Source of the DNA: Phyllobacterium myrsinacearum
GTDB taxonomy: Bacteria; Pseudomonadota; Alphaproteobacteria; Rhizobiales; Rhizobiaceae
Length of the DNA: 64,000 nucleotides
Assembly (NCBI RefSeq): GCF_014138285.1
Contig: NZ_JACGXN010000015.1
Span: 1-64,000 of the forward strand
Direction of reading: 5' to 3'
A program made the position numbers and the translations under genes. The notes under the pieces were generated by a model. That model made no database searches, was not told where the DNA came from, and worked only from the letters and a program-made list of their open reading frames with translations. How positions within the stretch are numbered: the stretch's first letter is position 1; every line of letters starts with the position of its first letter. This document shows positions 1 to 64,000 of the stretch, in pieces.

Positions 1-143
1 AAGAAGCGGTTGGTCTGGCGGTCCCAGAACTGGTTGCTCTCGGCGATATTGGCATCCAGCGCCGCAAGCTCCGTCGTCACCGATGCCACAATCCCAGGCT
101 TGTCTTCGCATGACAGGGTGAGGACATAGTTCTTGTTTGACAT
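1..143 (-). CDS. purU: Formyltetrahydrofolate deformylase, N-terminal fragment (partial)
   Basis: The first 47 codons of a leftward gene are present; the rest lies outside the window. The peptide starts MSNKNYVLTLSCEDKPGIVA and continues with the ACT-domain pattern and the N-Q-F-W-D segment typical of PurU. The enzyme hydrolyses 10-formyl-tetrahydrofolate to formate and tetrahydrofolate in the cytoplasm, feeding one-carbon and purine metabolism. The ATG at 143 is the obvious start because the ACT domain begins directly after it. The catalytic hydrolase domain cannot be seen, so the call rests on the ACT domain and its PurU-like wording. Confidence 0.85.
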   Translation of the reverse strand, partial: MSNKNYVLTLSCEDKPGIVASVTTELAALDANIAESNQFWDRQTNRF

Positions 144-249
144 GAGAAACTCCAGGGATACGGGCGACAATGGACGGGGATCATAGTGAGGACGGTTGCA
201 GCGCGTCGACACAAATGCGAAGCGCTCAGTCCTTTTTCCGGCATTCAGC

Positions 250-281
250 CGCCCGGTCAAATGATCTTTCATCACCGGGCG
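250..281 (-). other. Hairpin downstream of cobJ
   Basis: An 8-bp perfect stem (250-257 with 274-281, CGCCCGGT/ACCGGGCG) lies just past the cobJ stop codon. No U-run follows on the cobJ strand, so it is only a possible 3'-end structure for the cobGHIJ transcript and not a standard intrinsic terminator. Confidence 0.35.
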
Positions 282-293
282 ATGAGATTTCAC

Positions 294-1991
294 TTAACTG
301 ACGGGTTTGGATCCATACCAGCGCGGAGTGTAGACCCATTTGCCGCCATCCATGCGGTCAAAGCTTTGGGTGAGGGACGATCCCACGAGAATGACGGTGC
401 GCATGTCCACCTGCTCGGGCGAAAGCTCCGCCAGAGTGATGACGCGCAGGGTTTCCGCCGGGCGGCCGATATCGCGGCCAAGCACGATGGGCGTGTCCGG
501 TGCGCGGTGCTGGCGCAGAATCTCGATAGCACGCGGCAGTTGCCACGGGCGCGGTTTGGAGATCGGGTTGTAAAAAGCCATGGCGAAATCCGCTTCGGCT
601 GCCAGTGCAATGCGCTTCTCGATAATGTCCCAAGGTTTCAGATTGTCCGACAGGGACAGGATGCAGAAGTCGTGGCCGAGTGGTGCGCCGCTACGGCTGG
701 CCGCTGCCATCGCGGCGGAGACGCCGGGAAGAATCTGCAGGTCGACGCCGTGCCAGGCTGGATTATCGGATTCGTGCAAGGCTTCAACCACCGCTGCTGC
801 CATGGCGAACACACCGGGATCGCCTGATGAAATCATCACGACGGAGCGGCCCGAAGCGGCAAGTTCGAACGCATGGCGCGCGCGTTGCATTTCCTCGCGA
901 TTATCGGTCATGTGAATGACCTGATCGGCGCGGAAAGACCCGGCCATGCGCACATAAGTCTCATAACCGAGCACGTCCTCAGCACGCTGCAGTTCCTGCC
1001 TGACGGCCGGGATCATGAAGTCGGGGTCACCCGGTCCAAGGCCGATAACCGCGAGACGTCCGCGACGGTGCCCCGCGAGTGTCACGGCATCGGGCGTGGC
1101 CGCAACGGCGACAGCAAGTTTTTCGCTGCCGCTTTGACCCACCGGCGCTTTGATGAAGGCCGATACCACATCCCCGGCGGTTGTTCCGCTTGTTGGAAGA
1201 AATCTCAGAGGCAGACCAAGCTCAGCTGCGAGATGGTGCAGCGACGCGTGTCCACTGTTTTCCACACTGGCGGCGAGGCAGACGACCGCTGCAATCGCGA
1301 TGTTTTCTGCTGCAAGCGCTGCCCGTACCTCGTCCGCTCGGACGTCACCGGATATACCGATCACAACCACCTTGGGATGAAACACCAGTTCGTTCTTCTG
1401 CGGGACAATATCTGACGGCGTGACGCGGATATGCATCGTGCCATTGCCATCAACAGGCAGGCGCGCATCTTGCAGCCACGGGGCCGGACCATCGATCTGC
1501 ACGGTCTTTCCAGCCAGAAGATCGGCAATGAAGCGCTTGCCGTCTTCGGGATTTTTCAGGTGGAATTCCGCCGGTGGATTGAGCAGGCAGGTGCCGAACC
1601 GCAGTTCCCCTGATGTGGTGATCGCCGGAGACACGTCGAGAATTTTTGCCAGCTGCCGCGCCAGCACATTGACGCCGGTGGTTCCACCAAGCAGCGGCAC
1701 CACAGCGCTGCCATCGTCGGCGATAGCAAGCACGGGCGGTTCGCCGCCCTTGTTTTCCAATAGAGATGCGAGCGCGCGGATGGTAATGCCGGCCGAACAC
1801 AGGGCCGCAATGGTATCACCGCTGCGGTAACGCTCGCGTAGGGCTTCGCCAAAATTGGTATAGGTCTGGTCGGCGCCCTGCACGCGGCCCGCCAGCCCGT
1901 GAATGGTCGCACCGGGATAGCCAGCCTTGATCCGCAGCGCCGTTTCCATGCCCTGCGCGCTCAAAACCATCAGAACAAGCGGGGCTGTCAT
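294..1991 (-). CDS. cobJ: CbiG-like / precorrin-3B C17-methyltransferase fusion (CobJ)
   Basis: 565 aa. Residues about 1-130 match the CbiG N-terminal region ([29 protein letters not shown]) and about 205-285 the CbiG C-terminal/CobE-like domain. Residues about 315-565 are a tetrapyrrole methylase with [11 protein letters not shown] and [12 protein letters not shown]. The methylase uses S-adenosylmethionine to methylate C17 of precorrin-3B with ring contraction in cobalamin synthesis. The CbiG part acts on cobalt-precorrin-5A in the anaerobic pathway; its role next to aerobic CobG is unclear. The ATG at 1991 overlaps the cobI stop as ATGA, so I prefer it to the start six codons upstream. Last gene of cobG-cobH-cobI-cobJ. 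Confidence 0.9.
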
Positions 1992-2728
1992 TCGCTGCCG
2001 CCCTGCCATTTCTCGCCCGGCACAAGGATAAGCGAGAAATAGGGTGACGCGTCAGGATCGACATCGCGCAAGGGCACAATGCGCTGCGCTTCCATGGTGG
2101 CACGCTCGACGTAAAGCGCACGGTCCATCAGCCCGAGTTCGGCGATAACATTGCGGACTTTCGCCAGATTCTTGCCGAGCTTCATGATGGCTGCCGCTTC
2201 CGTCGCGGCAAGCCGAGTTTTCAGCTCACCCGCCGGAAGCACACCGGAGAGAACCGTCAATGTCTGATTGCGGTAGACCAGTGGTGCGCCGAGAACAGCT
2301 GCACCACCCAGAATCGAGCACACGCCGGGCACGACTTCCGTCTCATAGTGTTCGGCCAGCCGGTCATGGATATACATGAAGGAACCATAGAAGAACGGAT
2401 CTCCCTCGGCGATAACGGCGACGTCTTTGCCCGCATCCAGATGCGCTTTGAGAACTTCGGTGATCTCGCCATAGAAGTCACTGACAATAGCTTCGTAGTT
2501 CATATGTGCCGGCAGCTTTTCCGTCGTGACCGGATAGACCAGTGGTACGAGTAACTGGTTGTCGTTGAGGTAGGTCTCGACGATTGTCAGTGCATTGCCC
2601 TTTTTCCCTTTGGCCGCGTGGTAGGCGACAACAGGGGCTGCCTGCAACAGACGCAAGGCCTTCAAGGTAATAAGTTCGGGATCGCCGGGACCAACGCCCA
2701 GTCCAAAAAGCCGTCCTGGCTGCGGCAT
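1988..2728 (-). CDS. cobI: Precorrin-2 C20-methyltransferase
   Basis: 246 aa, normal family length. The N-terminus reads [20 protein letters not shown], the SAM-binding loop of tetrapyrrole methylases, and the segment [15 protein letters not shown] is the second signature. The enzyme methylates C20 of precorrin-2 to give precorrin-3A in the cytoplasm, the step before CobG. The start codon overlaps the cobH stop by one base (TAATG) and the stop overlaps the cobJ start (ATGA), so translation is probably coupled along the operon. Confidence 0.95.
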
Positions 2729-3354
2729 TATTCTTTCTCCGAAGCGAGTGCATTGAGCGCGGCGGCGGCCATGGCGCTTCCGCCACGCCGCCCGTGCACA
2801 ACCACAAAGGGAACACCGCGACTGTTTTCGGCAAGCGCGGCCTTTGATTCCATCGCTCCGACAAAGCCGACGGGAAAGCCGAGGATGAGCGCCGGTTTCG
2901 GCGCGCCCTCATCAAGCATTTCGAGGAGGCGGAACAGGGCAGTCGGCGCATTGCCGAATGCCACCACGGCACCGGCGAGATGCGGGCGCCACAGTTCCAG
3001 CGCGGCCGCCGAGCGGGTGTTGCCCGTTTCGCGAGCCAGAGCGACGACGGAAGGGTCCGAGAGCGTGCAGATGACGTCATTGTTGGCGGGCAGGCGGGCG
3101 CGGGTTACCCCCTCGAGCACCATGCGGGCATCGCAGAGAATGGGAGCGCCGTTGGCGAGTGCGGTCACCCCCGCTGTTCCAGCGCCTGCAGAGAAGGCGA
3201 GATCCTCAATGACATCAACCATGCCGCAGGCATGGGCGACACGCACCGCCAGCTTTTCCAGATCGGCGGGGATGCGGCTGAGATCGGCCTCGGAGCGGAT
3301 GATGGCGAAGGAGCGATCATAGATCGCCTGGCCGTCGCGGATATAGTCAAGCAT
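2728..3354 (-). CDS. cobH: Precorrin-8X methylmutase
   Basis: 208 aa. The start [20 protein letters not shown], the [17 protein letters not shown] segment and the [18 protein letters not shown] segment fit the CobH/CbiC family. The enzyme moves the C11 methyl group to C12, converting precorrin-8X to hydrogenobyrinic acid. Its first 8 bases overlap the end of cobG and its stop overlaps cobI by one base. Nothing looks damaged. Confidence 0.95.
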
Positions 3355-4771
3355 GCGTTGGCCCCCCAGAGCCGGAATTGAGCGGCCTTTGCATGGATGG
3401 CCGGGAATTCAACGGAAGGTTGCCGATCCACTCGGCAGCTTCTTCGATAGTTACGTGTGCAGCCAATAGCTTGCCAAAACGCGACGGTCCATTGGTCGCA
3501 CGCAGAAATATGTTGTAATACCCCGGTTCGGTTGCAACCAGCGTGATTGGTTTTGCCGACGGCGAGGCGCACGACTTGACGCAACCGGTCAGGTGCACTG
3601 TCAGATCAGGGGCTCTCCCACGCAGCAATGCGCCGAGCCTCAATCCATCGGCCTGCGTCGTGCCGAGCGCCGATCCGCAACCTGCCGAGCCGGAACAGCT
3701 GATCATGGTTGCAAGCGGATTGTCCGGTCGTGTGGCAAACCCAAGGGCTTCGAGCTCCCTCATTGTTTGGGATACCGTGGCTTCAGGCACTTCAGGCAGC
3801 AATATGCTCTGCCACGGTGTTATCCGCAGCTTTCCATTGCTGTTTTTTGCAGCCAGCGCGGCCAAGGCGTCCAGCCTGTCCGGATCAAGCCGCCCGAGTG
3901 GCGGCATGGCACCGACGAGGCGGCGATTGGTGTGGTGTTCCGGCAGAAGTCCGAGATGGCCATTCACGCGAGGTAACGTTCTGTGCCATTCATCGGCTTT
4001 CTCGCCGCGCACCGGGAAATTCAAACGTGCTTGCAGATGGGAGATGAACGTTTCGCACCCGACGGCTGCAATCATGTGCCTGACACGCGACGCGGCCGGA
4101 TTGGCCGCATTCCAGCTGATGAACACATCGAGAATCGCCGTAACCAGATGCATGGCCTGTGACGAGCCGACAATACCGAGGGCGGGCATGTCGCCTGCCG
4201 CTGTGGGCGGTGTTCCTGCAACGCCAAAGGCAAACCGTGGATGATCACTGTCTGCATCGATTGCGCTCAGCCAGATATCGTGGGGATGTTCCACCATGGC
4301 GACGCTTTCGCCGCCGTCGACCAGAATGGAAAATTTCGGCGACAGGGTCTGGTAGGAGGCATCGGTTTGCAAGGTTTCCAGCAGATGCAATGCGAGGGGC
4401 CGTACATCCAGCTTGCCCGGTAGGATGCCCGCAATCGGACTGACCATGACATTGCGTACATCGTCGCCGCGGTCGGTCAATGGCCCGAGCCCGGCGGCCA
4501 GCAATACCGCGATCAACGGATTTTCCGTATCGGGACATACGCCGCGAATCTGCAGATTGGCCCGATTGGTGATTTCGATGACACCGTTGCCAAAACGCCG
4601 TGCCGCGTCGGCAACGGCATGCGCCTGTTCGGCGCTCAGATTGCCAAAAGTCAGTTTGACCCGGCAGATCGAACCGTCGCGTGCCTTGGCCATGCGAAAC
4701 AATCCAGGACAGGCGGACCGCCGGTCTTCTACTCTGCTCGGTGCAGCTTCCATGGTGCTTAACTGGCTCAT
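3347..4771 (-). CDS. cobG: Precorrin-3B synthase (CobG monooxygenase)
   Basis: 474 aa. A sulfite/nitrite-reductase-type protein with the Fe-S/sirohaem cysteine pattern near the C-terminus: C-x5-C in SCSGSAGCGS and C-x3-C in TGCVKSCA. CobG uses O2 to hydroxylate precorrin-3A, the step that defines the aerobic cobalamin route. The frame is open to an ATG at 4903, but that start would overlap the divergent cobL start; the conserved region begins with EDRRSACPGLFRM, so ATG 4771 (or 4753) is preferred. First gene of the leftward operon; about 130 bp separate it from cobL, and I saw no B12-box in that gap. Confidence 0.9.
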   Translation of the reverse strand: MSQLSTMEAAPSRVEDRRSACPGLFRMAKARDGSICRVKLTFGNLSAEQAHAVADAARRFGNGVIEITNRANLQIRGVCPDTENPLIAVLLAAGLGPLTDRGDDVRNVMVSPIAGILPGKLDVRPLALHLLETLQTDASYQTLSPKFSILVDGGESVAMVEHPHDIWLSAIDADSDHPRFAFGVAGTPPTAAGDMPALGIVGSSQAMHLVTAILDVFISWNAANPAASRVRHMIAAVGCETFISHLQARLNFPVRGEKADEWHRTLPRVNGHLGLLPEHHTNRRLVGAMPPLGRLDPDRLDALAALAAKNSNGKLRITPWQSILLPEVPEATVSQTMRELEALGFATRPDNPLATMISCSGSAGCGSALGTTQADGLRLGALLRGRAPDLTVHLTGCVKSCASPSAKPITLVATEPGYYNIFLRATNGPSRFGKLLAAHVTIEEAAEWIGNLPLNSRPSMQRPLNSGSGGPTHA

Positions 4772-4901
4772 CGGATCAGGTTTTACAGGATGGCTGCTGG
4801 CGAGGGAAGAAATATGATCCGGAATTGCAACCTGACTACGCTTCGTTGACCCCTTCGGCGCTTTCGGGCATGCATAGCCTGTGCAATCAACGGGATGCGA
4901 C

Positions 4902-6119
4902 ATGACGCCTTGGCTGACAATTATCGGAATTGGTGAGGATGGCTATGGCGGGCTTGGTGTCAATGCCCGTGACGCGCTCGGGCAGGCCACGACGGTTTTC
5001 GGCGGCAAGCGGCATCTTGAATTCCTTCCCGATACGATCACCGCGAAGCGGATGACATGGCCAACGCCCTTTTCCGATGTCTATCCAACCCTCACAGCCC
5101 TGCGCGGTACTGATGTCGTGGTGCTGGCCAGCGGCGATCCCATGCATTTCGGCATGGGTGCAACCCTCACGCGCTTCTTCGATCGGGCCGAGATGCGCAT
5201 TCTGCCGGCCCCCGCATCCTTCTCGCTTGCAGCGGCTGCGATGGGCTGGCCGGTGCAGCACGTGCATCTGCTCAGCGTGCACGGCCGTCCGGTTGAGACA
5301 TTGTTCAAGTCGTTCACACCGGGAGCCAAGCTGCTCATCTTGAGCAATGATGGCGATACGCCCGCGGAGGTCGCGCGGATGCTGGTGGACAGCGGATTTG
5401 GTTCGGCCAAGCTTACGGTTCTGGAACATATGGGTGGCGAAGCGGAACATCGCGTCGACGGAGTGGCCAGAGACTGGACGCATCCGCGCAGGGCCGATCT
5501 CAACGTTCTCGCGGTGGATTGCGGACCGGCCGACCAAGAGGCGCGGTCCTATTCCATTCTTTCCGGCCTGCCTGATGAAGCCTATGAAAACGATGGTCAG
5601 TTGACCAAGCGGGATGTCAGAGCTGTTACACTGGCCCGGCTCGGGCCTCGCCCCGGAGAGCTGCTGTGGGATGTTGGAGCAGGTTGCGGCTCCATCGGCA
5701 TCGAATGGATGCGCGCGCATTCCTCATGCCGGACGATCGCCGTGGAAGCCAATGATCATCGGCAAGGAATTATCGAGCGCAATGCCCGGGCGCTGGGTGT
5801 TCCGGATTTGAAACTCGTACGGGGCGAGGCACCGTTAGCGCTTCACGGTCTGGAACGTCCCGATGCCATTTTCATCGGCGGCGGCGTTACCAACGACGGT
5901 GTGATCGATGCCTGCTGGACCGCGTTGAAACCGGGTGGGCGGCTTGTCGCCAATGCCGTGACCATACAGAGCGAAATGGTCTTGGTCGGTTGGCGGGACA
6001 AGTTTGGTGGCGACCTGACGAAACTTGCCGTTTCGCAGGCACAGCCGCTCGGGTCGTTCGATGCGTGGCGCTCTGCTTTGCCTGTCGTCGTTTATTCTGT
6101 CCTGAAACCCGCCGATTGA
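4902..6119 (+). CDS. cobL: Precorrin-6Y C5,15-methyltransferase (decarboxylating)
   Basis: 405 aa, bifunctional. The N-terminal half is a CbiE-like tetrapyrrole methylase ([27 protein letters not shown]). The C-terminal half is a CbiT-like Rossmann methyltransferase ([22 protein letters not shown]). It methylates C5 and C15 and decarboxylates the acetate chain at C12, giving precorrin-8X, the substrate of the neighbouring CobH. The ATG at 4902 is preferred over an upstream in-frame GTG at 4881 because MTPWLTIIG is the usual N-terminus. Divergent from cobG. cobK and cobM are not in the window. Confidence 0.93.
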
Positions 6120-6300
6120 GAGCCGGATCAACGGCGCGACAGGATAGAGACAGGATTCTACAGTCTAAGGAATGCGGGTGATTGCTATTTGGCGGGAATT
6201 CCTGTTCAAACGGTCCATAAGTTTCGATCTTTTGATCGTCACAGCCGTTTTGACTTTCCGCCCTGAATGGCAATCTGGGAGACTCTAGCTGGAAACAAGT

Positions 6301-7350
6301 ATGGCAACTTATAAGTATTTCACCTGGCCGTTTCTATTCACGGTGTTTGGCCTGGCTCTGGGCGCGTGGATAGGTTTCATCTATTCGGGAACGGTTGAAG
6401 GCACATTATCAGTCCTTTTCATCTGTGCGGTTCTGGGTATTCTCGAAATCTCGCTGTCATTCGACAATGCGATCGTGAACGCCAAGATACTTCGGGACAT
6501 GGACCCGGTCTGGCAGCGACGCTTTTTGACATGGGGCATCATTATCGCGGTATTCGGCATGCGGATTATCTTCCCGCTGGCCATTGTTGCAATCGCCGCC
6601 TGGATTGATCCTATTTCGGCATTGAAACTCGCCGTTTCGAATCCGGAAGAATATGCCCGGATCATGCAGGATGCCCATGTGGGTATCTCGGCCTTTGGCG
6701 GTACGTTCCTGCTGATGGTTGGCCTCAAGTTCTTCTTCGATCATGAGAAGGACGTGCACTGGATCCGCGTCATCGAAAGCCGCGCCTCACGCTTCGCCTC
6801 GATACAGGGCATTGAAGTTGGTGTGGTTCTGGCGCTGATTATCTTCGTCTCCAGGCAGCTTGAGGGCGCAGAGTCCGTCACATTCCTGACGTCGGCCATT
6901 TACGGTCTGCTGACATTCCTTCTGGTTGAAGGATTGGGCGCTGTTCTCGATGCCACGCAGGAGCAGATGGACACCGTTCACAAAGGCGGGCTCGGCGCGT
7001 TCCTCTATCTGGAAGTGCTGGATGCAAGCTTCTCCTTCGACGGTGTTATCGGTGCGTTTGCGCTGTCGACGAACCTGTTCGTCATTGCGATCGGCCTTGG
7101 TATCGGTGCCTTCTATGTCCGCGCGCTGACAATCATGCTGGTGGAAAAGGAAACGCTGGGACAGTATCGCTATCTCGAACATGGCGCGTTCTACGCGATC
7201 CTCGTTCTGGCCGTGATCATGTATTGCCAGACGCTGTTCCACATCCCCGAGGTGATCACCGGTCTCATCGGTGCAGCTCTGATCATCTTCTCGCTTTGGT
7301 CGTCGATCCGTTACCGGCGCCGGAACCCGGAAGAGGTGGGACACGCCTGA
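6301..7350 (+). CDS. DUF475/TerC-like integral membrane protein
   Basis: 349 aa, with about eight to nine hydrophobic helices. The motifs EISLSFDNAIVNAKIL (helix 2-3) and EVLDASFSFDGVIGAFA (about residue 238) are the paired acidic SFDN/SFDG signatures of the TerC/DUF475 superfamily, whose members are tied to metal-ion export, mainly manganese, or tellurite resistance. The substrate cannot be read from sequence. The 181-bp upstream gap holds no feature I can name; I looked for a yybP-ykoY manganese riboswitch and did not find its core. A strong terminator follows at once. Confidence 0.85.
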   Translation: MATYKYFTWPFLFTVFGLALGAWIGFIYSGTVEGTLSVLFICAVLGILEISLSFDNAIVNAKILRDMDPVWQRRFLTWGIIIAVFGMRIIFPLAIVAIAAWIDPISALKLAVSNPEEYARIMQDAHVGISAFGGTFLLMVGLKFFFDHEKDVHWIRVIESRASRFASIQGIEVGVVLALIIFVSRQLEGAESVTFLTSAIYGLLTFLLVEGLGAVLDATQEQMDTVHKGGLGAFLYLEVLDASFSFDGVIGAFALSTNLFVIAIGLGIGAFYVRALTIMLVEKETLGQYRYLEHGAFYAILVLAVIMYCQTLFHIPEVITGLIGAALIIFSLWSSIRYRRRNPEEVGHA

Positions 7351-7373
7351 TCTGGTGCAAAGGGTCAGCAAAA

Positions 7374-7402
7374 AGCCATCCGGTTTCCGGATGGCTTTTT
7401 TT
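7374..7402. terminator. Bidirectional rho-independent terminator
   Basis: Perfect 9-bp GC-rich stem (7375-7383 with 7387-7395, GCCATCCGG/CCGGATGGC), 3-nt loop, seven T on the plus strand and an A-run on the other side. It separates the rightward DUF475 gene from the leftward SRPBCC gene and can stop both transcripts. Confidence 0.93.
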
Positions 7403-7434
7403 GTTGGCGCAGCTGATTGGGAGTCTTGGCGGGA

Positions 7435-7911
7435 TCAGAGCTTGGCGGCGAGGGCAGCGAGCTGATCGGTGCAGATACCCCAGCCCTCGTGAAAGCCCAT
7501 CTTCTCGTGCGCTTCGCGGTCAGCCACGGTCCAATGGCGCACGAGCGCGGTGTACTTTGTCTTTCCGCCGCCGAGATCTTCCAGTGTGATGATAGCGGTC
7601 ATGAATGGCTTTTCTGATGGTACCCAGGCGCTGGTGAAGGCATCGGTAAACACGATCTTCTCGTTCTTGACGACTTCAAGGTAGACACCCGGATTGGGAA
7701 ATTCCGTACCGTCTGGACCGCGCATGACGACGAGACTGCTCCCGCCGGGGCGCACGTCGAGTTCGGCATGCGGCGTGGTGTATGGCAGCGGAGCAAACCA
7801 TTGCTTTAGAAGCTCAACCTCGGTCCAGGCCCGGAAGATGTTCTCGCGCGGCGCATCGATGATCCGGGTAAGGACGAGTTCACGGTCTGTCGTGTCGGTG
7901 GTGGAAGTCAT
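7435..7911 (-). CDS. SRPBCC / AHSA1-family protein
   Basis: 158 aa. The start ELVLTRIIDAPRENIFRAWT followed by LLKQWFAPLPY and the C-terminal MGFHEGWGICTDQLAALAA is the standard AHSA1-like (Aha1 C-terminal, SRPBCC fold) pattern. These cytosolic proteins have a deep hydrophobic cavity; the ligand is unknown. The ATG at 7911 follows a strong GGAGAACACC ribosome site, so the longer open frame to 8118 is not used. It lies 94 bp downstream of the ECF42-type sigma gene, and SRPBCC genes are frequent partners of that group, so it is probably part of the same regulon. Confidence 0.88.
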   Translation of the reverse strand: MTSTTDTTDRELVLTRIIDAPRENIFRAWTEVELLKQWFAPLPYTTPHAELDVRPGGSSLVVMRGPDGTEFPNPGVYLEVVKNEKIVFTDAFTSAWVPSEKPFMTAIITLEDLGGGKTKYTALVRHWTVADREAHEKMGFHEGWGICTDQLAALAAKL

Positions 7912-8005
7912 GGTGTTCTCCTGCGTTTGTGTTTCCTGATCCAAGGACGAACCGCAACCGGCCAGTCCGACATCATATCGAAAATTTTTTGAGTTTTTTA
8001 CGCAA

Positions 8006-9247
8006 TCAGTTCTGGCTGAGGCGGTCGAGGTGCATGCGGATGTGGGCAGCTTCAGCCGGCGTATTGGCAAGCGCGATCGCCCGGTCGAAAGCGACACGTG
8101 CCTCCTCTTTGCGGCCAAGCTGCATCAGCAGGCCGCCCTTGACGCCGAAAAAGTGAAAATAGCCGGAAAGGCGATCTTCCAGAGGTTCGATCAGGACAAG
8201 CGCTTCCTCGGGACCGCGCACTTTCGCCACTGCGATGGAGCGGTTGAGCGTAATGACGGGTGAGGGCGTGATCTGTTCCAGCGTGGCGTAAAGCAGGTCT
8301 ATGCCGGACCAATCCGTATCTTCCGGCTTCCGGGCCCGTGCATGCAAGGCGGCAATCGCCGCCTGAATCTGGTAGGCACCGGGCCGCCGGTGACGCACGG
8401 CCTTGTCGATGAGGGCGAGACCTTCGGCAATCATCGTCTGGTTCCAGAGTTGGCGATCCTGATTGTCCAGAAGAATGACCGCGCCGTCTGCATCGAAGCG
8501 GGCTTTGGCGCGGGCGTGCTGCAACATCAGCAATGCAGTCAGGCCCATGATTTCCGGTTCGGCCGGAAAGATGCGCAGGAGCAATCGTGCCAGCCGGATC
8601 GCTTCGTCACAGAGGGGAAACCGCGCTTCCACTTCGGCGCTGCCGGCAGAATAACCCTCGTTGAAGATCAGGTAGACCATGGCACTGACGGCCGCGAGCC
8701 GTTCGGCCCGTTCGAATGCATCGGGTGTCTCAAACGGAATTTCGCCGGAGGAAACGCGACCCTTGGCGCGGGTAATGCGCTGTTCCATAGCGCTTTCACC
8801 GACCAGGAAAGCCCGGGCGATCTGGCGCACCGAAAGCCCCGAAACAATTCTCAGTGCCAGTGCAATCTGCTGCGTGGCTGGAAGATCGGGATGACAGCAG
8901 ATAAACAGCAGCCGAAGAATATCATCACGATAGTCGGCACTGTCGATCTTTTCGACGATGGCTGTTTCGGCATCCTCAAGATCGGACAGTACATCCTCCG
9001 GCGGGAGAGGCTGCTGCTTGGTCTGGCGCCGTGCCGTGTCGATTGCGCTGTTTCGGCCGACAAAAATAAGCCATGCCGTCGGATCGCGCGGCGGGCCGTT
9101 CTTGGGCCAGTTCCTGAGCGCGCGCAGGCATGCCTCCTGAAACGCTTCTTCCGCCGTATCAAGGTTGCGAAAATAACGCAGCAGGGCCCCCACCGCCTGC
9201 GGGCGCGCTGCCGTCAGTGCCGCGTCTATCCAGGATGGGTCGGTCAT
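8006..9247 (-). CDS. ECF42-type RNA polymerase sigma factor
   Basis: 413 aa, far longer than a minimal ECF sigma. Region 2 (residues about 15-80: ALLRYFRNLDTAEEAFQEAC) and region 4 (about 120-170: ALRIVSGLSVRQIARAF) are followed by a long helical, TPR-like C-terminal extension with LIFNEGYSAGSA. That architecture together with an adjacent DGPF gene identifies the ECF42 group, where the C-terminal extension replaces an anti-sigma factor in control. Its ATG overlaps the stop of the DGPF gene by 4 nt (ATGA), so the two are co-translated. The target promoter is probably upstream of the DGPF gene (9619-9738), but I could not assign its boxes. Confidence 0.92.
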   Translation of the reverse strand: MTDPSWIDAALTAARPQAVGALLRYFRNLDTAEEAFQEACLRALRNWPKNGPPRDPTAWLIFVGRNSAIDTARRQTKQQPLPPEDVLSDLEDAETAIVEKIDSADYRDDILRLLFICCHPDLPATQQIALALRIVSGLSVRQIARAFLVGESAMEQRITRAKGRVSSGEIPFETPDAFERAERLAAVSAMVYLIFNEGYSAGSAEVEARFPLCDEAIRLARLLLRIFPAEPEIMGLTALLMLQHARAKARFDADGAVILLDNQDRQLWNQTMIAEGLALIDKAVRHRRPGAYQIQAAIAALHARARKPEDTDWSGIDLLYATLEQITPSPVITLNRSIAVAKVRGPEEALVLIEPLEDRLSGYFHFFGVKGGLLMQLGRKEEARVAFDRAIALANTPAEAAHIRMHLDRLSQN

Positions 9248-9618
9248 TGGGAGGTCGATCCGGGTCTGAACAAGCCGATTGGGCGTATTTCATAGGAACC
9301 CTGTCCGGGATTGGCCTTCGCCAGATCCCGAGCAATGTCGAGCGCTTCATCAAGCGAATCACAGTCCACGACATAGAAACCAAGAAACTGTTCTTTGGTC
9401 TCGGCAAAGGGGCCGTCGATAATCAAGGGTTCCCCGCGTGCTTTGCGCAGGGTCGTTGCCGCTGTTGTGGGTAACAGCCGGGCGACCGGTCCGAGCTTGC
9501 CCGCTTTGGCGAGCTTTTCCTGCACGACACCAAGCCTTTCCATGACAAGGTCGTCCTCCTCCTTGGACCATGAACCGACCACATCTTCCATGTTGTAGCA
9601 AAGTATGGCGTAAAGCAT
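9244..9618 (-). CDS. YCII-related DGPF-domain protein
   Basis: 124 aa. It carries IIDGPFAETKEQFLGFYVV, the DGPF signature that names the family (ferredoxin-like YCII fold). Function is unknown; the genes are the standard neighbours and presumed targets of ECF42 sigma factors. The start at 9618 gives MLYAILCYNMEDVV, the usual N-terminus, and is preceded by GGGAGAAGGAGTACCGCG, a good ribosome site. First gene of the DGPF-sigma-SRPBCC set. Confidence 0.92.
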   Translation of the reverse strand: MLYAILCYNMEDVVGSWSKEEDDLVMERLGVVQEKLAKAGKLGPVARLLPTTAATTLRKARGEPLIIDGPFAETKEQFLGFYVVDCDSLDEALDIARDLAKANPGQGSYEIRPIGLFRPGSTSQ

Positions 9619-9738
9619 CGCGGTACTCCTTCTCCCTAAAGACGAACCACTATGGTCAATCCCGACAAAGGGTCTAGGAAAATTTGCGCGTACAGCCGCT
9701 ATGACTGATCTTGGTGAATCCCAACCCTGATGTTTACG

Positions 9739-9771
9739 CCATATCAACCGGATTTATGAGTGCACGACCTA
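9739..9771. repeat. Solo arm of the TA-flanked palindromic repeat
   Basis: 31 nt at 9739-9769 match the right arm of the repeat at 23.1 kb with three substitutions, followed by the TA that borders all copies. No left arm is visible upstream, so this is a truncated copy. Its outer end makes the TAG stop codon of the leftward FAD oxidoreductase. Confidence 0.8.
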
Positions 9772-10956
9772 AGATTTCAGCCGCTTTATCGCGCTGCGGA
9801 CGACGTAACGCGCGCGTCCGAGTGTGCTGCTGCGCAACCGGCGGAGCTTCCAGTAAAAACCGGTCTCGGTTTTGATGCTTTTGGAATGGAGGCTCATTTT
9901 CATCGCCGATTCATCCCGCGCTGTCTTGACGGGATCCGCATAGAATTCACTGATCTTCGCTGCGGCCATACCCGGGCTTTCGAACCAGCGGGGAATATAC
10001 ACATTGCACAGCCGGTCGACGTCCGTGAGCGCCTTGTCGATGCCGGTGCCGGTGATGGGGCAGACGACACAAAATGCATCGCCGATCAGAATCATGCCAT
10101 CCCGTTCATGATTGTGGACCCGTACGAGATCGATAGGCCGCGCGATAACCGGTCCGGTCACTTTCATCTCGCCGAACATGCGCTCGAGACCCGGCATCAG
10201 CACACGCATGCTCTGTTCGGGGTGGTCGCGAAACGACCGCGTCCACTCATCCGAAGAATTTCGGTAGACGAAAAAGTTGGCGCGAATCTTGTTCTCTATG
10301 GGAAAGAGCGTCAGGTAGGAGACACGATCATTGAAACGTTCTCCATTCCAGACCAGAGACGGAAACGGAAAATCGCCCCGTGGTTTCGCCAGGTCAAAAC
10401 CACAGCAAAGTGAATGCTGCGGGCTGATGATATCTCTTTCGACACCGAGCTTTTTACGGATAGCATCGCCAAGGCCCGTCGCGACAACAAGCAGGCGCGC
10501 ACTGAACTTGCGCCCATCGGAAAGAACGACATTCTGACGGTCAGCCGTTGTCTCGATATCTTCCACCCGGCCGATCACCGCGTGGACCTCCTGCGGCAAT
10601 GCACGGCGCAACGCGTTGACGAGGTCGGAGTAATCACTGCCATATTCGCGTTTGGTGCCGCGCTCGACGATACGGCCAAAACGATGCAGCCAGACACCGT
10701 CAAATGCCGTCATCTGGGTGCGGACCGCATCGCTGAGGCCGATGCGTTCAAACAGAACCATCTGATCCTCGCCAATCTTTTCAGCGCGAAAATCCGGGGG
10801 GTGGCGGTCATGAGTGCTGATGAGGGTCACGTCGTAGCCCTTGCGGGAAAGGGCTGTTGCTGCACAGGTACCGGCCAGACCGCCGCCGATAATCAGCACG
10901 TCAGTCTCCTGGACCGTTGTCTGTGCATCCCGTGTTGGCAGTTCGGTTTCAGCCAT
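9769..10956 (-). CDS. FAD-dependent oxidoreductase (flavin monooxygenase / halogenase-like fold)
   Basis: 395 aa. The N-terminus has the dinucleotide-binding motif DVLIIGGGLAGTCAATAL (residues about 20-37), and the flavin GD motif is in LIGDAFCVVCPITGTGIDKA (about 297-316), so it belongs to the PHBH/tryptophan-halogenase/geranylgeranyl-reductase-like class. The substrate is unknown. It lies 25 bp downstream of the CelD-like acyltransferase on the same strand and is probably co-transcribed with it as the distal gene of the leftward polysaccharide block. The stop codon falls inside a truncated repeat, so the natural C-terminus may once have been different. Confidence 0.85.
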   Translation of the reverse strand: MAETELPTRDAQTTVQETDVLIIGGGLAGTCAATALSRKGYDVTLISTHDRHPPDFRAEKIGEDQMVLFERIGLSDAVRTQMTAFDGVWLHRFGRIVERGTKREYGSDYSDLVNALRRALPQEVHAVIGRVEDIETTADRQNVVLSDGRKFSARLLVVATGLGDAIRKKLGVERDIISPQHSLCCGFDLAKPRGDFPFPSLVWNGERFNDRVSYLTLFPIENKIRANFFVYRNSSDEWTRSFRDHPEQSMRVLMPGLERMFGEMKVTGPVIARPIDLVRVHNHERDGMILIGDAFCVVCPITGTGIDKALTDVDRLCNVYIPRWFESPGMAAAKISEFYADPVKTARDESAMKMSLHSKSIKTETGFYWKLRRLRSSTLGRARYVVRSAIKRLKS

Positions 10957-10981
10957 GCCTGTTTCGCTACTTTCTTACACG

Positions 10982-12130
10982 TCAGTCTTGACTGCGCTTT
11001 TGACGCAGCGCCCGCAAGATGGTCCATTTCAACGGTCGTAGTTTCTGCCAAGCCGCGGTGGAGCGGAGATATTCCATCACCTGTATACGCCGTATGAATA
11101 CTTGGCCTTTCCAGCTGACGATGCTCGTCATTCTGGAAAGTGGAACAGTTGTGTCACAATGCTCGAGCTTCCACGGTTCGTTGCCGATACCGAGGTCCAT
11201 ATATTCAAAGCCGTTTCTGTGCAGCCATTCAAGCGTCCTGTAATATATAATACGGCCGACTGAATACTTTGCCCAATCGTCTCCTTCAAAGCCGATCATG
11301 ATGGCATAATAGGTCTTTGCCTGAACAAGCCCCCACAGGGTCGCGACAATCTCGTCACCAACCTTCATGGCAGTCAGATGCAACATTCCGGCTTTGGAAA
11401 AATGCGCGGTCCCCTCATGGAAGAACGCATATTTTTCCGGTTCGGCATCGAAGCCCGGTACCTGTGTGTCTTCGAAGCGGCGCTGTTTCTGTTTGAGCAG
11501 CCGATCGACAAAAACCGCCTGTTCACTCCTGTCGGTCGCAATGATGTATTGGGTAGGTGCAATACGATCGAGCCCGCGCATTTTCTTGAGCAGCGTTTTC
11601 CGATAGGGTTGCGCCTTGTCGATCTCTTCCCAAGGGCGCTGAAGATTGTTGCCATGACAGAAGACGTCATTGGCACCATCCGCCAGAAGATCAAGCGGAT
11701 TGATCAACCCGCCAATGCGGGCGGGCATCTTGTCCAGCATGATCACATCGAAATCAGGGAGTACGGCTGTTATTTTTTCCCAAAGATTGACGGCGGTATC
11801 GTAGGTCCAGTCCGGTGAACCCGGAAAGAGGACTGGTGCGTTGTAATCGGCGGCTTCTGCATCGACGAAACCCAGAATCTTTGTGCCCTTGCGCGTGGTA
11901 ATGCATAATGGAATGAAAATGAGGGGGGCTCCGGCATCGTCGCGCACTTCGACGAAACAGGCCTGAATACTGCCCGCCCGGCCGAATGTGGACCACCACA
12001 CCTCCAGAAACGTGCGGGACTGGAAAACATGGTATCGCGGGGCCGCCGCCGGATTTGCTGATCCGGTAGGCCACTCTGCCGACAGATTATCCAGACTGTC
12101 ATGGACGTGGATGGTGAAATCTATATTCAC
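10982..12130 (-). CDS. CelD/BcsL (FemAB-like) GNAT acyltransferase
   Basis: 382 aa. A two-lobed GNAT protein of the CelD/FemAB-like type: an N-terminal lobe with FQSRTFLEVWWSTFG, and a C-terminal lobe with MLHLTAMKVGDEIVATLWG, YYAIMIGFEGDDWAKYSVG and MDLGIGNEPWKLEH. Such enzymes acylate sugars or peptides during surface-polysaccharide production; HfsK of the Caulobacter holdfast is an example of the class. First gene of the leftward block, divergent from the GT2 gene across 223 bp that hold the shared palindrome. The acyl donor and acceptor are not known. Confidence 0.83.
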   Translation of the reverse strand: MNIDFTIHVHDSLDNLSAEWPTGSANPAAAPRYHVFQSRTFLEVWWSTFGRAGSIQACFVEVRDDAGAPLIFIPLCITTRKGTKILGFVDAEAADYNAPVLFPGSPDWTYDTAVNLWEKITAVLPDFDVIMLDKMPARIGGLINPLDLLADGANDVFCHGNNLQRPWEEIDKAQPYRKTLLKKMRGLDRIAPTQYIIATDRSEQAVFVDRLLKQKQRRFEDTQVPGFDAEPEKYAFFHEGTAHFSKAGMLHLTAMKVGDEIVATLWGLVQAKTYYAIMIGFEGDDWAKYSVGRIIYYRTLEWLHRNGFEYMDLGIGNEPWKLEHCDTTVPLSRMTSIVSWKGQVFIRRIQVMEYLRSTAAWQKLRPLKWTILRALRQKRSQD

Positions 12131-12353
12131 GACGATAACTTGACCCTGTGGTCTTTTCCAGAATGTGCGCAGAAAAGTTGGCCAATCGACTGATCCACCC
12201 CTGACTGGCTCCGGTGACTGTTTTTGTTTCTAACCCGTAACGGTTTGTATATCTCATAACTTTATAAAAAAATGCTTTCTTTATAGTGTAAGTCTAACAA
12301 CTTAGGCCCGCTTTGCCATCGTCATGGCGGCGCTTTTCTACAGGACCTGACTG
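12131..12353. promoter_or_regulatory. Divergent promoter region of the left polysaccharide block
   Basis: 223-bp intergenic region between the leftward acyltransferase and the rightward GT2 gene. It holds the 15-mer AACCCGTAACGGTTT at 12232-12246, one base off the reverse complement of the palindrome in the second divergent region at 18259, followed by an AT-rich stretch (about 12246-12300). I could not choose one -35/-10 pair with confidence. Confidence 0.5.
12232..12246. promoter_or_regulatory. Candidate operator, copy 1 (AACCCGTAACGGTTT)
   Basis: Imperfect inverted repeat: AACCCG, TAA, CGGTTT. It matches the reverse complement of the perfect copy at 18259-18273 at 14 of 15 positions. Its place in a divergent promoter region of the same locus suggests a common regulator. 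The protein that would bind is unknown. Confidence 0.5.
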
Positions 12354-13352
12354 ATGACCGTTTCGATTATCATGAAAACGCTCAACGAAGAAAAACGCAT
12401 CGCGGCAGCCATCGAAAGTGCGTTGCAGGCTCTGCCTGATGGTGCGGTTGAAATCATCGTCGCGGATAGCGGATCGACGGATCGCACCGTTGAAATTGCA
12501 ATGAAGTATCCGGTTATCGTTGCACAGATCATGAATCCGGCAAGACCCAGTTGCGGGATCGGACCGCAGTTGGGTTTCCAGTACAGCCACCACGATCTCA
12601 TCTGCCTGATGGATGGCGACATGCTGCTCGACAAGGATTTTCTTGGCGAAGCCATCGCCTTTCTCGAGGCCAATCCAAGGGTGGCGGGTGTCACGGGGCA
12701 CGTGGCTGAAATGAATGTCGACAATCTCGAATTCACCCGCCGCGTGCGTCGCGCATCGCCGGAAAACCGCATCGGATCAATTGACAGGATGAATGGCGGC
12801 GGCCTTTACCGCCGCACCGCCATCGAGCAGGCCGGGTACTTCTCAGATCGTAATCTGCACGGCTACGAAGAATTCGACCTGGGCGTAAGGTTGCGCGCGC
12901 TGGGGTGGGAGCTGTACCGGATGGACCGGCGTTTCGTCGAGCATTTCGGTCATTCGATCAACGCCTATAAATTGCTGGTGCGACGCTGGCAGTCCAAATA
13001 TCTGCGGGGTGTCGGCGAGTTGCTTCGGGCGGCGCTCGGCCGTCCGCATTGGAACAAACTCGTGCAGGAATTGCCGGAGTTGCGCCTTTGGGCCGGTGTG
13101 TATGTCTGGTGGCTGGCGATGATCGCTCTCGTGATTTTCTTGCCCGACAAAAAGCTTGCCCTTGGGATCGACGTGGCTTTGATCATTCTTGTCGTTGCCG
13201 CAATGAGCCTGAAGCAGCGTAGTCTTTCGCTGGGTTTTTATGCTGTTGTCGCCTGGTTTTTCCATGCGGCGGCTTTGCCGCTCGGCTTTTTCCATCCCAG
13301 GCGCCAGCCCGATGACTGGATCGAGAGTCAGGTCGTCTCGAAAGACCCTTGA
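12354..13352 (+). CDS. Family 2 glycosyltransferase, membrane-anchored
   Basis: 332 aa. The GT-A domain opens with SIIMKTLNEEKRIAAAIES, has ADSGSTDRTVEIA for nucleotide-sugar binding and the DxD-type LMDGDMLLDKDF at about residue 85; EEFDLGVRLRALGW is the conserved ED segment. Three hydrophobic helices close the protein (about 240-315), so it acts at the inner face of the cytoplasmic membrane, adding a sugar to a lipid-linked chain. First gene of the rightward left block; the glycoside hydrolase gene starts 9 bp after its stop. Confidence 0.9.
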   Translation: MTVSIIMKTLNEEKRIAAAIESALQALPDGAVEIIVADSGSTDRTVEIAMKYPVIVAQIMNPARPSCGIGPQLGFQYSHHDLICLMDGDMLLDKDFLGEAIAFLEANPRVAGVTGHVAEMNVDNLEFTRRVRRASPENRIGSIDRMNGGGLYRRTAIEQAGYFSDRNLHGYEEFDLGVRLRALGWELYRMDRRFVEHFGHSINAYKLLVRRWQSKYLRGVGELLRAALGRPHWNKLVQELPELRLWAGVYVWWLAMIALVIFLPDKKLALGIDVALIILVVAAMSLKQRSLSLGFYAVVAWFFHAAALPLGFFHPRRQPDDWIESQVVSKDP

Positions 13353-13361
13353 GGCTAAGAC

Positions 13362-15602
13362 ATGCAGAACCAGCTTCGCCGAAGAGAAATATTCGAACGG
13401 GAGGGAACCGGATTCATTGCGATGTGCAGTTCGATCACGCGGAGATTCTCTGTCCTACTTGCCTTGGGTTTCCTGCTGTTTGCATTTCCGGCCCGTGCGG
13501 AGGATGTCTGGTCGCCGGTACGGGAGATCTCGCTCGAATTTCAGAGCGGGAGCCCGCTCGATTTTTCAGTCTTGCTTTCCAATCCTCCGATCAGTGAGGA
13601 AAACCGCATCGTCATCAACAAGGATGGACGACTGACGCACGCCGATGCACCGGAACAGCCGGTGCGGTTTTTATGTGCGTCGCTGGGCTGGAGTCCTGCT
13701 TCCGGCGGCTTCCCGGATCATGACGGTGCTGATCGTTACGCGCGACAGTTGAAAATGCACGGATACAACATTGCCCGTTTTCATTTCGTTGACGCGGCAC
13801 TGATGTTCGGACGCAGTGCCGATTTTGACTTCAATCCGGAGATCTTGGACCGTTTCCATTATCTGATGGCTGCTTTGAAACGGAATGGCATCTACTGGAT
13901 CATGGATGGTCTGAGTTCGTCGCGAGGCGCCTATGGCGGGTTCGACGATCGCTGGGAGCTTACTGGCGAATTGAAACTAGAAGTTCAGATCGACGAGAAA
14001 TCATTCCAACACTGGCTGCGTTTCCAGAAGGAAATTCTGGCAACGGTCAATCCCTACACCGGGATTGCGCCGATCCGGGATCCGGCGCTGGTTGTCATCG
14101 TCCCCTTCAATGAAAATGGTATCGAATTTGACAGCATCGTGCATCAGCGCGACGGACAGCCGCATTATTCGACATTGCTCGCACCCGCTTTCAATACATG
14201 GCTGCAATCACGCTACCCGTCGACAGAAGCACTCGCCGATGTCTGGGGATGGGTGAAAGCCGGCGAGCGGCTGGAAGACGGGACGATCAGCCTCCCGGCG
14301 AGCCGCTATGAAAAGACGCCGAGGATGCGCGATTTGCAGGCCTTCTTTATCGATGTTGAAACGCGCTCGGCGGAACGGATGACCGCGGCTCTTCGCGATC
14401 TTGGCTTTAAGGGCGTGATTATACCCTACAATAATTGGCCGAGTATCCAGACGAGTCTGTCGCGGGCGGGGCAACAGGCGGTGGCGATGAACACCTATCA
14501 AGACTGGGTCGGATCGTATGAGCCCGGCAGCACGATGGGACAAAAAAGTTCGATTGCCGATGCCGCCGCCTACGTGCGTGTCATTGCCGCTGCCCGTTGG
14601 CTCAATCGGCCTTTCATTGTCACGGAATATGATCACCTGTTCTGGAGCCGATACCGCTATGAGGCAGGCATTGTCATGCCAGCCTATGCAGCCTTGCAGA
14701 ATTGGGATGTGTTGTGCCGGCATGGTCACGGTCCGATCGTGCTCGCCTATGGCGAGGATTTTGCGCATAAACGCCAGATGCTTCCCTATGCCATTGCCCT
14801 CGATCCGGTGGCACGCGCAGGCGAAACACTGGCGGCGCTGTTGTTCAGGCGTGGCGATGTAAGGGGGTCGCCGGTTTCCATTCCGTTCGTGGTCAACGGG
14901 ATTGACGATTTGACGCAGAATACGCAGGAACGTGAGCCCGACGTCTTGACGGGTCTCGCTCTTCTGGGTGCGATCGGGCTGCAAAAGGACCCCTTGCCAC
15001 CGAATAATCTGGTGGTCCCATCACCGCGCAAGACCGCATCCGCTGCCAAAATCATGGCAGTTCTGCGCGACGGCCAGTTGCTCGGCCCGGCCAATATCAC
15101 CAATCCGGACAAAGGCATTTTCGAGAGCGACACAAACCAGATCGCTCTTGACCAGAGCAAACTTCGTATCACTGTCAAGACCGAACGCACAGAAGCGATT
15201 GCCTTTGCCGATCTCACGGATACGGTCACACTCGGTGCTCTGACAGTGGGAAATGCTTCGGCCAAAGGCCTTTTTGCCGTATCATCCCTCGATGATCAGC
15301 CCATAAGGGCCAGCCGGCGGCTGCTGGTGATCTATGCGACGGATGCCCAGAACAGTGATATGCGGTTTTCGGACAATCAGGAACGTGTCATCGCCGATTT
15401 CGGCCATTTGCCGGTGCGCATCAAAGCGGGCAGTATCGATTTTTCCCTGCCCGGCGAAGGACGCTGGACTGTCTCGCCGGTTGGCCTGGACGGCAAGGTA
15501 AAGCCGGTTGTGGCGGACGGAAACGGTATCCTTTCGACGCGTCTTTCCAACGTTGGACCCGAGGGACCTACCACCTATTTTCTGGTCGAACGGCAACCGT
15601 AG
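13362..15602 (+). CDS. Secreted glycoside hydrolase, GH-A clan-like
   Basis: 746 aa. A basic stretch and hydrophobic core ending in FAFPARAED (about residue 48) form a signal peptide, so it is exported. The next 400 residues look like a TIM-barrel hydrolase: KMHGYNIARFHFVD early, an Asn-Glu pair in VVIVPFNENGIEF (likely acid/base) and a Glu after strand 7 in PFIVTEYDHLFWSRYR (likely nucleophile). A beta-rich C-terminal part of about 250 residues follows. Start 13362 has GAGG 7 nt upstream; ATG 13422 would give a cleaner signal peptide. It probably trims the polysaccharide made by the locus; the specificity is not known. Confidence 0.72.
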   Translation: MQNQLRRREIFEREGTGFIAMCSSITRRFSVLLALGFLLFAFPARAEDVWSPVREISLEFQSGSPLDFSVLLSNPPISEENRIVINKDGRLTHADAPEQPVRFLCASLGWSPASGGFPDHDGADRYARQLKMHGYNIARFHFVDAALMFGRSADFDFNPEILDRFHYLMAALKRNGIYWIMDGLSSSRGAYGGFDDRWELTGELKLEVQIDEKSFQHWLRFQKEILATVNPYTGIAPIRDPALVVIVPFNENGIEFDSIVHQRDGQPHYSTLLAPAFNTWLQSRYPSTEALADVWGWVKAGERLEDGTISLPASRYEKTPRMRDLQAFFIDVETRSAERMTAALRDLGFKGVIIPYNNWPSIQTSLSRAGQQAVAMNTYQDWVGSYEPGSTMGQKSSIADAAAYVRVIAAARWLNRPFIVTEYDHLFWSRYRYEAGIVMPAYAALQNWDVLCRHGHGPIVLAYGEDFAHKRQMLPYAIALDPVARAGETLAALLFRRGDVRGSPVSIPFVVNGIDDLTQNTQEREPDVLTGLALLGAIGLQKDPLPPNNLVVPSPRKTASAAKIMAVLRDGQLLGPANITNPDKGIFESDTNQIALDQSKLRITVKTERTEAIAFADLTDTVTLGALTVGNASAKGLFAVSSLDDQPIRASRRLLVIYATDAQNSDMRFSDNQERVIADFGHLPVRIKAGSIDFSLPGEGRWTVSPVGLDGKVKPVVADGNGILSTRLSNVGPEGPTTYFLVERQP

Positions 15603-15622
15603 GCTCGCGAGCAGACACGTCT

Positions 15623-16726
15623 CTAGAAGAAGTCCGATACAAGACGGCTCCACGACTCTCCGGCAAGCCCGCCGATAAACATCTCATTGCGCGCTATGGC
15701 ATCCGTGACGCTGCTGTATCGTGTCGAGACGCAGGTATGGGCTCTGTGCTTGTAGAACATGCCCCTGTGACGGGACAGGGCCTCCAGCTGCCGGGGCTGA
15801 ACATGCCCCCTGGCACCGACAAACCCGGACTGTTCCAGATGGTACATCATCTGGTTGACAACGGTATGTTCCTTGTTCTTCTGGCTGAAGACATTCATAA
15901 TCTGCGCAATGGATCCCGGCTGGCCAAAGTAGACAAAACACCCGTTCAGTTCAGCTTTGCTGTCCCAGACGGAGCGAATATGCAGGGGGCCAAGCGAGCT
16001 GTTTTGCCGGGCAATTCCCAGAATCCAGCCAAGTTCCAGTTCTGACCACACCGGGCGGACGGAATAGGGTGCCAGAAATTCCGGGACCGTCGCCAGAAAA
16101 AGCTCCGATGACATTGTCTCGTCATGCATGCCGTGCGTGTGTTCGGTATTGAAGGAGGCAACCATTCGCTTCACCAGCCGATCGGCGGGGCGTGCGAGGG
16201 GAAGCCGCGCCGTAAAGCGCAAAAACGCTGAATGTTTGCCACCGGTCTGGGCAAGGAACCCTGCCGGCTGGAAAACACGGTACCAGTCAAGGCCATGCAA
16301 AGGCATCAATGTTCCGCCAACCGCCTTCCAGTGATCGGCACTCACCGGGGAAGCACTGTCGCTGAAGCAAAGATCCTGATGGCGTGGCCGCATTGTGAGC
16401 GCCAGTTCGGCGGCACCGCGACGGGACATATCAGGATCGGTCATGAAAGCGCACAGCAGGCGGGCAGTTACGATTCTGTCATCGACACTGTACTGCATGG
16501 GAATAGCCAGAATAGCGCTGTTTATACTCCCATTTTCCGTTTCGTGAACAAAGCTTCCGTACTGGATCTCGTAAAAAGGGCTGCCAAAAAACAGATCTTT
16601 GAAATAGTTGTTGAAGGCGGTGGATGAATCCCCGGTTTTCTTGCGGAATATTTTGTAGAACAGCCGTCCGACTTGCGGAATATCTTCCACAGTCATAGGA
16701 CGTATCTGTCTTCTCCCTTCCATCAT
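15623..16726 (-). CDS. GNAT-like acyltransferase domain protein of the polysaccharide locus
   Basis: 367 aa. The N-terminus IRPMTVEDIPQVGRLFYKIF has the look of a GNAT domain, but a textbook acetyl-CoA loop is not clear, so the assignment is weaker than for the CelD-like gene. No signal peptide and no long hydrophobic helix, so it is cytosolic. It is transcribed leftward behind the flippase gene (107 bp gap) and ends 20 bp from the stop of the convergent glycoside hydrolase. It may decorate the repeat unit before export. Confidence 0.6.
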   Translation of the reverse strand: MMEGRRQIRPMTVEDIPQVGRLFYKIFRKKTGDSSTAFNNYFKDLFFGSPFYEIQYGSFVHETENGSINSAILAIPMQYSVDDRIVTARLLCAFMTDPDMSRRGAAELALTMRPRHQDLCFSDSASPVSADHWKAVGGTLMPLHGLDWYRVFQPAGFLAQTGGKHSAFLRFTARLPLARPADRLVKRMVASFNTEHTHGMHDETMSSELFLATVPEFLAPYSVRPVWSELELGWILGIARQNSSLGPLHIRSVWDSKAELNGCFVYFGQPGSIAQIMNVFSQKNKEHTVVNQMMYHLEQSGFVGARGHVQPRQLEALSRHRGMFYKHRAHTCVSTRYSSVTDAIARNEMFIGGLAGESWSRLVSDFF

Positions 16727-16833
16727 CGCCCCCGCATGAATTATTCAGATTATTTGTCAGGATATATCGATTGCCGGCATGAACATGCAATGCAATCGAA
16801 TCACCATTTTTATATTTGCCATTAAAAGAATAT

Positions 16834-18138
16834 CTACTTGGTAAATACTCTTTCCTGCGCTGCAGTGCGGCTGTTTCGCGCCAATCGCAGAAGGACAAGC
16901 CAGGCTGCAATCATAATGCTGATCTCGATCAGATAGATCGAAATGAATGTGCCCTGAGGCGGTGCTATCCACGTGGCCCAAGCGATCAATCCCGCACCCA
17001 GTGCATTGCCGGTGTTGAGAATGATCGCGCGTGGACCGTGATAGCCAGCTGCCCCAAGCGCGTCGATGGCCACCGACCATACGGCGAGAAAGATCACCGT
17101 GCCGCTCAATATCCGGCAGAATGACACCAGCGACACATATTCATGGCCAAACAGAATGGGTAGGAAGGGTGCTGCGATGTAGATGATCAGGGCTGAGCCA
17201 AAGCCGATGCCCAGAGCAGCCAGCAGAATTTTTTTGGTTTGGCCGATTGCGTTGTGAATGCCGTCCGCGCTCAGGCGTGCAAGGCTGGGATAGACGAGGC
17301 GGTTCATCGCGTCGATGGAAAGGTAACTGCTGTCCACGATGCGCCGTACGACGCCGTAACTGCCAACGACCTCAGGATTGGCCATGATGCCGAGCATGAG
17401 AAGATCGACATTCTGGCGGATGGCGCGAAAGATGAAGGGCGTTGCAAACAGGATTCCCAGTCGGATTTCTTCCCGCACGATCCGGTATTGTGGCCGCCCG
17501 AGCTTACGCAATGACCACATATAGACAATCGTCACCAGCACATGGGTTGCGAATTGCCAGACTGCCCAGTCGACCAGACTTGTGACTCCGAAAACGAGGC
17601 AGGCGAGCGCTGCCGCTGCCGTGCGCGCAAAAGCGAAACCAACGACTGAGCGGTTTGCTGCAGGAAATTGCGAATGGCCGATGAAGACTTGCTCGGTCAA
17701 CAGGATAATGCGCACCAGAATGATATTGGTGATGAGAATCAGCAGGATCGCGACGATGTTCTCAACGGGATCAGGCGATAGCTTCATCCAGAACGGTAGA
17801 ATAATGGCGCCGAGAATGACCAGCGCGATGCCGCTTGTCAGTGTCAGAATAAGATTGTGGCCCAGCATGACCGGATACATGGAATGATCGCGAGCGACGC
17901 GGCGCACCAGACATTCCGACGCACCAAGGCCGCACAGATGCACCGCAATACTCGTGACGGCGGTAACCGAGACAAACACGCCGAACTCAACCGCTCCGAA
18001 CGAGCGCGCCAGAATAGCAAATGTCACCAGCTGCGCCGCGTTGGCGATCAGCAGACTGCCGCTTGAAGCAGCATAGGACAACACCATGGGAAAGAGCCGC
18101 GGCAATGCACCGATGATCTCGGTAATATTCAGTTTCAT
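16834..18138 (-). CDS. Polysaccharide flippase, Wzx-type (MOP superfamily)
   Basis: 434 aa with about twelve to fourteen predicted membrane helices, e.g. LIANAAQLVTFAILARSFGA near the N-terminus and FISIYLIEISIMIAAWLVLL near the end. The opening ARSFGAVEFGVFV segment is typical of polysaccharide-exporting MATE-like proteins. It should flip undecaprenyl-linked repeat units across the inner membrane. First gene of the leftward arm of the right block; its start faces the chain-length gene across 161 bp that contain the perfect palindrome. Confidence 0.88.
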   Translation of the reverse strand: MKLNITEIIGALPRLFPMVLSYAASSGSLLIANAAQLVTFAILARSFGAVEFGVFVSVTAVTSIAVHLCGLGASECLVRRVARDHSMYPVMLGHNLILTLTSGIALVILGAIILPFWMKLSPDPVENIVAILLILITNIILVRIILLTEQVFIGHSQFPAANRSVVGFAFARTAAAALACLVFGVTSLVDWAVWQFATHVLVTIVYMWSLRKLGRPQYRIVREEIRLGILFATPFIFRAIRQNVDLLMLGIMANPEVVGSYGVVRRIVDSSYLSIDAMNRLVYPSLARLSADGIHNAIGQTKKILLAALGIGFGSALIIYIAAPFLPILFGHEYVSLVSFCRILSGTVIFLAVWSVAIDALGAAGYHGPRAIILNTGNALGAGLIAWATWIAPPQGTFISIYLIEISIMIAAWLVLLRLARNSRTAAQERVFTK

Positions 18139-18299
18139 TGCGTTCTACGATCTGGTCGAAAGACTGAAATTTGCATCTATATCGCTAAACGCCTTGCTGG
18201 GAGATAGCCATTTATTAACCAAACTTTGCAATCTATGGTTTAGATATACATTACTGGCAAACCGTTACGGTTTGATTGATGCTTACAGAGTATTGCTGA
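18139..18299. promoter_or_regulatory. Divergent promoter region of the right polysaccharide block
   Basis: 161-bp region between the flippase (leftward) and chain-length (rightward) genes. AT-rich in the middle, with the perfect palindrome AAACCGTTACGGTTT at 18259-18273, 27 bp before the chain-length start codon. A TTAACC element at 18216 resembles half of a CtrA site, but no properly spaced second half is present. Confidence 0.5.
18259..18273. promoter_or_regulatory. Candidate operator, copy 2 (AAACCGTTACGGTTT)
   Basis: Perfect inverted repeat with 6-bp arms and a 3-bp spacer, typical of a dimeric helix-turn-helix regulator site. The same motif, one base changed and in opposite orientation, is at 12232 in the other divergent region of this locus. 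Confidence 0.55.
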
Positions 18300-19778
18300 A
18301 TGTACAAATTACGCAACGCGGCAGGCAAAGCGCAACCGGCGGTACCCATCAACGGGCCGGTGGTTGAGAGCCGTGTACGCCGCGAGCCGGATCAAAAGCC
18401 GGCTTATACTTTTTCCTTGCCGCAGATTGACGTAAGTACTTTGATCGCTTGGCTTCTTGCCCGCTGGCACTGGATTCTGATAGCGGCGATCATTGGTGGA
18501 CTGATTGGCATCAGCTATGGAATTGGCGCCAAGCCCCGCTACACCGTCTATACGGATCTTCTTGTACCGCCTGCCAACCTGCAGGTGTTACCCAATGATA
18601 TTTACTTGCAGAATCAGCAGAGCGACAGCCAGCTGCTGGACGTCGAGAGCAAGATGCTGGTGCTGACATCCGGCAATGTGTTGCGCCGTGTTGTCAATGA
18701 ACTCGGCCTGGTCAATGACCCTGAATTTGTCGGTAAAGGCGCATCGGGCTTTAGTCTTGGCGCGCTGTTTTCAAGCAAGCCGCCCGTGGCCGACAAGACT
18801 CTGGCGGCAATGCGCAGTCTGGGCGAAAGAATAGCGGCCCGCCGTCAGGAGCGGTCCTATATGATCACGATCTCGGCGTGGGCCAACAATCCCGACATGG
18901 CGGTGCGGATTGCCGACGCGCTTGCCAAGGCATTTGAAGAGGAAGTTGCGCAGGCTGAAGCTGATGGTGCAGGCCGTGCGGCATCCGCCCTGACCGATCG
19001 CCTTGCCGAGCTGAAGAAGAGCGCATCGGAGGCTGAGGCCAAGGTAGCGGAGTTCAAGCGCGACCATGGGCTGCAGACAACATCGGGCGAGCTGATGAGT
19101 TCGCAATCCATGGCACAGATCAACATAAAGCTGGTTGACGCCAATGCGCGCCTTGCCGAAGCCCAGTCCCGCTACGATGAACTGACGTCTTCAAAGCCAA
19201 ATCTGACGAATCCCTCGGGCACGCTGCAATCGGCGACCCTGACGAGCCTGCGTTCGCAATACGCCACCGTCAAGCAAACCGTGGATTCCATGTCGATCAC
19301 CTATGGCGCGCGCTATCCCGGGCTGATCCGGGCCCGTTCGCAGCTCAGCGGTCTCGAGCAGCAGATTTCACAGGAGACGGGCCGTATCCTGCGTGCCGCG
19401 CAGGTCGACCTCGAGCAGGCAAAATCCGTTGTGGATGCCCTGAAGCAGCAGGCTGCCAGTGCGCGGTCGTCGGTGTCCATGGACAATGACGCGCAAGTGC
19501 GATTGAGTGATCTGGAGCGGGACATGGCGACCAAGATCGCCATCTATCAGACGTTTCTGACCCGCGCTGGCGAAACGACCGAACGGCAGCAGCTCAACAG
19601 TACCAATATCCGGGTGATCTCGACTGCCGTTCCGCCCATGCGCCGCAGCTGGCCACCGCGGACGGCGGTGCTCGCAGCGGGTGGAACATTTGCCGGGCTG
19701 GGCGTTGGCGTGATCCTCGCCATTGGTATGGGCTTGCTGGGTGTAATGCGGGACGACCGGAAGACAAAGAAGGCGTAG
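18300..19778 (+). CDS. Polysaccharide chain-length determinant (Wzz/GumC-like)
   Basis: 492 aa. A transmembrane helix at about residues 58-78 (WILIAAIIGGLIGISYGI), a long periplasmic part with coiled-coil character (about 215-400, many Ala/Glu/Lys/Gln heptads), and a second helix at about 457-480 (VLAAGGTFAGLGVGVILAIG) preceded by the PPMRRSWP proline motif. No Walker motifs, so it is a co-polymerase without a fused tyrosine kinase. It controls chain length or export across the periplasm. First gene of the rightward arm of the right block. Confidence 0.9.
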   Translation: MYKLRNAAGKAQPAVPINGPVVESRVRREPDQKPAYTFSLPQIDVSTLIAWLLARWHWILIAAIIGGLIGISYGIGAKPRYTVYTDLLVPPANLQVLPNDIYLQNQQSDSQLLDVESKMLVLTSGNVLRRVVNELGLVNDPEFVGKGASGFSLGALFSSKPPVADKTLAAMRSLGERIAARRQERSYMITISAWANNPDMAVRIADALAKAFEEEVAQAEADGAGRAASALTDRLAELKKSASEAEAKVAEFKRDHGLQTTSGELMSSQSMAQINIKLVDANARLAEAQSRYDELTSSKPNLTNPSGTLQSATLTSLRSQYATVKQTVDSMSITYGARYPGLIRARSQLSGLEQQISQETGRILRAAQVDLEQAKSVVDALKQQAASARSSVSMDNDAQVRLSDLERDMATKIAIYQTFLTRAGETTERQQLNSTNIRVISTAVPPMRRSWPPRTAVLAAGGTFAGLGVGVILAIGMGLLGVMRDDRKTKKA

Positions 19779-19791
19779 GGCTAGTTCCTTT

Positions 19792-19950
19792 ATGGATAGA
19801 AGCGAAAACAATGCACAACCGGGCACCGCTGTAACAGGTGGTATTGATACATTCGTGAGTCCGGGTGTTTATCTGTTTACGGCCTGTCGTCCGCATGCGC
19901 AGGCGAGCGCAGCGCTTTCACAGGCCAAACTGACGGTAGCCTATGCCTGA
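19792..19950 (+). CDS. Small ORF between chain-length and deacetylase genes
   Basis: A 52-codon open frame (start MDRSENNAQPGTAVTGG, end AALSQAKLTVAYA) fills the gap between two polysaccharide genes and overlaps the deacetylase start by 8 nt. No clear ribosome site precedes its ATG and no domain is recognised. It may be a leader that couples translation of the deacetylase, or chance. Confidence 0.25.
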   Translation: MDRSENNAQPGTAVTGGIDTFVSPGVYLFTACRPHAQASAALSQAKLTVAYA

Positions 19951-20716
19951 CATTCTGAACAAACTGGATTACTGGTCGGACCGGATCACCGACAGGCTGA
20001 TGCGTCGCCTGCCGGGTCCCCGTATCCGGATACCCACGTCACGGCCGGTCGTATCATTCACCTTCGATGATGTGCCCGACACGGCGCTGACCAATGGCGC
20101 CCGCATACTGGCCAATCATGAAGTACGCGGTACATTCTATATCGCAGGATCGCTTGAAGGGCAGGTGGAACCGAAGCGGACATTGATTTCGCGGGAGGGA
20201 TGCCGCGCGCTGGCACAGCAGGGCCATGAAATCGGCTGCCATACCTTTTCGCACACGAAGGTTTCCCATATGGGAAACCAGCGGCTTGGTGCTGATCTGC
20301 AGCAGAACAAGGACTATCTCGACGCGGTCGATCCGCGCGACGCACGAAGAAATTTCGCCTATCCCTACAATGCCGGTTCGCTGTGGGGGCGGGGTGTTTT
20401 CCAGAGCCGCTTCCAGACCTGCCGCGCCGGCGGCGAGCGGATCAATCGCGGACCGGTCAATCCAGTCTTTCTGTCCGGTGTGGAAATTCGGCAGCCGGAG
20501 AGCCATGCGCAGGGTCTGACGACCTGGGTCGATACCCTGATCGCTGAGCCCGGCTGGCTCATCTTCTTCACCCACGATATCGCACCCCGGCCAACCGATT
20601 TTGGTTGTACGCCGGAAACATTCGAACGCCTTGTCGCCTATACGCTGGAGCGCGGGTGTACGGTGCTGACCGTAAGGGATGCGCTGGATTGCTTCGGAGC
20701 GGGGAGATTATCCTGA
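19943..20716 (+). CDS. Polysaccharide deacetylase (NodB/CE4 family)
   Basis: 257 aa, no signal peptide, so apparently cytosolic. Motif 1 is SFTFDDVPD (the two Asp, residues about 40), motif 2 is HTFSH (His pair for metal, about 100-105), and FAYPYNAGSLWG corresponds to motif 3. C-terminal LIFFTHDIA supplies the later His. The enzyme should remove N-acetyl groups from hexosamine residues of the polymer or its lipid-linked precursor, as HfsH does in holdfast synthesis. It is followed directly by two GT4 genes. Confidence 0.9.
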   Translation: MPDILNKLDYWSDRITDRLMRRLPGPRIRIPTSRPVVSFTFDDVPDTALTNGARILANHEVRGTFYIAGSLEGQVEPKRTLISREGCRALAQQGHEIGCHTFSHTKVSHMGNQRLGADLQQNKDYLDAVDPRDARRNFAYPYNAGSLWGRGVFQSRFQTCRAGGERINRGPVNPVFLSGVEIRQPESHAQGLTTWVDTLIAEPGWLIFFTHDIAPRPTDFGCTPETFERLVAYTLERGCTVLTVRDALDCFGAGRLS

Positions 20717-21954
20717 AAACTTCTGCATCCCCCAAACGTCTGCTTGCGATCAATAATTACTTTTACCGGCGCGGCGGTGCGGAAACGATCTTTCTCGATC
20801 ACATGCAGCTGTTCTCGGAGATCGGCTGGGATGTGATTCCGTTTGCCATGCAGCACCCTGATAACAACAATTCACCGTGGTCGGAATATTTCGTTTCCGA
20901 GATCGAGTACGGACGGGAAAGCAGTCCGCTGACCAAGGTGGCTCAAGCCGGGAAGATCATCTATTCCTTCGAATCCCAGCGCAGCATCGAGGCTTTGATT
21001 GCGCAGGCCCGGCCGGATATCGCCCATGCACACAATGTCTATCACCATCTTTCGCCATCGATTTTTGCGACGCTGCACAAGGCAGGCATTCCGACTGTCA
21101 TGACGGTGCATGATCTGAAACTCGCCTGTCCTGCTTACAAGATGCTCGTTGACGGACATGTCTGTGAAGAATGCCGTGGGGGCAAGATCTACAATGTCGT
21201 CCGGCACCGCTGCATCAAGGGGTCGCTCGCCTTGAGCGGCCTCGTCTTTCTCGAGACGATCGTGCACCGCGGGCTTGGCCTTTATCGGAACAAGGTCGAT
21301 AAATTTGTCGTGCCCAGCAAGTTCTACCGCGAAAAGCTGATGGAATGGGGATGGCCGGCGGACCAGCTCGTCTACATCCCGAATTTTGTCGACACGCAGG
21401 CATTTGCCACCGGCTGGGACGAGGGGGATTACTTCGTTTTTGCCGGGCGGCTTGCGCCGGAAAAAGGGTTGGTAACATTGATCCACGCCGCGGCACTGGC
21501 AAAGCAGCGGCTGGTTATTGCTGGCACCGGTCCCGATGAAGCCATGCTCAAGGCACTCGTGCGGGAACTGGATGCGGACGTTACGTTTGCCGGCTACGTG
21601 TCCGGCAAAAATCTGACCCGGCTGATCGGTGAATCGAGAGCTCTGATCCTTCCCTCCGAATGGTATGAAAACGCTCCGGTCAGTATCCTGGAAGCTTATG
21701 CATTGGGCAGGCCCGTCATCGGCGCGGCCATTGGCGGCATTCCCGAGATGATCCGTGAAGGCGAAACGGGGATGACCGCTGTTGCCGGTGATGCGAATGA
21801 TTTGGCGCGTGTCATCGCTGCCATGGCCGACCTGACACCGGCGGCGCGTGCGCGTATGGGCATGAATGGCCGCGACTGGATTGCCCGCGACTTTTCTGCC
21901 GATGCCTACCGCAACCGTATGGTCGATCTCTATGCAACGCTCGGAGTATCATGA
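20713..21954 (+). CDS. Family 4 glycosyltransferase (probable CTG start)
   Basis: 413 aa from the proposed start. GT-B fold: N-terminal LLAINNYFYRRGGAETIFLD and C-terminal domain FVFAGRLAPEKGLVTLIHAA with LPSEWYENAPVSILEAYALG, the E-x7-E nucleotide-sugar motif. There is no ATG or GTG near the true N-terminus; the frame stays open upstream only through the deacetylase gene. A CTG at 20713 overlaps the deacetylase stop as CTGA and has GGGGAG 6 nt upstream, so it is the likely start; TTG 20689 is the alternative. Its own stop overlaps the next gene as ATGA. Confidence 0.88.
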   Translation: MKTSASPKRLLAINNYFYRRGGAETIFLDHMQLFSEIGWDVIPFAMQHPDNNNSPWSEYFVSEIEYGRESSPLTKVAQAGKIIYSFESQRSIEALIAQARPDIAHAHNVYHHLSPSIFATLHKAGIPTVMTVHDLKLACPAYKMLVDGHVCEECRGGKIYNVVRHRCIKGSLALSGLVFLETIVHRGLGLYRNKVDKFVVPSKFYREKLMEWGWPADQLVYIPNFVDTQAFATGWDEGDYFVFAGRLAPEKGLVTLIHAAALAKQRLVIAGTGPDEAMLKALVRELDADVTFAGYVSGKNLTRLIGESRALILPSEWYENAPVSILEAYALGRPVIGAAIGGIPEMIREGETGMTAVAGDANDLARVIAAMADLTPAARARMGMNGRDWIARDFSADAYRNRMVDLYATLGVS

Positions 21955-23102
21955 TGGCGGAGGGAAGCGGCACAGGAAAGCAGCCAAAGGTCATGATGCT
22001 GGGTTTGCGCGGCATTCCCGATGTGCAGGGCGGTGTGGAAAAGCATGTTGAAGAACTCAGCCAGCAGTTTGTCGACAAGGGCTGGGATGTCTCGGTTATT
22101 GGCCGCAAGCGTTATCTGCTCACGCCAGATCCCTATATCTGGAAACGCGTGAAGGTCTTCCCGCTGTGGTCACCGGCCTCCATGAAATTCGAAGCGGTCG
22201 TACACACGGCGCTGGGGGTGCTTTACGCGGCCCGTCATCGTCCCGATATCCTGCATATTCATGCCATTGGACCAGCACTCATGACGCCATTTGCGCGTCT
22301 GCTCGGCCTGAAGGTGGTGGTGACGCATCACGGTTATGATTATGACAGGCAAAAATGGGGCGGGCTTGCCAAGCGGATATTGAAACTGGGTGAGCAGGCG
22401 GGAATGCGGTTTGCCAATGGACGCATTGCCGTATCGAATGATATCGCCAGGACCATGGGAACGCGCTATGGCGTGCCTGTGCAATGTGTGCCGAACGGTG
22501 TGACAGTCCGCCGGAGCCGAATGGATACCGGTATTCTGCAAAAGCTCGAACTGACCCCGCACCGCTATGTCATCATGGTTGCGCGCATTGTGCCGGAAAA
22601 ACGCCAGCATGATCTTATTGCGGCTTTTGCCAAACTTGGCGATCCCACCGTCAAGCTGGTTCTGGTGGGATCAGCCGAATATATGGCGGCGTATTCGCAG
22701 GAAGTGAAAACGCTGGCGGAGAATGTGCCGGGCGTTGTGCTCGCCGGCATGCAGACGGGCGATGACCTTGCCCTTCTCTACGAAAATGCCGGTCTTTTCG
22801 TCCTGCCGTCCAGTCACGAAGGCATGCCGATTGCCCTGCTGGAGGCAATGGGCGTGGGGCTGCCGGTTCTCGCCAGTAATATCACCGCGAACCTTGAGAT
22901 AGGCCTGCCCGCCGGGGATTACTTTCCGCTTGGCGATGTCGAGCAGTTGGCAGCCGCAATGCGATCAAAGCTTGCCGCGCCGTTCGATGGCGACAGGGCA
23001 GCACAGCAGGGCAGTGAGGTAGAGAAGGAATATGGCTGGCTCAGTATTTCTGACCAGACCCTGAGCATTTACAATGCGGTCCTGAAACACACGGCGCTCT
23101 GA
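21951..23102 (+). CDS. Family 4 glycosyltransferase
   Basis: 383 aa. GT-B enzyme with MMLGLRGIPDVQGGVEKHVEE at the N-terminus, HIHAIGPALMTPFARLLGLK, YVIMVARIVPEKRQHDLIAA at the start of the donor domain and LPSSHEGMPIALLEAMGVG as the E-x7-E motif. It transfers a sugar from a nucleotide donor to the growing unit at the cytoplasmic face. Start codon overlaps the previous stop (ATGA); a second ATG follows directly at 21954. Last gene of the rightward arm; the palindromic repeat begins 8 bp after its stop. Confidence 0.92.
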   Translation: MMAEGSGTGKQPKVMMLGLRGIPDVQGGVEKHVEELSQQFVDKGWDVSVIGRKRYLLTPDPYIWKRVKVFPLWSPASMKFEAVVHTALGVLYAARHRPDILHIHAIGPALMTPFARLLGLKVVVTHHGYDYDRQKWGGLAKRILKLGEQAGMRFANGRIAVSNDIARTMGTRYGVPVQCVPNGVTVRRSRMDTGILQKLELTPHRYVIMVARIVPEKRQHDLIAAFAKLGDPTVKLVLVGSAEYMAAYSQEVKTLAENVPGVVLAGMQTGDDLALLYENAGLFVLPSSHEGMPIALLEAMGVGLPVLASNITANLEIGLPAGDYFPLGDVEQLAAAMRSKLAAPFDGDRAAQQGSEVEKEYGWLSISDQTLSIYNAVLKHTAL

Positions 23103-23108
23103 TCTCTC

Positions 23109-23181
23109 TAGGTCGTACACTCATAAATCTGGTTGAAATGGCCTCATACCATTTCAACCAGATTTATGAGTGTACGACCTA
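23109..23181. repeat. Palindromic repeat with perfect 31-bp arms, TA-flanked (complete copy)
   Basis: Left arm 23111-23141 and right arm 23149-23179 are exact reverse complements; the 7-nt loop is CCTCATA. Both ends begin with GGTCGTAC and are bordered by TA. The same arms occur at 53.0 kb (both) and 9.74 kb (one). The TA borders and lack of coding capacity fit a miniature inverted-repeat element moved by an IS630/mariner-type transposase, which is not in the window. Confidence 0.85.
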
Positions 23182-23193
23182 GCGCAATGATCC

Positions 23194-23222
23194 TGACGGC
23201 CGCCCGCAATGGGCGGCCGTCA
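23194..23222. other. Strong hairpin between convergent genes
   Basis: Perfect 12-bp stem (TGACGGCCGCCC paired with GGGCGGCCGTCA, 5-nt loop GCAAT) between the last polysaccharide gene and the leftward EF-hand gene. No T-run on either strand, so it may be a transcript-end or stability structure and not a classical terminator. Confidence 0.5.
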
Positions 23223-23238
23223 TCGGTTTCACCAGGTC

Positions 23239-23760
23239 TTATTCCTTTGGCGCAGTTTTTTCGCCATCGTTATGGTGGCGATGCTTATGGCCATGTTCAC
23301 CGCCCTTGTGGTGCTTCCAGCCATGCCGAAGTTCGCTCTTTTCGAGCTTCCCATCATCGTTGCGGTCCAGCACTGCAAAGCGCTTTGCCTTCTGCTTTTC
23401 AACTTCCGCGATCGTGACCACACCGTCGCCGTTGACGTCGAGGCGGTTGGTAATGCGGCGCGCGCGCTGTTCGACCAGCTGCTTCAATGCCATGGCGTCG
23501 ATCTCATCCTTCGACAATGTGCCGTCGCCATTCGTATCGGCCTGCTTCAGGCGATCCATATTGGTGAACTCGGCAAGATCAACAACGCCATCGTCGTTGG
23601 CGTCGATTTTCGCGTGCTTCGAATGTTCGACTTTCACTGGAGCATCAGATGCTGCGGGTGCTGGATCCTTTGCGGGCGTTTCAGTTTGAGCGAGGGCTCC
23701 GCCTACAGCGAAAACGGTCAGGAACGTGCCGGAAAGAACAAGCGCTGTGATACGTTTCAT
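23239..23760 (-). CDS. Exported EF-hand calcium-binding protein with His-rich tail
   Basis: 173 aa. Signal peptide MKRITALVLSGTFLTVFAVGGALAQ. Four EF-hand loops follow: DANDDGVVDLAEF, DTNGDGTLSKDEI, DVNGDGVVTIAEV and DRNDDGKLEKSEL, each with Asp at 1, 3 and 5, Gly at 6 and Glu at 12. The C-terminus (about 145-167) is rich in His and Lys (HHKGGEHGHKHRHHNDG), a likely transition-metal site. Probably periplasmic; calcium binding is likely, the partner is unknown. ATG 23760 gives the clean signal peptide; the ORF extends further upstream without support. Confidence 0.85.
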   Translation of the reverse strand: MKRITALVLSGTFLTVFAVGGALAQTETPAKDPAPAASDAPVKVEHSKHAKIDANDDGVVDLAEFTNMDRLKQADTNGDGTLSKDEIDAMALKQLVEQRARRITNRLDVNGDGVVTIAEVEKQKAKRFAVLDRNDDGKLEKSELRHGWKHHKGGEHGHKHRHHNDGEKTAPKE

Positions 23761-23988
23761 GGTGGTCTCCTTGGTATCGCGAGCGGTTTGTTCCGCCCCG
23801 TGAAACCAAGGTAGCGTTGCGAAAATGAACCGGAGATGACTGGCCGCATTACGATTTCGTAATGAAAACAAATGGTTCAATGAAATCAGGCGAGTTGGGC
23901 AACCGCGGGCAGGCATGGAACGTCCGCTGCAAAAATGTAGAAAATATCCGGCGGCAGTTTAATTGTTTCGTGCAGGGAGATGAGAAAG

Positions 23989-24065
23989 TGGTGATCCCGA
24001 CTGGATTCGAACCAGTGGCCTACAGATTAGGAATCTGTCGCTCTATCCTACTGAGCTACGGGACC
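23989..24065 (-). tRNA. tRNA-Arg (anticodon CCT)
   Basis: 77 nt, complete cloverleaf on the minus strand: acceptor GGTCCCG with CGGGATC (one G-U), T-arm ACTGG-TTCGAAT-CCAGT, anticodon loop TTCCTAA reading CCT, 3' CCA encoded. It decodes AGG. It stands alone, with the 3' end facing the EF-hand gene. Confidence 0.95.
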
Positions 24066-24105
24066 ATGCGGCCAGACATACTGTTTTTCATCGGTAACGC
24101 CAAGT

Positions 24106-24136
24106 CTCAAGATGCGTGAAATGCACGCATCTTGAG
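24106..24136. other. Perfect 13-bp hairpin past the M20 peptidase gene
   Basis: CTCAAGATGCGTG at 24106-24118 pairs fully with 24124-24136 around the loop AAATG. It lies 18 bp beyond the stop of the leftward M20 gene and 40 bp upstream of the tRNA. No T-run, so it is a probable transcript 3' structure. Confidence 0.5.
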
Positions 24137-24154
24137 GGGCCAAGTCGCAAAATG

Positions 24155-25324
24155 TCAGGACGCGGCGGGCAGGGCGCTTTCGGCCAGCTGCACCCAATAG
24201 CTGATGCCATGGGGAATGACATCATCATTGAAGTCATAGGCCGGATTGTGCAGCGAGGCGCTCTCGCCATTTCCGATGAACATGAATGCGCCCGGCCGCG
24301 CTTCGAGCATGTAGGAGAAATCTTCCCCCGCCATCATCGGGGCGACCTCCAGATTGACCGCATTGTTGCCGGCCACGCTCTGGGCCGTGCGGGCGGCAAA
24401 TTCCGTCTCGTTATCGTGATTGAATGTAACGGGGTAATTGCGATCATAATCCACCTTGGCGACCGCGCCCAAAGCGGTTGCCACGCCCTCAGCCACTTCA
24501 CGCAAGCGCTTTTCGGCAAAGTCGCGCATCTCCGGACGCAGCGTGCGCACGGTGCCGGCAAGTTCGGCCTTCTGCGGAATGATATTGTGCGCATCGCCCG
24601 CGTGGAATTTGGTGACGGAAAGTACAACCGAATCCAGCGGATCCGTGCCACGCGAGACGATGGTCTGCAGGGCGTTCACCAACTGGGCGCCGATCACAAC
24701 AGGGTCGATCGTGCGGTGCGGCTGGGCTGCATGGCCGCCGCGGCCTTCAATGGTGATATTGAATTCGTCCGTTGCGGCCATGATCGGACCCTTGCGGATG
24801 GCAAACTGACCGATGGGCAGGCCGGGAATATTATGCATGCCATAGACTTCGGAGATGGAGAAGCGTTCCATCATGCCCTCCTTGACCATTTCACGACCGC
24901 CGCCGCCCCCTTCCTCCGCCGGCTGGAAGATTACGGCGACTGAACCCTTGAAGTTGCGCGTCTCTGCGAGATACTGCGCTGCTCCGAGCAGCATGGCAGT
25001 GTGGCCATCGTGGCCGCAGGCGTGCATCGTACCGGGATTTTTCGACGCATAGGGCTTGCCGGTGATTTCGCTTAAAGGGAGCGCATCCATGTCGGAGCGC
25101 AATCCAACCGTCTGTCCTTCGCCATGCCGTCCGTGAATAATGCCGACAACGCCTGTCCGGCCAATGCCGGTCACCACCTCATCGACGCCGAAGGCATGCA
25201 GTTTGTCGGCCACAAATTTTGCGGTCTCGTGGACATCGAACATCAGTTCCGGATTCTCATGCAGATGGCGGCGCCACTGTGAGACTTCTTCCTGCATTTC
25301 GATGGCGCGATTGAGCAAGGGCAT
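24155..25324 (-). CDS. M20 family amidohydrolase (hippurate-hydrolase-like)
   Basis: 389 aa. Metal-binding motifs of the M20D group are clear: MHACGHDGHTAMLLGAAQYL (His/Asp ligands), QPAEEGGGGGREM (catalytic and ligand Glu), MHNIPGLPIG and the late MMAGEDFSYML. These cytosolic di-metal enzymes hydrolyse N-acyl amino acids; the exact substrate (hippurate, N-acetyl amino acids, indole-acetyl conjugates) cannot be read. The gene is monocistronic. Confidence 0.9.
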   Translation of the reverse strand: MPLLNRAIEMQEEVSQWRRHLHENPELMFDVHETAKFVADKLHAFGVDEVVTGIGRTGVVGIIHGRHGEGQTVGLRSDMDALPLSEITGKPYASKNPGTMHACGHDGHTAMLLGAAQYLAETRNFKGSVAVIFQPAEEGGGGGREMVKEGMMERFSISEVYGMHNIPGLPIGQFAIRKGPIMAATDEFNITIEGRGGHAAQPHRTIDPVVIGAQLVNALQTIVSRGTDPLDSVVLSVTKFHAGDAHNIIPQKAELAGTVRTLRPEMRDFAEKRLREVAEGVATALGAVAKVDYDRNYPVTFNHDNETEFAARTAQSVAGNNAVNLEVAPMMAGEDFSYMLEARPGAFMFIGNGESASLHNPAYDFNDDVIPHGISYWVQLAESALPAAS

Positions 25325-25503
25325 ATTGGTTCAACTCCAAACGTGCTGATTACTTCTGACAATTCAGTGAACAGTTTAAAGGTGTTTTGCCTTTTGCCTG
25401 CCACATAGGATAGATAAGGCCATTGCGGCCCGGCGGGAAGCCCGGCAATAAATTCACAAGGCCATTTCCCTGGTTCTTTATACAGACAGGCTGGATATCT
25501 GGA

Positions 25504-26619
25504 ATGCGGAAAACTGTAGCACTCTTTCTTTCAGGTTGCGTGGTGTCAACCATTGCAGGCCTGTCGACAGCAGCACTTGCTGGCCCGAACATCACAGTGG
25601 ATGTGGGGACGGGCGAGATTTTGTCGCAGGAAGATGCGTTCCAGCGCTGGTACCCGGCATCGCTGACCAAGCTGATGACGGCCTATGTGGCGTTCCGCAT
25701 GATCGAATCAGGGCAGATCACACTGGATACGCCGATCAAGATGACCGCCCGTGCGGCAAAAGAGCCGCCGAGTAAAATGGGCTACAAGGCCGGGTCCGAA
25801 CTGACGCTGGACAATGCGCTGAAGATCCTGATGGTCAAATCCGCCAACGATGTCGCCATGGCTGTCGGCGAGACTTTGGGTGGCTCGTCGGAAAAATTTG
25901 CCGTTCTGATGAATGAGGAAGCCAAACGCCTGGGCATGTACGGCTCGCATTTCGTCAATCCAAATGGTCTTCATTCGGATGATCACTATACGACGGCGCG
26001 TGACCTCGCGATCCTGACCGTGCAGATGCGGCGGGAATTTCCGCAGTACATGCATTATTTCGATATTGAAGCCATCGATTCCGGCAACAAAATCCAGGCC
26101 AATTTCAATGCGTTGATCGGCCGGTTCCAAGGCGCAAACGGCATGAAAACCGGCTTTGTCTGCCCGTCCGGCTTCAATCTTGTCGGGTCGGCCACCCGCG
26201 ATGGCCGGAACATCATCACTGTTGTTCTGGGCGAACTCAAGCAGCAGGGGCGTGCCACCAAGGCAGCCGAGCTGCTGGCCAAGGGTTTTGAAACACGCGG
26301 TACCGGCAACACGCTCGACGCATTGCAGCCTTACGGCCCGGCGACCCGCGATGTCGCGGTGAACATGCGTCCGACGGTCTGTTCCAAGGAGGCTGCGGCC
26401 TCCGACAGCTGGGACGGCAAGGATGTCGAGGGCCACATCGTCCAGGGCTCGCCCTACATGTATCGCATGGATCACGAACCGCAGGCGGAACTCGTCGCCC
26501 TGCTGCCTTCCAAGATCGTGACCAAAGGCAAGGATTTGAGCCGCATCCCCGTTCCGGTTCCCCGGCCCGACCGCGCATCGGTCACCGATGCGGCCAATGC
26601 CGCGAAGACAGTGAATTAA
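25504..26619 (+). CDS. D-alanyl-D-alanine carboxypeptidase (PBP5/6-like, S11)
   Basis: 371 aa. Signal peptide MRKTVALFLSGCVVSTIAG...ALAG. Serine-peptidase motifs: SxxK in PASLTKLMTAY, SxN in MVKSANDVAMAVG, KTG in GMKTGFVCPSG. The enzyme trims the terminal D-Ala of peptidoglycan pentapeptides in the periplasm. A Pro-rich tail (IPVPVPRPDR) closes the protein; no clear C-terminal amphipathic anchor. The ATG at 25504 fits the signal peptide; 27 extra codons upstream are open but not part of it. Followed by the CobW-type gene after 24 bp. Confidence 0.9.
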   Translation: MRKTVALFLSGCVVSTIAGLSTAALAGPNITVDVGTGEILSQEDAFQRWYPASLTKLMTAYVAFRMIESGQITLDTPIKMTARAAKEPPSKMGYKAGSELTLDNALKILMVKSANDVAMAVGETLGGSSEKFAVLMNEEAKRLGMYGSHFVNPNGLHSDDHYTTARDLAILTVQMRREFPQYMHYFDIEAIDSGNKIQANFNALIGRFQGANGMKTGFVCPSGFNLVGSATRDGRNIITVVLGELKQQGRATKAAELLAKGFETRGTGNTLDALQPYGPATRDVAVNMRPTVCSKEAAASDSWDGKDVEGHIVQGSPYMYRMDHEPQAELVALLPSKIVTKGKDLSRIPVPVPRPDRASVTDAANAAKTVN

Positions 26620-26643
26620 CCCAGCCAAGATTAGGATATCATC

Positions 26644-27840
26644 ATGAGTGGCCTGCATGCCCCCATTCCGGTTTCTGTACTCACGGGATTTCTGGGGTCA
26701 GGCAAGACCACCTTGCTCAATCGGTTGCTGAAAGATCCGGCGCTCGCCGATACGGCTGTGATCATCAACGAATTTGGTGATGTAGGTATCGATCATCTTC
26801 TGGTGGAAACGGCGAGTGAAGGCGTTATCGAGCTTTCGGATGGCTGCCTGTGCTGCACAGTCCGGGGTGAACTGGTTGATACGCTTGCAGATCTGATTGA
26901 CCGTCTGCAGACGGGGCAATTGAAGAAACTGAAGCGCGTGATCATTGAGACAACGGGTCTCGCCGACCCGGCGCCGGTACTGCACGCGATCATGGGGCAT
27001 CCCGTTCTGCTGCAGGCATTCCGCGTCGACGGTGTGATCACCACGGTTGATGCGGTCAATGGCATGGCTACGCTCGATGCCCACGAAGAAGCCGTCAAGC
27101 AGGCTGCGGTCGCCGATCGTATAGTCGTGACCAAGACCGACATGCCGGAAGCAGCGCAGGGGCTGCCGGCGCTGCGTGCTCGGCTTGCCACGCTCAATCC
27201 CGGCGCTGATCTCATTGATGTGGGGGACGCGCGCACCGGATTTGCGGCGCTGTTCGAATGCGGTGTTTATAATCCCGAGACAAAGACCATCGATGTGCAG
27301 CGCTGGCTGAAAGCGGAAGCCTACCGCGACCGCGAGCATGAACGTGAAGAGGCTGAGCATCACGCGGATCACCACCACCACGATCATCACAACCACGATC
27401 ATGGGCATCATCATGATCACGATCATGCATCTCATGATCACCACCACCATGATGTCAACCGCCACGATGCGGCGATACGCTCGTTCTCGCTGACGCATGA
27501 CGCGCCCGTGCCGCGGGCCGGTTTTGAGATGTTTCTCGATCTGCTGCGTTCTGCGCATGGCGAGAAATTGCTGCGGGTGAAAGGCATCGTGCAACTGGCG
27601 GATGATCCGGAGCGTCCGCTGGTCATTCACGGCGTGCAGCAGATTTTCCATCCGCCGGCGCGGCTTGCTGCCTGGCCTGAGGGGCGGCGGGAGACCCGCT
27701 TGGTGATGATCGTGAAGGATTTGCCGGAAAGCTACGTTACCCAGCTTTTCAGCGCGTTCCTCAACGAGCCTAAGGTCGATACGCCGGATCGTGCGGCGCT
27801 CTTCGAGAATCCATTGGCCATACCGGGACTGAAGGTCTAG
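26644..27840 (+). CDS. cobW: CobW-type G3E GTPase with His-rich metal-binding insert
   Basis: 398 aa. Walker A GFLGSGKTTLLN at residues about 15-26, the CxCC metal site in SDGCLCCTVRGEL (about 72-76), a G-protein motif in VVTKTD, and a CobW C-terminal domain (about 290-398). Between them, about 235-275, is a run dominated by His and Asp. COG0523 proteins are GTP-dependent metallochaperones for zinc or cobalt. Because this strain makes cobalamin, cobalt is a reasonable cargo, but a zinc role is equally compatible. It lies apart from both cobalamin loci and downstream of the carboxypeptidase gene. The symbol is a family label. Confidence 0.85.
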   Translation: MSGLHAPIPVSVLTGFLGSGKTTLLNRLLKDPALADTAVIINEFGDVGIDHLLVETASEGVIELSDGCLCCTVRGELVDTLADLIDRLQTGQLKKLKRVIIETTGLADPAPVLHAIMGHPVLLQAFRVDGVITTVDAVNGMATLDAHEEAVKQAAVADRIVVTKTDMPEAAQGLPALRARLATLNPGADLIDVGDARTGFAALFECGVYNPETKTIDVQRWLKAEAYRDREHEREEAEHHADHHHHDHHNHDHGHHHDHDHASHDHHHHDVNRHDAAIRSFSLTHDAPVPRAGFEMFLDLLRSAHGEKLLRVKGIVQLADDPERPLVIHGVQQIFHPPARLAAWPEGRRETRLVMIVKDLPESYVTQLFSAFLNEPKVDTPDRAALFENPLAIPGLKV

Positions 27841-27895
27841 GCGGGAAGCCGCTCATTCGGGCAGTAACAGACGGTCAAATACTGCGCATCATACT

Positions 27896-28080
27896 ATGCG
27901 TGGTTCGCTCCTTGACAAGCTCGGGAAGCCCACCATGAGTCCGTGGTTCGACAAGCTCACCATGAGGGAGATGGAGGGTTGCAGGGAGCTATACTCTGCG
28001 AGACTGTTCAGACCGCAATCTTTGCGATTATCCTTGCAGCTTCCCTCTCCGTCATGGTGAGCTTGTCGAACCACGAACCA
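27896..28080. repeat. REP-like inverted repeat cluster (GTGGTTCGACAAGCTC family)
   Basis: One unit at 27896-27924, then two head-to-head units: 27943-27965 pairs perfectly over 23 bp with 28052-28074. About 86 bp of unrelated sequence separates the arms. Related single units occur at 54049 and 59829. This fills the 266-bp gap between the CobW-type gene and the TusA-like gene; no reading frame there is convincing. Confidence 0.8.
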
Positions 28081-28106
28081 CGAATTGGTCTCTCTGCAAT
28101 TATGGA

Positions 28107-28331
28107 TTAACCGCGTTCGATGTGGAAGCGGTGGCCTCCGTCGATGGTCACCGTCTCGATGAGCCTGTGCCCGTCTGTCATGCAAAAGTTCGGCATGTCG
28201 ATAACGGCGAGGGGATCGCTGGTTGCAACCCAAAGGCGGCTGCCTTCCGGCATGGTTTCCAGACGTTTGCGGGTCTTGAGCACCGGTAGCGGGCAGTTCA
28301 GTCCGCGCAGATCATAAACATCAGCCGTCAT
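28107..28331 (-). CDS. TusA/SirA-like sulfur carrier protein
   Basis: 74 aa. DLRGLNCPLPVLKTRKRLE contains the CPxP motif with the single active Cys near residue 12, the mark of the TusA family; MPEGSRLWVATSDPLAVIDM follows the family pattern. TusA-like proteins carry persulfide sulfur for tRNA thiolation or molybdenum-cofactor work. ATG 28331 has GGGAG 8 nt upstream and is preferred over the in-frame GTG at 28340. It lies 33 bp after the L,D-transpeptidase gene on the same strand. Confidence 0.9.
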   Translation of the reverse strand: MTADVYDLRGLNCPLPVLKTRKRLETMPEGSRLWVATSDPLAVIDMPNFCMTDGHRLIETVTIDGGHRFHIERG

Positions 28332-28364
28332 GCCGGACACTCCCAGTGAGTGAATGCCACATGC

Positions 28365-29642
28365 TCAGTTGCCAATGATCTTCCACCATGCCTTCTTTGC
28401 CGGCTGCTCGGCTGCTGGAGCTACCACGTCCTGTACCTGCGCGGCTGTCGCCGCCGGTACGGAAGCGGTTGTCTGGGTCTGGGCAACCGGTACAGGTACG
28501 ATGGTTGCAACCTGATTGGCCGTTGGCGTTGCCGCCGGTACAGCGGTCGGCAATGCTGCCACAGTCGTCATGCGATGCCGTTTGCTGACGTCGCGTTCTT
28601 CGCGCTCCTTGTCTGCAGCCACAGCGGAAGCGAGGCGCACCATGACCTGCGGCTTCAGGGCAGCATCCTTGTCCTGCGGCGACAGGGATGGCGGTTCCTG
28701 GGTTACCCGTTCGCCGCGCGCGCGCCGGGCGCTCCACTCCGCGATGATCTTGGCTTCGTTCAGACCTTGGATCGAGCGGCTCGGCGGCTGGATGCCACCC
28801 TTGCCGACCATGGACGAAAATGTCGCCTCATATGTGGTCTGATAGCTCTGATAGGCCATCTTCAGCGTTTCCGGCTGCTGCATGGGCGGGCATGTCGCGG
28901 TCGCTGCAATCGGCGCATTCGGATCGGTTGTGTTGTTGAAGACATATTTCTTCTCGCACACGTCGACCTTCGGCGGCACCTTGGTGATCTCGAAGTGGTC
29001 GTAGCCTTCCTTCAGATTCTTCCAGAAGGCGTAATTCGGATCGTCCTTGTAGCGCGCCATATTGGCTGCGGTCATGCGGAACGGATATGCCTGAAGCTGG
29101 ATGGAGTCCTGACCGCCCTTGAACGCGTCACGGGCGAAGGCATAGATTTCCTGAACCTGCGCATCCGTCATCGAATAGCAGCCGGATGACGAGCAGGCGC
29201 CATGCACCATCAGATTGGCACCCGTGCGGTTCAGAGCCCGGTCAAGCGCATTGGGGAAGCCTGTGTTGAAGGACAGGTAATAGCTGGATTTCGGGTTCAT
29301 CTGCCCGGGGCGTACGGCGTAGAAACCTTCCGGTGCCTGACGGTCGCCTTCGATGAATTTCGGGCCAAGTTTGCCCGACCATTTGCAGATCTGGTAGCTC
29401 GTGACGATATCGTAGCGGCCGTTGTCCTTGCGCTTCCACACTTCAAGGGCATTCTCTTCCTTGAAGATGCGCACCATGATCGGCGCAGTCATGCTCATGC
29501 CCTTGGTCTTCATCAGCTTGACCAGTTTTTCGGACAGTTGCTTTTCCGATTTTGGCGCAAGGTCTGTTACTGACGCACCCTGGCAGCCTGCCAGAAACAG
29601 GGTCAGCAATAACGGGGCAAGGATATGTGTCGGTATTTTCAT
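28365..29642 (-). CDS. L,D-transpeptidase-family (YkuD/YafK-like) lipoprotein
   Basis: 425 aa. Lipoprotein signal with lipobox LAGC (Cys at residue 20), so it is membrane-anchored on the periplasmic side. The catalytic motif HGACSSSGCYSMTD (about 170-183) has the His, Cys and Gly of the YkuD fold. The enzyme may form 3-3 cross-links or attach proteins to peptidoglycan; YafK-type members cut the Braun-lipoprotein link instead. The last 90 residues are Pro/Ala/Thr/Val-rich and low complexity. ATG 29642 is chosen because it gives the lipobox spacing; a longer frame to 29711 is not needed. Confidence 0.87.
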   Translation of the reverse strand: MKIPTHILAPLLLTLFLAGCQGASVTDLAPKSEKQLSEKLVKLMKTKGMSMTAPIMVRIFKEENALEVWKRKDNGRYDIVTSYQICKWSGKLGPKFIEGDRQAPEGFYAVRPGQMNPKSSYYLSFNTGFPNALDRALNRTGANLMVHGACSSSGCYSMTDAQVQEIYAFARDAFKGGQDSIQLQAYPFRMTAANMARYKDDPNYAFWKNLKEGYDHFEITKVPPKVDVCEKKYVFNNTTDPNAPIAATATCPPMQQPETLKMAYQSYQTTYEATFSSMVGKGGIQPPSRSIQGLNEAKIIAEWSARRARGERVTQEPPSLSPQDKDAALKPQVMVRLASAVAADKEREERDVSKRHRMTTVAALPTAVPAATPTANQVATIVPVPVAQTQTTASVPAATAAQVQDVVAPAAEQPAKKAWWKIIGN

Positions 29643-29962
29643 CTTCGCAGCTGTTACCAGTTCGCTTCGTCGAAATTGTGTGGATTGCTGTCCACAACCC
29701 CCTATTTGCATCCGTTATAGTTGATAAAGCCTTACCGCAATGAGTCAAATTGCTCAATCACGCAATCGTCACCTGCAATGAAGACAGGGCGGATTTATGG
29801 CGAAATGCACTGTTTTTGCCCAATCAGCCCATCGTATTCGCGCAAAGACGTTTCACAATGCTCCATTGACAGGAAGCATCTGCGCTCGTCAATTGTTGCT
29901 TGTCGACCCGTTGTTTCTCACATCACGTGCGTGGTTCAATACCCTTTTGGCGAGGACAAAGC
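29643..29962. other. Intergenic region without recognisable gene
   Basis: 320 bp between the divergent L,D-transpeptidase and SRPBCC genes. Open frames here (e.g. from 29797) are shadows without ribosome sites. It probably holds the two promoters; I found no riboswitch, repeat or hairpin worth naming. Confidence 0.6.
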
Positions 29963-30415
29963 ATGGCTGTTGCACCTTCCTTGACGCTGAAACGCCATTT
30001 GAAAGCGCCGCCCCGGCTGGTCTGGGCGGCCTGGACCGATCCTGCCATGATCGTGCGCTGGTGGGGCCCTGCAGGGGCCAAAACCCTCAAGGCTGAAGCC
30101 GATCCGCGCGTTGGCGGCACATTCCGGGTGATCTTTGTCACACCTGACGGCGAGCAACATGATGTCAGCGGCGTTTATTGCGAAGTGCTGATCGAGCAGC
30201 GTCTGGCGTTCACGTGGGTCTGGATTACACTGCCCGATCGGGAATCGCTGGTCACGCTGGTGCTGGAACAGGTGGAGGACGGTACGTTGCTCACACTGAT
30301 TCACGAGCGGTTTTACGATGAAGCGGCGCGTGACCGTCATAGACAGGGCTGGAGCGGTGCGCTCGACAGTCTGGAGCAATTTGTCAACCAACAGGCGGTG
30401 GATCATCGTGACTGA
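29963..30415 (+). CDS. SRPBCC / AHSA1-family protein (second copy)
   Basis: 150 aa. LTLKRHLKAPPRLVWAAWT, IVRWWGPAGAKTLKAEADPRVGGTFRV and the C-terminal RHRQGWSGALDSLEQFV follow the AHSA1-like pattern closely; it is distinct from the copy at 7.4 kb. Ligand unknown, cytosolic. ATG 29963 follows GCGAGGACAAAGC. The stop overlaps the next gene, whose GTG start lies 8 bases before the end, so the two are translated together. Confidence 0.88.
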   Translation: MAVAPSLTLKRHLKAPPRLVWAAWTDPAMIVRWWGPAGAKTLKAEADPRVGGTFRVIFVTPDGEQHDVSGVYCEVLIEQRLAFTWVWITLPDRESLVTLVLEQVEDGTLLTLIHERFYDEAARDRHRQGWSGALDSLEQFVNQQAVDHRD

Positions 30416-30950
30416 GAATCCTGCAATCACCTTCCACCCGGCATCGCTGTCCTATCTGCCCCTGATGGCAAGATGGCTGATGGAGCCGCATGTGCGTGCG
30501 TTCTATCAGCCGGACCCAATAACACCGCGCGAAGTGGCAGAAGAATATGGCCCGATGTTCACAGGCGAGACGCCGGATATCTGCCACATCGCCTATTACG
30601 GCGAACAGCCTTTCGGTTATCTGCAATGCTACAGGAATGCCGATTACGAAGACGAATTACCCGAATCCAGGCAGGGCATCAGCGTCGATCTTTTTATCGG
30701 TGAGCCAGCATATGCGGGCAGGGGCCTTGGGGCCCTGATGCTGAAGGAATATCTGTCCCAGATCGCCTTTCCGCATTTCGCGGGCGAGCATTTTGCCTAT
30801 ATCTCGCACGAGGCCGATGACCTCGATGCGATCCGGATATCGGAATCTGCAGGCTTTAGACCAATTGATGAGTTTGAAGAGGATGAGGACCACGTTATCC
30901 TCTTCAGGTTCGATCGGAACAACAATGACAATAAAAAAGGCGGCGCCTGA
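30408..30950 (+). CDS. GNAT acetyltransferase, AAC(6')/IacA-like
   Basis: 180 aa from a GTG start inside the end of the SRPBCC gene. The GNAT core is visible: GISVDLFIGEPAYAGRGLGA with the R-G-x-G-A acetyl-CoA loop, then the DAIRISESAGF segment. It resembles the aminoglycoside 6'-N-acetyltransferase / siderophore acetyltransferase subfamily, but the substrate is unknown and no resistance claim is justified. The stop codon falls inside the terminator hairpin. Confidence 0.82.
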   Translation: MTENPAITFHPASLSYLPLMARWLMEPHVRAFYQPDPITPREVAEEYGPMFTGETPDICHIAYYGEQPFGYLQCYRNADYEDELPESRQGISVDLFIGEPAYAGRGLGALMLKEYLSQIAFPHFAGEHFAYISHEADDLDAIRISESAGFRPIDEFEEDEDHVILFRFDRNNNDNKKGGA

Positions 30951-30961
30951 GCACCGCCTTT
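30936..30961. terminator. Terminator shared by GNAT and HU genes
   Basis: 8-bp stem AAAGGCGG (30936-30943) with CCGCCTTT (30954-30961). On the minus strand the stem is followed by TTTTTTAT, so it is a good intrinsic terminator for the HU gene and can also act on the plus strand. Confidence 0.88.
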
Positions 30962-30984
30962 CAAGAAATCAGCACCAACGGGGA

Positions 30985-31260
30985 TTAGCCGTTGAGGGCA
31001 TCCTTCAGAGCCTTTGCAGGCTGGAAGGCAACCTTCTTGGAGGCTGCGATCTTGATCGTTGCGCCAGTTGCAGGGTTACGGCCTTCGCGAGCGGCGCGCG
31101 ACTGTACCTTGAACTTGCCGAAGCCTGGCAGCGAAACTTCGTCGCCAGCGACGACGGCATCGGTGATGCCCTTAAGAACGCTATCAACAATCGCCTTGGA
31201 CTGAACCTTTGTAAGACCCTGATCAGCGACGAGCTTCTCGATAAGATCGGACGTATTCAT
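30985..31260 (-). CDS. hup: HU-family DNA-binding protein
   Basis: 91 aa, full HU length. MNTSDLIEKLVADQGLTKVQ, the GDEVSLPGFGKFKVQSRAAR turn and the DNA-grasping arm REGRNPATGATIKIAASK are diagnostic. A nucleoid protein that bends and compacts DNA. Monocistronic, with a terminator 24 bp after the stop and a 205-bp upstream region for its promoter. Confidence 0.95.
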   Translation of the reverse strand: MNTSDLIEKLVADQGLTKVQSKAIVDSVLKGITDAVVAGDEVSLPGFGKFKVQSRAAREGRNPATGATIKIAASKKVAFQPAKALKDALNG

Positions 31261-31465
31261 GTTGGCGGTTTCCTCAGTATATTCGTTGATCGAAGGCGTC
31301 TGTATGGCACGCGTTGCCGCCTCTGTCATCAGGAATAGCGCGCATTTTCGGGGTTTATACCCAGTGTTTACAGGGTTTTTTGCAAAACCGGCTATGAATT
31401 TTGGGATCATGACCAGATCAGCCCCGCAAATTCCGTCAGGTGATTCGCTCTCTGATTCTGTCTGA

Positions 31466-32407
31466 TCAGGGCTGGGCGGGACGCAGAGTGTCCTGCATTT
31501 GCCATATCGGCGGCTCGCCGATATGGCGAGCGAGGTGGTCGATAAAAGCGCGCACCTTGGCCGATACGTGCCGGGTTGGCGGGTAGACCGCGTAGATCCG
31601 GTAAGGCAGCGGCCGGGCTTCGGGCAGGACTGTGATGAGCGTTCCGTTGCGCAGGGCATCGGCCGCGATGAACATGGGCAAAAGGACCAATCCGAGTCCT
31701 GATATGGCCATGTCGCGCATCGCCTCGCCATTGTTGGCCACGATGCGTCCGTGCATGGCGACCGAGACGGGCTCACTGGGTACAGAGGCGTTCTCGAATT
31801 GCCAGAGTTGACTGGTGTTGACGTTCGAGTAATCGATGCAGGCAAAGCGCCCCAGGTCTTCAAGATCTTTCGGCAAACCGTTCGCTGCCGCAAAGGTGGG
31901 ACTGCAGCATATGACGCGCCGGTCCGTGCAGAGTTTGCGCGCGATCAGGCTTGAGTCCTTCAGGATGCCGATGCGAATACCAACGTCGAAGCCGCCGCGC
32001 ACGAGGTCGACCATGCGGTCATCGAGTTCCACGGCGATTTCAAGTTCGGGGTACTGGCGGGCAAAGTCCGCGATCATCCGGCTGAGGTAAAATGTTCCGA
32101 AGGTCATCGGTGCCGTAATGCGCAAGGTGCCCCGAATGGCGCTGTAACGTTCGCCCACGGTGTCGGCTGCATCCATGATCTCGCGCACGAGAGGCCGGAC
32201 ACGCTCGACAAAAGCGTGGGCATTGTCCGAAGCCAGCAGTTTGCGCGGCGAGCGCTGGAACAGTTCCGTGCCAAGCGCCGCCTCAAGATCGGTGATGCGC
32301 TTGCTGACAACGGATTTCGACAGATTGAGCCGTGCCGCGCTCAAAGTAATGCTGCCGGTCTCCATCACATCCAGAAAAGTCAGCAAATCGTCAAAACGCC
32401 ATTTCAT
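31466..32407 (-). CDS. LysR-type transcriptional regulator
   Basis: 313 aa. Winged helix-turn-helix at residues about 17-50 (SITLSAARLNLSKSVVSKRI), then the periplasmic-binding-like effector domain (about 90-300). It is divergent from a ring-cleaving dioxygenase gene across 167 bp, the usual layout for LysR regulators controlling the neighbour. The likely inducers are quinone- or catechol-type compounds, by analogy with MhqO-like systems; this is inference. Confidence 0.9.
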   Translation of the reverse strand: MKWRFDDLLTFLDVMETGSITLSAARLNLSKSVVSKRITDLEAALGTELFQRSPRKLLASDNAHAFVERVRPLVREIMDAADTVGERYSAIRGTLRITAPMTFGTFYLSRMIADFARQYPELEIAVELDDRMVDLVRGGFDVGIRIGILKDSSLIARKLCTDRRVICCSPTFAAANGLPKDLEDLGRFACIDYSNVNTSQLWQFENASVPSEPVSVAMHGRIVANNGEAMRDMAISGLGLVLLPMFIAADALRNGTLITVLPEARPLPYRIYAVYPPTRHVSAKVRAFIDHLARHIGEPPIWQMQDTLRPAQP

Positions 32408-32574
32408 TGTTCTCTTATAGCGGACTATGCGGCGGCAATGAAGGCATTGCAGATGTTATTGTTCTGTTTCATCGAACATAGGTTGCAACGAAGCTGTCTT
32501 TATAGAGGAGCCGGGAGCGCAGATATTCACTCCAACGGCGCATGAGCGCCAAGCAACCAGTTCAGGAGGCTTCC

Positions 32575-33528
32575 ATGTCTTTACAATTGACCGGTATTCA
32601 TCATTTGACCGCCATTACGGCGAACGCACCGGAAAACCTGCGGTTCTATACCCAGACCCTTGGCCTGAGGCTCGTCAAAAAGACAGTCAATCAGGATGAT
32701 ACCAGTGCCTATCACCTCTTTTACGCCGACGGCGAAGCAACGCCGGGGACGGACCTGACGTTCTTTGACTGGCCTGTCGGTCCGGAACGGCGCGGTACGC
32801 ACAGTATTTCGCGCACGGGTTTGCGCGTTGGCAGCAAGGGCAGCCTCGCCTGGTGGAAAGCACGCTTTGATGAACTCGGCGTCAAGTCAGATGACGTCAC
32901 CGAAATCGGTGGCCGTGACGCGCTCGATTTCGAGGACGGCGAAGGCCAGCGGTTCCGTTTGATCAATGACGGCGGGGCGGCACCGTCGCATCCGTGGGAG
33001 AAAAGCCCCGTTCCAGCCGAACACCAGATCAGAGGTCTTGGTCCGATCACGATCAGCGTGCCTGACATCACCAACACGGAGGCCATTCTTCTGCATGTGA
33101 TGAACATGCGGCAGACCAGCACCTATCCATCTCCAGACGGTGCGGGTCATGTCCACGTCTTCTCCATGGGTGAGGGTGGCCCTGCTGCTGAATTGCATGT
33201 CGCGGCCCAGCCAGACCTTCCCGTGGCCCGTCAAGGTGCGGGCGCCGTACATCACGTGGCGTTCCGGGCGCCGGATGTGCAGCAACTGCATGAATGGACA
33301 GAAAGGCTGAAAGGCTTCCGCATGCCATCCAGCGGCGAGGTCGAGCGTTACTACTTCCGCTCGCTTTATTTCCGCGAACCCAATGGTATTCTGTTCGAGA
33401 TTGCCACGGATGGCCCGGGCTTCACTGTGGATGAACCTCTGGAAACGCTGGGTGAGGGATTGTCCTTGCCGCCGTTCCTCGAGGGAAAGCGGGCTTCCAT
33501 CGAGGCCAACCTGAAGCCTCTGGTCTGA
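32575..33528 (+). CDS. Ring-cleaving dioxygenase, VOC superfamily (MhqO-like)
   Basis: 317 aa, two glyoxalase/VOC modules. [20 protein letters not shown] starts the first; the second carries [18 protein letters not shown] and [18 protein letters not shown], with metal-ligand His and Glu. MhqO-type enzymes take part in resistance to hydroquinones and related electrophiles. ATG 32575 has AGGAGG five bases upstream, a near-perfect ribosome site, so the 11 codons further upstream are not used. Divergent from the LysR regulator. Confidence 0.9.
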
Positions 33529-33539
33529 CCAGAATGAAT

Positions 33540-33567
33540 AAGGCCCGGCTCTCAAGTGCCGGGCCTT
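33540..33567. terminator. Bidirectional terminator between the two dioxygenase genes
   Basis: Perfect 10-bp stem AAGGCCCGGC/GCCGGGCCTT with an 8-nt loop, between convergent genes. T-runs are short on both sides, so strength is moderate. Confidence 0.75.
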
Positions 33568-33575
33568 CCTGCATT

Positions 33576-35141
33576 TCAGGCCTCTTGATCAAGAGTAGCT
33601 GCAATCCACTGCCGCACGGCGTCAATATCATGCTGGCCGGTTTCATGGCCGGCATGAACACGCTCAACGGTGAGGTCCGCCCCGGATTGCTGCAGCAACG
33701 CTTCCAGATCCGGCGCCTGCGCACCGAACAGATCGTGTTCGCCGTTCACCATCAGAATGCGTGCATCGCTCAAATCAACGCGAGGCGTTTCTTCGAGAAC
33801 ATTCATGGCACGCAGAAGCACCGCGTTCCTGATTGCGCCTGGATGCAGCAGCATGGTTGCAACCAGCATATTGGCGCCATTGGAATAACCCAGAAATACG
33901 GTACGTTGCAGATCGAGATGGTAGGCCTCGACTGCACCCTCGATGAACCCCGCGAGAGCATCGGCTTCCGCGCGGATGTCCTGCTGGTCAAAGCTCAACG
34001 GTCCGAAGCGGCGGAACCAGCGGCCGATACCCTCCTCGGTGCTGCGGCCGCGCAGGCCAATAAGAGTCGCGAGCGCAGCGGCATTGGCGGCAAGTGGCAG
34101 CAGCATGGTCTCATTGCCGTCGGAGCCATGCAAAAGCACAAGAGTCAGGTCACCGGCTTGATCGGGTGTGTAGACACGATGCACGAATGGCAGCTCGCGG
34201 TAGATGAACCTGTCCTCGCCGGGCAGGCCGAACTGCGGCAGCATCACCTTGAGGTTTTCAGTTTCTTCGGCAAAATGCGGCGGAATGAACAGTTTTGTGC
34301 CGAGCGTTTCCGGCGGCTCGTCAATCAGCATGCCGGGCCCGTCCGTTGCCATCTCAAACAACGTGCCGCCGGGCTCCCGCACATAGATGGAATAAAAGTA
34401 CTTGCGGTCATGCATAGCTGTTGCGTCCGACCCGTCCTTGACCAGGCGGTCATATGTCTTTTGGATGCGGGCGATGTCGGGCGCGCGGAAGGCGATGTGA
34501 TCGATCGTTCCCGTCCCGGGTGCCGAACTCCAGAAGCCGGTGGCATCTCGCACGTCGACACAATCGCCCGACGCTGAAACCATTCGGACAATGGTGTCGG
34601 TACGCTCGCCGACGCTGTAACCGAAATAGCTTTCCAGAAATGTGCAGGTGGCCTGCGGCTGTTCGGTGAGGACGGTAGCGCCGCGAATGCGTTGGATGGC
34701 GTCAGCCCCGGAAATGCCATCGCCGGTCCAGGGCGCAGCATTCTTCACCGCCGATGTTCCGACAAGTTTGACGATAACGCCATCCGGATCTTTCAGGCGC
34801 AGGACCGGTTCACCGAATTCCTGTGCGGGGCCGGTCGTGGCAACATTGTGCTGAAGTGCCCGGGTCAGCCAGAAGCCGATGGCTTCGGGCGTAATGGCAA
34901 GCGAGATTTCACTAGGCTGGCCATACCCGACCCGGCCAAGTGATCCGTCTTCCCAGACGAGAAAGGTGATCAGGGAGCCGGGGGTTGCCGCGGCGTCACC
35001 GTAGAAGAGGTGCAGCTGGGTCGCATCTTCATAGCCGCCTGTACGCTTGACAAGGCGAAGGCCGAGAAAGCCGACATAAAAGTCCACGTTCGCCTGAACG
35101 TTGCGTGTGATCAGGGTGATGTGATGGATGCCGCTTGCCAT
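33576..35141 (-). CDS. VOC dioxygenase (MhqO-like) fused to alpha/beta hydrolase (MhqD-like)
   Basis: 521 aa, a fusion. Residues 1 to about 312 are a two-module ring-cleaving dioxygenase homologous to the neighbour (SGIHHITLITRNVQANVDFY; DHIAFRAPDIARIQKTYDRL; REPGGTLFEMATDGPGM). Residues about 325-521 are a phospholipase/carboxylesterase-type hydrolase with LVLLHGSDGNE, nucleophile GYSNG, acid Asp in VNGEHDLFG and His in HAGHETGQHD. In Bacillus the two activities are separate genes, mhqO and mhqD. ATG 35141 follows GGAGGAACTTC. All catalytic residues seem present in both halves. Two related dioxygenases stand side by side, suggesting duplication. Confidence 0.9.
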   Translation of the reverse strand: MASGIHHITLITRNVQANVDFYVGFLGLRLVKRTGGYEDATQLHLFYGDAAATPGSLITFLVWEDGSLGRVGYGQPSEISLAITPEAIGFWLTRALQHNVATTGPAQEFGEPVLRLKDPDGVIVKLVGTSAVKNAAPWTGDGISGADAIQRIRGATVLTEQPQATCTFLESYFGYSVGERTDTIVRMVSASGDCVDVRDATGFWSSAPGTGTIDHIAFRAPDIARIQKTYDRLVKDGSDATAMHDRKYFYSIYVREPGGTLFEMATDGPGMLIDEPPETLGTKLFIPPHFAEETENLKVMLPQFGLPGEDRFIYRELPFVHRVYTPDQAGDLTLVLLHGSDGNETMLLPLAANAAALATLIGLRGRSTEEGIGRWFRRFGPLSFDQQDIRAEADALAGFIEGAVEAYHLDLQRTVFLGYSNGANMLVATMLLHPGAIRNAVLLRAMNVLEETPRVDLSDARILMVNGEHDLFGAQAPDLEALLQQSGADLTVERVHAGHETGQHDIDAVRQWIAATLDQEA

Positions 35142-35249
35142 GAAGTTCCTCCGCCGGTGCGTCGTTCGACTGATACCGGGTGACTGATACGGGGAAAGGA
35201 GGCGGGGTGCAACGCTGCGAAAAGGCACAGCAAAATCAGGCGGGGCCTG

Positions 35250-35366
35250 AAAAAACAACACCCACCGCGGGAGGAGGTGCGGTGGGTGCTATTTGTAAAG
35301 GCCGACTGGGAGGAGGAGTGCCGGCCTTTGAACGTTCGGAACCTGGGAGGAGGTCATCCCGAACGC
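35250..35366 (-). ncRNA. Triple CCTCCTCCC hairpin array (cuckoo / CcsR-type small RNAs)
   Basis: On the minus strand, right after the DUF1127 stop, three stem-loops follow in tandem: 35365-35333, 35329-35297 and 35288-35259. Stems are 7-10 bp and unrelated in sequence, but each loop contains exactly CCTCCTCCC (35353-35345, 35316-35308, 35277-35269), an anti-Shine-Dalgarno sequence. The last stem runs into TGTTGTTTTTTC, an intrinsic terminator. Conserved CCUCCUCCC hairpins downstream of a DUF1127 gene are the definition of the cuckoo/CcsR family known from Rhodobacter. They are probably processed from the DUF1127 transcript and act in stress responses by binding GA-rich targets. Confidence 0.88.
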
Positions 35367-35381
35367 TAACTCTAAATTCTA

Positions 35382-35531
35382 TTAGCGCGCAGCTGCGGCC
35401 TTCTTGGCAACGAAGGCGATATCGCCACGGGAGATGCCGAGGTCGTTCAGTTCACGTGCGGACAGGCGGTTCAGTTCTGTGACAGTGTCACGATAACGGC
35501 GCCAGTTATTGTAAGAGCGGATCAGATTCAT
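35382..35531 (-). CDS. DUF1127 small protein (CcaF1-like)
   Basis: 49 aa: MNLIRSYNNWRRYRDTVTEL, then SARELNDLGISRGDIAFV and a basic Ala-rich tail. This is the complete DUF1127 (YjiS-like) domain. A good AAGGTGAG ribosome site lies before the ATG. In alphaproteobacteria such arginine-rich proteins can bind RNA, and the gene serves as the host transcript for downstream cuckoo RNAs, as it appears to here. Confidence 0.92.
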   Translation of the reverse strand: MNLIRSYNNWRRYRDTVTELNRLSARELNDLGISRGDIAFVAKKAAAAR

Positions 35532-35722
35532 TTCACTCACCTTGGTAACTTCTTGTTTGTTGGATCATTTCTTGATCGTGAGCTGCATATAGTCGATGCC
35601 CGGCAAAACTTGCAGTGACAAGAATGCATAGCTGCTTTGCAGGAAGTGAGGAGTGGATGGCTAAATTGGGGCAGGTGGAATCACGTCAATTGTGCCCCCT
35701 ATAGGCCCGCTAAAGGCGTGGC

Positions 35723-36112
35723 CTACTTCTTCTTGTTGCGGGCTGCCAGTTCCTTATCGGCTTTGCGCGCGGCAGCCTCGCACCGGTTGCGGAATTCTTC
35801 CACTTCCTCCTCGGTCAGATGCTCGATGCCGATGAAGACATTTTCACCCTTCGAGACCCGTACCAACTCATCCAGTTTGGCCTGAATGGCCACGCCGTCG
35901 CGGTTCTGTGTGTTCTGGATGAGAAACACCATGAGGAAGGTGATGATTGTCGTACCGGTGTTGATGACGAGTTGCCACGTATCGGAAAAGCCGAATATCG
36001 GTCCGCTCACCGCCCAGACGACAACAACCAGACAACAGAGGATGAACGTCAGCGGCTTGCCGGCAAACAGGGCGACCTTGTTGGCGATTTGGGTGAACAG
36101 TTTTCGCATCAT
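35723..36112 (-). CDS. Low-affinity iron permease-like membrane protein
   Basis: 129 aa. Two hydrophobic helices, PLTFILCCLVVVVWAVSGPI and LVINTGTTIITFLMVFLIQ, followed by NTQNRDGVAIQAKLDELVR, a segment typical of the low-affinity iron permease family (PF04120); the C-terminus is Lys/Glu-rich and cytosolic. Transport of iron by bacterial members is not proven. ATG 36112 has AAGGGATGGC upstream; the frame is open further but without support. Confidence 0.82.
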   Translation of the reverse strand: MMRKLFTQIANKVALFAGKPLTFILCCLVVVVWAVSGPIFGFSDTWQLVINTGTTIITFLMVFLIQNTQNRDGVAIQAKLDELVRVSKGENVFIGIEHLTEEEVEEFRNRCEAAARKADKELAARNKKK

Positions 36113-36291
36113 GCCATCCCTTCGTGCATCCTGAAGAGAATTGAAGTGTACGAGAATCAGATGGCCCGGCCACGGCAAGTCTCTGCCGCGGTTCAATCGT
36201 CGGCTTTCCTTAACTGCTGGGCTGCATATTCGTTCCCCGGCCGGACTGGAGATCAAAGAGAAAGAACAGCGGTTTAGGCCAGCCCGACCCG

Positions 36292-36420
36292 TCACCGACG
36301 ACGCAATATTGGAAGCCGCCGATCTCCCGTTACGGGCAGACTTTTCGTCCTGCAAGCCGACTTGGCAAATCCGAATTCTCCAAAGGCCGCGCAATGAGCA
36401 TGGTCTTGCTGTTTGTTCAT
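36292..36420 (-). CDS. Small ORF, 42 codons, with ribosome site
   Basis: Frame MNKQQDHAHCAAFGEFGFA, ending in a basic stretch. The ATG at 36420 is preceded by GACGGAGACTGCC, a fair ribosome site. No known domain. Listed because the surrounding 595 bp is otherwise empty. Confidence 0.25.
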   Translation of the reverse strand: MNKQQDHAHCAAFGEFGFAKSACRTKSLPVTGDRRLPILRRR

Positions 36421-36470
36421 GGCAGTCTCCGTCAGGATAAGGCTTCTGAAGTCCACGAGAGCACGGCGCC

Positions 36471-36599
36471 TTGCACGAAGATTATGATGACAAGCAATAT
36501 TTCCATTACACGACACCCGTCTGGGTGCATTTGCTCGCCTTCGGCGTCGTGGTGGGTATTGCGGTGCTGATCTGTGAAGTCTGCCACTCACTGGCATAG
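36471..36599 (+). CDS. Possible small membrane protein, 42 codons
   Basis: TTG-initiated frame: HEDYDDKQYFHYTTPVWVHL at the N-terminus, then a hydrophobic helix (LLAFGVVVGIAVLICEV) and a short tail. The charged-aromatic head plus one helix look like a real single-span protein and not a random frame, but the start codon is TTG with a weak ribosome site. Confidence 0.3.
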   Translation: MHEDYDDKQYFHYTTPVWVHLLAFGVVVGIAVLICEVCHSLA

Positions 36600-36707
36600 T
36601 CGCGGGACTTTTTTACGTGCCGATGCTGCCATCAATCCGCGCTGCCGGAATGACATAGCCGCACGTGCAATCGGGTTGGACAAACATATCGAGGCTTTGG
36701 GAAGGAA

Positions 36708-36784
36708 TGGCGCGCCCGAAAGGATTCGAACCTCTGACCCCCAGATTCGTAGTCTGGTGCTCTATCCAGCTGAGCTACGGGCGC
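36708..36784 (-). tRNA. tRNA-Arg (anticodon ACG)
   Basis: 77 nt with encoded CCA on the minus strand. Acceptor GCGCCCG pairs with CGGGCGC; anticodon stem CCAGA/TCTGG with loop CTACGAA reads ACG; T-loop TTCGAAT. The A34 is presumably deaminated to inosine to read CGU/CGC/CGA. Confidence 0.95.
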
Positions 36785-36971
36785 GTGCCACAAATGCGCG
36801 TTCGTCTGCGCAGGGCGGTTGGTAATCGGTTGGGCTGTGAATTGCAAGCAGCTTTGGCAAAAAAACTGCAACAATTTTTTGCGGGAACGTCGCACCCTGA
36901 TTTATTCGGCGGCTTAATGCCGGAAATACAGGTTCCTGTTGCGGTTGGCCGCGCTATTTCGGTGGAAAAGA

Positions 36972-36998
36972 AAAAGCCCGGAACGTGCCCGGGCTTTT
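36972..36998 (-). terminator. Terminator of accA
   Basis: 9-bp stem AAAAGCCCG/CGGGCTTTT just after the accA stop. On the minus strand the stem runs into a T-rich end (GGGCTTTTTC). Confidence 0.88.
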
Positions 36999-37007
36999 GT
37001 TCATGTC

Positions 37008-37961
37008 TTAAAGGTTGCGCCCGATGGCGAGGAATTTGTCGCGCCGGTCTTTTTTCAGCGCTTCACCGTCCATCGCCGCCATGGATTTCAAGGCAACGTT
37101 GATGATATTGCCGGTGGCTTCGATCACGGCTTCCTTGCCGCGGTGGGCGCCGCCCATGGGCTCGGGGATAATGCCGTCAATGATTTTGAGCTCGTACAAA
37201 TCCTGAGCTGTAATGCGCATGTTGGTTGCAGCATCCTTGGCGCGGGTGGAATCATGCCAGAGAATCGATGCAGCACCTTCAGGTGAGATTACCGAATAAA
37301 TCGCATGTTCGAGCATGTAGACGCGATTCGCCGTGGCAATGGCGATGGCGCCGCCGGAGCCACCCTCGCCGATGATGACGGAAACCATCGGTACTTTCAG
37401 ATTGAGGGATGCGGCGGTCGAACGGGCAATGGCTTCTGCCTGTCCGCGTTCTTCCGCGGCAATACCCGGAAAGGCACCCGCCGTATCCACGAGCGTGATC
37501 ACTGGAAGGTTGAACCGGTCGGCCAGATCCATGATACGCACGGCCTTGCGGTAGCCCTCAGGCATGGCCATACCGAAATTGTGCTTCAGTCGGGACTTTG
37601 TGTCATTGCCCTTTTCCTGACCGATCACTGCAACGGCCTGACCATTGAAACGGGCAAGACCCGCCTGGATAGCTTCGTCTTCGGCAAAGTTGCGGTCGCC
37701 GGCGAGCGGCGTGAAATCCGTGAAGAGCTTGGCGATATAGTCGACGCAATGCGGACGGTCCGGATGGCGGGCGATCTGCGCCTTCTGCCACGGCGTCAAC
37801 TTGCGATAGAGATCGCGCAAGGCCTCTGCCGACCGTTTTTCCAGACGAGTGATCTCGTCATTGGTGTCGAGCGCACCGCCTTCTTCCGCAAGCTTCTTCA
37901 GTTCGAGAATCTTGCCATCGAGATCAGCAACTGGCTTTTCGAAATCGAGATAGTTGTACAT
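37008..37961 (-). CDS. accA: Acetyl-CoA carboxylase carboxyltransferase subunit alpha
   Basis: 317 aa, normal length. [20 protein letters not shown] is the standard rhizobial start, and the carboxyltransferase core shows [20 protein letters not shown] and [20 protein letters not shown]. With AccD it moves the carboxyl group from biotin to acetyl-CoA, the first step of fatty-acid synthesis. The frame is open 22 codons further, but homologous wording starts at 37961. Confidence 0.96.
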
Positions 37962-38164
37962 GGACGACGTGTCTGCCTGCAAAACGGTGGATTTTTCACG
38001 ACCTAACTGGCTGTTGCGGACGCTCATGTCAAGGAAGCATGGCCGACAAGGCGCGTTCGCGGGGCCAGTTATAGAGATAATTCCGGCGAAGGTGTGGTGG
38101 AATCCCGTGGATAAGGCTGAGGTTCAAGGGCGTGCTTTCATTCAGGGGACAGGTACGGGCGCAA

Positions 38165-38695
38165 CTAAGCGCCTGGCTTCTTGGTTGATCTCAGGCGTTT
38201 GGCCGGTGCTGTCTTGGGTTTCGGATCCGGTTTCTTCGCCGATCTTGTGCGTTTGGCAGGCTTGGGTCGTTGCCAGCCGATCCACTGGCCAGCGCCGTCA
38301 TAGTGGTGAAAACCGAGGGATGCGTTGTGAAGGCCCTTGCGCAACTCGTCCGGGTCAAGGTCAGGCATGTTTTGCGACAGGGCAGGCGGAAGATGGTCGA
38401 TATTCAGCCAGTCCGCGTCAAAATAGATATGCTCAGGACCATTGTCGTTTTCGACGATGATGAACCACTCGCTCTCCATGTAGTCGCCGAACCACGGGTC
38501 CGGAAACATGGCCTGTTTGAAAGAGAAGCCAAGGCCATCGATCTCGTCCCAGTTCCAGTGTTCCCGCCATCCCATGGAGCGGATCAACTGGCTGGTTCGC
38601 ATGAAGCCTTTTTCGTCAAAGCGGATCACTTCGCTGTCCGTCTCGACAGGCGATGGCTCCGGTCCCGAAAACAGCTTTTTCAACAGCCGCCACAT
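38165..38695 (-). CDS. Conserved hypothetical protein with basic tail
   Basis: 176 aa, not recognised. Start MWRLLKKLFSGPEPSPVETD; the middle has many aromatics (WREHWNWDEIDGLGFSFK; YMESEWFIIVENDNG; YFDADWLNIDHLPP), suggesting a compact globular domain; the last 30 residues are Lys/Arg/Pro-rich and probably disordered. No signal peptide. ATG 38695 is preferred to a TTG at 38710. It sits between accA and xerD on the same strand, 51 bp after xerD, and may be co-transcribed with xerD. Confidence 0.7.
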   Translation of the reverse strand: MWRLLKKLFSGPEPSPVETDSEVIRFDEKGFMRTSQLIRSMGWREHWNWDEIDGLGFSFKQAMFPDPWFGDYMESEWFIIVENDNGPEHIYFDADWLNIDHLPPALSQNMPDLDPDELRKGLHNASLGFHHYDGAGQWIGWQRPKPAKRTRSAKKPDPKPKTAPAKRLRSTKKPGA

Positions 38696-38746
38696 AGAAT
38701 TTCCCGCCAAGGTCTATGGTCCCGCCTGTTTTGCGGGGGGAAGGGT

Positions 38747-39673
38747 TCAGTCTGCCAGAGGGTGGTGCTCCGTGACAAGGCGGTGCAGCCGCTCCTCCAT
38801 GACATGGGTATAAATCTGGGTCGTGGAAATATCCGAGTGGCCCAGCAATTGTTGTACCGCACGCAGGTCCGCGCCATTCTGTAGGAGATGGCTGGCGAAG
38901 GCATGCCGTAACACGTGGGGAGAAATTGCCGAAGTAACAAGTCCGGCACGGGCGGCAAGGCCCTTGAGTTCGCGCGCAAAGACCTGCCGGGCCAGGAAAC
39001 CGCTTTCGGAAATCGCGGGGAAAAGCCAGGGATTGTCGGCAAGATTTGGCAAAGCATCGCGCACCGCGAGATATTTGGTCATGGCTTCACGTGCCTTGCC
39101 CGAAAGAGGCACCATGCGGTCTTTCGACCCTTTGCCGCGCACCATCAGAAAGCGGTGATCGGAACGGGCGATCGTGACAGGCAATCCGACCAGTTCGGAA
39201 ACGCGCAAGCCCGTTGCATAGAGAATTTCGAGCAGCGCGTGCAGGCGCAAGGCTCTCAGATGGTCGCCTGCAGGTGTCGTCGTGTCGAGAGTTTCCAGTT
39301 CAGCACGCCCCAGCAGCTTCTCGACATCCGCCTCGCTGAGAATTTTTGGCAGCGAACGGTCCTTCTTGGGCGCATCCAGCGTACCCGTCGGATCGTCAGC
39401 GCGGATATTTTCCGTATAGAGGAAGCGGAAGAACTGGCGCAGGGCGGACAGCCGCCGTGCCTGCGAGGTGGACGCATAGCCGCGACCGGCTATATCATTG
39501 AGATAGGCGCGGATTGTTCCGGGCTCCGCCAAGGTCAGCTGTACCCCGGTGGCGCTGGAGAATGTTGCCGCATCTTCCAGATCGCGGCGATAGGAATCGA
39601 GCGTATTCTGGGCCGCGCCGCGTTCGGCGCTCATCATCTCAAGAAACGTCTCTATCGCTGCTGCTGCGCGCAT
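38747..39673 (-). CDS. xerD: Site-specific tyrosine recombinase
   Basis: 308 aa, the usual Xer size. N-terminal core-binding domain with [17 protein letters not shown], then the catalytic domain: Arg in [10 protein letters not shown], Lys in VRGKGSKDR, HxxR in [14 protein letters not shown], His in [10 protein letters not shown] and the nucleophile Tyr in QIYTHV. With XerC it resolves chromosome dimers at dif. The ATG at 39673 lies 4 bp past the stop of the small membrane protein, so the two are probably co-translated. Confidence 0.93.
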
Positions 39674-39677
39674 GGCT

Positions 39678-39839
39678 TCACTTTGGATTGACCGGTTTGG
39701 GATTGAGCTTTTCGGTTGGAATGCGAATGGTGAGATCCGTTTGCGTTGGGTGTACAAACGTCACGAGCGCCAGCATCCCCGCATAGACGAGCCCGGCGAG
39801 AACCGCGAGGGTGATGATCAATCGGGTCAGTGTTGGCAT
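39678..39839 (-). CDS. Small single-span membrane protein upstream of xerD
   Basis: 53 aa: [20 protein letters not shown] forms a membrane helix that continues to about residue 28, then a short periplasmic tail ending in [14 protein letters not shown]. Unknown function. It is divergent from aroK and 4 bp upstream of xerD. Confidence 0.72.
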
Positions 39840-39930
39840 CAAATCGACTTTGCAAGCTTGCTTTTCGTGTTCCATAATCTTGCAACGGAAACTCTTATGA
39901 ATTGATGAAGGTCTGACGGGAGGACTTTGC

Positions 39931-40572
39931 TTGACGAAAGCCCGGTTTTCCTGTCGAAACGCATTTATGAACAGCATTGACGATATTCTTGGCGCGGCAC
40001 AGGTTCCGGAGTTGGCGCGATCCATCCGCGAACGCCTTGGACACAGGTCTATTGTGCTCGTCGGATTGATGGGCGCAGGAAAATCCACTGTGGGTAAAAA
40101 ACTGGCTTCGCTGGTCGAATTGCCGTTTTTTGATGCCGATAACGAGATTGAAAAAGTCTCGACCATGAGCATTCCTGAACTGTTCGAGGCTTATGGTGAA
40201 GCAGAGTTCCGCGATCTGGAACGCCGGGTCATCGCGCGTATGCTTGAAGACGGACCTATTGTTCTGGCAACGGGCGGTGGCGCCTACATGAATGAGCAGA
40301 CGCGGGGCACGATCGCATCGGAAGGCATATCGATCTGGCTCAACGCGGAACTCGACGTGTTGATGAACCGGGTGGTGCGCAAGCAGAACCGGCCGCTCCT
40401 GAAGAACGACAATCCGCGGGCTGTCATGGAGCGGCTGATGAGCGAACGCTATCCGGTCTACGCGCGGGCGGATCTCACCATTCTCTCCCGCGAGGAAAAG
40501 AAAGAAATCATCGCGCTTGAAGCGATGCAGGCTGTTTCACAGCATCTGGACGACAAGGAATTCCCGCGATGA
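39931..40572 (+). CDS. aroK: Shikimate kinase
   Basis: 213 aa from the TTG at 39931, which has GGGAGGACTTTGC directly upstream; an ATG at 39967 is possible but has no ribosome site. Walker [16 protein letters not shown], shikimate-binding [12 protein letters not shown], the [13 protein letters not shown] Gly-rich loop and lid residues KQNRPLL are all present. It phosphorylates shikimate in the chorismate pathway. Its stop overlaps the aroB start as ATGA. Confidence 0.95.
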
Positions 40573-41684
40573 GCGAGCAGACGACAGTTCCGGTGAAACT
40601 CGGGGACCGTTCCTATGATATTCTCATCGGGTCGGGTCTGATCGATCGTGCCGGGCAGGAGATTGCCGCGCGCACGGGCGCAAGGCGCGTTGCCATCGTC
40701 AGCGACGAGAACGTTGCCGCGCTGCATCTGCAGCATTTGACGGACAGTCTGAAGGCGGGCGGGATCGAGTCGACACCGATACTTGTCACTCCCGGCGAAA
40801 AGTCGAAAGGCTTTGCAACGCTTGAAACCGTCACCAATGCAATTCTTTCGGCAAGGCTGGAGCGCGGCGATATCGTGATCGCCTTTGGCGGCGGCGTGAT
40901 CGGTGATCTTGCGGGTTTTGCTGCGAGCATCGCCCGGCGCGGCATGGGCTTCGTACAGATACCGACTTCCCTGCTGGCCCAGGTGGATTCTTCCGTTGGC
41001 GGCAAGACCGGCATCAATACGGCGCACGGCAAGAACCTTGTGGGTGCATTCTATCAGCCGCAACTGGTGCTGGCCGACACGGATGTGCTCGACACGCTGA
41101 GTCCGCGCGAATTTCGTGCAGGCTATGCGGAAGTCGCCAAATACGGGTTGATCGACCGGCCGGATTTCTTCGCTTGGCTCGAAAAGAACTGGCAGGGCAT
41201 TTTTGACGGCGGACCCGAGCGCATCCAGGCTATCGCCGTATCCTGCCAGTCAAAGGCCGATGTCGTGGCCCGTGATGAGCGCGAGACCGGTGACCGGGCG
41301 TTGCTCAACCTCGGCCACACGTTCGGCCATGCGCTGGAAACGGCCACGCATTACGATTCTGCCCGCCTCGTGCACGGCGAGGGCGTTGCCATCGGCATGG
41401 TTCTTGCGCACCAGTTCTCGGTCAAAATGAATCTGGCGAGCGACGACGATGCCAAGCGGGTCGAAGCACATTTGCGCCATGTGGGATTGCCGGTTTCCAT
41501 CGGTGACATTCCAGGCGAGTTGCCCCCGGCGGACAAACTGATGGATTATATCGCGCAGGATAAAAAGGTGGCGCGCGGCGCGCTGACCTTTATCCTGACG
41601 CGGGGGATTGGTCAGTCCTTTATCGCCAGGGATGTGCCGCCGTCGGCAGTCCTCAGCTTTTTGCAGGAGAAGCACCCAAAATGA
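40569..41684 (+). CDS. aroB: 3-dehydroquinate synthase
   Basis: 371 aa. NAD-binding [25 protein letters not shown], and the zinc ligands in [13 protein letters not shown] and [11 protein letters not shown]. It converts DAHP to 3-dehydroquinate, an early step of the shikimate pathway. Joined to aroK upstream and to the CorC-like gene downstream by ATGA overlaps, so the three form one operon. Confidence 0.97.
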
Positions 41685-42970
41685 ACCTGGAACTCTGGAT
41701 CTTTTGCGGAATCATCTTCCTTCTGATCCTGATGTCTGGTCTGTTTTCAGGATCCGAAACTGCGCTGACCGCCGTATCACGCGCCCGTATGCACCGGCTT
41801 TCCAAACGGGGTGATGACCGCGCAACCGTTGTCGAAGGCCTTATCGAAAAGCGCGATCGCCTGATCGGCGTCATGCTGATCGGTAACAACCTGATCAATA
41901 TTCTCGCGTCCTCGCTGACGACAAGCATGCTGCTCAATCTGTTCGGGCAGGCGGGCGTTGCCTATGCCACCGCGATCATGACCGTGCTTCTGGTTATTTT
42001 TGCCGAGGTCCTGCCAAAATCCTGGGCGATTTCCAGCCCGGACCGCAATGCGCTGGCGCTTGTGCGGTTTGCTCAGATTGCGGTGATGATCTTTGGGCCA
42101 CTGTCGGATCTCGTCAACTGGATCGTGCGCCGCATCCTTGGCCTGTTCGGTATTGATCTTGGTTCCGTGACGTCGATGCTCTCGGCGCAGGAGGAACTGC
42201 GCGGCGCCGTCGATCTCCTGCACCGCGACGGTTCGGTGGTGAAACGCGACCGCGACCAGATCGGCGGCTTGCTCGATCTGCGTGAACTCGAAGTTTACGA
42301 CGTCATGATTCACCGGACTGATATGGATTCGATCAATGCGGATGATCCGATCGAGGAGATCATCAGCCAGATTCTGGCGAGCCACCATACCCGCATCCCG
42401 GTCTGGCGCGGTGACAATGACAATATTGTTGGCGTCGTCCATGCGAAGGATTTGGTGCGTGCCATTCGCGATTCAAATCGGGATTTCTCCAAGATCAACA
42501 TCATGAAGGTTGCGACGAAACCGTGGTTTGTGCCCGATACAACGACCCTGCAGGACCAGCTTAATGCGTTCCTGCGCCGCAAGGCGCACATAGCTATCGT
42601 CGTGGACGAATACGGCGATGTGCAGGGGCTGATCACGCTCGAAGACATTCTGGAAGAGATTGTCGGCGATATCGCGGATGAACACGACATCGACGTTCAG
42701 GGTTGCCGTCCTCAGCCGGATGGTTCGGTGCTGGTCGACGGCTCCGTTCCGATTCGCGACCTGAACCGTGCACTGGACTGGAACCTTCCCGATGCCGAAG
42801 CCACAACCATTGCTGGTCTCGTCATCCATGAAACCCAGAGCATTCCCACGGAAAAGCAGGCATTCACCTTCCACGGCAAGCGGTTCACAGTGTTGAAGCG
42901 CGAAAAAAACCGCATTACGCGGCTTCGTATTCGACCTTTGGAGGATGACGAGAAAACCAAAACGGGTTAA
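41681..42970 (+). CDS. HlyC/CorC (CNNM, DUF21-CBS) family membrane protein
   Basis: 429 aa. The DUF21/CNNM domain (residues 1 to about 180) starts with [20 protein letters not shown] and has the [13 protein letters not shown] motif; two CBS motifs follow (about 205-325, e.g. [20 protein letters not shown]), then a CorC/HlyC C-terminal domain with [19 protein letters not shown]. Members act in magnesium or cobalt efflux, but the ion is not settled for this branch. Third gene of the aroK-aroB operon. Confidence 0.9.
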
Positions 42971-43042
42971 GCTGCCTGTATTGGTTTGGATATTTTAAGA
43001 TATTGTTTTTAAAACGCATTCCCGCTTATGCGCTGGGGTTGA

Positions 43043-43561
43043 ATGCATATTATTGTTGCTATTCTAAGTGGAATTGCCTCGCTTTTTTATTTGATTTTCA
43101 GGCTGCAATCGGCCGCTCGTTCCGTTCGGGAACTGGACAAAGATACTCATCACCTGAGAAACAAAGGCAAACGCGTGTTTGAAGGTTTCATCGGTTCGCG
43201 TCACGGGCGCATTCGCGATCCGCGGCTGGCGGCAACTGTCTTGATGATCCAGCTGGTGCGCACCGGCGCGCCGTTGACCAATGACGAAAGACTGAAGATC
43301 ATCGCGCTTGTCAGAGGGCCGATGCAGATCAACGATCCCGATAGGATGTTCAGAAAAGCCTGGCGCTACACGACGCGTCGAGGCTCGTTTCCATCGATTG
43401 CCAGGGATATGATGCCGATGTTGCGGGCGCGTCTGAGTGTGGACGAGCGTTTTCAACTGATCGGGATGCTTCGGCAGGCTGCCGCTGCCTACAGTGAGGA
43501 GAGCGAGTTGCAGGCGGAAATGATCGCCGGCCTGCAACGTCAATTGATGCAGGCAGGCTAA
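43043..43561 (+). CDS. Membrane-anchored hypothetical protein
   Basis: 172 aa. One N-terminal helix (IIVAILSGIASLFYLIFRLQ), then an all-helical cytosolic part (e.g. DPRLAATVLMIQLVRTGAPL, RARLSVDERFQLIGMLRQAA). The helical layout vaguely resembles TerB-like domains, but I cannot name the family. It lies 72 bp downstream of the CorC-like gene and ends 11 bp from convergent bolA. Confidence 0.65.
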   Translation: MHIIVAILSGIASLFYLIFRLQSAARSVRELDKDTHHLRNKGKRVFEGFIGSRHGRIRDPRLAATVLMIQLVRTGAPLTNDERLKIIALVRGPMQINDPDRMFRKAWRYTTRRGSFPSIARDMMPMLRARLSVDERFQLIGMLRQAAAAYSEESELQAEMIAGLQRQLMQAG

Positions 43562-43572
43562 GGTCCGGACCT

Positions 43573-43881
43573 CTAGGCTTTCCGGCGGGTTGCTTCACCT
43601 GGAGCTGAGGGTTCGAGCGCAAGCGCGTGGACGCTACCCGCCAGTTCCTCCTTCAGGACGTCATTGATTGCCCGATGGCGCGCAACGCGCGATAGGCCCT
43701 CAAATGCTTGTGCGACAATGCGCACGCGAAAATGCGTTTCACCGGATCCGTCGAATGTGGCATGATGCCCGCTGTCTTCATGATGGTGGCCGGCGTGCAG
43801 ATGACTTTCGTTGATGACGGCCAGTGAAACAGGATGAAAAGCCTGCGTCAGTTTGTTTTCGATCGCTGACTGAGTGGACAT
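43573..43881 (-). CDS. bolA: BolA-family protein
   Basis: 102 aa. INESHLHAGHHHEDSGHHAT, GSGETHFRVRIVAQAFEGLS and RVARHRAINDVLKEEL form the class II KH-like BolA fold with the conserved His. BolA proteins partner monothiol glutaredoxins in Fe-S and iron sensing. ATG 43881 is chosen by homology; the gene is divergent from the J-domain gene. Confidence 0.92.
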   Translation of the reverse strand: MSTQSAIENKLTQAFHPVSLAVINESHLHAGHHHEDSGHHATFDGSGETHFRVRIVAQAFEGLSRVARHRAINDVLKEELAGSVHALALEPSAPGEATRRKA

Positions 43882-44024
43882 TTCGTTCTCCTGCGCCCAT
43901 ATGGTAGTTTCATTTGGCAAATCCGTACATGATCACAAATTTACCGCCATTTCAGGCGTTAGGTTGATCCATGGGCAATTGTCAATTCTTGTCTTGTAAA
44001 CCAATCCGTTGATAATCGTACGCA

Positions 44025-44678
44025 ATGACCTCAAATTCGAAATATTTTGACAGCATCCGCATTCGCCCGAAAAAGGCGGAAGAGGAGAAATCGCGCGTTC
44101 CCGTGTGCCAGTGGGATGGCTGTGACAAGCCTGGTCCGCACCGCGCGCCGGTCGGGCGCATGAAAGAAGGCGAGTTCTTCCATTTCTGCATCGATCATGT
44201 CCGCGAGTACAACAAAGGCTACAATTATTTTTCAGGCCTCTCCGATGTGGAGGTTGCGCGCTATCAGAAGGAAGCTCTGACGGGCGATCGCCCCACCTGG
44301 ACCGTTGCAGGTCTGCCGGGCAGCGGTGCTGGCGCCAGTGCTGCGGCTGCAGCATCCGGTGGTGCCAAGACGTCGCCGGACTTTTCCAAGTTGCGTTCGG
44401 GCCGGGCCGCCTATCAGAATCGTTTCCGTGACCCGAACAGCGTGTTCGGGGATGCTCGGCCGAGCGCGCGCTTGCGCAAAGCCAAGCCTTTGGAAGCAAA
44501 AGCGCTGGATACGCTGGGTCTTGACGTAAAAGCCACTGGCGAAGACATCAAGTCGCGCTATAAGGAGTTGGTGAAGCGCCATCATCCCGATGCAAACGGC
44601 GGTGATCGGGCTTCCGAGGATCGTTTCCGCGACGTTATCCAGGCTTATCAATTGCTCAAACAGGCTGGTTTTTGCTAA
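44025..44678 (+). CDS. J-domain co-chaperone protein
   Basis: 217 aa. An N-terminal segment with four Cys/His-like residues (VCQWDGCDKPGPHRAP; FHFCIDHVREYN) may bind zinc; a Gly/Ala-rich linker follows (about 95-115); the J-domain is at the C-terminus (about 160-217) with the DnaK-stimulating HPD tripeptide in VKRHHPDANGGD. It sits between bolA and cobS, an order shared by many rhizobiales. The client is unknown. Confidence 0.9.
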   Translation: MTSNSKYFDSIRIRPKKAEEEKSRVPVCQWDGCDKPGPHRAPVGRMKEGEFFHFCIDHVREYNKGYNYFSGLSDVEVARYQKEALTGDRPTWTVAGLPGSGAGASAAAAASGGAKTSPDFSKLRSGRAAYQNRFRDPNSVFGDARPSARLRKAKPLEAKALDTLGLDVKATGEDIKSRYKELVKRHHPDANGGDRASEDRFRDVIQAYQLLKQAGFC

Positions 44679-44770
44679 GGACCTTGTTTGGCTGAATTCG
44701 AAGCCTCCCCATTGAGGCTTCATGGGTGTGACTATCTTATTGCGTCTGCGCGTGCAGTCGCGCTGGAGGC

Positions 44771-45760
44771 ATGATGAATAAGGTTGATCGCGATATTGCG
44801 AATTTGCCGGATACAACGGTTTCTGCCGCAAAGCTTTTCGGATTTGATACCGACATGATGGTCCCTGCCTACAAGGCAGGCGATGCTTACGTGCCGGAGA
44901 CCGATCCGGATTATCTCTTCGACAAACAAACCACGCTGGCCATTCTGGCCGGGTTTGCCTTCAACCGGCGCGTCATGGTGTCCGGCTACCACGGCACAGG
45001 TAAATCAACCCACATCGAACAGGTCGCCGCCCGCCTCAACTGGCCGTGCGTGCGTGTCAACCTCGACAGCCACGTCAGCCGTATCGATCTCGTCGGCAAG
45101 GATGCGATCGTCGTCAAGGAAGGCATGCAGATCACGGAATTCCGTGACGGTATCCTGCCATGGGCCTACCAGCACAATGTGGCGCTGGTTTTCGACGAAT
45201 ACGATGCGGGCCGTCCGGACGTTATGTTCGTGATTCAGCGCGTCCTTGAATCATCCGGCCGCCTGACCCTGCTCGACCAGAGCCGCGTCATCCGCCCGCA
45301 CCCGGCTTTCCGCCTGTTCTCAACGGCCAACACCGTTGGTCTCGGCGATACGACCGGCCTCTATCACGGCACGCAGCAGATCAACCAGGCGCAGATGGAT
45401 CGCTGGTCCATCGTGACGACGCTGAATTATCTGCCGCATGACAATGAAGCGGCTATCGTTGCGGCCAAAGCCAAGCACTACCAGAACAAGGAAGGCAAGG
45501 AGATCGTCTCGAAGATGGTTCGCGTTGCCGACATGACCCGTGCGGCCTTCATCAATGGCGACCTGTCGACGGTGATGAGCCCGCGTACAGTCATTACCTG
45601 GGCTGAAAATGCCGATATCTTCAAGGATGTCGGCTTCGCCTTCCGTCTGACCTTCCTCAACAAATGCGATGAACTGGAACGTCCGATCGTTGCCGAGTTC
45701 TATCAGCGTGCGTTCGGCAAGGAACTGCCGGAGTCGACGGCCAATGTGGTCATAGGCTGA
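44771..45760 (+). CDS. cobS: Aerobic cobaltochelatase subunit CobS
   Basis: 329 aa, MoxR-like AAA+ ATPase. Walker [21 protein letters not shown] (about 75-94), Walker [10 protein letters not shown], and sensor-type LFSTANTVG. CobS forms a ring with CobT that uses ATP to let CobN insert cobalt into hydrogenobyrinate a,c-diamide. cobN is not in the window. Followed by cobT after 13 bp; no B12-box was seen upstream. Confidence 0.95.
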
Positions 45761-45773
45761 GCGTCATCAGAGC

Positions 45774-47672
45774 ATGGCGGGCCCGGGAGACAATTCACGC
45801 ACAAATCCGAAAGGTCCGGTTGATTCCGAGCCTTTCAAGCGCGCGGTTACGGCCTGCATGCGGGCCATTGCCGGTGACCATGAAATGGAAGTCGGGTTTG
45901 GCAATGATCGTCCGGCGCTGACCGGACACCGGGCGCGTCTGCCCGATCTGCCAAAACGCCCGACGGCGAATGATATTGCGGTCACCCGCGGTATTGGCGA
46001 TTCCATGGCGTTGCGCAAGGCGTGCCACAATGATCGCATCCACGCGACTCTGGCGCCGGAAGGCAAACAGGCGCGCGCCATTTTCGATGCGGTCGAACAG
46101 GCCCGCGTCGAGGCGATCGGTGCCTTGCGCATGGATGGCATGGCCGAAAACCTCACTTCGATGCTTTCGGACAAATATTCACGTGCCAATTTCCCTGCCA
46201 TTACAGACAAGGCGGAAGCGCCGCTGGAAGAAGCAATTGCCCTTGTGGTGCGCGAAAAGCTGACCGGCCGCAAAGCCCCTGAATCCGCTGGCAATGTCGT
46301 CGATCTCTGGCGTGACTGGATCGAGGAAAAGGCCGCGGCCGATCTTGAGCATCTCGGTGACAAGATCAACGATCAGAACGCCTTTGCGCGCGTTGTCCGC
46401 GAAATGCTGGCTTCCATGGAGATGGCCGAAGAGCTGTCGCAGGAAAACGAGCAGGACGAGGACCAGGAAAACAACGACGATGCGCCTGAGCCCGAAGAGA
46501 ACAACGAGGGTGGCTCCGACGAGGACGAGGGCAGCGATGCATCCGAGGACGATGATTCGGAAAGTGCCAGCGATGACAGCCAGTCGGGCGAGACCGAAGC
46601 GGCCGATGCCTCATCCGACGAGATAGACGACGACGCGGATACGGATGCGGAAATGCCCGGTGAGGCACGCCGTCCGAATCAGCCGTTTTCCAATCTCGGC
46701 AGTGAGAGCGGCTACAAGATTTTCACGCAGGAATTCGACGAAACCACCGATGCGGAAGAGCTGTGCGACGATGCGGAACTGGAGCGTCTGCGCGCATTCC
46801 TCGACAAGCAGCTCGCCAATCTTTCCGGTGTCGTCGGCCGTCTGGCAAACCGTTTGCAACGCCGGTTGATGGCGCAGCAGAACCGGTCATGGGATTTCGA
46901 CCTGGAAGAGGGCTATCTCGATCCGGCGCGTCTCGTGCGCGTTGTGATCGATCCCACGCAGCCCCTGTCCTATAAGCAGGAACGCGATACGGATTTCCGC
47001 GATACGATCGTCACGCTGCTGATCGATAATTCCGGTTCCATGCGTGGACGCCCGATTACCGTCGCGGCGACCTGCGCAGATATTCTGGCACGGACGCTTG
47101 AGCGCTGCGGTGTGAAAGTGGAGATTCTCGGCTTCACCACCAAGGCGTGGAAGGGTGGGCAGGCGCGTGAGGCGTGGCTGGAACGCGGCAAACCCGCCAA
47201 CCCCGGCCGTCTCAACGATCTGCGCCATATCGTCTACAAGCGTGCTGACGCCCCGTGGCGCCGTTCCAGGCGCAATCTTGGGCTGATGATGCGCGAAGGG
47301 CTGCTGAAGGAAAACATCGACGGTGAAGCCCTGATCTGGGCGCACCAGCGTTTGCTGGGACGGCCCGAGCAGCGCAAGATCCTGATGATGATTTCCGATG
47401 GTGCGCCGGTCGACGATTCCACACTGTCGGTCAACCCCGGTAATTATCTCGAACGGCACCTGCGCGCCGTGATCGAAGAGATTGAAACCCGCTCTCCCGT
47501 CGAACTGATCGCCATCGGTATCGGCCATGATGTGACGCGTTATTACAGACGCGCGGTGACCATCGTGGATGCGGAAGAACTGGCCGGTGCCATGACAGAG
47601 CAGCTTGCTTCGCTGTTCGAAGAACAGGAACAGCGCCACGCAGCGGGTAGATCATCTGCGCGGAAACGTTGA
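45774..47672 (+). CDS. cobT: Aerobic cobaltochelatase subunit CobT
   Basis: 632 aa. N-terminal CobT domain (about 1-220), a central highly acidic stretch (about 220-300, mainly Asp/Glu/Ser), and a C-terminal von Willebrand A domain with the MIDAS motif [10 protein letters not shown] at about residue 420. It pairs with CobS as the AAA+ chaperone part of the cobalt chelatase. The stop is separated from the phytase-like gene by a single base. Confidence 0.96.
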
Positions 47673-47673
47673 G

Positions 47674-48690
47674 ATGAGCCGCATCGCGCTGCTTGCCCGG
47701 CGCTTGCGGCTTTTACCTTTGATGGCCATCCTGTGCGTGTCGCCTTCCCTGGCGCAAACGAACGGCGTTACGCCGATAGTCGTCACGGTGCGGCCCGTTG
47801 CTTACTTCCGCGTAGGCTCCACCGAAACGCGGTTTGGCGACCTCGAATTTGTCGGTGGGCTGGAACTGCGCTCCAGCAACCGTGATTTCGGCGGCATGTC
47901 GGCGTTTCGCTATCTCGATGCGGGCAAGACCTTTCTCGGCATTACCGATACGGGCTTCTGGTATGCGGGAGACATGCAGCGGGACGCCAAAGGTGTTCCC
48001 GTCTCGATCACGGATTTCCGACTGGCGCCGATTCAGGATGCCGAGGGCAATGCCGTTGAAGGCAAACGCAATTCGGATGCGGAGGGCATGGCCGTATCGG
48101 GCAGGACGGTCACAGTCTCGTTCGAGCGTGTCCACCGGATCGCCGAGTTTGATCTGGATCTGAAGAATTTTGCCTCACGTCCAAAAGATTTGCCGCTGCC
48201 AGTTCCGAAAAGTGAACTGCGCAACAATCGCGCCTTTGAAACTGTCACCTATGCGCCTTCGGCAAGCCCGTTGCGCGGTGCGCGGGTTGCGGTGACGGAA
48301 AAAAGTATCAACAAAGCGGGCGATATCTATGCCGCAGTGCTTGAAGGGCCCGGCAGGGGTATCTTCTATATCAAACGGCTGGATAGCTTTGATATCAGCG
48401 ACGGCGACTTTCTGCCCAATGGCGATCTGCTGCTGCTGGAGCGGCGTTTCAGCTTCGCCACAGGCGTCACGCTGCGCATCCGCCGGATTGCCGCTACCGA
48501 TATCAAGCCGGGCGCGACGGTCGATGGTCCGTCCATTCTCGAAGCGGATATGCGTGACCAGATTGACAATATGGAAGGGCTGGATGTCTGGCAGGCCAGA
48601 GATGGGTCGACGCGCATCTCGATGATGTCAGACGACAACACGTCGATCCTGCAGAGAAATCTCTATCTGGAATTCCGGTTGGCTGAGTAG
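47674..48690 (+). CDS. Exported esterase-like/phytase-like beta-propeller protein
   Basis: 338 aa. Signal peptide ending about residue 28 (LPLMAILCVSPSLAQ). The rest follows the esterase-like activity of phytase family (PF13449): LEFVGGLELRSSNRDFGGMS, FLGITDTGFWYAGD, DAEGMAVSGRTVTVSFE, DGDFLPNGDLLLLERRFS and NMEGLDVWQARDG. Activity on phosphate esters is not assured. It is one base after cobT and probably in the cobST operon. Its last 28 bp overlap the 3' end of the convergent transporter gene. Confidence 0.87.
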   Translation: MSRIALLARRLRLLPLMAILCVSPSLAQTNGVTPIVVTVRPVAYFRVGSTETRFGDLEFVGGLELRSSNRDFGGMSAFRYLDAGKTFLGITDTGFWYAGDMQRDAKGVPVSITDFRLAPIQDAEGNAVEGKRNSDAEGMAVSGRTVTVSFERVHRIAEFDLDLKNFASRPKDLPLPVPKSELRNNRAFETVTYAPSASPLRGARVAVTEKSINKAGDIYAAVLEGPGRGIFYIKRLDSFDISDGDFLPNGDLLLLERRFSFATGVTLRIRRIAATDIKPGATVDGPSILEADMRDQIDNMEGLDVWQARDGSTRISMMSDDNTSILQRNLYLEFRLAE

Positions 48691-49313
48691 ATCGCCGGGG
48701 CGAAAATGGCAAGGATCGCGCCGTAAGGCACCAGCATCACCACCGCCATGACAATCTTCACCATCAGGTCGCCAAAGCTGAGGGACATCCACAACGGTAT
48801 CTCGCTGCCAAAGAAGGGCACCAGCGTGGCCAGAGATGAGTCTGCTTGTCCCGTTGCTGTGTCGATCCAGGCAAACTGGGTGGCAAAGGCAATGGAGAAG
48901 AAAAGTACCGTATCCAGCAGCGAGCCAAAAACAGCCGAAGCGAACGGCGCTTTCCACCAGGTGAGCTGGCGCAGCTTGCTGAACACCGTGATGTCGAGAA
49001 GCTGGGCGCACAGAAATGCTGTGCCCGAAGCGATGGCTATACGCGGCGTTGCCAGCCAGATCGACAGGATGACCGCGATGAAAAAACCGGCATAGACGAC
49101 CTTACGGGCGAATTGCGGGCCGAAGCGTCGGTTCGACAGATCATTGACAAGGAAGGCAACGGGATAGGTGAAGGCACCGTAGGTCAGGATTTCGCCCAGT
49201 CCAAAGTGACTGAACGGGTACTGCACCAATATGTTGGATGCAGCCACCACCGCGCACATGGCGAGCACGGGGAAAATGAAATCTGACAGGGTATAGGCGC
49301 GCGAAAGCGGCAT
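48663..49313 (-). CDS. yhhQ: Queuosine precursor transporter (VUT/YhhQ family)
   Basis: 216 aa with about six membrane helices. LTYGAFTYPVAFLVNDLSNR and ASGTAFLCAQLLDITVFSKL match COG1738/VUT proteins, which import preQ0/preQ1 for queuosine tRNA modification. The 30 bp upstream of and including the ATG form a preQ1-I-like element, in line with this function. ATG 49313 is preferred because it is the one covered by the element and has AGGA 8 nt before it; the longer open frame to 49370 runs through a hairpin. Confidence 0.88.
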   Translation of the reverse strand: MPLSRAYTLSDFIFPVLAMCAVVAASNILVQYPFSHFGLGEILTYGAFTYPVAFLVNDLSNRRFGPQFARKVVYAGFFIAVILSIWLATPRIAIASGTAFLCAQLLDITVFSKLRQLTWWKAPFASAVFGSLLDTVLFFSIAFATQFAWIDTATGQADSSLATLVPFFGSEIPLWMSLSFGDLMVKIVMAVVMLVPYGAILAIFAPAIYSANRNSR

Positions 49314-49341
49314 TTTTTTATCCTGGGTAATGGAACCAGCA
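49309..49341 (-). promoter_or_regulatory. Candidate preQ1 class I riboswitch
   Basis: Minus-strand leader GCTGGTTCCATTACCC, AGGATAAAAAAATG. P1 is CTGG with CCAG; the loop keeps GGTTC and ends in TAC before P1, as in known preQ1-I aptamers; the tail is the conserved A-run. Loop CATT can pair with AATG, giving the P2 pseudoknot over the start codon, while the ribosome site AGGA overlaps P1. This suggests translational OFF control by preQ1. The canonical CTA in the tail is replaced by the start codon, with the loop changed to match. Confidence 0.62.
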
Positions 49342-49348
49342 ACAATAA

Positions 49349-49366
49349 GGCCAGCGAGCGCTGGCC
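49349..49366 (-). terminator. Hairpin / terminator after rpmB
   Basis: 8-bp stem GGCCAGCG/CGCTGGCC with a 2-nt centre, followed on the minus strand by TTATTGTTG. It lies 35 bp after the rpmB stop and just upstream of the preQ1-like element, so it may end the rpmB transcript or be read through. Confidence 0.65.
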
Positions 49367-49401
49367 TCAAGCGATTACGATTTTAGAACCGTGTTGGCCG
49401 A

Positions 49402-49701
49402 TCAGGCAGCAACAGGTGCTTCAGCCGACTTCTTGGCAATCTGACGCTTCAGGAGGCGTGCACGCTGTGACAGCTCCTTCTCGTCAGCCTTGTTCAAGAA
49501 TGCATCCAGACCACCGCGATGTTCAACGGTGCGCAGGGCATGGGCCGAAACACGCAGACGAAAGCTCTGACCGAGAGCTTCGGAGATCAGCGTAACGTGG
49601 CAGAGGTTAGGCAGGAAGCGGCGGCGCGTTCTGTTGTTCGCGTGGCTCACATTGTTGCCGTACTGTACCGATTTAGCGGTCAATTCACATGTGCGGGACA
49701 T
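49402..49701 (-). CDS. rpmB: 50S ribosomal protein L28
   Basis: 99 aa, typical for alphaproteobacteria. [38 protein letters not shown] and the [20 protein letters not shown] segment are diagnostic. ATG 49701 is set by homology. Divergent from the DUF3108 gene; the 269-bp gap presumably holds both promoters and shows no hairpin or repeat. Confidence 0.96.
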
Positions 49702-49970
49702 TTGGGTCTCACCTTCAAAATTCATTACCTATAGCCCGAATGTTCTTGTTACCATCACACGTCGCCGTGCAGCGGCGCGCATTTCGGACAGGCGGCCTAT
49801 TGGGAAGTCGCGTTTCTATAGTGATATGAGCCGCTCGCGTCAAGTGTGCTTCTGCTCCGGTTTTGTGTATTTAACCGATCGAAGGCAATGTTTAACACAA
49901 CTTTGCCTGCTTTGTACGGTCTCACGAGAGGCAATTCACGCGTGCGTGATCCAATTTGAAGGAGCAGGAC

Positions 49971-50777
49971 ATGATTGGTCCCAATCAGCGGCCCGGCTAC
50001 AGACTCACTCTCCTGGCGGCGGCCTCCCTGCTTGTCGCAGCGAACGCTTTTCCTGCAAGCGCAGAAGAAGTCTACAAGTCCGATTACCGGGTTTCCCTGC
50101 TTGGCCTGACGATTGCCAAGGCGAACTTTTCAACCCGCGTTGCAGATGGAACCTATGAGGTGTCAGGCGGATTGCGCAGTTCAGGGCTGGTCACGGTGTT
50201 TGATGACACCAAGGGCACTATCGATGTCAAAGGCCGGTTTGCCAAGACAGGCGCGGTGCCGAACTCCTATCTGGTCAAGTACCGGCACGGCAAGAAGGAC
50301 AAGAGCACCTCTATTGCCTTTGCCAACGGCAACGTGACGGAGACGACCAATGTTCCCCCTGTCCGAAAGAAAGACAAATGGGTTGAGCTCACGCCGGACG
50401 CCTTGCAAGCCGTGGCCGATCCCATTTCCGGCGTCATGGTGGCGGCGGACAGTATCGGACAGGTCTGTACCCAGACATTGCACCTCTATGATGGCCAGAC
50501 CCGCGTGGATCTCAAACTTTCTCCTTCCGGAAGTGCGCAGCCTTTTTCGACCAAGGGTTTCAAGGGGGATGCCATCACCTGTTCGGTCAAGTTTGTTCCC
50601 GTCGGCGGCTATCAGGCGGGCCGGGAAGCGATTGAATATCTGAAAAACAAGAGCAAGATCAGTCTCACCTTTGCATCCCTCGGCAGTTCCGGTATCTATT
50701 CGCCCGTGCAGGCGAAGATCGGCACGCAGATCGGAACGGTTACGGTTTACGCGACGCGTTTTGAAAAAATGCAGTAG
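49971..50777 (+). CDS. DUF3108 periplasmic protein
   Basis: 268 aa. Signal peptide RLTLLAAASLLVAANAFPAS ending about residue 31. YKSDYRVSLLGLTIAKANFS and SSGLVTVFDDTKGTIDVKGR fit DUF3108, a beta-rich periplasmic/outer-membrane-associated domain of unknown function; two Cys (about 168 and 202) could form a disulfide. ATG 49971 has AAGGAGCAGGAC upstream. Followed after 39 bp by the EamA transporter. Confidence 0.88.
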   Translation: MIGPNQRPGYRLTLLAAASLLVAANAFPASAEEVYKSDYRVSLLGLTIAKANFSTRVADGTYEVSGGLRSSGLVTVFDDTKGTIDVKGRFAKTGAVPNSYLVKYRHGKKDKSTSIAFANGNVTETTNVPPVRKKDKWVELTPDALQAVADPISGVMVAADSIGQVCTQTLHLYDGQTRVDLKLSPSGSAQPFSTKGFKGDAITCSVKFVPVGGYQAGREAIEYLKNKSKISLTFASLGSSGIYSPVQAKIGTQIGTVTVYATRFEKMQ

Positions 50778-50816
50778 AAGCGGCAGGGGCGCCGCTCTTT
50801 CGAACGGGGGCGGCGC

Positions 50817-51683
50817 GTGGCTACATCTGTCGGGTTTCTTGCGGTTATCATGTGGGCGATGCTCGCGCTGTTTACCGATGTCTCCGGCAAGGTGCCGCCG
50901 TTTCAGCTGACGGCGATGACATTCGCCATCGGTGCCGGCCTTGGACTGATTTCATGGCTCTGGCGGCCGGGTGCGGCGCAGCATCTGCGCCAGCCGGCAA
51001 AGGTCTGGCTTCTCGGCGTTGTCGGCCTGTTCGGCTATCACTTCCTGTATTTCACTGCCCTGCGCAATGCTCCGCCTGTTGATGCAAGCCTCATCGCCTA
51101 TCTCTGGCCCCTGTTCATCGTGGTGGGCTCGGCCCTGATGCCGGGCGAGCGGCTGCGCTGGTTTCATGTGCTGGGAACCCTGTTGGGATTGGCCGGAACC
51201 GTTCTGATCATCACCAAGGGCGGCAACGTTGGCTTCGAGGCAAAAAATGCATTCGGCTACGCCATGGCCGGTCTCTGCGCGCTGACATGGGCGGCCTATT
51301 CGCTGCTCTCACGGCGTTTTGCCAGTGTGCCGACCGATGCGGTGACCGGTTTTTGCATGGCAACGTCCGTTCTGTCGCTGATCTCGCATCTGGCGCTGGA
51401 GAAGACCGTCTGGCCCGAATCGCTGACACAGTGGCTTGCGGTGCTGGGGCTCGGGCTTTTCCCGGTGGGCGCGGCTTTCTATGCCTGGGATTTTGGTGTC
51501 AAGCGCGGCAACATTCAAGTTCTTGGAGCGTCGAGCTATGCGGCGCCGCTGCTGTCGACGCTGGTGCTGATTATCGCGGGTGCAGCCGAACCGACGGTCC
51601 GCGTCCTTATGGCCTGCCTGCTGATCACCCTTGGCGCCGTGCTGGCCGCCAAGGAAATGCTTTTCAGGAAGAAGACCGCCTAG
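50817..51683 (+). CDS. EamA/DMT-family transporter
   Basis: 288 aa, about ten helices in two EamA repeats (first about 5-130, second about 145-285). LIAYLWPLFIVVGSALMPGE and GLCALTWAAYSLLSRRFA are typical. Likely an exporter of amino acids or related metabolites; substrate unknown. GTG start at 50817 with GGGGG upstream; no ATG is available. Confidence 0.85.
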   Translation: MATSVGFLAVIMWAMLALFTDVSGKVPPFQLTAMTFAIGAGLGLISWLWRPGAAQHLRQPAKVWLLGVVGLFGYHFLYFTALRNAPPVDASLIAYLWPLFIVVGSALMPGERLRWFHVLGTLLGLAGTVLIITKGGNVGFEAKNAFGYAMAGLCALTWAAYSLLSRRFASVPTDAVTGFCMATSVLSLISHLALEKTVWPESLTQWLAVLGLGLFPVGAAFYAWDFGVKRGNIQVLGASSYAAPLLSTLVLIIAGAAEPTVRVLMACLLITLGAVLAAKEMLFRKKTA

Positions 51684-51707
51684 GCTTCCACCCGGTTGGA
51701 AGACTTC

Positions 51708-52142
51708 TTATGGTTTCCAACCCGCTTCGGCGAGTTCGAATTGGGCAAAGTCAAAACCCGGCGCAACGGTGCAGCCAACAAGCGTCCAGTCGCCGAGGGA
51801 TCGTGCTGTCTGCCAGTAACCTGCGGGGACGATACCCTGCGGCCGCTCGCCTGCCGCGAGATCCATGCCAAGCCGATGGATTTCGTGCGAGGAGCCTTCA
51901 GTTGCAATGGTCAGCTCCAGCGGTGCGCCGCCATACCAGTGCCAGACCTCAGCGGCGTCTTTCACCCGATGCCAGGCCGAGACTTCATCCTTTTCGAGCA
52001 GAAAGTAGATGGCCGTGGAGTGACCCCGCCCGCCAACCGGCCAGCCGTTTTGATTGTCGCGAAACATCTGGATATAGGCGCCGCCTTCCGGATGGGGCTG
52101 CAGGCCAAGTTCGCTACGGATTTGCTCTGCGGTCAAAGTCAT
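51708..52142 (-). CDS. DUF985 cupin-domain protein
   Basis: 144 aa. LGLQPHPEGGAYIQMFRD, STAIYFLLEKDEVSAWHRV and DAAEVWHWYGGAPLELTI show the small cupin barrel of DUF985 with the metal/ligand-binding Glu and His. Function unknown. Its ATG shares one base with the gloB stop (TGATG), so the two are translated together. Confidence 0.9.
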   Translation of the reverse strand: MTLTAEQIRSELGLQPHPEGGAYIQMFRDNQNGWPVGGRGHSTAIYFLLEKDEVSAWHRVKDAAEVWHWYGGAPLELTIATEGSSHEIHRLGMDLAAGERPQGIVPAGYWQTARSLGDWTLVGCTVAPGFDFAQFELAEAGWKP

Positions 52143-52912
52143 CAGAAATTATCCTTCCGCTTGCGGATTTCGGTGAAAACGGCTTCGTCGCTGGCGTCCT
52201 CCAGCTTGAGATTGCGGCGGATCGCCGGGTCATGCCAGCGCAGGAACGGGTTTGTTGCCATCTCGCGCAGGATGGTGGTGGGCAATGTCGGCAATCCCGC
52301 CTCGCGCAGGGCAAAAATTTCCTTGGCGCGTTCCTTCAATGCCGAATTATCCGGATCGATCGACAGCGCAAATCGCGCATTGCTTTCGGTATATTCGTGT
52401 CCGCAATAGATCTGTGTGTCGACCGGCAGCTTGATGAGATGGTTCAGCGATTTGAACATGGTCGCCGGTGTTCCCTCGAACAGGCGTCCGCATCCCAGCG
52501 AGAACAGGGTATCGCCGGTGAAGGCAATCTTGGCATCGGGGATGTGATAGGAAATCTCGCCTGCCGTATGGCCGGGTGTCGATAGGACGAACACGTCGAA
52601 ATTGCCGAAGCGGAAGCGGTCGCCATGCTTCAGGGTGCGGTCGATGCCGGGGATATTGGCTTTTTCCGCTTCCGGGCCAAGAATTTCGGGTTTGAACCGC
52701 TTCTTCAGCGCAAGGTTGGCACCGACATGATCGTTGTGGTGATGGGTCGAGAAAATATGGGTGAGGGTCCAACCCCGGCGCTTCAGTGCTTCGAGGATGG
52801 GCTTTTCTTCCGGGGCGTCGATGGATGCGGTGAGATTGGCATCGGGGTCGTGGATGAGCACGCCGAAATTGTCGCTGAGCGCGGTGAATTGTTCTATCTG
52901 CAGATTTGACAT
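52142..52912 (-). CDS. gloB: Hydroxyacylglutathione hydrolase (glyoxalase II)
   Basis: 256 aa. Metallo-beta-lactamase fold with THHHNDHVGAN, HTAGEISYHI, FTGDTLF and YCGHEYTESNARFAL. It hydrolyses S-lactoylglutathione to lactate and glutathione, completing methylglyoxal detoxification. Transcribed leftward with the DUF985 gene; the composite repeat begins 100 bp upstream of its start. Confidence 0.96.
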   Translation of the reverse strand: MSNLQIEQFTALSDNFGVLIHDPDANLTASIDAPEEKPILEALKRRGWTLTHIFSTHHHNDHVGANLALKKRFKPEILGPEAEKANIPGIDRTLKHGDRFRFGNFDVFVLSTPGHTAGEISYHIPDAKIAFTGDTLFSLGCGRLFEGTPATMFKSLNHLIKLPVDTQIYCGHEYTESNARFALSIDPDNSALKERAKEIFALREAGLPTLPTTILREMATNPFLRWHDPAIRRNLKLEDASDEAVFTEIRKRKDNF

Positions 52913-53011
52913 GGGGCCTGTCCGGTTTGTGCGTTGCGATCAGGATAGCCAGCTGTCCGGCAGGCGCAACCCGTCTGACAGCCATTTTCTTGATGTTATG
53001 ATTTGCCGTGT

Positions 53012-53279
53012 TAGGTCGTACATTCATGAATCTGGTTGAAATGGCGCCTGAAACGGCAAGAAGATGCGAGGAGAGGCGTGAAGGGCGGGGCCTTTCCCCC
53101 GGCCGAGGGGCTCGACACTGCAGCTTGCAGCCGTTTCGGCGTCCGAAGGATATGGTCCATTTGTCCGACTACTTCGTCGCAAAGGCTCGACAATGAACCA
53201 CATTGCCATCGCCCTTGCTCCTTGTATCCGAACAAATGGCCGCATACCATTTCAACCAAGTTCACGAATGTACGACCTA
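53012..53279. repeat. TA-flanked palindromic repeat interrupted by about 195 bp (composite copy)
   Basis: Left arm 53014-53044 and right arm 53247-53277 are diverged versions of the 31-bp arms at 23.1 kb, again bordered by TA. About 195 bp are inserted between left arm and loop, and AAATGGC is present on both sides of the insert (53039-53045 and 53234-53240), like a target duplication. The insert encodes no protein. The right end lies 10 bp before the methyltransferase ATG and supplies part of its ribosome-site region. Confidence 0.82.
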
Positions 53280-53289
53280 GGTTGAATGC

Positions 53290-54042
53290 ATGCATCTCGA
53301 TATCATTGATCTTCGCGCCTTTTACGCTTCCACCCTTGGCCATCTGACCGAGCGGGCGATTTCCATGGCACTTGCGCCGATCTGGCCGAAACTCCCGGGC
53401 GAGCGGCTTGTCGGCCTCGGGTACGTCGTGCCCTATCTTGACCGGTTTCGCGGTGACACAGAGCGGACTTTTGCCTTCATGCCGGCCGGGCAGGGTGCGG
53501 CCAGCTGGCCGCCGGCGGAAGCCTCATCCACGGCACTGGTGTTCGAGGAAGACCTGCCCCTGCCGGATTCGGCCGTGGATCGCATCTTGATGGTGCATGC
53601 GCTGGAGCATGCGGAAGACCCGCGTGAAACCCTCAAGGAGATGTGGCGGGCGCTTGCCCCCAACGGGCGGCTGGTCATCGTCGTCCCCAACCGGCGCGGT
53701 ATCTGGGCGCGTTTTGAACACACACCTTTCGGCAGTGGACGGCCCTATAGCCGCGGGCAGCTGATCCGCCTGCTGCGGGAAACCAATTTTACGCCGGGTC
53801 CATGGGCTGAGGCGCTGTTCTTCCCGCCGTCATCCAAGCGCTGGGTTATGCGCCCTTCCAGTCTGTTCGAACGGGTCGGACGGCGTTTCTGGCCGGTGTT
53901 CTCCGGTGTTCTTATCGTGGAAGCGCAAAAACGCATTTATCAGGGTCTGCCGGTGGCCAAGCGTGCATCACGGCGCGTGTTCGTGCCTGTGCTCTCGCCG
54001 CAAGGCACGGCGATGCGGCGGGATGGCCCCGAGGAGAATTGA
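53290..54042 (+). CDS. Class I SAM-dependent methyltransferase (type 11)
   Basis: 250 aa. The clear part is motif wording around LPDSAVDRILMVHALEHAED (acidic and His residues), RETLKEMWRALAPNGRLVIV and VPNRRGIWARFEHTPFGSGR. The glycine-rich SAM motif is degenerate (VGLGYVVPYLDRF), as in other members of this alphaproteobacterial group. Substrate unknown. It is divergent from gloB with only the repeat between them. Confidence 0.82.
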   Translation: MHLDIIDLRAFYASTLGHLTERAISMALAPIWPKLPGERLVGLGYVVPYLDRFRGDTERTFAFMPAGQGAASWPPAEASSTALVFEEDLPLPDSAVDRILMVHALEHAEDPRETLKEMWRALAPNGRLVIVVPNRRGIWARFEHTPFGSGRPYSRGQLIRLLRETNFTPGPWAEALFFPPSSKRWVMRPSSLFERVGRRFWPVFSGVLIVEAQKRIYQGLPVAKRASRRVFVPVLSPQGTAMRRDGPEEN

Positions 54043-54048
54043 ACGGTT

Positions 54049-54073
54049 GGTGAGCTTGTCGAACCACGAACCA
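54049..54073. repeat. REP-like unit
   Basis: GGTGAGCTTGTCGAACCACG followed by AACCA, the same unit as at 28.05 kb, between the convergent methyltransferase and metW genes. Confidence 0.7.
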
Positions 54074-54097
54074 TTTGACTGTGCAGAATAAATGCGT

Positions 54098-54712
54098 TCA
54101 GCGCCGGAGCAGGAATACGGCCTGCTGGCCGAAGAGGTTCCAGAACCCCCAGGGCATATTGAAGCCGATTCTCTGGCCGAACGCATTCAGCGCCACTGCG
54201 GTTTCGACCTGCGCGCCGATTTCCTTCGTCATGTCGACAAAGTCGCTGATGGTGCAGAAATGTATATTGGGCGTATCGTACCAGCTGTAGGGCAGTTCTT
54301 CCGTCACAGGCATGCGGCCGTTGACCAGCAGCGATGCGCGCATGCGCCAATGACCGAAGTTCGGGAATGAGACGATGGCCTTCTCGCCGATGCGCAAGAG
54401 CTCAGTCAGGACATTCTTCGGATTGCGCGTGGCCTGCAACGTCTGTGACAGAATCACATAGTCAAAGCCTGCATCGGGATAATATTTCAGATCGCTGTCC
54501 GCATCGCCCTGAATGACGGACAGGCCGCGCGCCACGGATTCGTTGACGCCTTTTTGCGACAGCTCAACACCGCGTCCATCGACGTTCTTTGTGTTCTGCA
54601 AGAGCTCTAGCAATTCGCCATCGCCACAGCCGACATCAAGCACCCGCGCACCGGGGTTGACCAGCGAGGCGATCACGTCAAAATCAACACGCGGAGTGGT
54701 ATTCACGCTCAT
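54098..54712 (-). CDS. metW: Methionine biosynthesis protein MetW
   Basis: 204 aa. SAM-binding motif [35 protein letters not shown] and [20 protein letters not shown] are MetW hallmarks. It forms a complex with MetX that supports homoserine acetylation or succinylation. Its start overlaps the metX stop (ATGA). Confidence 0.95.
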
Positions 54713-55896
54713 GGTTGCAGAAGTCCCCTGGCACGCGCTGCAGAGCGAATGAAGCCGTTTATGGCCGAGAACATTTCCGGCTCGTCCAGTAGGAAGGCGT
54801 CATGACCGCGATCCGTTTCAATTTCGACAAACGATACGGACGCTCCGGCGGCATTCAGGGCATGGGCAACGGTGCGGCTTTCGCTGGTCGGGAACAGCCA
54901 GTCGCTGGTGAAGGAGACAATGCAGAAACGCGTCCTTGAACCGGCAAACGCATCGGCGAGACGCCCCTGATGTTCTGCGGCAAGATCGAAGTAATCCATG
55001 GCGCGGGTCATGTAGAGATACGAATTGGGGTCGAAGCGGTCGACGAACGACATGCCCTGATGGCGGAGATAACTTTCAATCTGGAAATCCGCGTCAAAGC
55101 CGAACGTCACGTTCTGACGATCCTGCAGATTGCGTCCGAACTTGCGGTGCAGGGCGGTTTCCGAGAGATAGGTGATATGCGCGGCCATGCGGGCCACGGA
55201 CAGACCTTTGCGCGGGACGGTGCCTTCTTCCAGATAACGTCCTTCCTTCCACTCAGGGTCCGCCATGACGGCCTGACGGCCCACTTCATGGAAGGCGATG
55301 TTCTGAGAGGAGTGGCGCGCACCTGTGGCAATGGCGACAGCAGCAAAAACCCGGTCTGAATGGCTCGACGCCCATTCCAGCACCTGCATGCCGCCCATGG
55401 AGCCGCCGACGACGGCGAAGAGCTGCTTGATGCCGAAGTGATCGATGAGCATGGCCTGCGCCCGCACCATGTCGGCAATGGTGATGATCGACAGGTCAAG
55501 CGCCCAGGGCTTGCCGGTTTCAGGATTGATCGAAGCCGGACCCGTCGAGCCGAGGCAGCCGCCAAGCACATTGGAACACAGGACAAAGAAGCGATCCGTA
55601 TCGATAGGCTTGCCGGGGCCAACCAGCGTTTCCCACCAGCCATTCTTGCCGGTGACCGGATGCACATTGGCAACATGCTGGTCGCCGGTCAGCGCATGAC
55701 AGATCAGGATGGCGTTGGACTTGTCGGCATTGAGTTCGCCGTAGCTCTGATAAGCGATGCGGAAGGGAGAGAGTGAAACGCCGCTGTCGAGATGCAACGG
55801 CTTATCGACGCCAAAATCCACCACGGGACTATGGGGATTTGTCGCTTCCTGACTTTTCTGGTCGATACCGGCGGATGGTTTGCTGAATTTCGTCAT
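54709..55896 (-). CDS. metX: Homoserine O-acetyltransferase
   Basis: 395 aa. Alpha/beta hydrolase with the nucleophile in [14 protein letters not shown], acid Asp in [10 protein letters not shown] and His in [32 protein letters not shown] is typical of MetX. It activates homoserine for methionine synthesis by direct sulfhydrylation. ATG 55896 is preferred over a TTG at 55911. A sigma70-like promoter is visible about 50 bp upstream. Confidence 0.95.
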
Positions 55897-55925
55897 GTTC
55901 GCGTATTTCAAGCTTTGTGGGCCGT

Positions 55926-55954
55926 AGCTATGGTCGCGCCACCCGCAAAGTCAA
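55926..55954 (-). promoter_or_regulatory. Candidate sigma70 promoter of metX
   Basis: On the minus strand TTGACT, 17 bp, ATAGCT; the -10 box ends 29 bp before the ATG. The resulting leader of about 20 nt is too short for a SAM-II riboswitch. Confidence 0.45.
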
Positions 55955-56088
55955 TGGTTTCTTTGATTTTCAGGGCAGCGTGTCGCAAGTTGGGCTCGAC
56001 ATCGGGCCTATTGGCGGCTATGCCCCGTGGCTTGAGCTATTGCCTGCGATGACCATCGATTTCAACGATGTTACGGATCTTGAGAATC

Positions 56089-57195
56089 ATGACAACGACA
56101 TTGAAAGACACGCGTCCCACTCCAAAACCCGGCGTTCTGGATATTGCCGCCTATGTCCCCGGCAAGGAATCGGCACCCGGTGTGGCCAAGGTCTATAAAC
56201 TCTCATCCAATGAAACGCCTCTGGGCGCGAGCAAGCACGCGACCGATGCCTATCATAATGTATCCGAACGTCTTGAAATCTATCCGGACGGTCAGGCCGC
56301 GCTGCTCAAGCAAGCGATTGCCGACGTTCACGGATTGAATGCAGACAACCTCCTGTGCGGCAACGGCTCGGACGAACTGCTGGGGCTGTTGTGCCAGACC
56401 TATCTCTCGCCCGGCGATGAAGCTGTTTATACCGAACATGGTTTCATGGTGTACAAGATTTACATCATGGCAGCCGGTGCGACGCCAGTCGTGGCCAAGG
56501 AAAAGAATGAGCAGGCGGAAGTCGACGCCATTCTTGCTGCTGTCACGCCGCAGACCAAGATCGTATTTCTGGCCAACCCGAACAACCCAACCGGAACATA
56601 CATTCCCTTCGAGGAGGTGCGCCGCCTGCACGCGGCCCTGCCGAAGAACGTCCTGCTCGTTCTCGATGCGGCCTATGCGGAATATGTGCGCCGTAACGAT
56701 TATGAAGCCGGTGTCGAGCTCGTCTCATCGTTCGAAAATGTCGTGATGACCCGCACCTTCTCGAAGATTCATGGCCTTGCTGCGCTGCGGATCGGCTGGA
56801 TGTTCGCACCCGCGCATGTCATCGACGCGGTCAACCGCATTCGCGGACCGTTCAACCTGAACTCCGCCGCCATCGCGGCGGGCGCTGCGGCGATTCGTGA
56901 CCGTGCGCATGTCGACAAGGCTGTGGCCTTCAACGACACATGGCTGCCATGGCTGACAGAACAGCTGTCGGCGCTGGGTCTGCGCGTTACACCATCCGTC
57001 GGCAATTTCCTGCTCGTCCACTTTCCTCACGATGCGGCGAAGTCGGCCGAAAAGGCAGACTCCTATCTGACCAGCAAGGGCTATATTTTGCGCCGCGTTA
57101 CGGGCTACGGATTCCCGAACGCGTTGCGCCTTACCATTGGATCCGAGGAAGCCAATCGCGGCGTAGTCGCTGCACTCTCCGAATTCTTGAAGTAA
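56089..57195 (+). CDS. hisC: Histidinol-phosphate aminotransferase
   Basis: 368 aa, class II aminotransferase. [28 protein letters not shown], the PLP lysine in [17 protein letters not shown], and [11 protein letters not shown]. In this group HisC-type enzymes also transaminate aromatic acids, fitting the tyrC neighbour 3 bp downstream. ATG 56089 is chosen over 56068 by the usual MTTTLKD start. Confidence 0.93.
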
Positions 57196-57198
57196 AAA

Positions 57199-58131
57199 AT
57201 GTCTAAGATCCATTTCGATACAATTGCACTGATCGGTATAGGCCTGATCGGTTCTTCGCTGGCACGCGTCATCAAACGCGAAGGTCTGGCGGATCACATC
57301 GTCATCTCGACCCGCAGTGAAAGCACGCTGAAGCGTGCCGAAGCGCTGGGTCTTGGCGACAGCTATGTTCTTGACAGTGCAGAAGCGGTCAGGAATGCCG
57401 ATCTGGTCATCATCTCCGTGCCTGTCGGCTCGTCCGGTGACGTTGCCAGACATATTGCCGGATCGCTGAAAGCAGGCGCCATCGTCACCGACGTCGGTTC
57501 AACCAAAGGATCGGTTATCGCCCAGATGCAGCCGGAACTGCCCGTTCATGTGCATTTCATTCCGGGCCACCCGCTGGCCGGTACGGAATATTCCGGACCC
57601 GATGCAGGCTTTGCCGAGCTCTTTGCCAACCGCTGGTGTATCCTGACGCCGCTTGAAGGCACCGATCCCGTTGCCCTCGATCGGCTAACGAAATTCTGGG
57701 AGGCTTGCGGCTCGCGGCTCGATACCATGGATCCGCTGCACCACGACCGGGTGCTGGCCATTGTCTCGCACCTTCCGCATATCATCGCCTACAACATTGT
57801 CGGTACGGCGAGCGATCTGGAAGAAGTGACCAATTCGGAAGTGATCAAATATTCCGCCTCCGGTTTTCGCGATTTCACCCGCCTTGCCGCGTCTGATCCA
57901 ACCATGTGGCGTGACGTCTGCCTGCACAACAAGGACGCGATCCTTGAAATGCTGGCGCGGTTCTCCGAGGATCTGGCTTCGTTGCAGCGGTCAATCCGCT
58001 GGGGCGATGGCGATGCGCTGTTTGACCTTTTCACCCGCACCCGTGCCGTCCGGCGCGGGATTATCGATGCGGGTCAGGAAGTGGATGCGCCCGATTTCGG
58101 CCGGCAAAAGGCGGGCGCCAAGAGTTCCTGA
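57199..58131 (+). CDS. tyrC: Prephenate/arogenate dehydrogenase
   Basis: 310 aa. N-terminal NAD(P) motif IALIGIGLIGSSLARVIKRE, DVGSTKGSV, FIPGHPLAGTEYSGPDAGF and HDRVLAIVSHLPHIIAYNIV are typical of the TyrA/TyrC family. It oxidises prephenate or arogenate toward tyrosine. No ACT or chorismate-mutase domain. Co-transcribed with hisC. Confidence 0.94.
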   Translation: MSKIHFDTIALIGIGLIGSSLARVIKREGLADHIVISTRSESTLKRAEALGLGDSYVLDSAEAVRNADLVIISVPVGSSGDVARHIAGSLKAGAIVTDVGSTKGSVIAQMQPELPVHVHFIPGHPLAGTEYSGPDAGFAELFANRWCILTPLEGTDPVALDRLTKFWEACGSRLDTMDPLHHDRVLAIVSHLPHIIAYNIVGTASDLEEVTNSEVIKYSASGFRDFTRLAASDPTMWRDVCLHNKDAILEMLARFSEDLASLQRSIRWGDGDALFDLFTRTRAVRRGIIDAGQEVDAPDFGRQKAGAKSS

Positions 58132-58176
58132 TAAAACTGCAATGGCTGCACCATATCGTTGCAACCTGATCTGCCC

Positions 58177-59196
58177 TTATAGGGACGGCAGGCGGCCGAT
58201 GCTGATGAAGCCGACCGACATCTTCCCGTTCTTGACGGTAACGGGGAGGGTCGGCGCACCGCTTGCATCCTTCGGTACGAAGGCCATGGCCTGTACCACA
58301 GATGAGATGATCTTGTTCTGACCGGGGAAAATGCTCTTTACCGTAGTGGCGACGCTTTCGGGATTGCGCATCGTTATCTTGAAGTCGCCGCTGATGCGGC
58401 CGTCATCGGCCACAGAAAATGGTCCAGAAATAGCTACGCCGCTGCCATCGGGCAGGGCGAGGTCAACCCGGCGCAGAATGCCGCTCTGCCCGCGCAGAAC
58501 GCTCAGATCCCGTTCCGTTTTGCCGATGAGAGCAAAGCCGTTTGCCAGCTGGATATCGGCCGCGCCTGTCAGTTCCGGCAAGGGTTTGTCGTAGATGGTG
58601 TTATCGGCGACCTTCAGATTGTTGAACGAAAGTGCGATATCCATCGCAGGCTCAATGGCGCGGAAATGCAGCTGCCCATCTTTCAGGGTCGCGAGCGGTG
58701 TAGCGGCACCAGAGGGGTTGTGCTGATTGATGACAACATTACTGCCCTCAAGCGAGAGGCGGCGCGGAATGGGCTTGTCGAGCCGGACGCTCGATTTGAG
58801 ATTATCCCAATTGAGGTCAAGCGGCATCATGCCCGGCACATTGACTGCGGCAGGTCCGTCCACTTCGCTGACAATATGGAATGGGGCATAGATCTGCGCC
58901 GCCGAACGGAAGGCACCCGTACTGACCGAAACATTCTTGGCCTGATCCACCCATGACACGCTGGAGCAGTTGAGGCCAAGACGGAAGGGATAGCCGCGTG
59001 CCGTTGCGTTGTCGCAAGCGGCATTGATGCCCTTGGCCTGCAGACCGGCAATGTTGGTGGCGACGCGCGTTTCCAGCACATTGGCGAGATAATACCACCC
59101 GCCGGTATAGAGCAGGCCGATGATGACAATACCGACCGCCAGGAAACGGATACGCCTTCCGGCGTTGTAGCTTTTGTCGGCAGTGCTTGACGTCAT
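58177..59196 (-). CDS. DUF2125 membrane-anchored periplasmic protein
   Basis: 339 aa. One N-terminal helix (FLAVGIVIIGLLYTGGWYYL) and a beta-rich periplasmic domain with CDNATARGYPFRLGLNCSSV, the DUF2125 signature; its two Cys may form a disulfide. Function unknown. Convergent with tyrC and divergent from the chaC-like gene. Confidence 0.9.
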   Translation of the reverse strand: MTSSTADKSYNAGRRIRFLAVGIVIIGLLYTGGWYYLANVLETRVATNIAGLQAKGINAACDNATARGYPFRLGLNCSSVSWVDQAKNVSVSTGAFRSAAQIYAPFHIVSEVDGPAAVNVPGMMPLDLNWDNLKSSVRLDKPIPRRLSLEGSNVVINQHNPSGAATPLATLKDGQLHFRAIEPAMDIALSFNNLKVADNTIYDKPLPELTGAADIQLANGFALIGKTERDLSVLRGQSGILRRVDLALPDGSGVAISGPFSVADDGRISGDFKITMRNPESVATTVKSIFPGQNKIISSVVQAMAFVPKDASGAPTLPVTVKNGKMSVGFISIGRLPSL

Positions 59197-59260
59197 GGTC
59201 CGGGTCTCGCTATCGGTCAGTGAAGGAACTTCGAAATGAAGTACAGCTATCAGGACGGAT

Positions 59261-59788
59261 ATGGGCGATTTTTGGGTCTTTGGCTATGGTTCTCTGATGT
59301 GGAAGCCCGGCTTTGCACATGTTGAAACGATGCATGCGCGTCTTCATGGCTACCGGCGGGCGCTGTGCGTGCATTCCTATGTGCACCGCGGAACACCGGA
59401 GCGGCCCGGTCTGGTGCTTGGCCTCGATCATGGCGGTTCGTGTCTTGGTCTTGCCTTTCGGGTTCCGGGCGAACTCGAAGACGAAGTGGTGACTTATCTG
59501 CGCGAACGGGAACTCGTCACGAATGTCTATCTGGAGAAGCGGCTGGCGCTTCGCCTCAGCGATGGCCGCAAGGTTGAGGCGCTGACTTACGTGGTTGACC
59601 GCAAGCACGTGCAATATGCCGGAGCGCTGACCGTGGAACAAGCCGCGGCGACCGTGCGCGGCTCCATAGGCCAATCCGGACGCAATGAGGACTACGTGCA
59701 CAATACGCTTGAACATATGCGCAAGATGAACATTCGCGACCACTGGTTCGAAACACTGGTCGCCGCCATCGACCGCAATCCGGTCTAG
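59261..59788 (+). CDS. chaC: ChaC-like gamma-glutamylcyclotransferase
   Basis: 175 aa. VFGYGSLMWKPGF is the substrate-binding YGSL motif, and GELEDEVVTYLRERE contains the catalytic Glu. The enzyme cuts glutathione to 5-oxoproline and Cys-Gly in the cytosol. ATG 59261 directly precedes the conserved motif. Confidence 0.92.
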   Translation: MGDFWVFGYGSLMWKPGFAHVETMHARLHGYRRALCVHSYVHRGTPERPGLVLGLDHGGSCLGLAFRVPGELEDEVVTYLRERELVTNVYLEKRLALRLSDGRKVEALTYVVDRKHVQYAGALTVEQAAATVRGSIGQSGRNEDYVHNTLEHMRKMNIRDHWFETLVAAIDRNPV

Positions 59789-59828
59789 CGATCAGGCGGT
59801 AATTTCATAAATGGGAACGGCGCAGGCT

Positions 59829-59856
59829 GCAGCTTGTCGAAGGGCGAACCACGCAT
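59829..59856. repeat. REP-like unit
   Basis: GCAGCTTGTCGAAGGGCGAA then CCACGCAT; its reverse complement matches the unit at 27896 closely. Lies between the convergent chaC-like and plsC-like genes. Confidence 0.65.
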
Positions 59857-59883
59857 AATAGGGGTTTGCAGACCTCGGAAATC

Positions 59884-60684
59884 TCAGATCATCACGCCCA
59901 GTTCTTTCAGCCGCTGAATCGCCGTCGGCGGCAGGGGTGGCGGATTTTTTGAGCGGGCCGCTTCAATAAGCAGTTCATCGCAGGCGGCCTCCGTCACGTC
60001 CTGCAGCTTTTTCAGGAATGTTTCCGCATCGAGACCCGGCTGGATCGGCGGGAGAATGCGGCAGCGGATCGTGCCGGGATAGCGGCGGAACTTGCGGCGC
60101 GGCCAATACAGGCCTGCAACGTGGGCGATGGGCAATACAGGCACACCCAATTCGCTGTAGATGTGGGCGACGCCATATTTGTAGGCGGGTGGTGCACCGG
60201 GTGCCGTGCGCGTACCTTCGGGATAGATCATCAGCTGTCGTCCCTGGGAAACCGCTTCGCGCGCTCCCCGGATCGCTGTCTTCATGGCGACTGAGCGCTT
60301 GCCCCGGTCAATCGGCACCATCTTCATCTTGAGGATGTACCAGCCGAAGAGGGGTATCCACATCAGCTCGCGCTTGAGAATATAGACGGGATCCGCGATC
60401 TGCGGCAGGAACGCATAGGCATCCCAGAACGATTGATGTTTCGGCGCGCAGATGTACGGACCATCGGGAATATTCTCGATACCCTCGATCACATGATCAG
60501 TGCCAGCCAGAACTTTCTGCAACCAATGGTTGGACCTCGCCCAATTTTTCGGAACGCTCCAGGCATTCTTGCGGGCGCTGAGGAAATAATAGGGCGTGAA
60601 GATGATCATCTGAATGATCAGGTTGAGATAGAAGGCTATATTGAAAACGATTGATCGGATGATCGTCATGGGGGTCCCGGTCAT
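59884..60684 (-). CDS. plsC: 1-acyl-sn-glycerol-3-phosphate acyltransferase
   Basis: 266 aa. N-terminal membrane helix (IVFNIAFYLNLIIQMIIF), catalytic H-x4-D in PKHQSFWDAY and the phosphate-binding PEGTRT. It makes phosphatidic acid from lysophosphatidic acid at the inner membrane. A second ATG at 60669 is also possible. Whether it is the main PlsC or a paralogue cannot be told. Confidence 0.9.
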   Translation of the reverse strand: MTGTPMTIIRSIVFNIAFYLNLIIQMIIFTPYYFLSARKNAWSVPKNWARSNHWLQKVLAGTDHVIEGIENIPDGPYICAPKHQSFWDAYAFLPQIADPVYILKRELMWIPLFGWYILKMKMVPIDRGKRSVAMKTAIRGAREAVSQGRQLMIYPEGTRTAPGAPPAYKYGVAHIYSELGVPVLPIAHVAGLYWPRRKFRRYPGTIRCRILPPIQPGLDAETFLKKLQDVTEAACDELLIEAARSKNPPPLPPTAIQRLKELGVMI

Positions 60685-60737
60685 GGCGGTTGGCTAGGCC
60701 TTGGTTATACCAAGTTGACGGCGCCGTGAACTCCCTA

Positions 60738-61466
60738 TCAGGACCTCTTCACCCATCGGACCATGGTTTCCGTTACGGCAGACAGACTATCGGGAAGAGC
60801 CGAGCGTATGACCGCGCCCAGATATTTCACGTATTCGACGACGAGCACGCGCACGACCTGGCCGCGGGCCAGCCAGTCGCCATTGCGCAAATCGCTGTTG
60901 ACGATAGGGTAGGGGACGAATTCGATGTCCTGCGAGGCACGTCTGAGTTCAACCAGAGTTCGCGGCATGTGGTAATTATTGGTTACGACGATGACCCTGG
61001 TGTAATGATTGGCTTTGGCCCATTTGATGCTTTCGGATGCGTTGCCGATGGTGTCGAGTGCAGAGCGGTCAATGTCGACGCAGCACTCAAACAGGGTGGC
61101 ATCGCCGCGCGTCACCCGCTGCAACTCGCCGCGTTTGGTCGAGGGATGGACTCCGCTGATGAAAAGCCGCTCGCCGCGCTTGTTTTTCAGGAGATCAAGG
61201 GCCCCTTCAATCCGGGAATAGCCGCCGGTGAGGACAATGATGCCGTCGGCTGGCTCAACCAGATCAGGTGTCTGCATTGTGCTGACGTGATCGCTGAAAA
61301 CGATGAAGCCACCGAGGAACAGACCGAGCGCCAGAACGCCGAGCAGAAAGAAGGGACGTGCAACCCGCTTGCGCAGGGCAGATACAAGCCCGCGGGCACG
61401 GCCTTCATCGCCTGCCGGAGGTTGGTTGCTGCTGTCGTTCGCGCCGTCCATTTTCGGGTCACGCAT
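60738..61466 (-). CDS. YdcF/SanA-like DUF218 membrane protein
   Basis: 242 aa. N-terminal helix (FFLLGVLALGLFLGGFIVFS), then DUF218: ADGIIVLTGGYSRIEGALDL, ERLFISGVHPST, NASESIKWAKANHYTRVIVV and TNNYHMPRTLVELRR. SanA-like proteins are linked to envelope integrity. It precedes plsC by 53 bp on the same strand and lies between ftsX and plsC. Confidence 0.87.
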   Translation of the reverse strand: MRDPKMDGANDSSNQPPAGDEGRARGLVSALRKRVARPFFLLGVLALGLFLGGFIVFSDHVSTMQTPDLVEPADGIIVLTGGYSRIEGALDLLKNKRGERLFISGVHPSTKRGELQRVTRGDATLFECCVDIDRSALDTIGNASESIKWAKANHYTRVIVVTNNYHMPRTLVELRRASQDIEFVPYPIVNSDLRNGDWLARGQVVRVLVVEYVKYLGAVIRSALPDSLSAVTETMVRWVKRS

Positions 61467-61553
61467 TGCCTTGTTCGAGGGTCATACCGGGAGCTTATAG
61501 GCCTTGCCGGCAAATCTCCCCTAAATTCCATATCGACAAATTGATTCGAATGC

Positions 61554-62552
61554 TCAGGTATCGTGACTTTCGCCCGTGCGTCCGTCTACCCGGCGTAAAT
61601 GCGCTATGACTGTCATTCGTGTTGTAATCATGGTCAAAACACTGACTGCGAGTATGATAAGGACGACGCCGGAGTAGCCGCCTGATCCGATGGAAAAATT
61701 ACCGAACAGAGCTGTGGCCTGATCGGCTTCGGGCGTTGCCAGATTCCGCGACGACCACCAGCCGATGATCAGGAAGATCAGAATGGCCAGTGCCCCGCCG
61801 CACAATGCACCTTTCAGGGCAGTCCAGAAAAAATGCCGTTCGAATTGCCGGGCAACGAATTTCTGTTCCGCGCCGATAAAATGCAGCACTTCGATGATGT
61901 GACCATTACCTGCCATGGCGCCGCGCGTGGCAAAAATAACGGTCAGCACCGTGGCGGCAATGACCAGTCCCAGGACGGCCATGCCGATCAGCACCGTGGA
62001 GCGGGCCATGGAGACAAGCCGGTCAACCCAGTTGCGGTGATCATCGAAACTCGCGCCCGGGACATTTTTGACGAGTTCGCTGCGCAGCGTGGCGAAATCC
62101 GGCGGTGATGCTTCGTCCAGTGTAACGACCACCAGTCTTGGAACCGGCAGTTCATCAATGTTGAGGCCTGTGCCAAGCCACGGCTCCAGCAGCCGGGCCG
62201 TCGCTGCGCGATCAATGACGCGGGTTGATTTGACGCCGGCAAAGCCTTCCGCCAGCTTGCTGGCCTGTGCCAGCAGTTTCTCCATGTCCTGCCCTTCGAC
62301 GGGGCGTATCTGAATGGTGGCTTCAGTCGATATCTGGCTTTGCCATGTGGCAGCGGTTGACTGAACGAGGCTGACCGCGCCGATGGTGAGGCAGGCGAGG
62401 AACGTCATGATGGCGATGACGATCATCAGCGCGTGCCCGACGACGTTGCCGGCGGGCACAATCGGCGCCTGCCCGTTCTTGCCGCGCACAAGCTGTACGG
62501 CCCGGTCTTTCAGATCCAGGGCCAGTTCCCGGAGACGGGCGGCATCAATCAT
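61554..62552 (-). CDS. ftsX: Cell division protein FtsX
   Basis: 332 aa with four predicted membrane helices and the extracellular loop between helices 1 and 2 (about 75-190). MIVIAIMTFLACLTIGAVSL is helix 1, and the GAEQKFVARQFERHFFWTALKG segment leads to helix 3. It transmits FtsE ATPase motion to periplasmic amidase control. Overlaps ftsE by 8 bp. Confidence 0.92.
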   Translation of the reverse strand: MIDAARLRELALDLKDRAVQLVRGKNGQAPIVPAGNVVGHALMIVIAIMTFLACLTIGAVSLVQSTAATWQSQISTEATIQIRPVEGQDMEKLLAQASKLAEGFAGVKSTRVIDRAATARLLEPWLGTGLNIDELPVPRLVVVTLDEASPPDFATLRSELVKNVPGASFDDHRNWVDRLVSMARSTVLIGMAVLGLVIAATVLTVIFATRGAMAGNGHIIEVLHFIGAEQKFVARQFERHFFWTALKGALCGGALAILIFLIIGWWSSRNLATPEADQATALFGNFSIGSGGYSGVVLIILAVSVLTMITTRMTVIAHLRRVDGRTGESHDT

Positions 62553-63204
62553 AGATGTCGAGCCTCCCCTGATCCAGAATCATGCGACGGGCATTGACCT
62601 GGTCCATAAGGGTGAGATCGTGGGTCGCAATGACTACAGCCGTTCCTGAACGGTTGAGTTCGCCGAACAGGCGCAGCAAGCGCCGGGCAAGGGGCGGGTC
62701 GACGTTGCCGGTCGGTTCGTCCGCCAGCAGAATTTCCGGTTGATCGATCAGCGCCCGTGCAATGGCCGCACGCTGTTTTTCACCACCGGAAAGGACCGGC
62801 GGCAACACGTGCATACGCTCCCCCAGCCCCACCCAGTGCAACAGTTCTTCCACCTCGGCACGGTACGTCGCCTCCTCCTTGCCGCGCACGCGCAGCGGCA
62901 GGGCGACATTCTGGTAGGTTGTCATGTGATCAAGCAGGCGGAAGTCCTGAAACACCACACCGATACGGCGGCGCAACAAAGGCATTTCCTTGGATGAAAT
63001 CGTGGCAATATCCTTGCCGAAAACAGTGATGAGGCCGCGCGTCGGCTTTAGTGTCATGAACAGCAGACGCAGCAGCGAGGTCTTGCCCGCGCCCGAAGGG
63101 CCAGTCAAAAACTGGAACGAACGGGGTGAAATATGGAGGCTGACATCACGCAGAACCTCCGGGCCCATCCCGTATCGCAAACCGACATTCTCAAAACGAA
63201 TCAA
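62545..63204 (-). CDS. ftsE: Cell division ATP-binding protein FtsE
   Basis: 219 aa ABC ATPase: Walker A TGPSGAGKTSLLRLL, signature LSGGEKQRAAIARAL, Walker B EILLADEPTGNVD, switch His in VIATHDLTLM. Partner of FtsX at the septum. It starts 166 bp from the small membrane-protein gene on the other strand. Confidence 0.95.
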   Translation of the reverse strand: MIRFENVGLRYGMGPEVLRDVSLHISPRSFQFLTGPSGAGKTSLLRLLFMTLKPTRGLITVFGKDIATISSKEMPLLRRRIGVVFQDFRLLDHMTTYQNVALPLRVRGKEEATYRAEVEELLHWVGLGERMHVLPPVLSGGEKQRAAIARALIDQPEILLADEPTGNVDPPLARRLLRLFGELNRSGTAVVIATHDLTLMDQVNARRMILDQGRLDIYD

Positions 63205-63370
63205 GCTGACTTTCCAAGTTTCTTGTCCACGCGTGTTTTATTCAGCGCGGACGGATTTGACCACCCATCAATCGCCGCGCCGTTCGTCGAAACATTAATT
63301 ATTGAGCGGTAGGCTCTAATAATGATTCGGAGGAACATGACTGCAACATGGCAGAGCGGTTCGAAAACGC

Positions 63371-63769
63371 GTGATTGCACGGTTTAAATCCATGAGAGGC
63401 GAAACTCTTTCGCATATCGTACCCACGCTGCACTTTGACAAAGGCGGAGTGGAGGACGCGGTGTACGAATCCGTGTATCGCCAACCACTGCAAGGAGCAA
63501 ACACCGTCAGACCCTCACAAACCCGGCCCGTGCCACTTTCAAGCCTACCGGATACTACCCCGATAACAATTCTACGAAAGTCGCAACCAGCACAGGCCCG
63601 CATGCCCGGCTTTGCCTATTGGCTTCTTCTCCTGCTGGTTGCCGCGTCGACTTTCTGGATATGTGGCGGGCATGTGCTCTTCAGTCAGGATCACGGCGCC
63701 CGACCGTACGCCGCCGGAATCAATATACTCGCGCCTTCCCGGGCGAACGGTCCCGTGACAGGACGCTGA
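63371..63769 (+). CDS. Small membrane protein divergent from ftsE
   Basis: 132 aa from a GTG, with ATG 63392 as the alternative. A polar N-terminal half and one hydrophobic helix at about 80-97 (AYWLLLLLVAASTFWICGG). No domain recognised. The start is uncertain because neither option has a clear ribosome site. It precedes hpt on the same strand by 90 bp. Confidence 0.55.
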   Translation: MIARFKSMRGETLSHIVPTLHFDKGGVEDAVYESVYRQPLQGANTVRPSQTRPVPLSSLPDTTPITILRKSQPAQARMPGFAYWLLLLLVAASTFWICGGHVLFSQDHGARPYAAGINILAPSRANGPVTGR

Positions 63770-63859
63770 TTTCCCGTTCCAGGACAGCTGAGCTTTTGCT
63801 TTTGTGGCTCATATCGGGCTATAGGGGGCCTCATCTATGGGAAAATCAGGAAAAGTTGC

Positions 63860-64000
63860 ATGCCGAAGGTTGGCGAAAAAGACATTGATGTTCTGTTCAG
63901 CGCAAAGGAGATCGCCGAGCGCAATCTTGAACTGGCCAAGGACATCGTCGCAAAACACTTTGACAACCTGCTGGTGATCTCGATCCTCAAGGGGGCGTTC
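63860..64000 (+). CDS. hpt: Hypoxanthine phosphoribosyltransferase, N-terminal fragment (partial)
   Basis: First 47 codons; the window ends inside the gene. MPKVGEKDIDVLFSAKEIAE followed by AKHFDNLLVISILKGAF is the HPRT N-terminus, including the LLVISILKGAF strand before the PRPP region. It salvages hypoxanthine and guanine. ATG 63860 has AGGAAAAG upstream. Confidence 0.88.
   Translation, partial: MPKVGEKDIDVLFSAKEIAERNLELAKDIVAKHFDNLLVISILKGAF

Follow-up and report, generated by a model that had tools for sequence, protein, structure and literature searches.

The cuckoo RNA family and the CIN1 locus reportedly go back to Reinkensmeier and Giegerich in 2015. Within the alpha-r14 family of small RNAs, the founding member is NfeR1 (Smr14C2, SmelC397) of Sinorhizobium meliloti, an RNA with three redundant anti-Shine-Dalgarno loops that is activated by LsrB, repressed by NtrC and silences ntrBC (PMC10746234). 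The NfeR1 loops are described as silencing mRNAs via direct pairing at the ribosome-binding site, and reporter assays showed a loop-dependent repression of ntrB (PMC10746234). The reported range of alpha-r14 comprises Rhizobiaceae, Brucellaceae and Phyllobacteriaceae, and northern blots of S. meliloti reliably revealed only one of six nfeR1 copies (PMC7143759). Two further S. meliloti RNAs, SmelA075 and SmelA099, carry three and four such hairpins, respectively, and have been likened to Rhodobacter RS0680a (PMC3927594); Hfq binds smelA075 (PMC5928592), whereas NfeR1 has been called Hfq-independent (PMC10746234). In Rhodobacter, the DUF1127 protein CcaF1 binds RNA and participates with RNase E in CcsR processing, and the same source summarizes the CIN1 locus as a short DUF1127 gene plus cuckoo/CcsR-like RNAs (PMC10253847).

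Small DUF1127 genes have also been described as targets of the regulator VtlR, which activates three of them and abcR2 (PMC12595884), as well as abcR1, vrsA and atu1667, the last of which possibly acts as a protein or as an RNA (PMC7486931). In Agrobacterium, small DUF1127 proteins act on PhoR (PMC12501420). LsrB/VtlR control, DUF1127 proteins and cuckoo RNAs are each separately in print, and no publication joining the three was found in a limited literature search.

A DUF1127 gene followed by an alpha-r14 RNA

The window, i.e. the whole 64-kb stretch of DNA analysed here, carries on its minus strand a DUF1127 gene of 49 codons plus stop (35531-35382), with its ATG at 35531 and its TAA at 35384-35382. 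The encoded protein belongs to the DUF1127 family (Pfam PF06568), which it matched, in a 52-residue reading from GTG 35540, with 59.1 bits against a cut-off of 23.3 (E 3.5e-16). Proteins 100% identical to it were found in Phyllobacterium sp. OV277 and P. myrsinacearum, which makes Phyllobacterium the most likely source of the window, and the assembly (5.97 Mb, 40 contigs) contained 12 DUF1127 matches. On the same strand, and 10 nt beyond the DUF1127 stop, lies an RNA with predicted ends at 35371 and 35253 that matched the Rfam family alpha-r14 (RF02344) over its full length (model positions 1-123 of 123). This match, which answers the covariance-model search of the minus strand proposed by an earlier, sequence-only reading of the locus, scored 98.6 bits against a gathering threshold of 58.8, and besides it, only two tRNAs in the 64 kb reached the gathering threshold of an Rfam family. 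The RNA is a member of alpha-r14 both by this score and by its three CCUCCUCCC-loop hairpins with variable stems.

The sequence-only reading had named the locus a cuckoo/CcsR one. Its cuckoo-type character was borne out, since the short DUF1127 gene is directly followed on the same strand by a cuckoo-type RNA, as in the CIN1 locus according to its second-hand definition (PMC10253847 summary). The CcsR identity was rejected, given that CcsR1 (RF02791) scored 26.2 bits where 65.3 are required; among studied RNAs, NfeR1/alpha-r14 of rhizobia is the closest. When CcsR1 was searched class-wide, 17 of 289 genomes (own genome included) had matches, none of them over the cut-off, and so did one of 14 control genomes. 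Among the 17 of 20 CcsR1 loci examined, 11 had no copy of the 9-mer CCTCCTCCC, so that many matches are probably due to chance; a DUF1127-like ORF, as recognized by a crude pattern, was present in three.

The 119 nt of the RNA folded into three hairpins with an energy of -58.3 kcal/mol, which none of 200 shuffles reached (z -7.61), at 35367-35331, 35329-35297 and 35294-35253. Together with the ORF and the PF06568 match, this fold confirmed the earlier description of a 49-codon DUF1127 gene followed by three tandem hairpins on the same strand, although the hairpins cover 115 nt (35367-35253) instead of the 107 bp initially given. The 9-mer CCTCCTCCC occurred three times in the 64 kb when both strands were searched, always inside the hairpin array (35353-35345, 35316-35308 and 35277-35269), against a mean of 0.47 in shuffled sequences, one of 100 of which reached three copies. 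It was one of three 9-mers with three copies within 110 nt on the minus strand of the window, and dinucleotide shuffles of the 119 nt contained some 9-mer at least three times in 15 of 20,000 cases. The claim that every loop displays the same 9-mer held as regards the three copies, but not as regards their exposure: the first three bases of motif 1 are paired in the window copy (unpaired probability 0.06-0.16), and hence all nine bases are exposed only in loops 2 and 3. The calculated pairing energy of the 9-mer was -18.1 kcal/mol with its perfect complement and -9.9 kcal/mol with AAGGAGGT.

The array is followed by a run of six T, read directly from the sequence at 35255-35250, as the sequence-only reading had noticed, and hairpin 3 with this T run is likely an intrinsic terminator. 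A terminator scan passed over hairpin 3, whose loop of 10 is above the limit of 8 that the scan allows, and listed a different terminator-like site immediately past it (35250-35236).

Conservation of loops, stems and gene order

The own assembly contained five alpha-r14 matches, and all 20 genomes of the genus (own genome included) contained between four and seven, 102 in total. At least 40 of these 102 copies have a DUF1127 domain 5' of them on their own strand, every one of the 20 genomes contributing at least two, a count that used 84 entries among the DUF1127 matches listed and that copies with a weak DUF1127 domain could escape. The spacing between the DUF1127 domain and alpha-r14 was 37-49 nt in 39 of the at least 40 linked copies and 310 nt in one, the latter (locus L115 of genome G019, C5:2833638-2834174) perhaps reflecting an insertion. 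Of the remaining three copies of the own genome, L003 and L004 have no adjoining DUF1127 gene and L005 (C1:754802-754917, minus strand) stands directly 3' of a phasin gene (Pfam Phasin_2, E 7e-17) and is followed by a tRNA gene; its loops 2 and 3 are shortened to TCCTCCC and a TCCTCCC-like form. At the family level, 194 of the 199 genomes had an alpha-r14 match, as did 105 of the 109 genera; the match was over the cut-off in 184 genomes, and none of 14 control genomes had one; four of the five genomes that lack it are of 2.0 Mb or less. The presence of an alpha-r14 element in this genome was therefore to be expected.

The loops proved to be conserved in related genomes, as the sequence-only reading had anticipated. 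Among the DUF1127 relatives listed by the search (at least 80 loci), 74 of 80 carried CCTCCTCCC in the 400 nt that follow the gene on its own strand, for a total of 233 copies and with three or more at 47 loci; many of these 80 loci are near relatives, and the independent events are accordingly fewer. No copy was present upstream of DUF1127 on either strand or at 600-1000 nt downstream in the 80 relatives listed, and the opposite strand held one. Five of the six listed relatives without CCTCCTCCC keep short forms such as TCCTCCC or CCCTCCC, and one keeps nothing. Within 600 nt, three copies were counted at 20 of the 80 listed loci, four at 12 and six at 11, the six-copy loci belonging mostly to Mesorhizobium. 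When motif copies were folded with a 16-nt flank per side, 230 of 231 placed at least six motif bases in a hairpin loop, compared with 52 of 237 control segments, and all nine bases were unpaired in 222 of the 231.

An alignment within the genus was built from the window copy (L002) and 28 of 33 oriented loci, with L003, L004, L005 and L121 left outside as other copy types. Three motif-loop hairpins were predicted in all 29 sequences, of which 26 keep three exact 9-mers and three keep two, and the first motif is partly paired in five, the window copy included. Standard pairs made up 95.3% of the pair cells in these 29 sequences (28 distinct), and 13 of 35 stem pairs had changed on both sides in a compensatory manner, whereas control structures slid by 1-3 columns gave 38-57% standard cells and 1-3 pairs changed on both sides. 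The two groups of paralogues could not be aligned perfectly in hairpin 1, where 19 of the 28 distinct rows leave one pair unpaired, and the inner pairs of this hairpin were left out of the compensation count. Taken with the location of the motif in the loops, these counts demonstrate that the loops are kept while the stems change with compensation, in agreement with the initial proposal. In Candidatus Phyllobacterium onerii IY22 (L020), the three hairpins are retained and all three motifs read TCCTCCC, perhaps the motif core or a sign of relaxed selection.

The neighbouring dioxygenase-hydrolase gene, which had been taken as a hint of a stress setting, lost this meaning in the comparison. It was present at 14 of 14 window-type loci, some of which may share a species so that the number of species is below 14, and at 0 of 94 other loci (108 searched); it consequently lies outside the conserved module and offers little clue to function. 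The gene (33576-35141, minus strand) encodes a fused protein with two glyoxalase/dioxygenase-type stretches and an MhqD-like carboxylesterase C-terminal part, the score of the latter (105 bits) staying below the cut-off of 325. A second dioxygenase-type gene adjoins it (32542-33528, plus strand).

The upstream region and candidate targets

Upstream of the DUF1127 gene, three blocks are conserved in 14 aligned upstream regions: TGCA[AT][AT]GC[AT]GCTATGCA (35641-35625), CTATAT (35592-35587) and the stretch preceding the ATG. The alignment comprised 14 of 15 intended rows, with locus L120, for which no start codon was located, staying outside; L120 does have the box. In the window, the first block is the near-palindrome TGCAAAGCAGCTATGCA (35641-35625, minus strand), a putative LsrB/VtlR-like box. 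The second, invariant in 14 of 14 regions, is a putative -10 hexamer that matches the alphaproteobacterial promoter core CTTGAC-N17-CTATAT (PMC8844928), and a weak candidate -35, CTGCAA (35615-35610), precedes it with a spacer of 17. The window sequence CAAAGCAGCTATGCA, 108 nt 5' of the ATG, differs from the VtlR box CAATGCAGCCATGCA given in PMC12595884 at two of 15 positions, so that by sequence match the promoter contains the box of the LsrB/VtlR regulon.

The published box was likewise found in front of most DUF1127 relatives. With up to three mismatches in the 300 nt upstream, it was present at 58 of the 80 listed genes against 0 of 80 for the reversed box, and with up to four mismatches at 74 of the 80 against four; the best match lay on the coding strand at 78 of the 80. 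For the alpha-r14 copies of the own genome, the published box alone (up to three mismatches within 400 nt) recovered two of five. A looser consensus from the genus alignment, searched through the whole genome with up to two mismatches, gave 15 hits at 13 places (two of them listed on both strands) against four in the control, and placed a box upstream of four of the five copies, a result that is partly circular, chiefly for the window copy, as the consensus was drawn from that alignment. No LsrB/VtlR-like box was seen at the L005 copy behind the phasin gene.

A candidate for the cognate regulator, by synteny only, is a 298-aa LysR protein whose gene sits between trxB and an ar15/AbcR RNA, the trxB/AbcR setting being the described neighbourhood of vtlR (PMC7486931). 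None of the best 25 of 56 NCBIfam models for this protein was above its cut-off. In another family of the class, locus L169 has a DUF1127-like ORF with a CcsR-like array 3' of it and shows a VtlR-like box with two mismatches (seven for the reversed control), on the opposite strand and 222 nt upstream; at a second such locus, L162, the box has four mismatches against five reversed. Judging from these sequences, LsrB/VtlR-type control might extend past Rhizobiales.

Targeting of ntrB as in S. meliloti was not evident. The gene was named from its syntenic neighbours, a DusB-type gene and an NtrC-like ORF; the NCBIfam model that fitted it best (nitrogen regulation protein NR(II)) scored 194.6, under the cut-off of 240. 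No GGAGG was present 5' of the ntrB start, and the pairing energy of the 9-mer with it (-4.4 kcal/mol) was equalled or beaten by 32 of the 52 ORF starts of the window. Perfect 9-nt targets 5' of an ATG numbered six against two in the control, too few for naming targets.

A two-output operon, its alternatives and its relatives

The locus is largely ordinary, and the fresh lead it offers is the LsrB/VtlR-like box at DUF1127-linked copies. We consider it probable that a single LsrB/VtlR-driven transcript yields both a DUF1127 protein and an alpha-r14 anti-Shine-Dalgarno RNA, which would make this a two-output operon. According to this model, the LysR-type regulator LsrB/VtlR would activate a transcript with a predicted start near 35580 that runs through to about 35250, codes for the DUF1127 protein of 49 residues and, towards its 3' end, includes the alpha-r14/cuckoo RNA of about 119 nt. 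RNase cleavage would then free the RNA, with hairpin 3 as its end, and the CCUCCUCCC loops would pair with GGAGG-type Shine-Dalgarno sequences of mRNAs, thereby blocking translation. Loop silencing and LsrB control as known for NfeR1, VtlR control of DUF1127 genes and the processing of CcsR from a DUF1127 transcript may, by analogy, apply here; since just one of six nfeR1 copies has been reliably seen in S. meliloti, the window copy may be silent. Against the operon model stand the published box at two of five copies, the pairing with ntrB, which is no better than with ordinary ORF starts, the few perfect targets, and a weak minus-strand promoter-like site where the DUF1127 gene begins (35536-35508).

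That site could point to a promoter of the RNA's own, in or just before the DUF1127 gene, with adjacency being an inherited neighbourhood only, and NfeR1 of S. meliloti has its own promoter (PMC10746234), while solo copies (L003 and L004) exist in this genome. We regard this as unlikely, because the site scores 9 of 12 against a chance expectation of 0.3 such sites, the gap between stop codon and RNA is 10 nt, the conserved promoter block precedes the DUF1127 gene, and the spacing stays at 37-49 nt in all but one of the at least 40 linked copies. Nor do we give much credence to a terminator or stability element of the DUF1127 mRNA without effect on other mRNAs, a role that would suit the very stable hairpin 3 with its six T and the position of the array directly 3' of the stop codon. 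A terminator does not require a given loop sequence; here, however, the loops are fixed, the stems vary with compensation and the same array is also found without DUF1127, all of which render this role highly improbable.

Several identical sites per RNA, several RNAs per genome and the RNA binding of CcaF1 (PMC10253847) would be in line with a sponge that, as suggested in the sequence-only reading, uses its loops to titrate GA-rich RNAs or a protein instead of silencing mRNAs one by one. Titration is nevertheless not the leading mechanism, given that NfeR1 loops silence mRNAs by direct pairing, with a loop-dependent repression of ntrB in reporters (PMC10746234), and we hold it to be improbable. 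Finally, although CCTCCTCCC is a simple string, a chance C/T run is refuted by conservation and, against the Rfam score, the motif counts, the downstream conservation, the fold z, the compensation and the loop placement, its likelihood is negligible.

If the operon model is extended beyond this locus, we lean slightly towards the view that VtlR/LsrB-activated DUF1127 genes of Rhizobiales are protein-plus-RNA operons and that the one activator also drives solo alpha-r14 copies and AbcR. Were this true, the RNA would do part of what vtlR/lsrB studies credit to small proteins or leave unexplained, and deletion or overexpression of a DUF1127 gene including its 3' part would alter an RNA regulator too, which affects the reading of mutant phenotypes. 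One testable operon could bring together the published lines of work on LsrB/VtlR control, on small DUF1127 proteins and on cuckoo RNAs.

Among the known systems, the CcaF1-CcsR1-4 operon of Rhodobacter sphaeroides (RF02791) shares with the window locus a DUF1127 gene followed by CCUCCUCCC hairpins; CcaF1, however, has 71 residues against 49 here, and its operon is driven by RpoHI/RpoHII promoters, in contrast to the LsrB/VtlR-like box of the window. SmelA075 and SmelA099 resemble the window RNA in their CCUCCUCCC hairpins and multiple copies, although DUF1127 goes unmentioned in the main text describing them (PMC3927594). The DUF1127 genes that VtlR activates in Brucella, and atu1667 of Agrobacterium, are similar in their LysR regulator and box according to their published descriptions, in which they figure as small proteins. 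NfeR1 is described with its own promoter and targets ntrB, whereas the window copy lies 3' of a DUF1127 gene and shows no evident pairing with ntrB. With NfeR1/alpha-r14 it has in common the three CCUCCUCCC hairpins, the variable stems, the several copies per genome and the LsrB-type box upstream.
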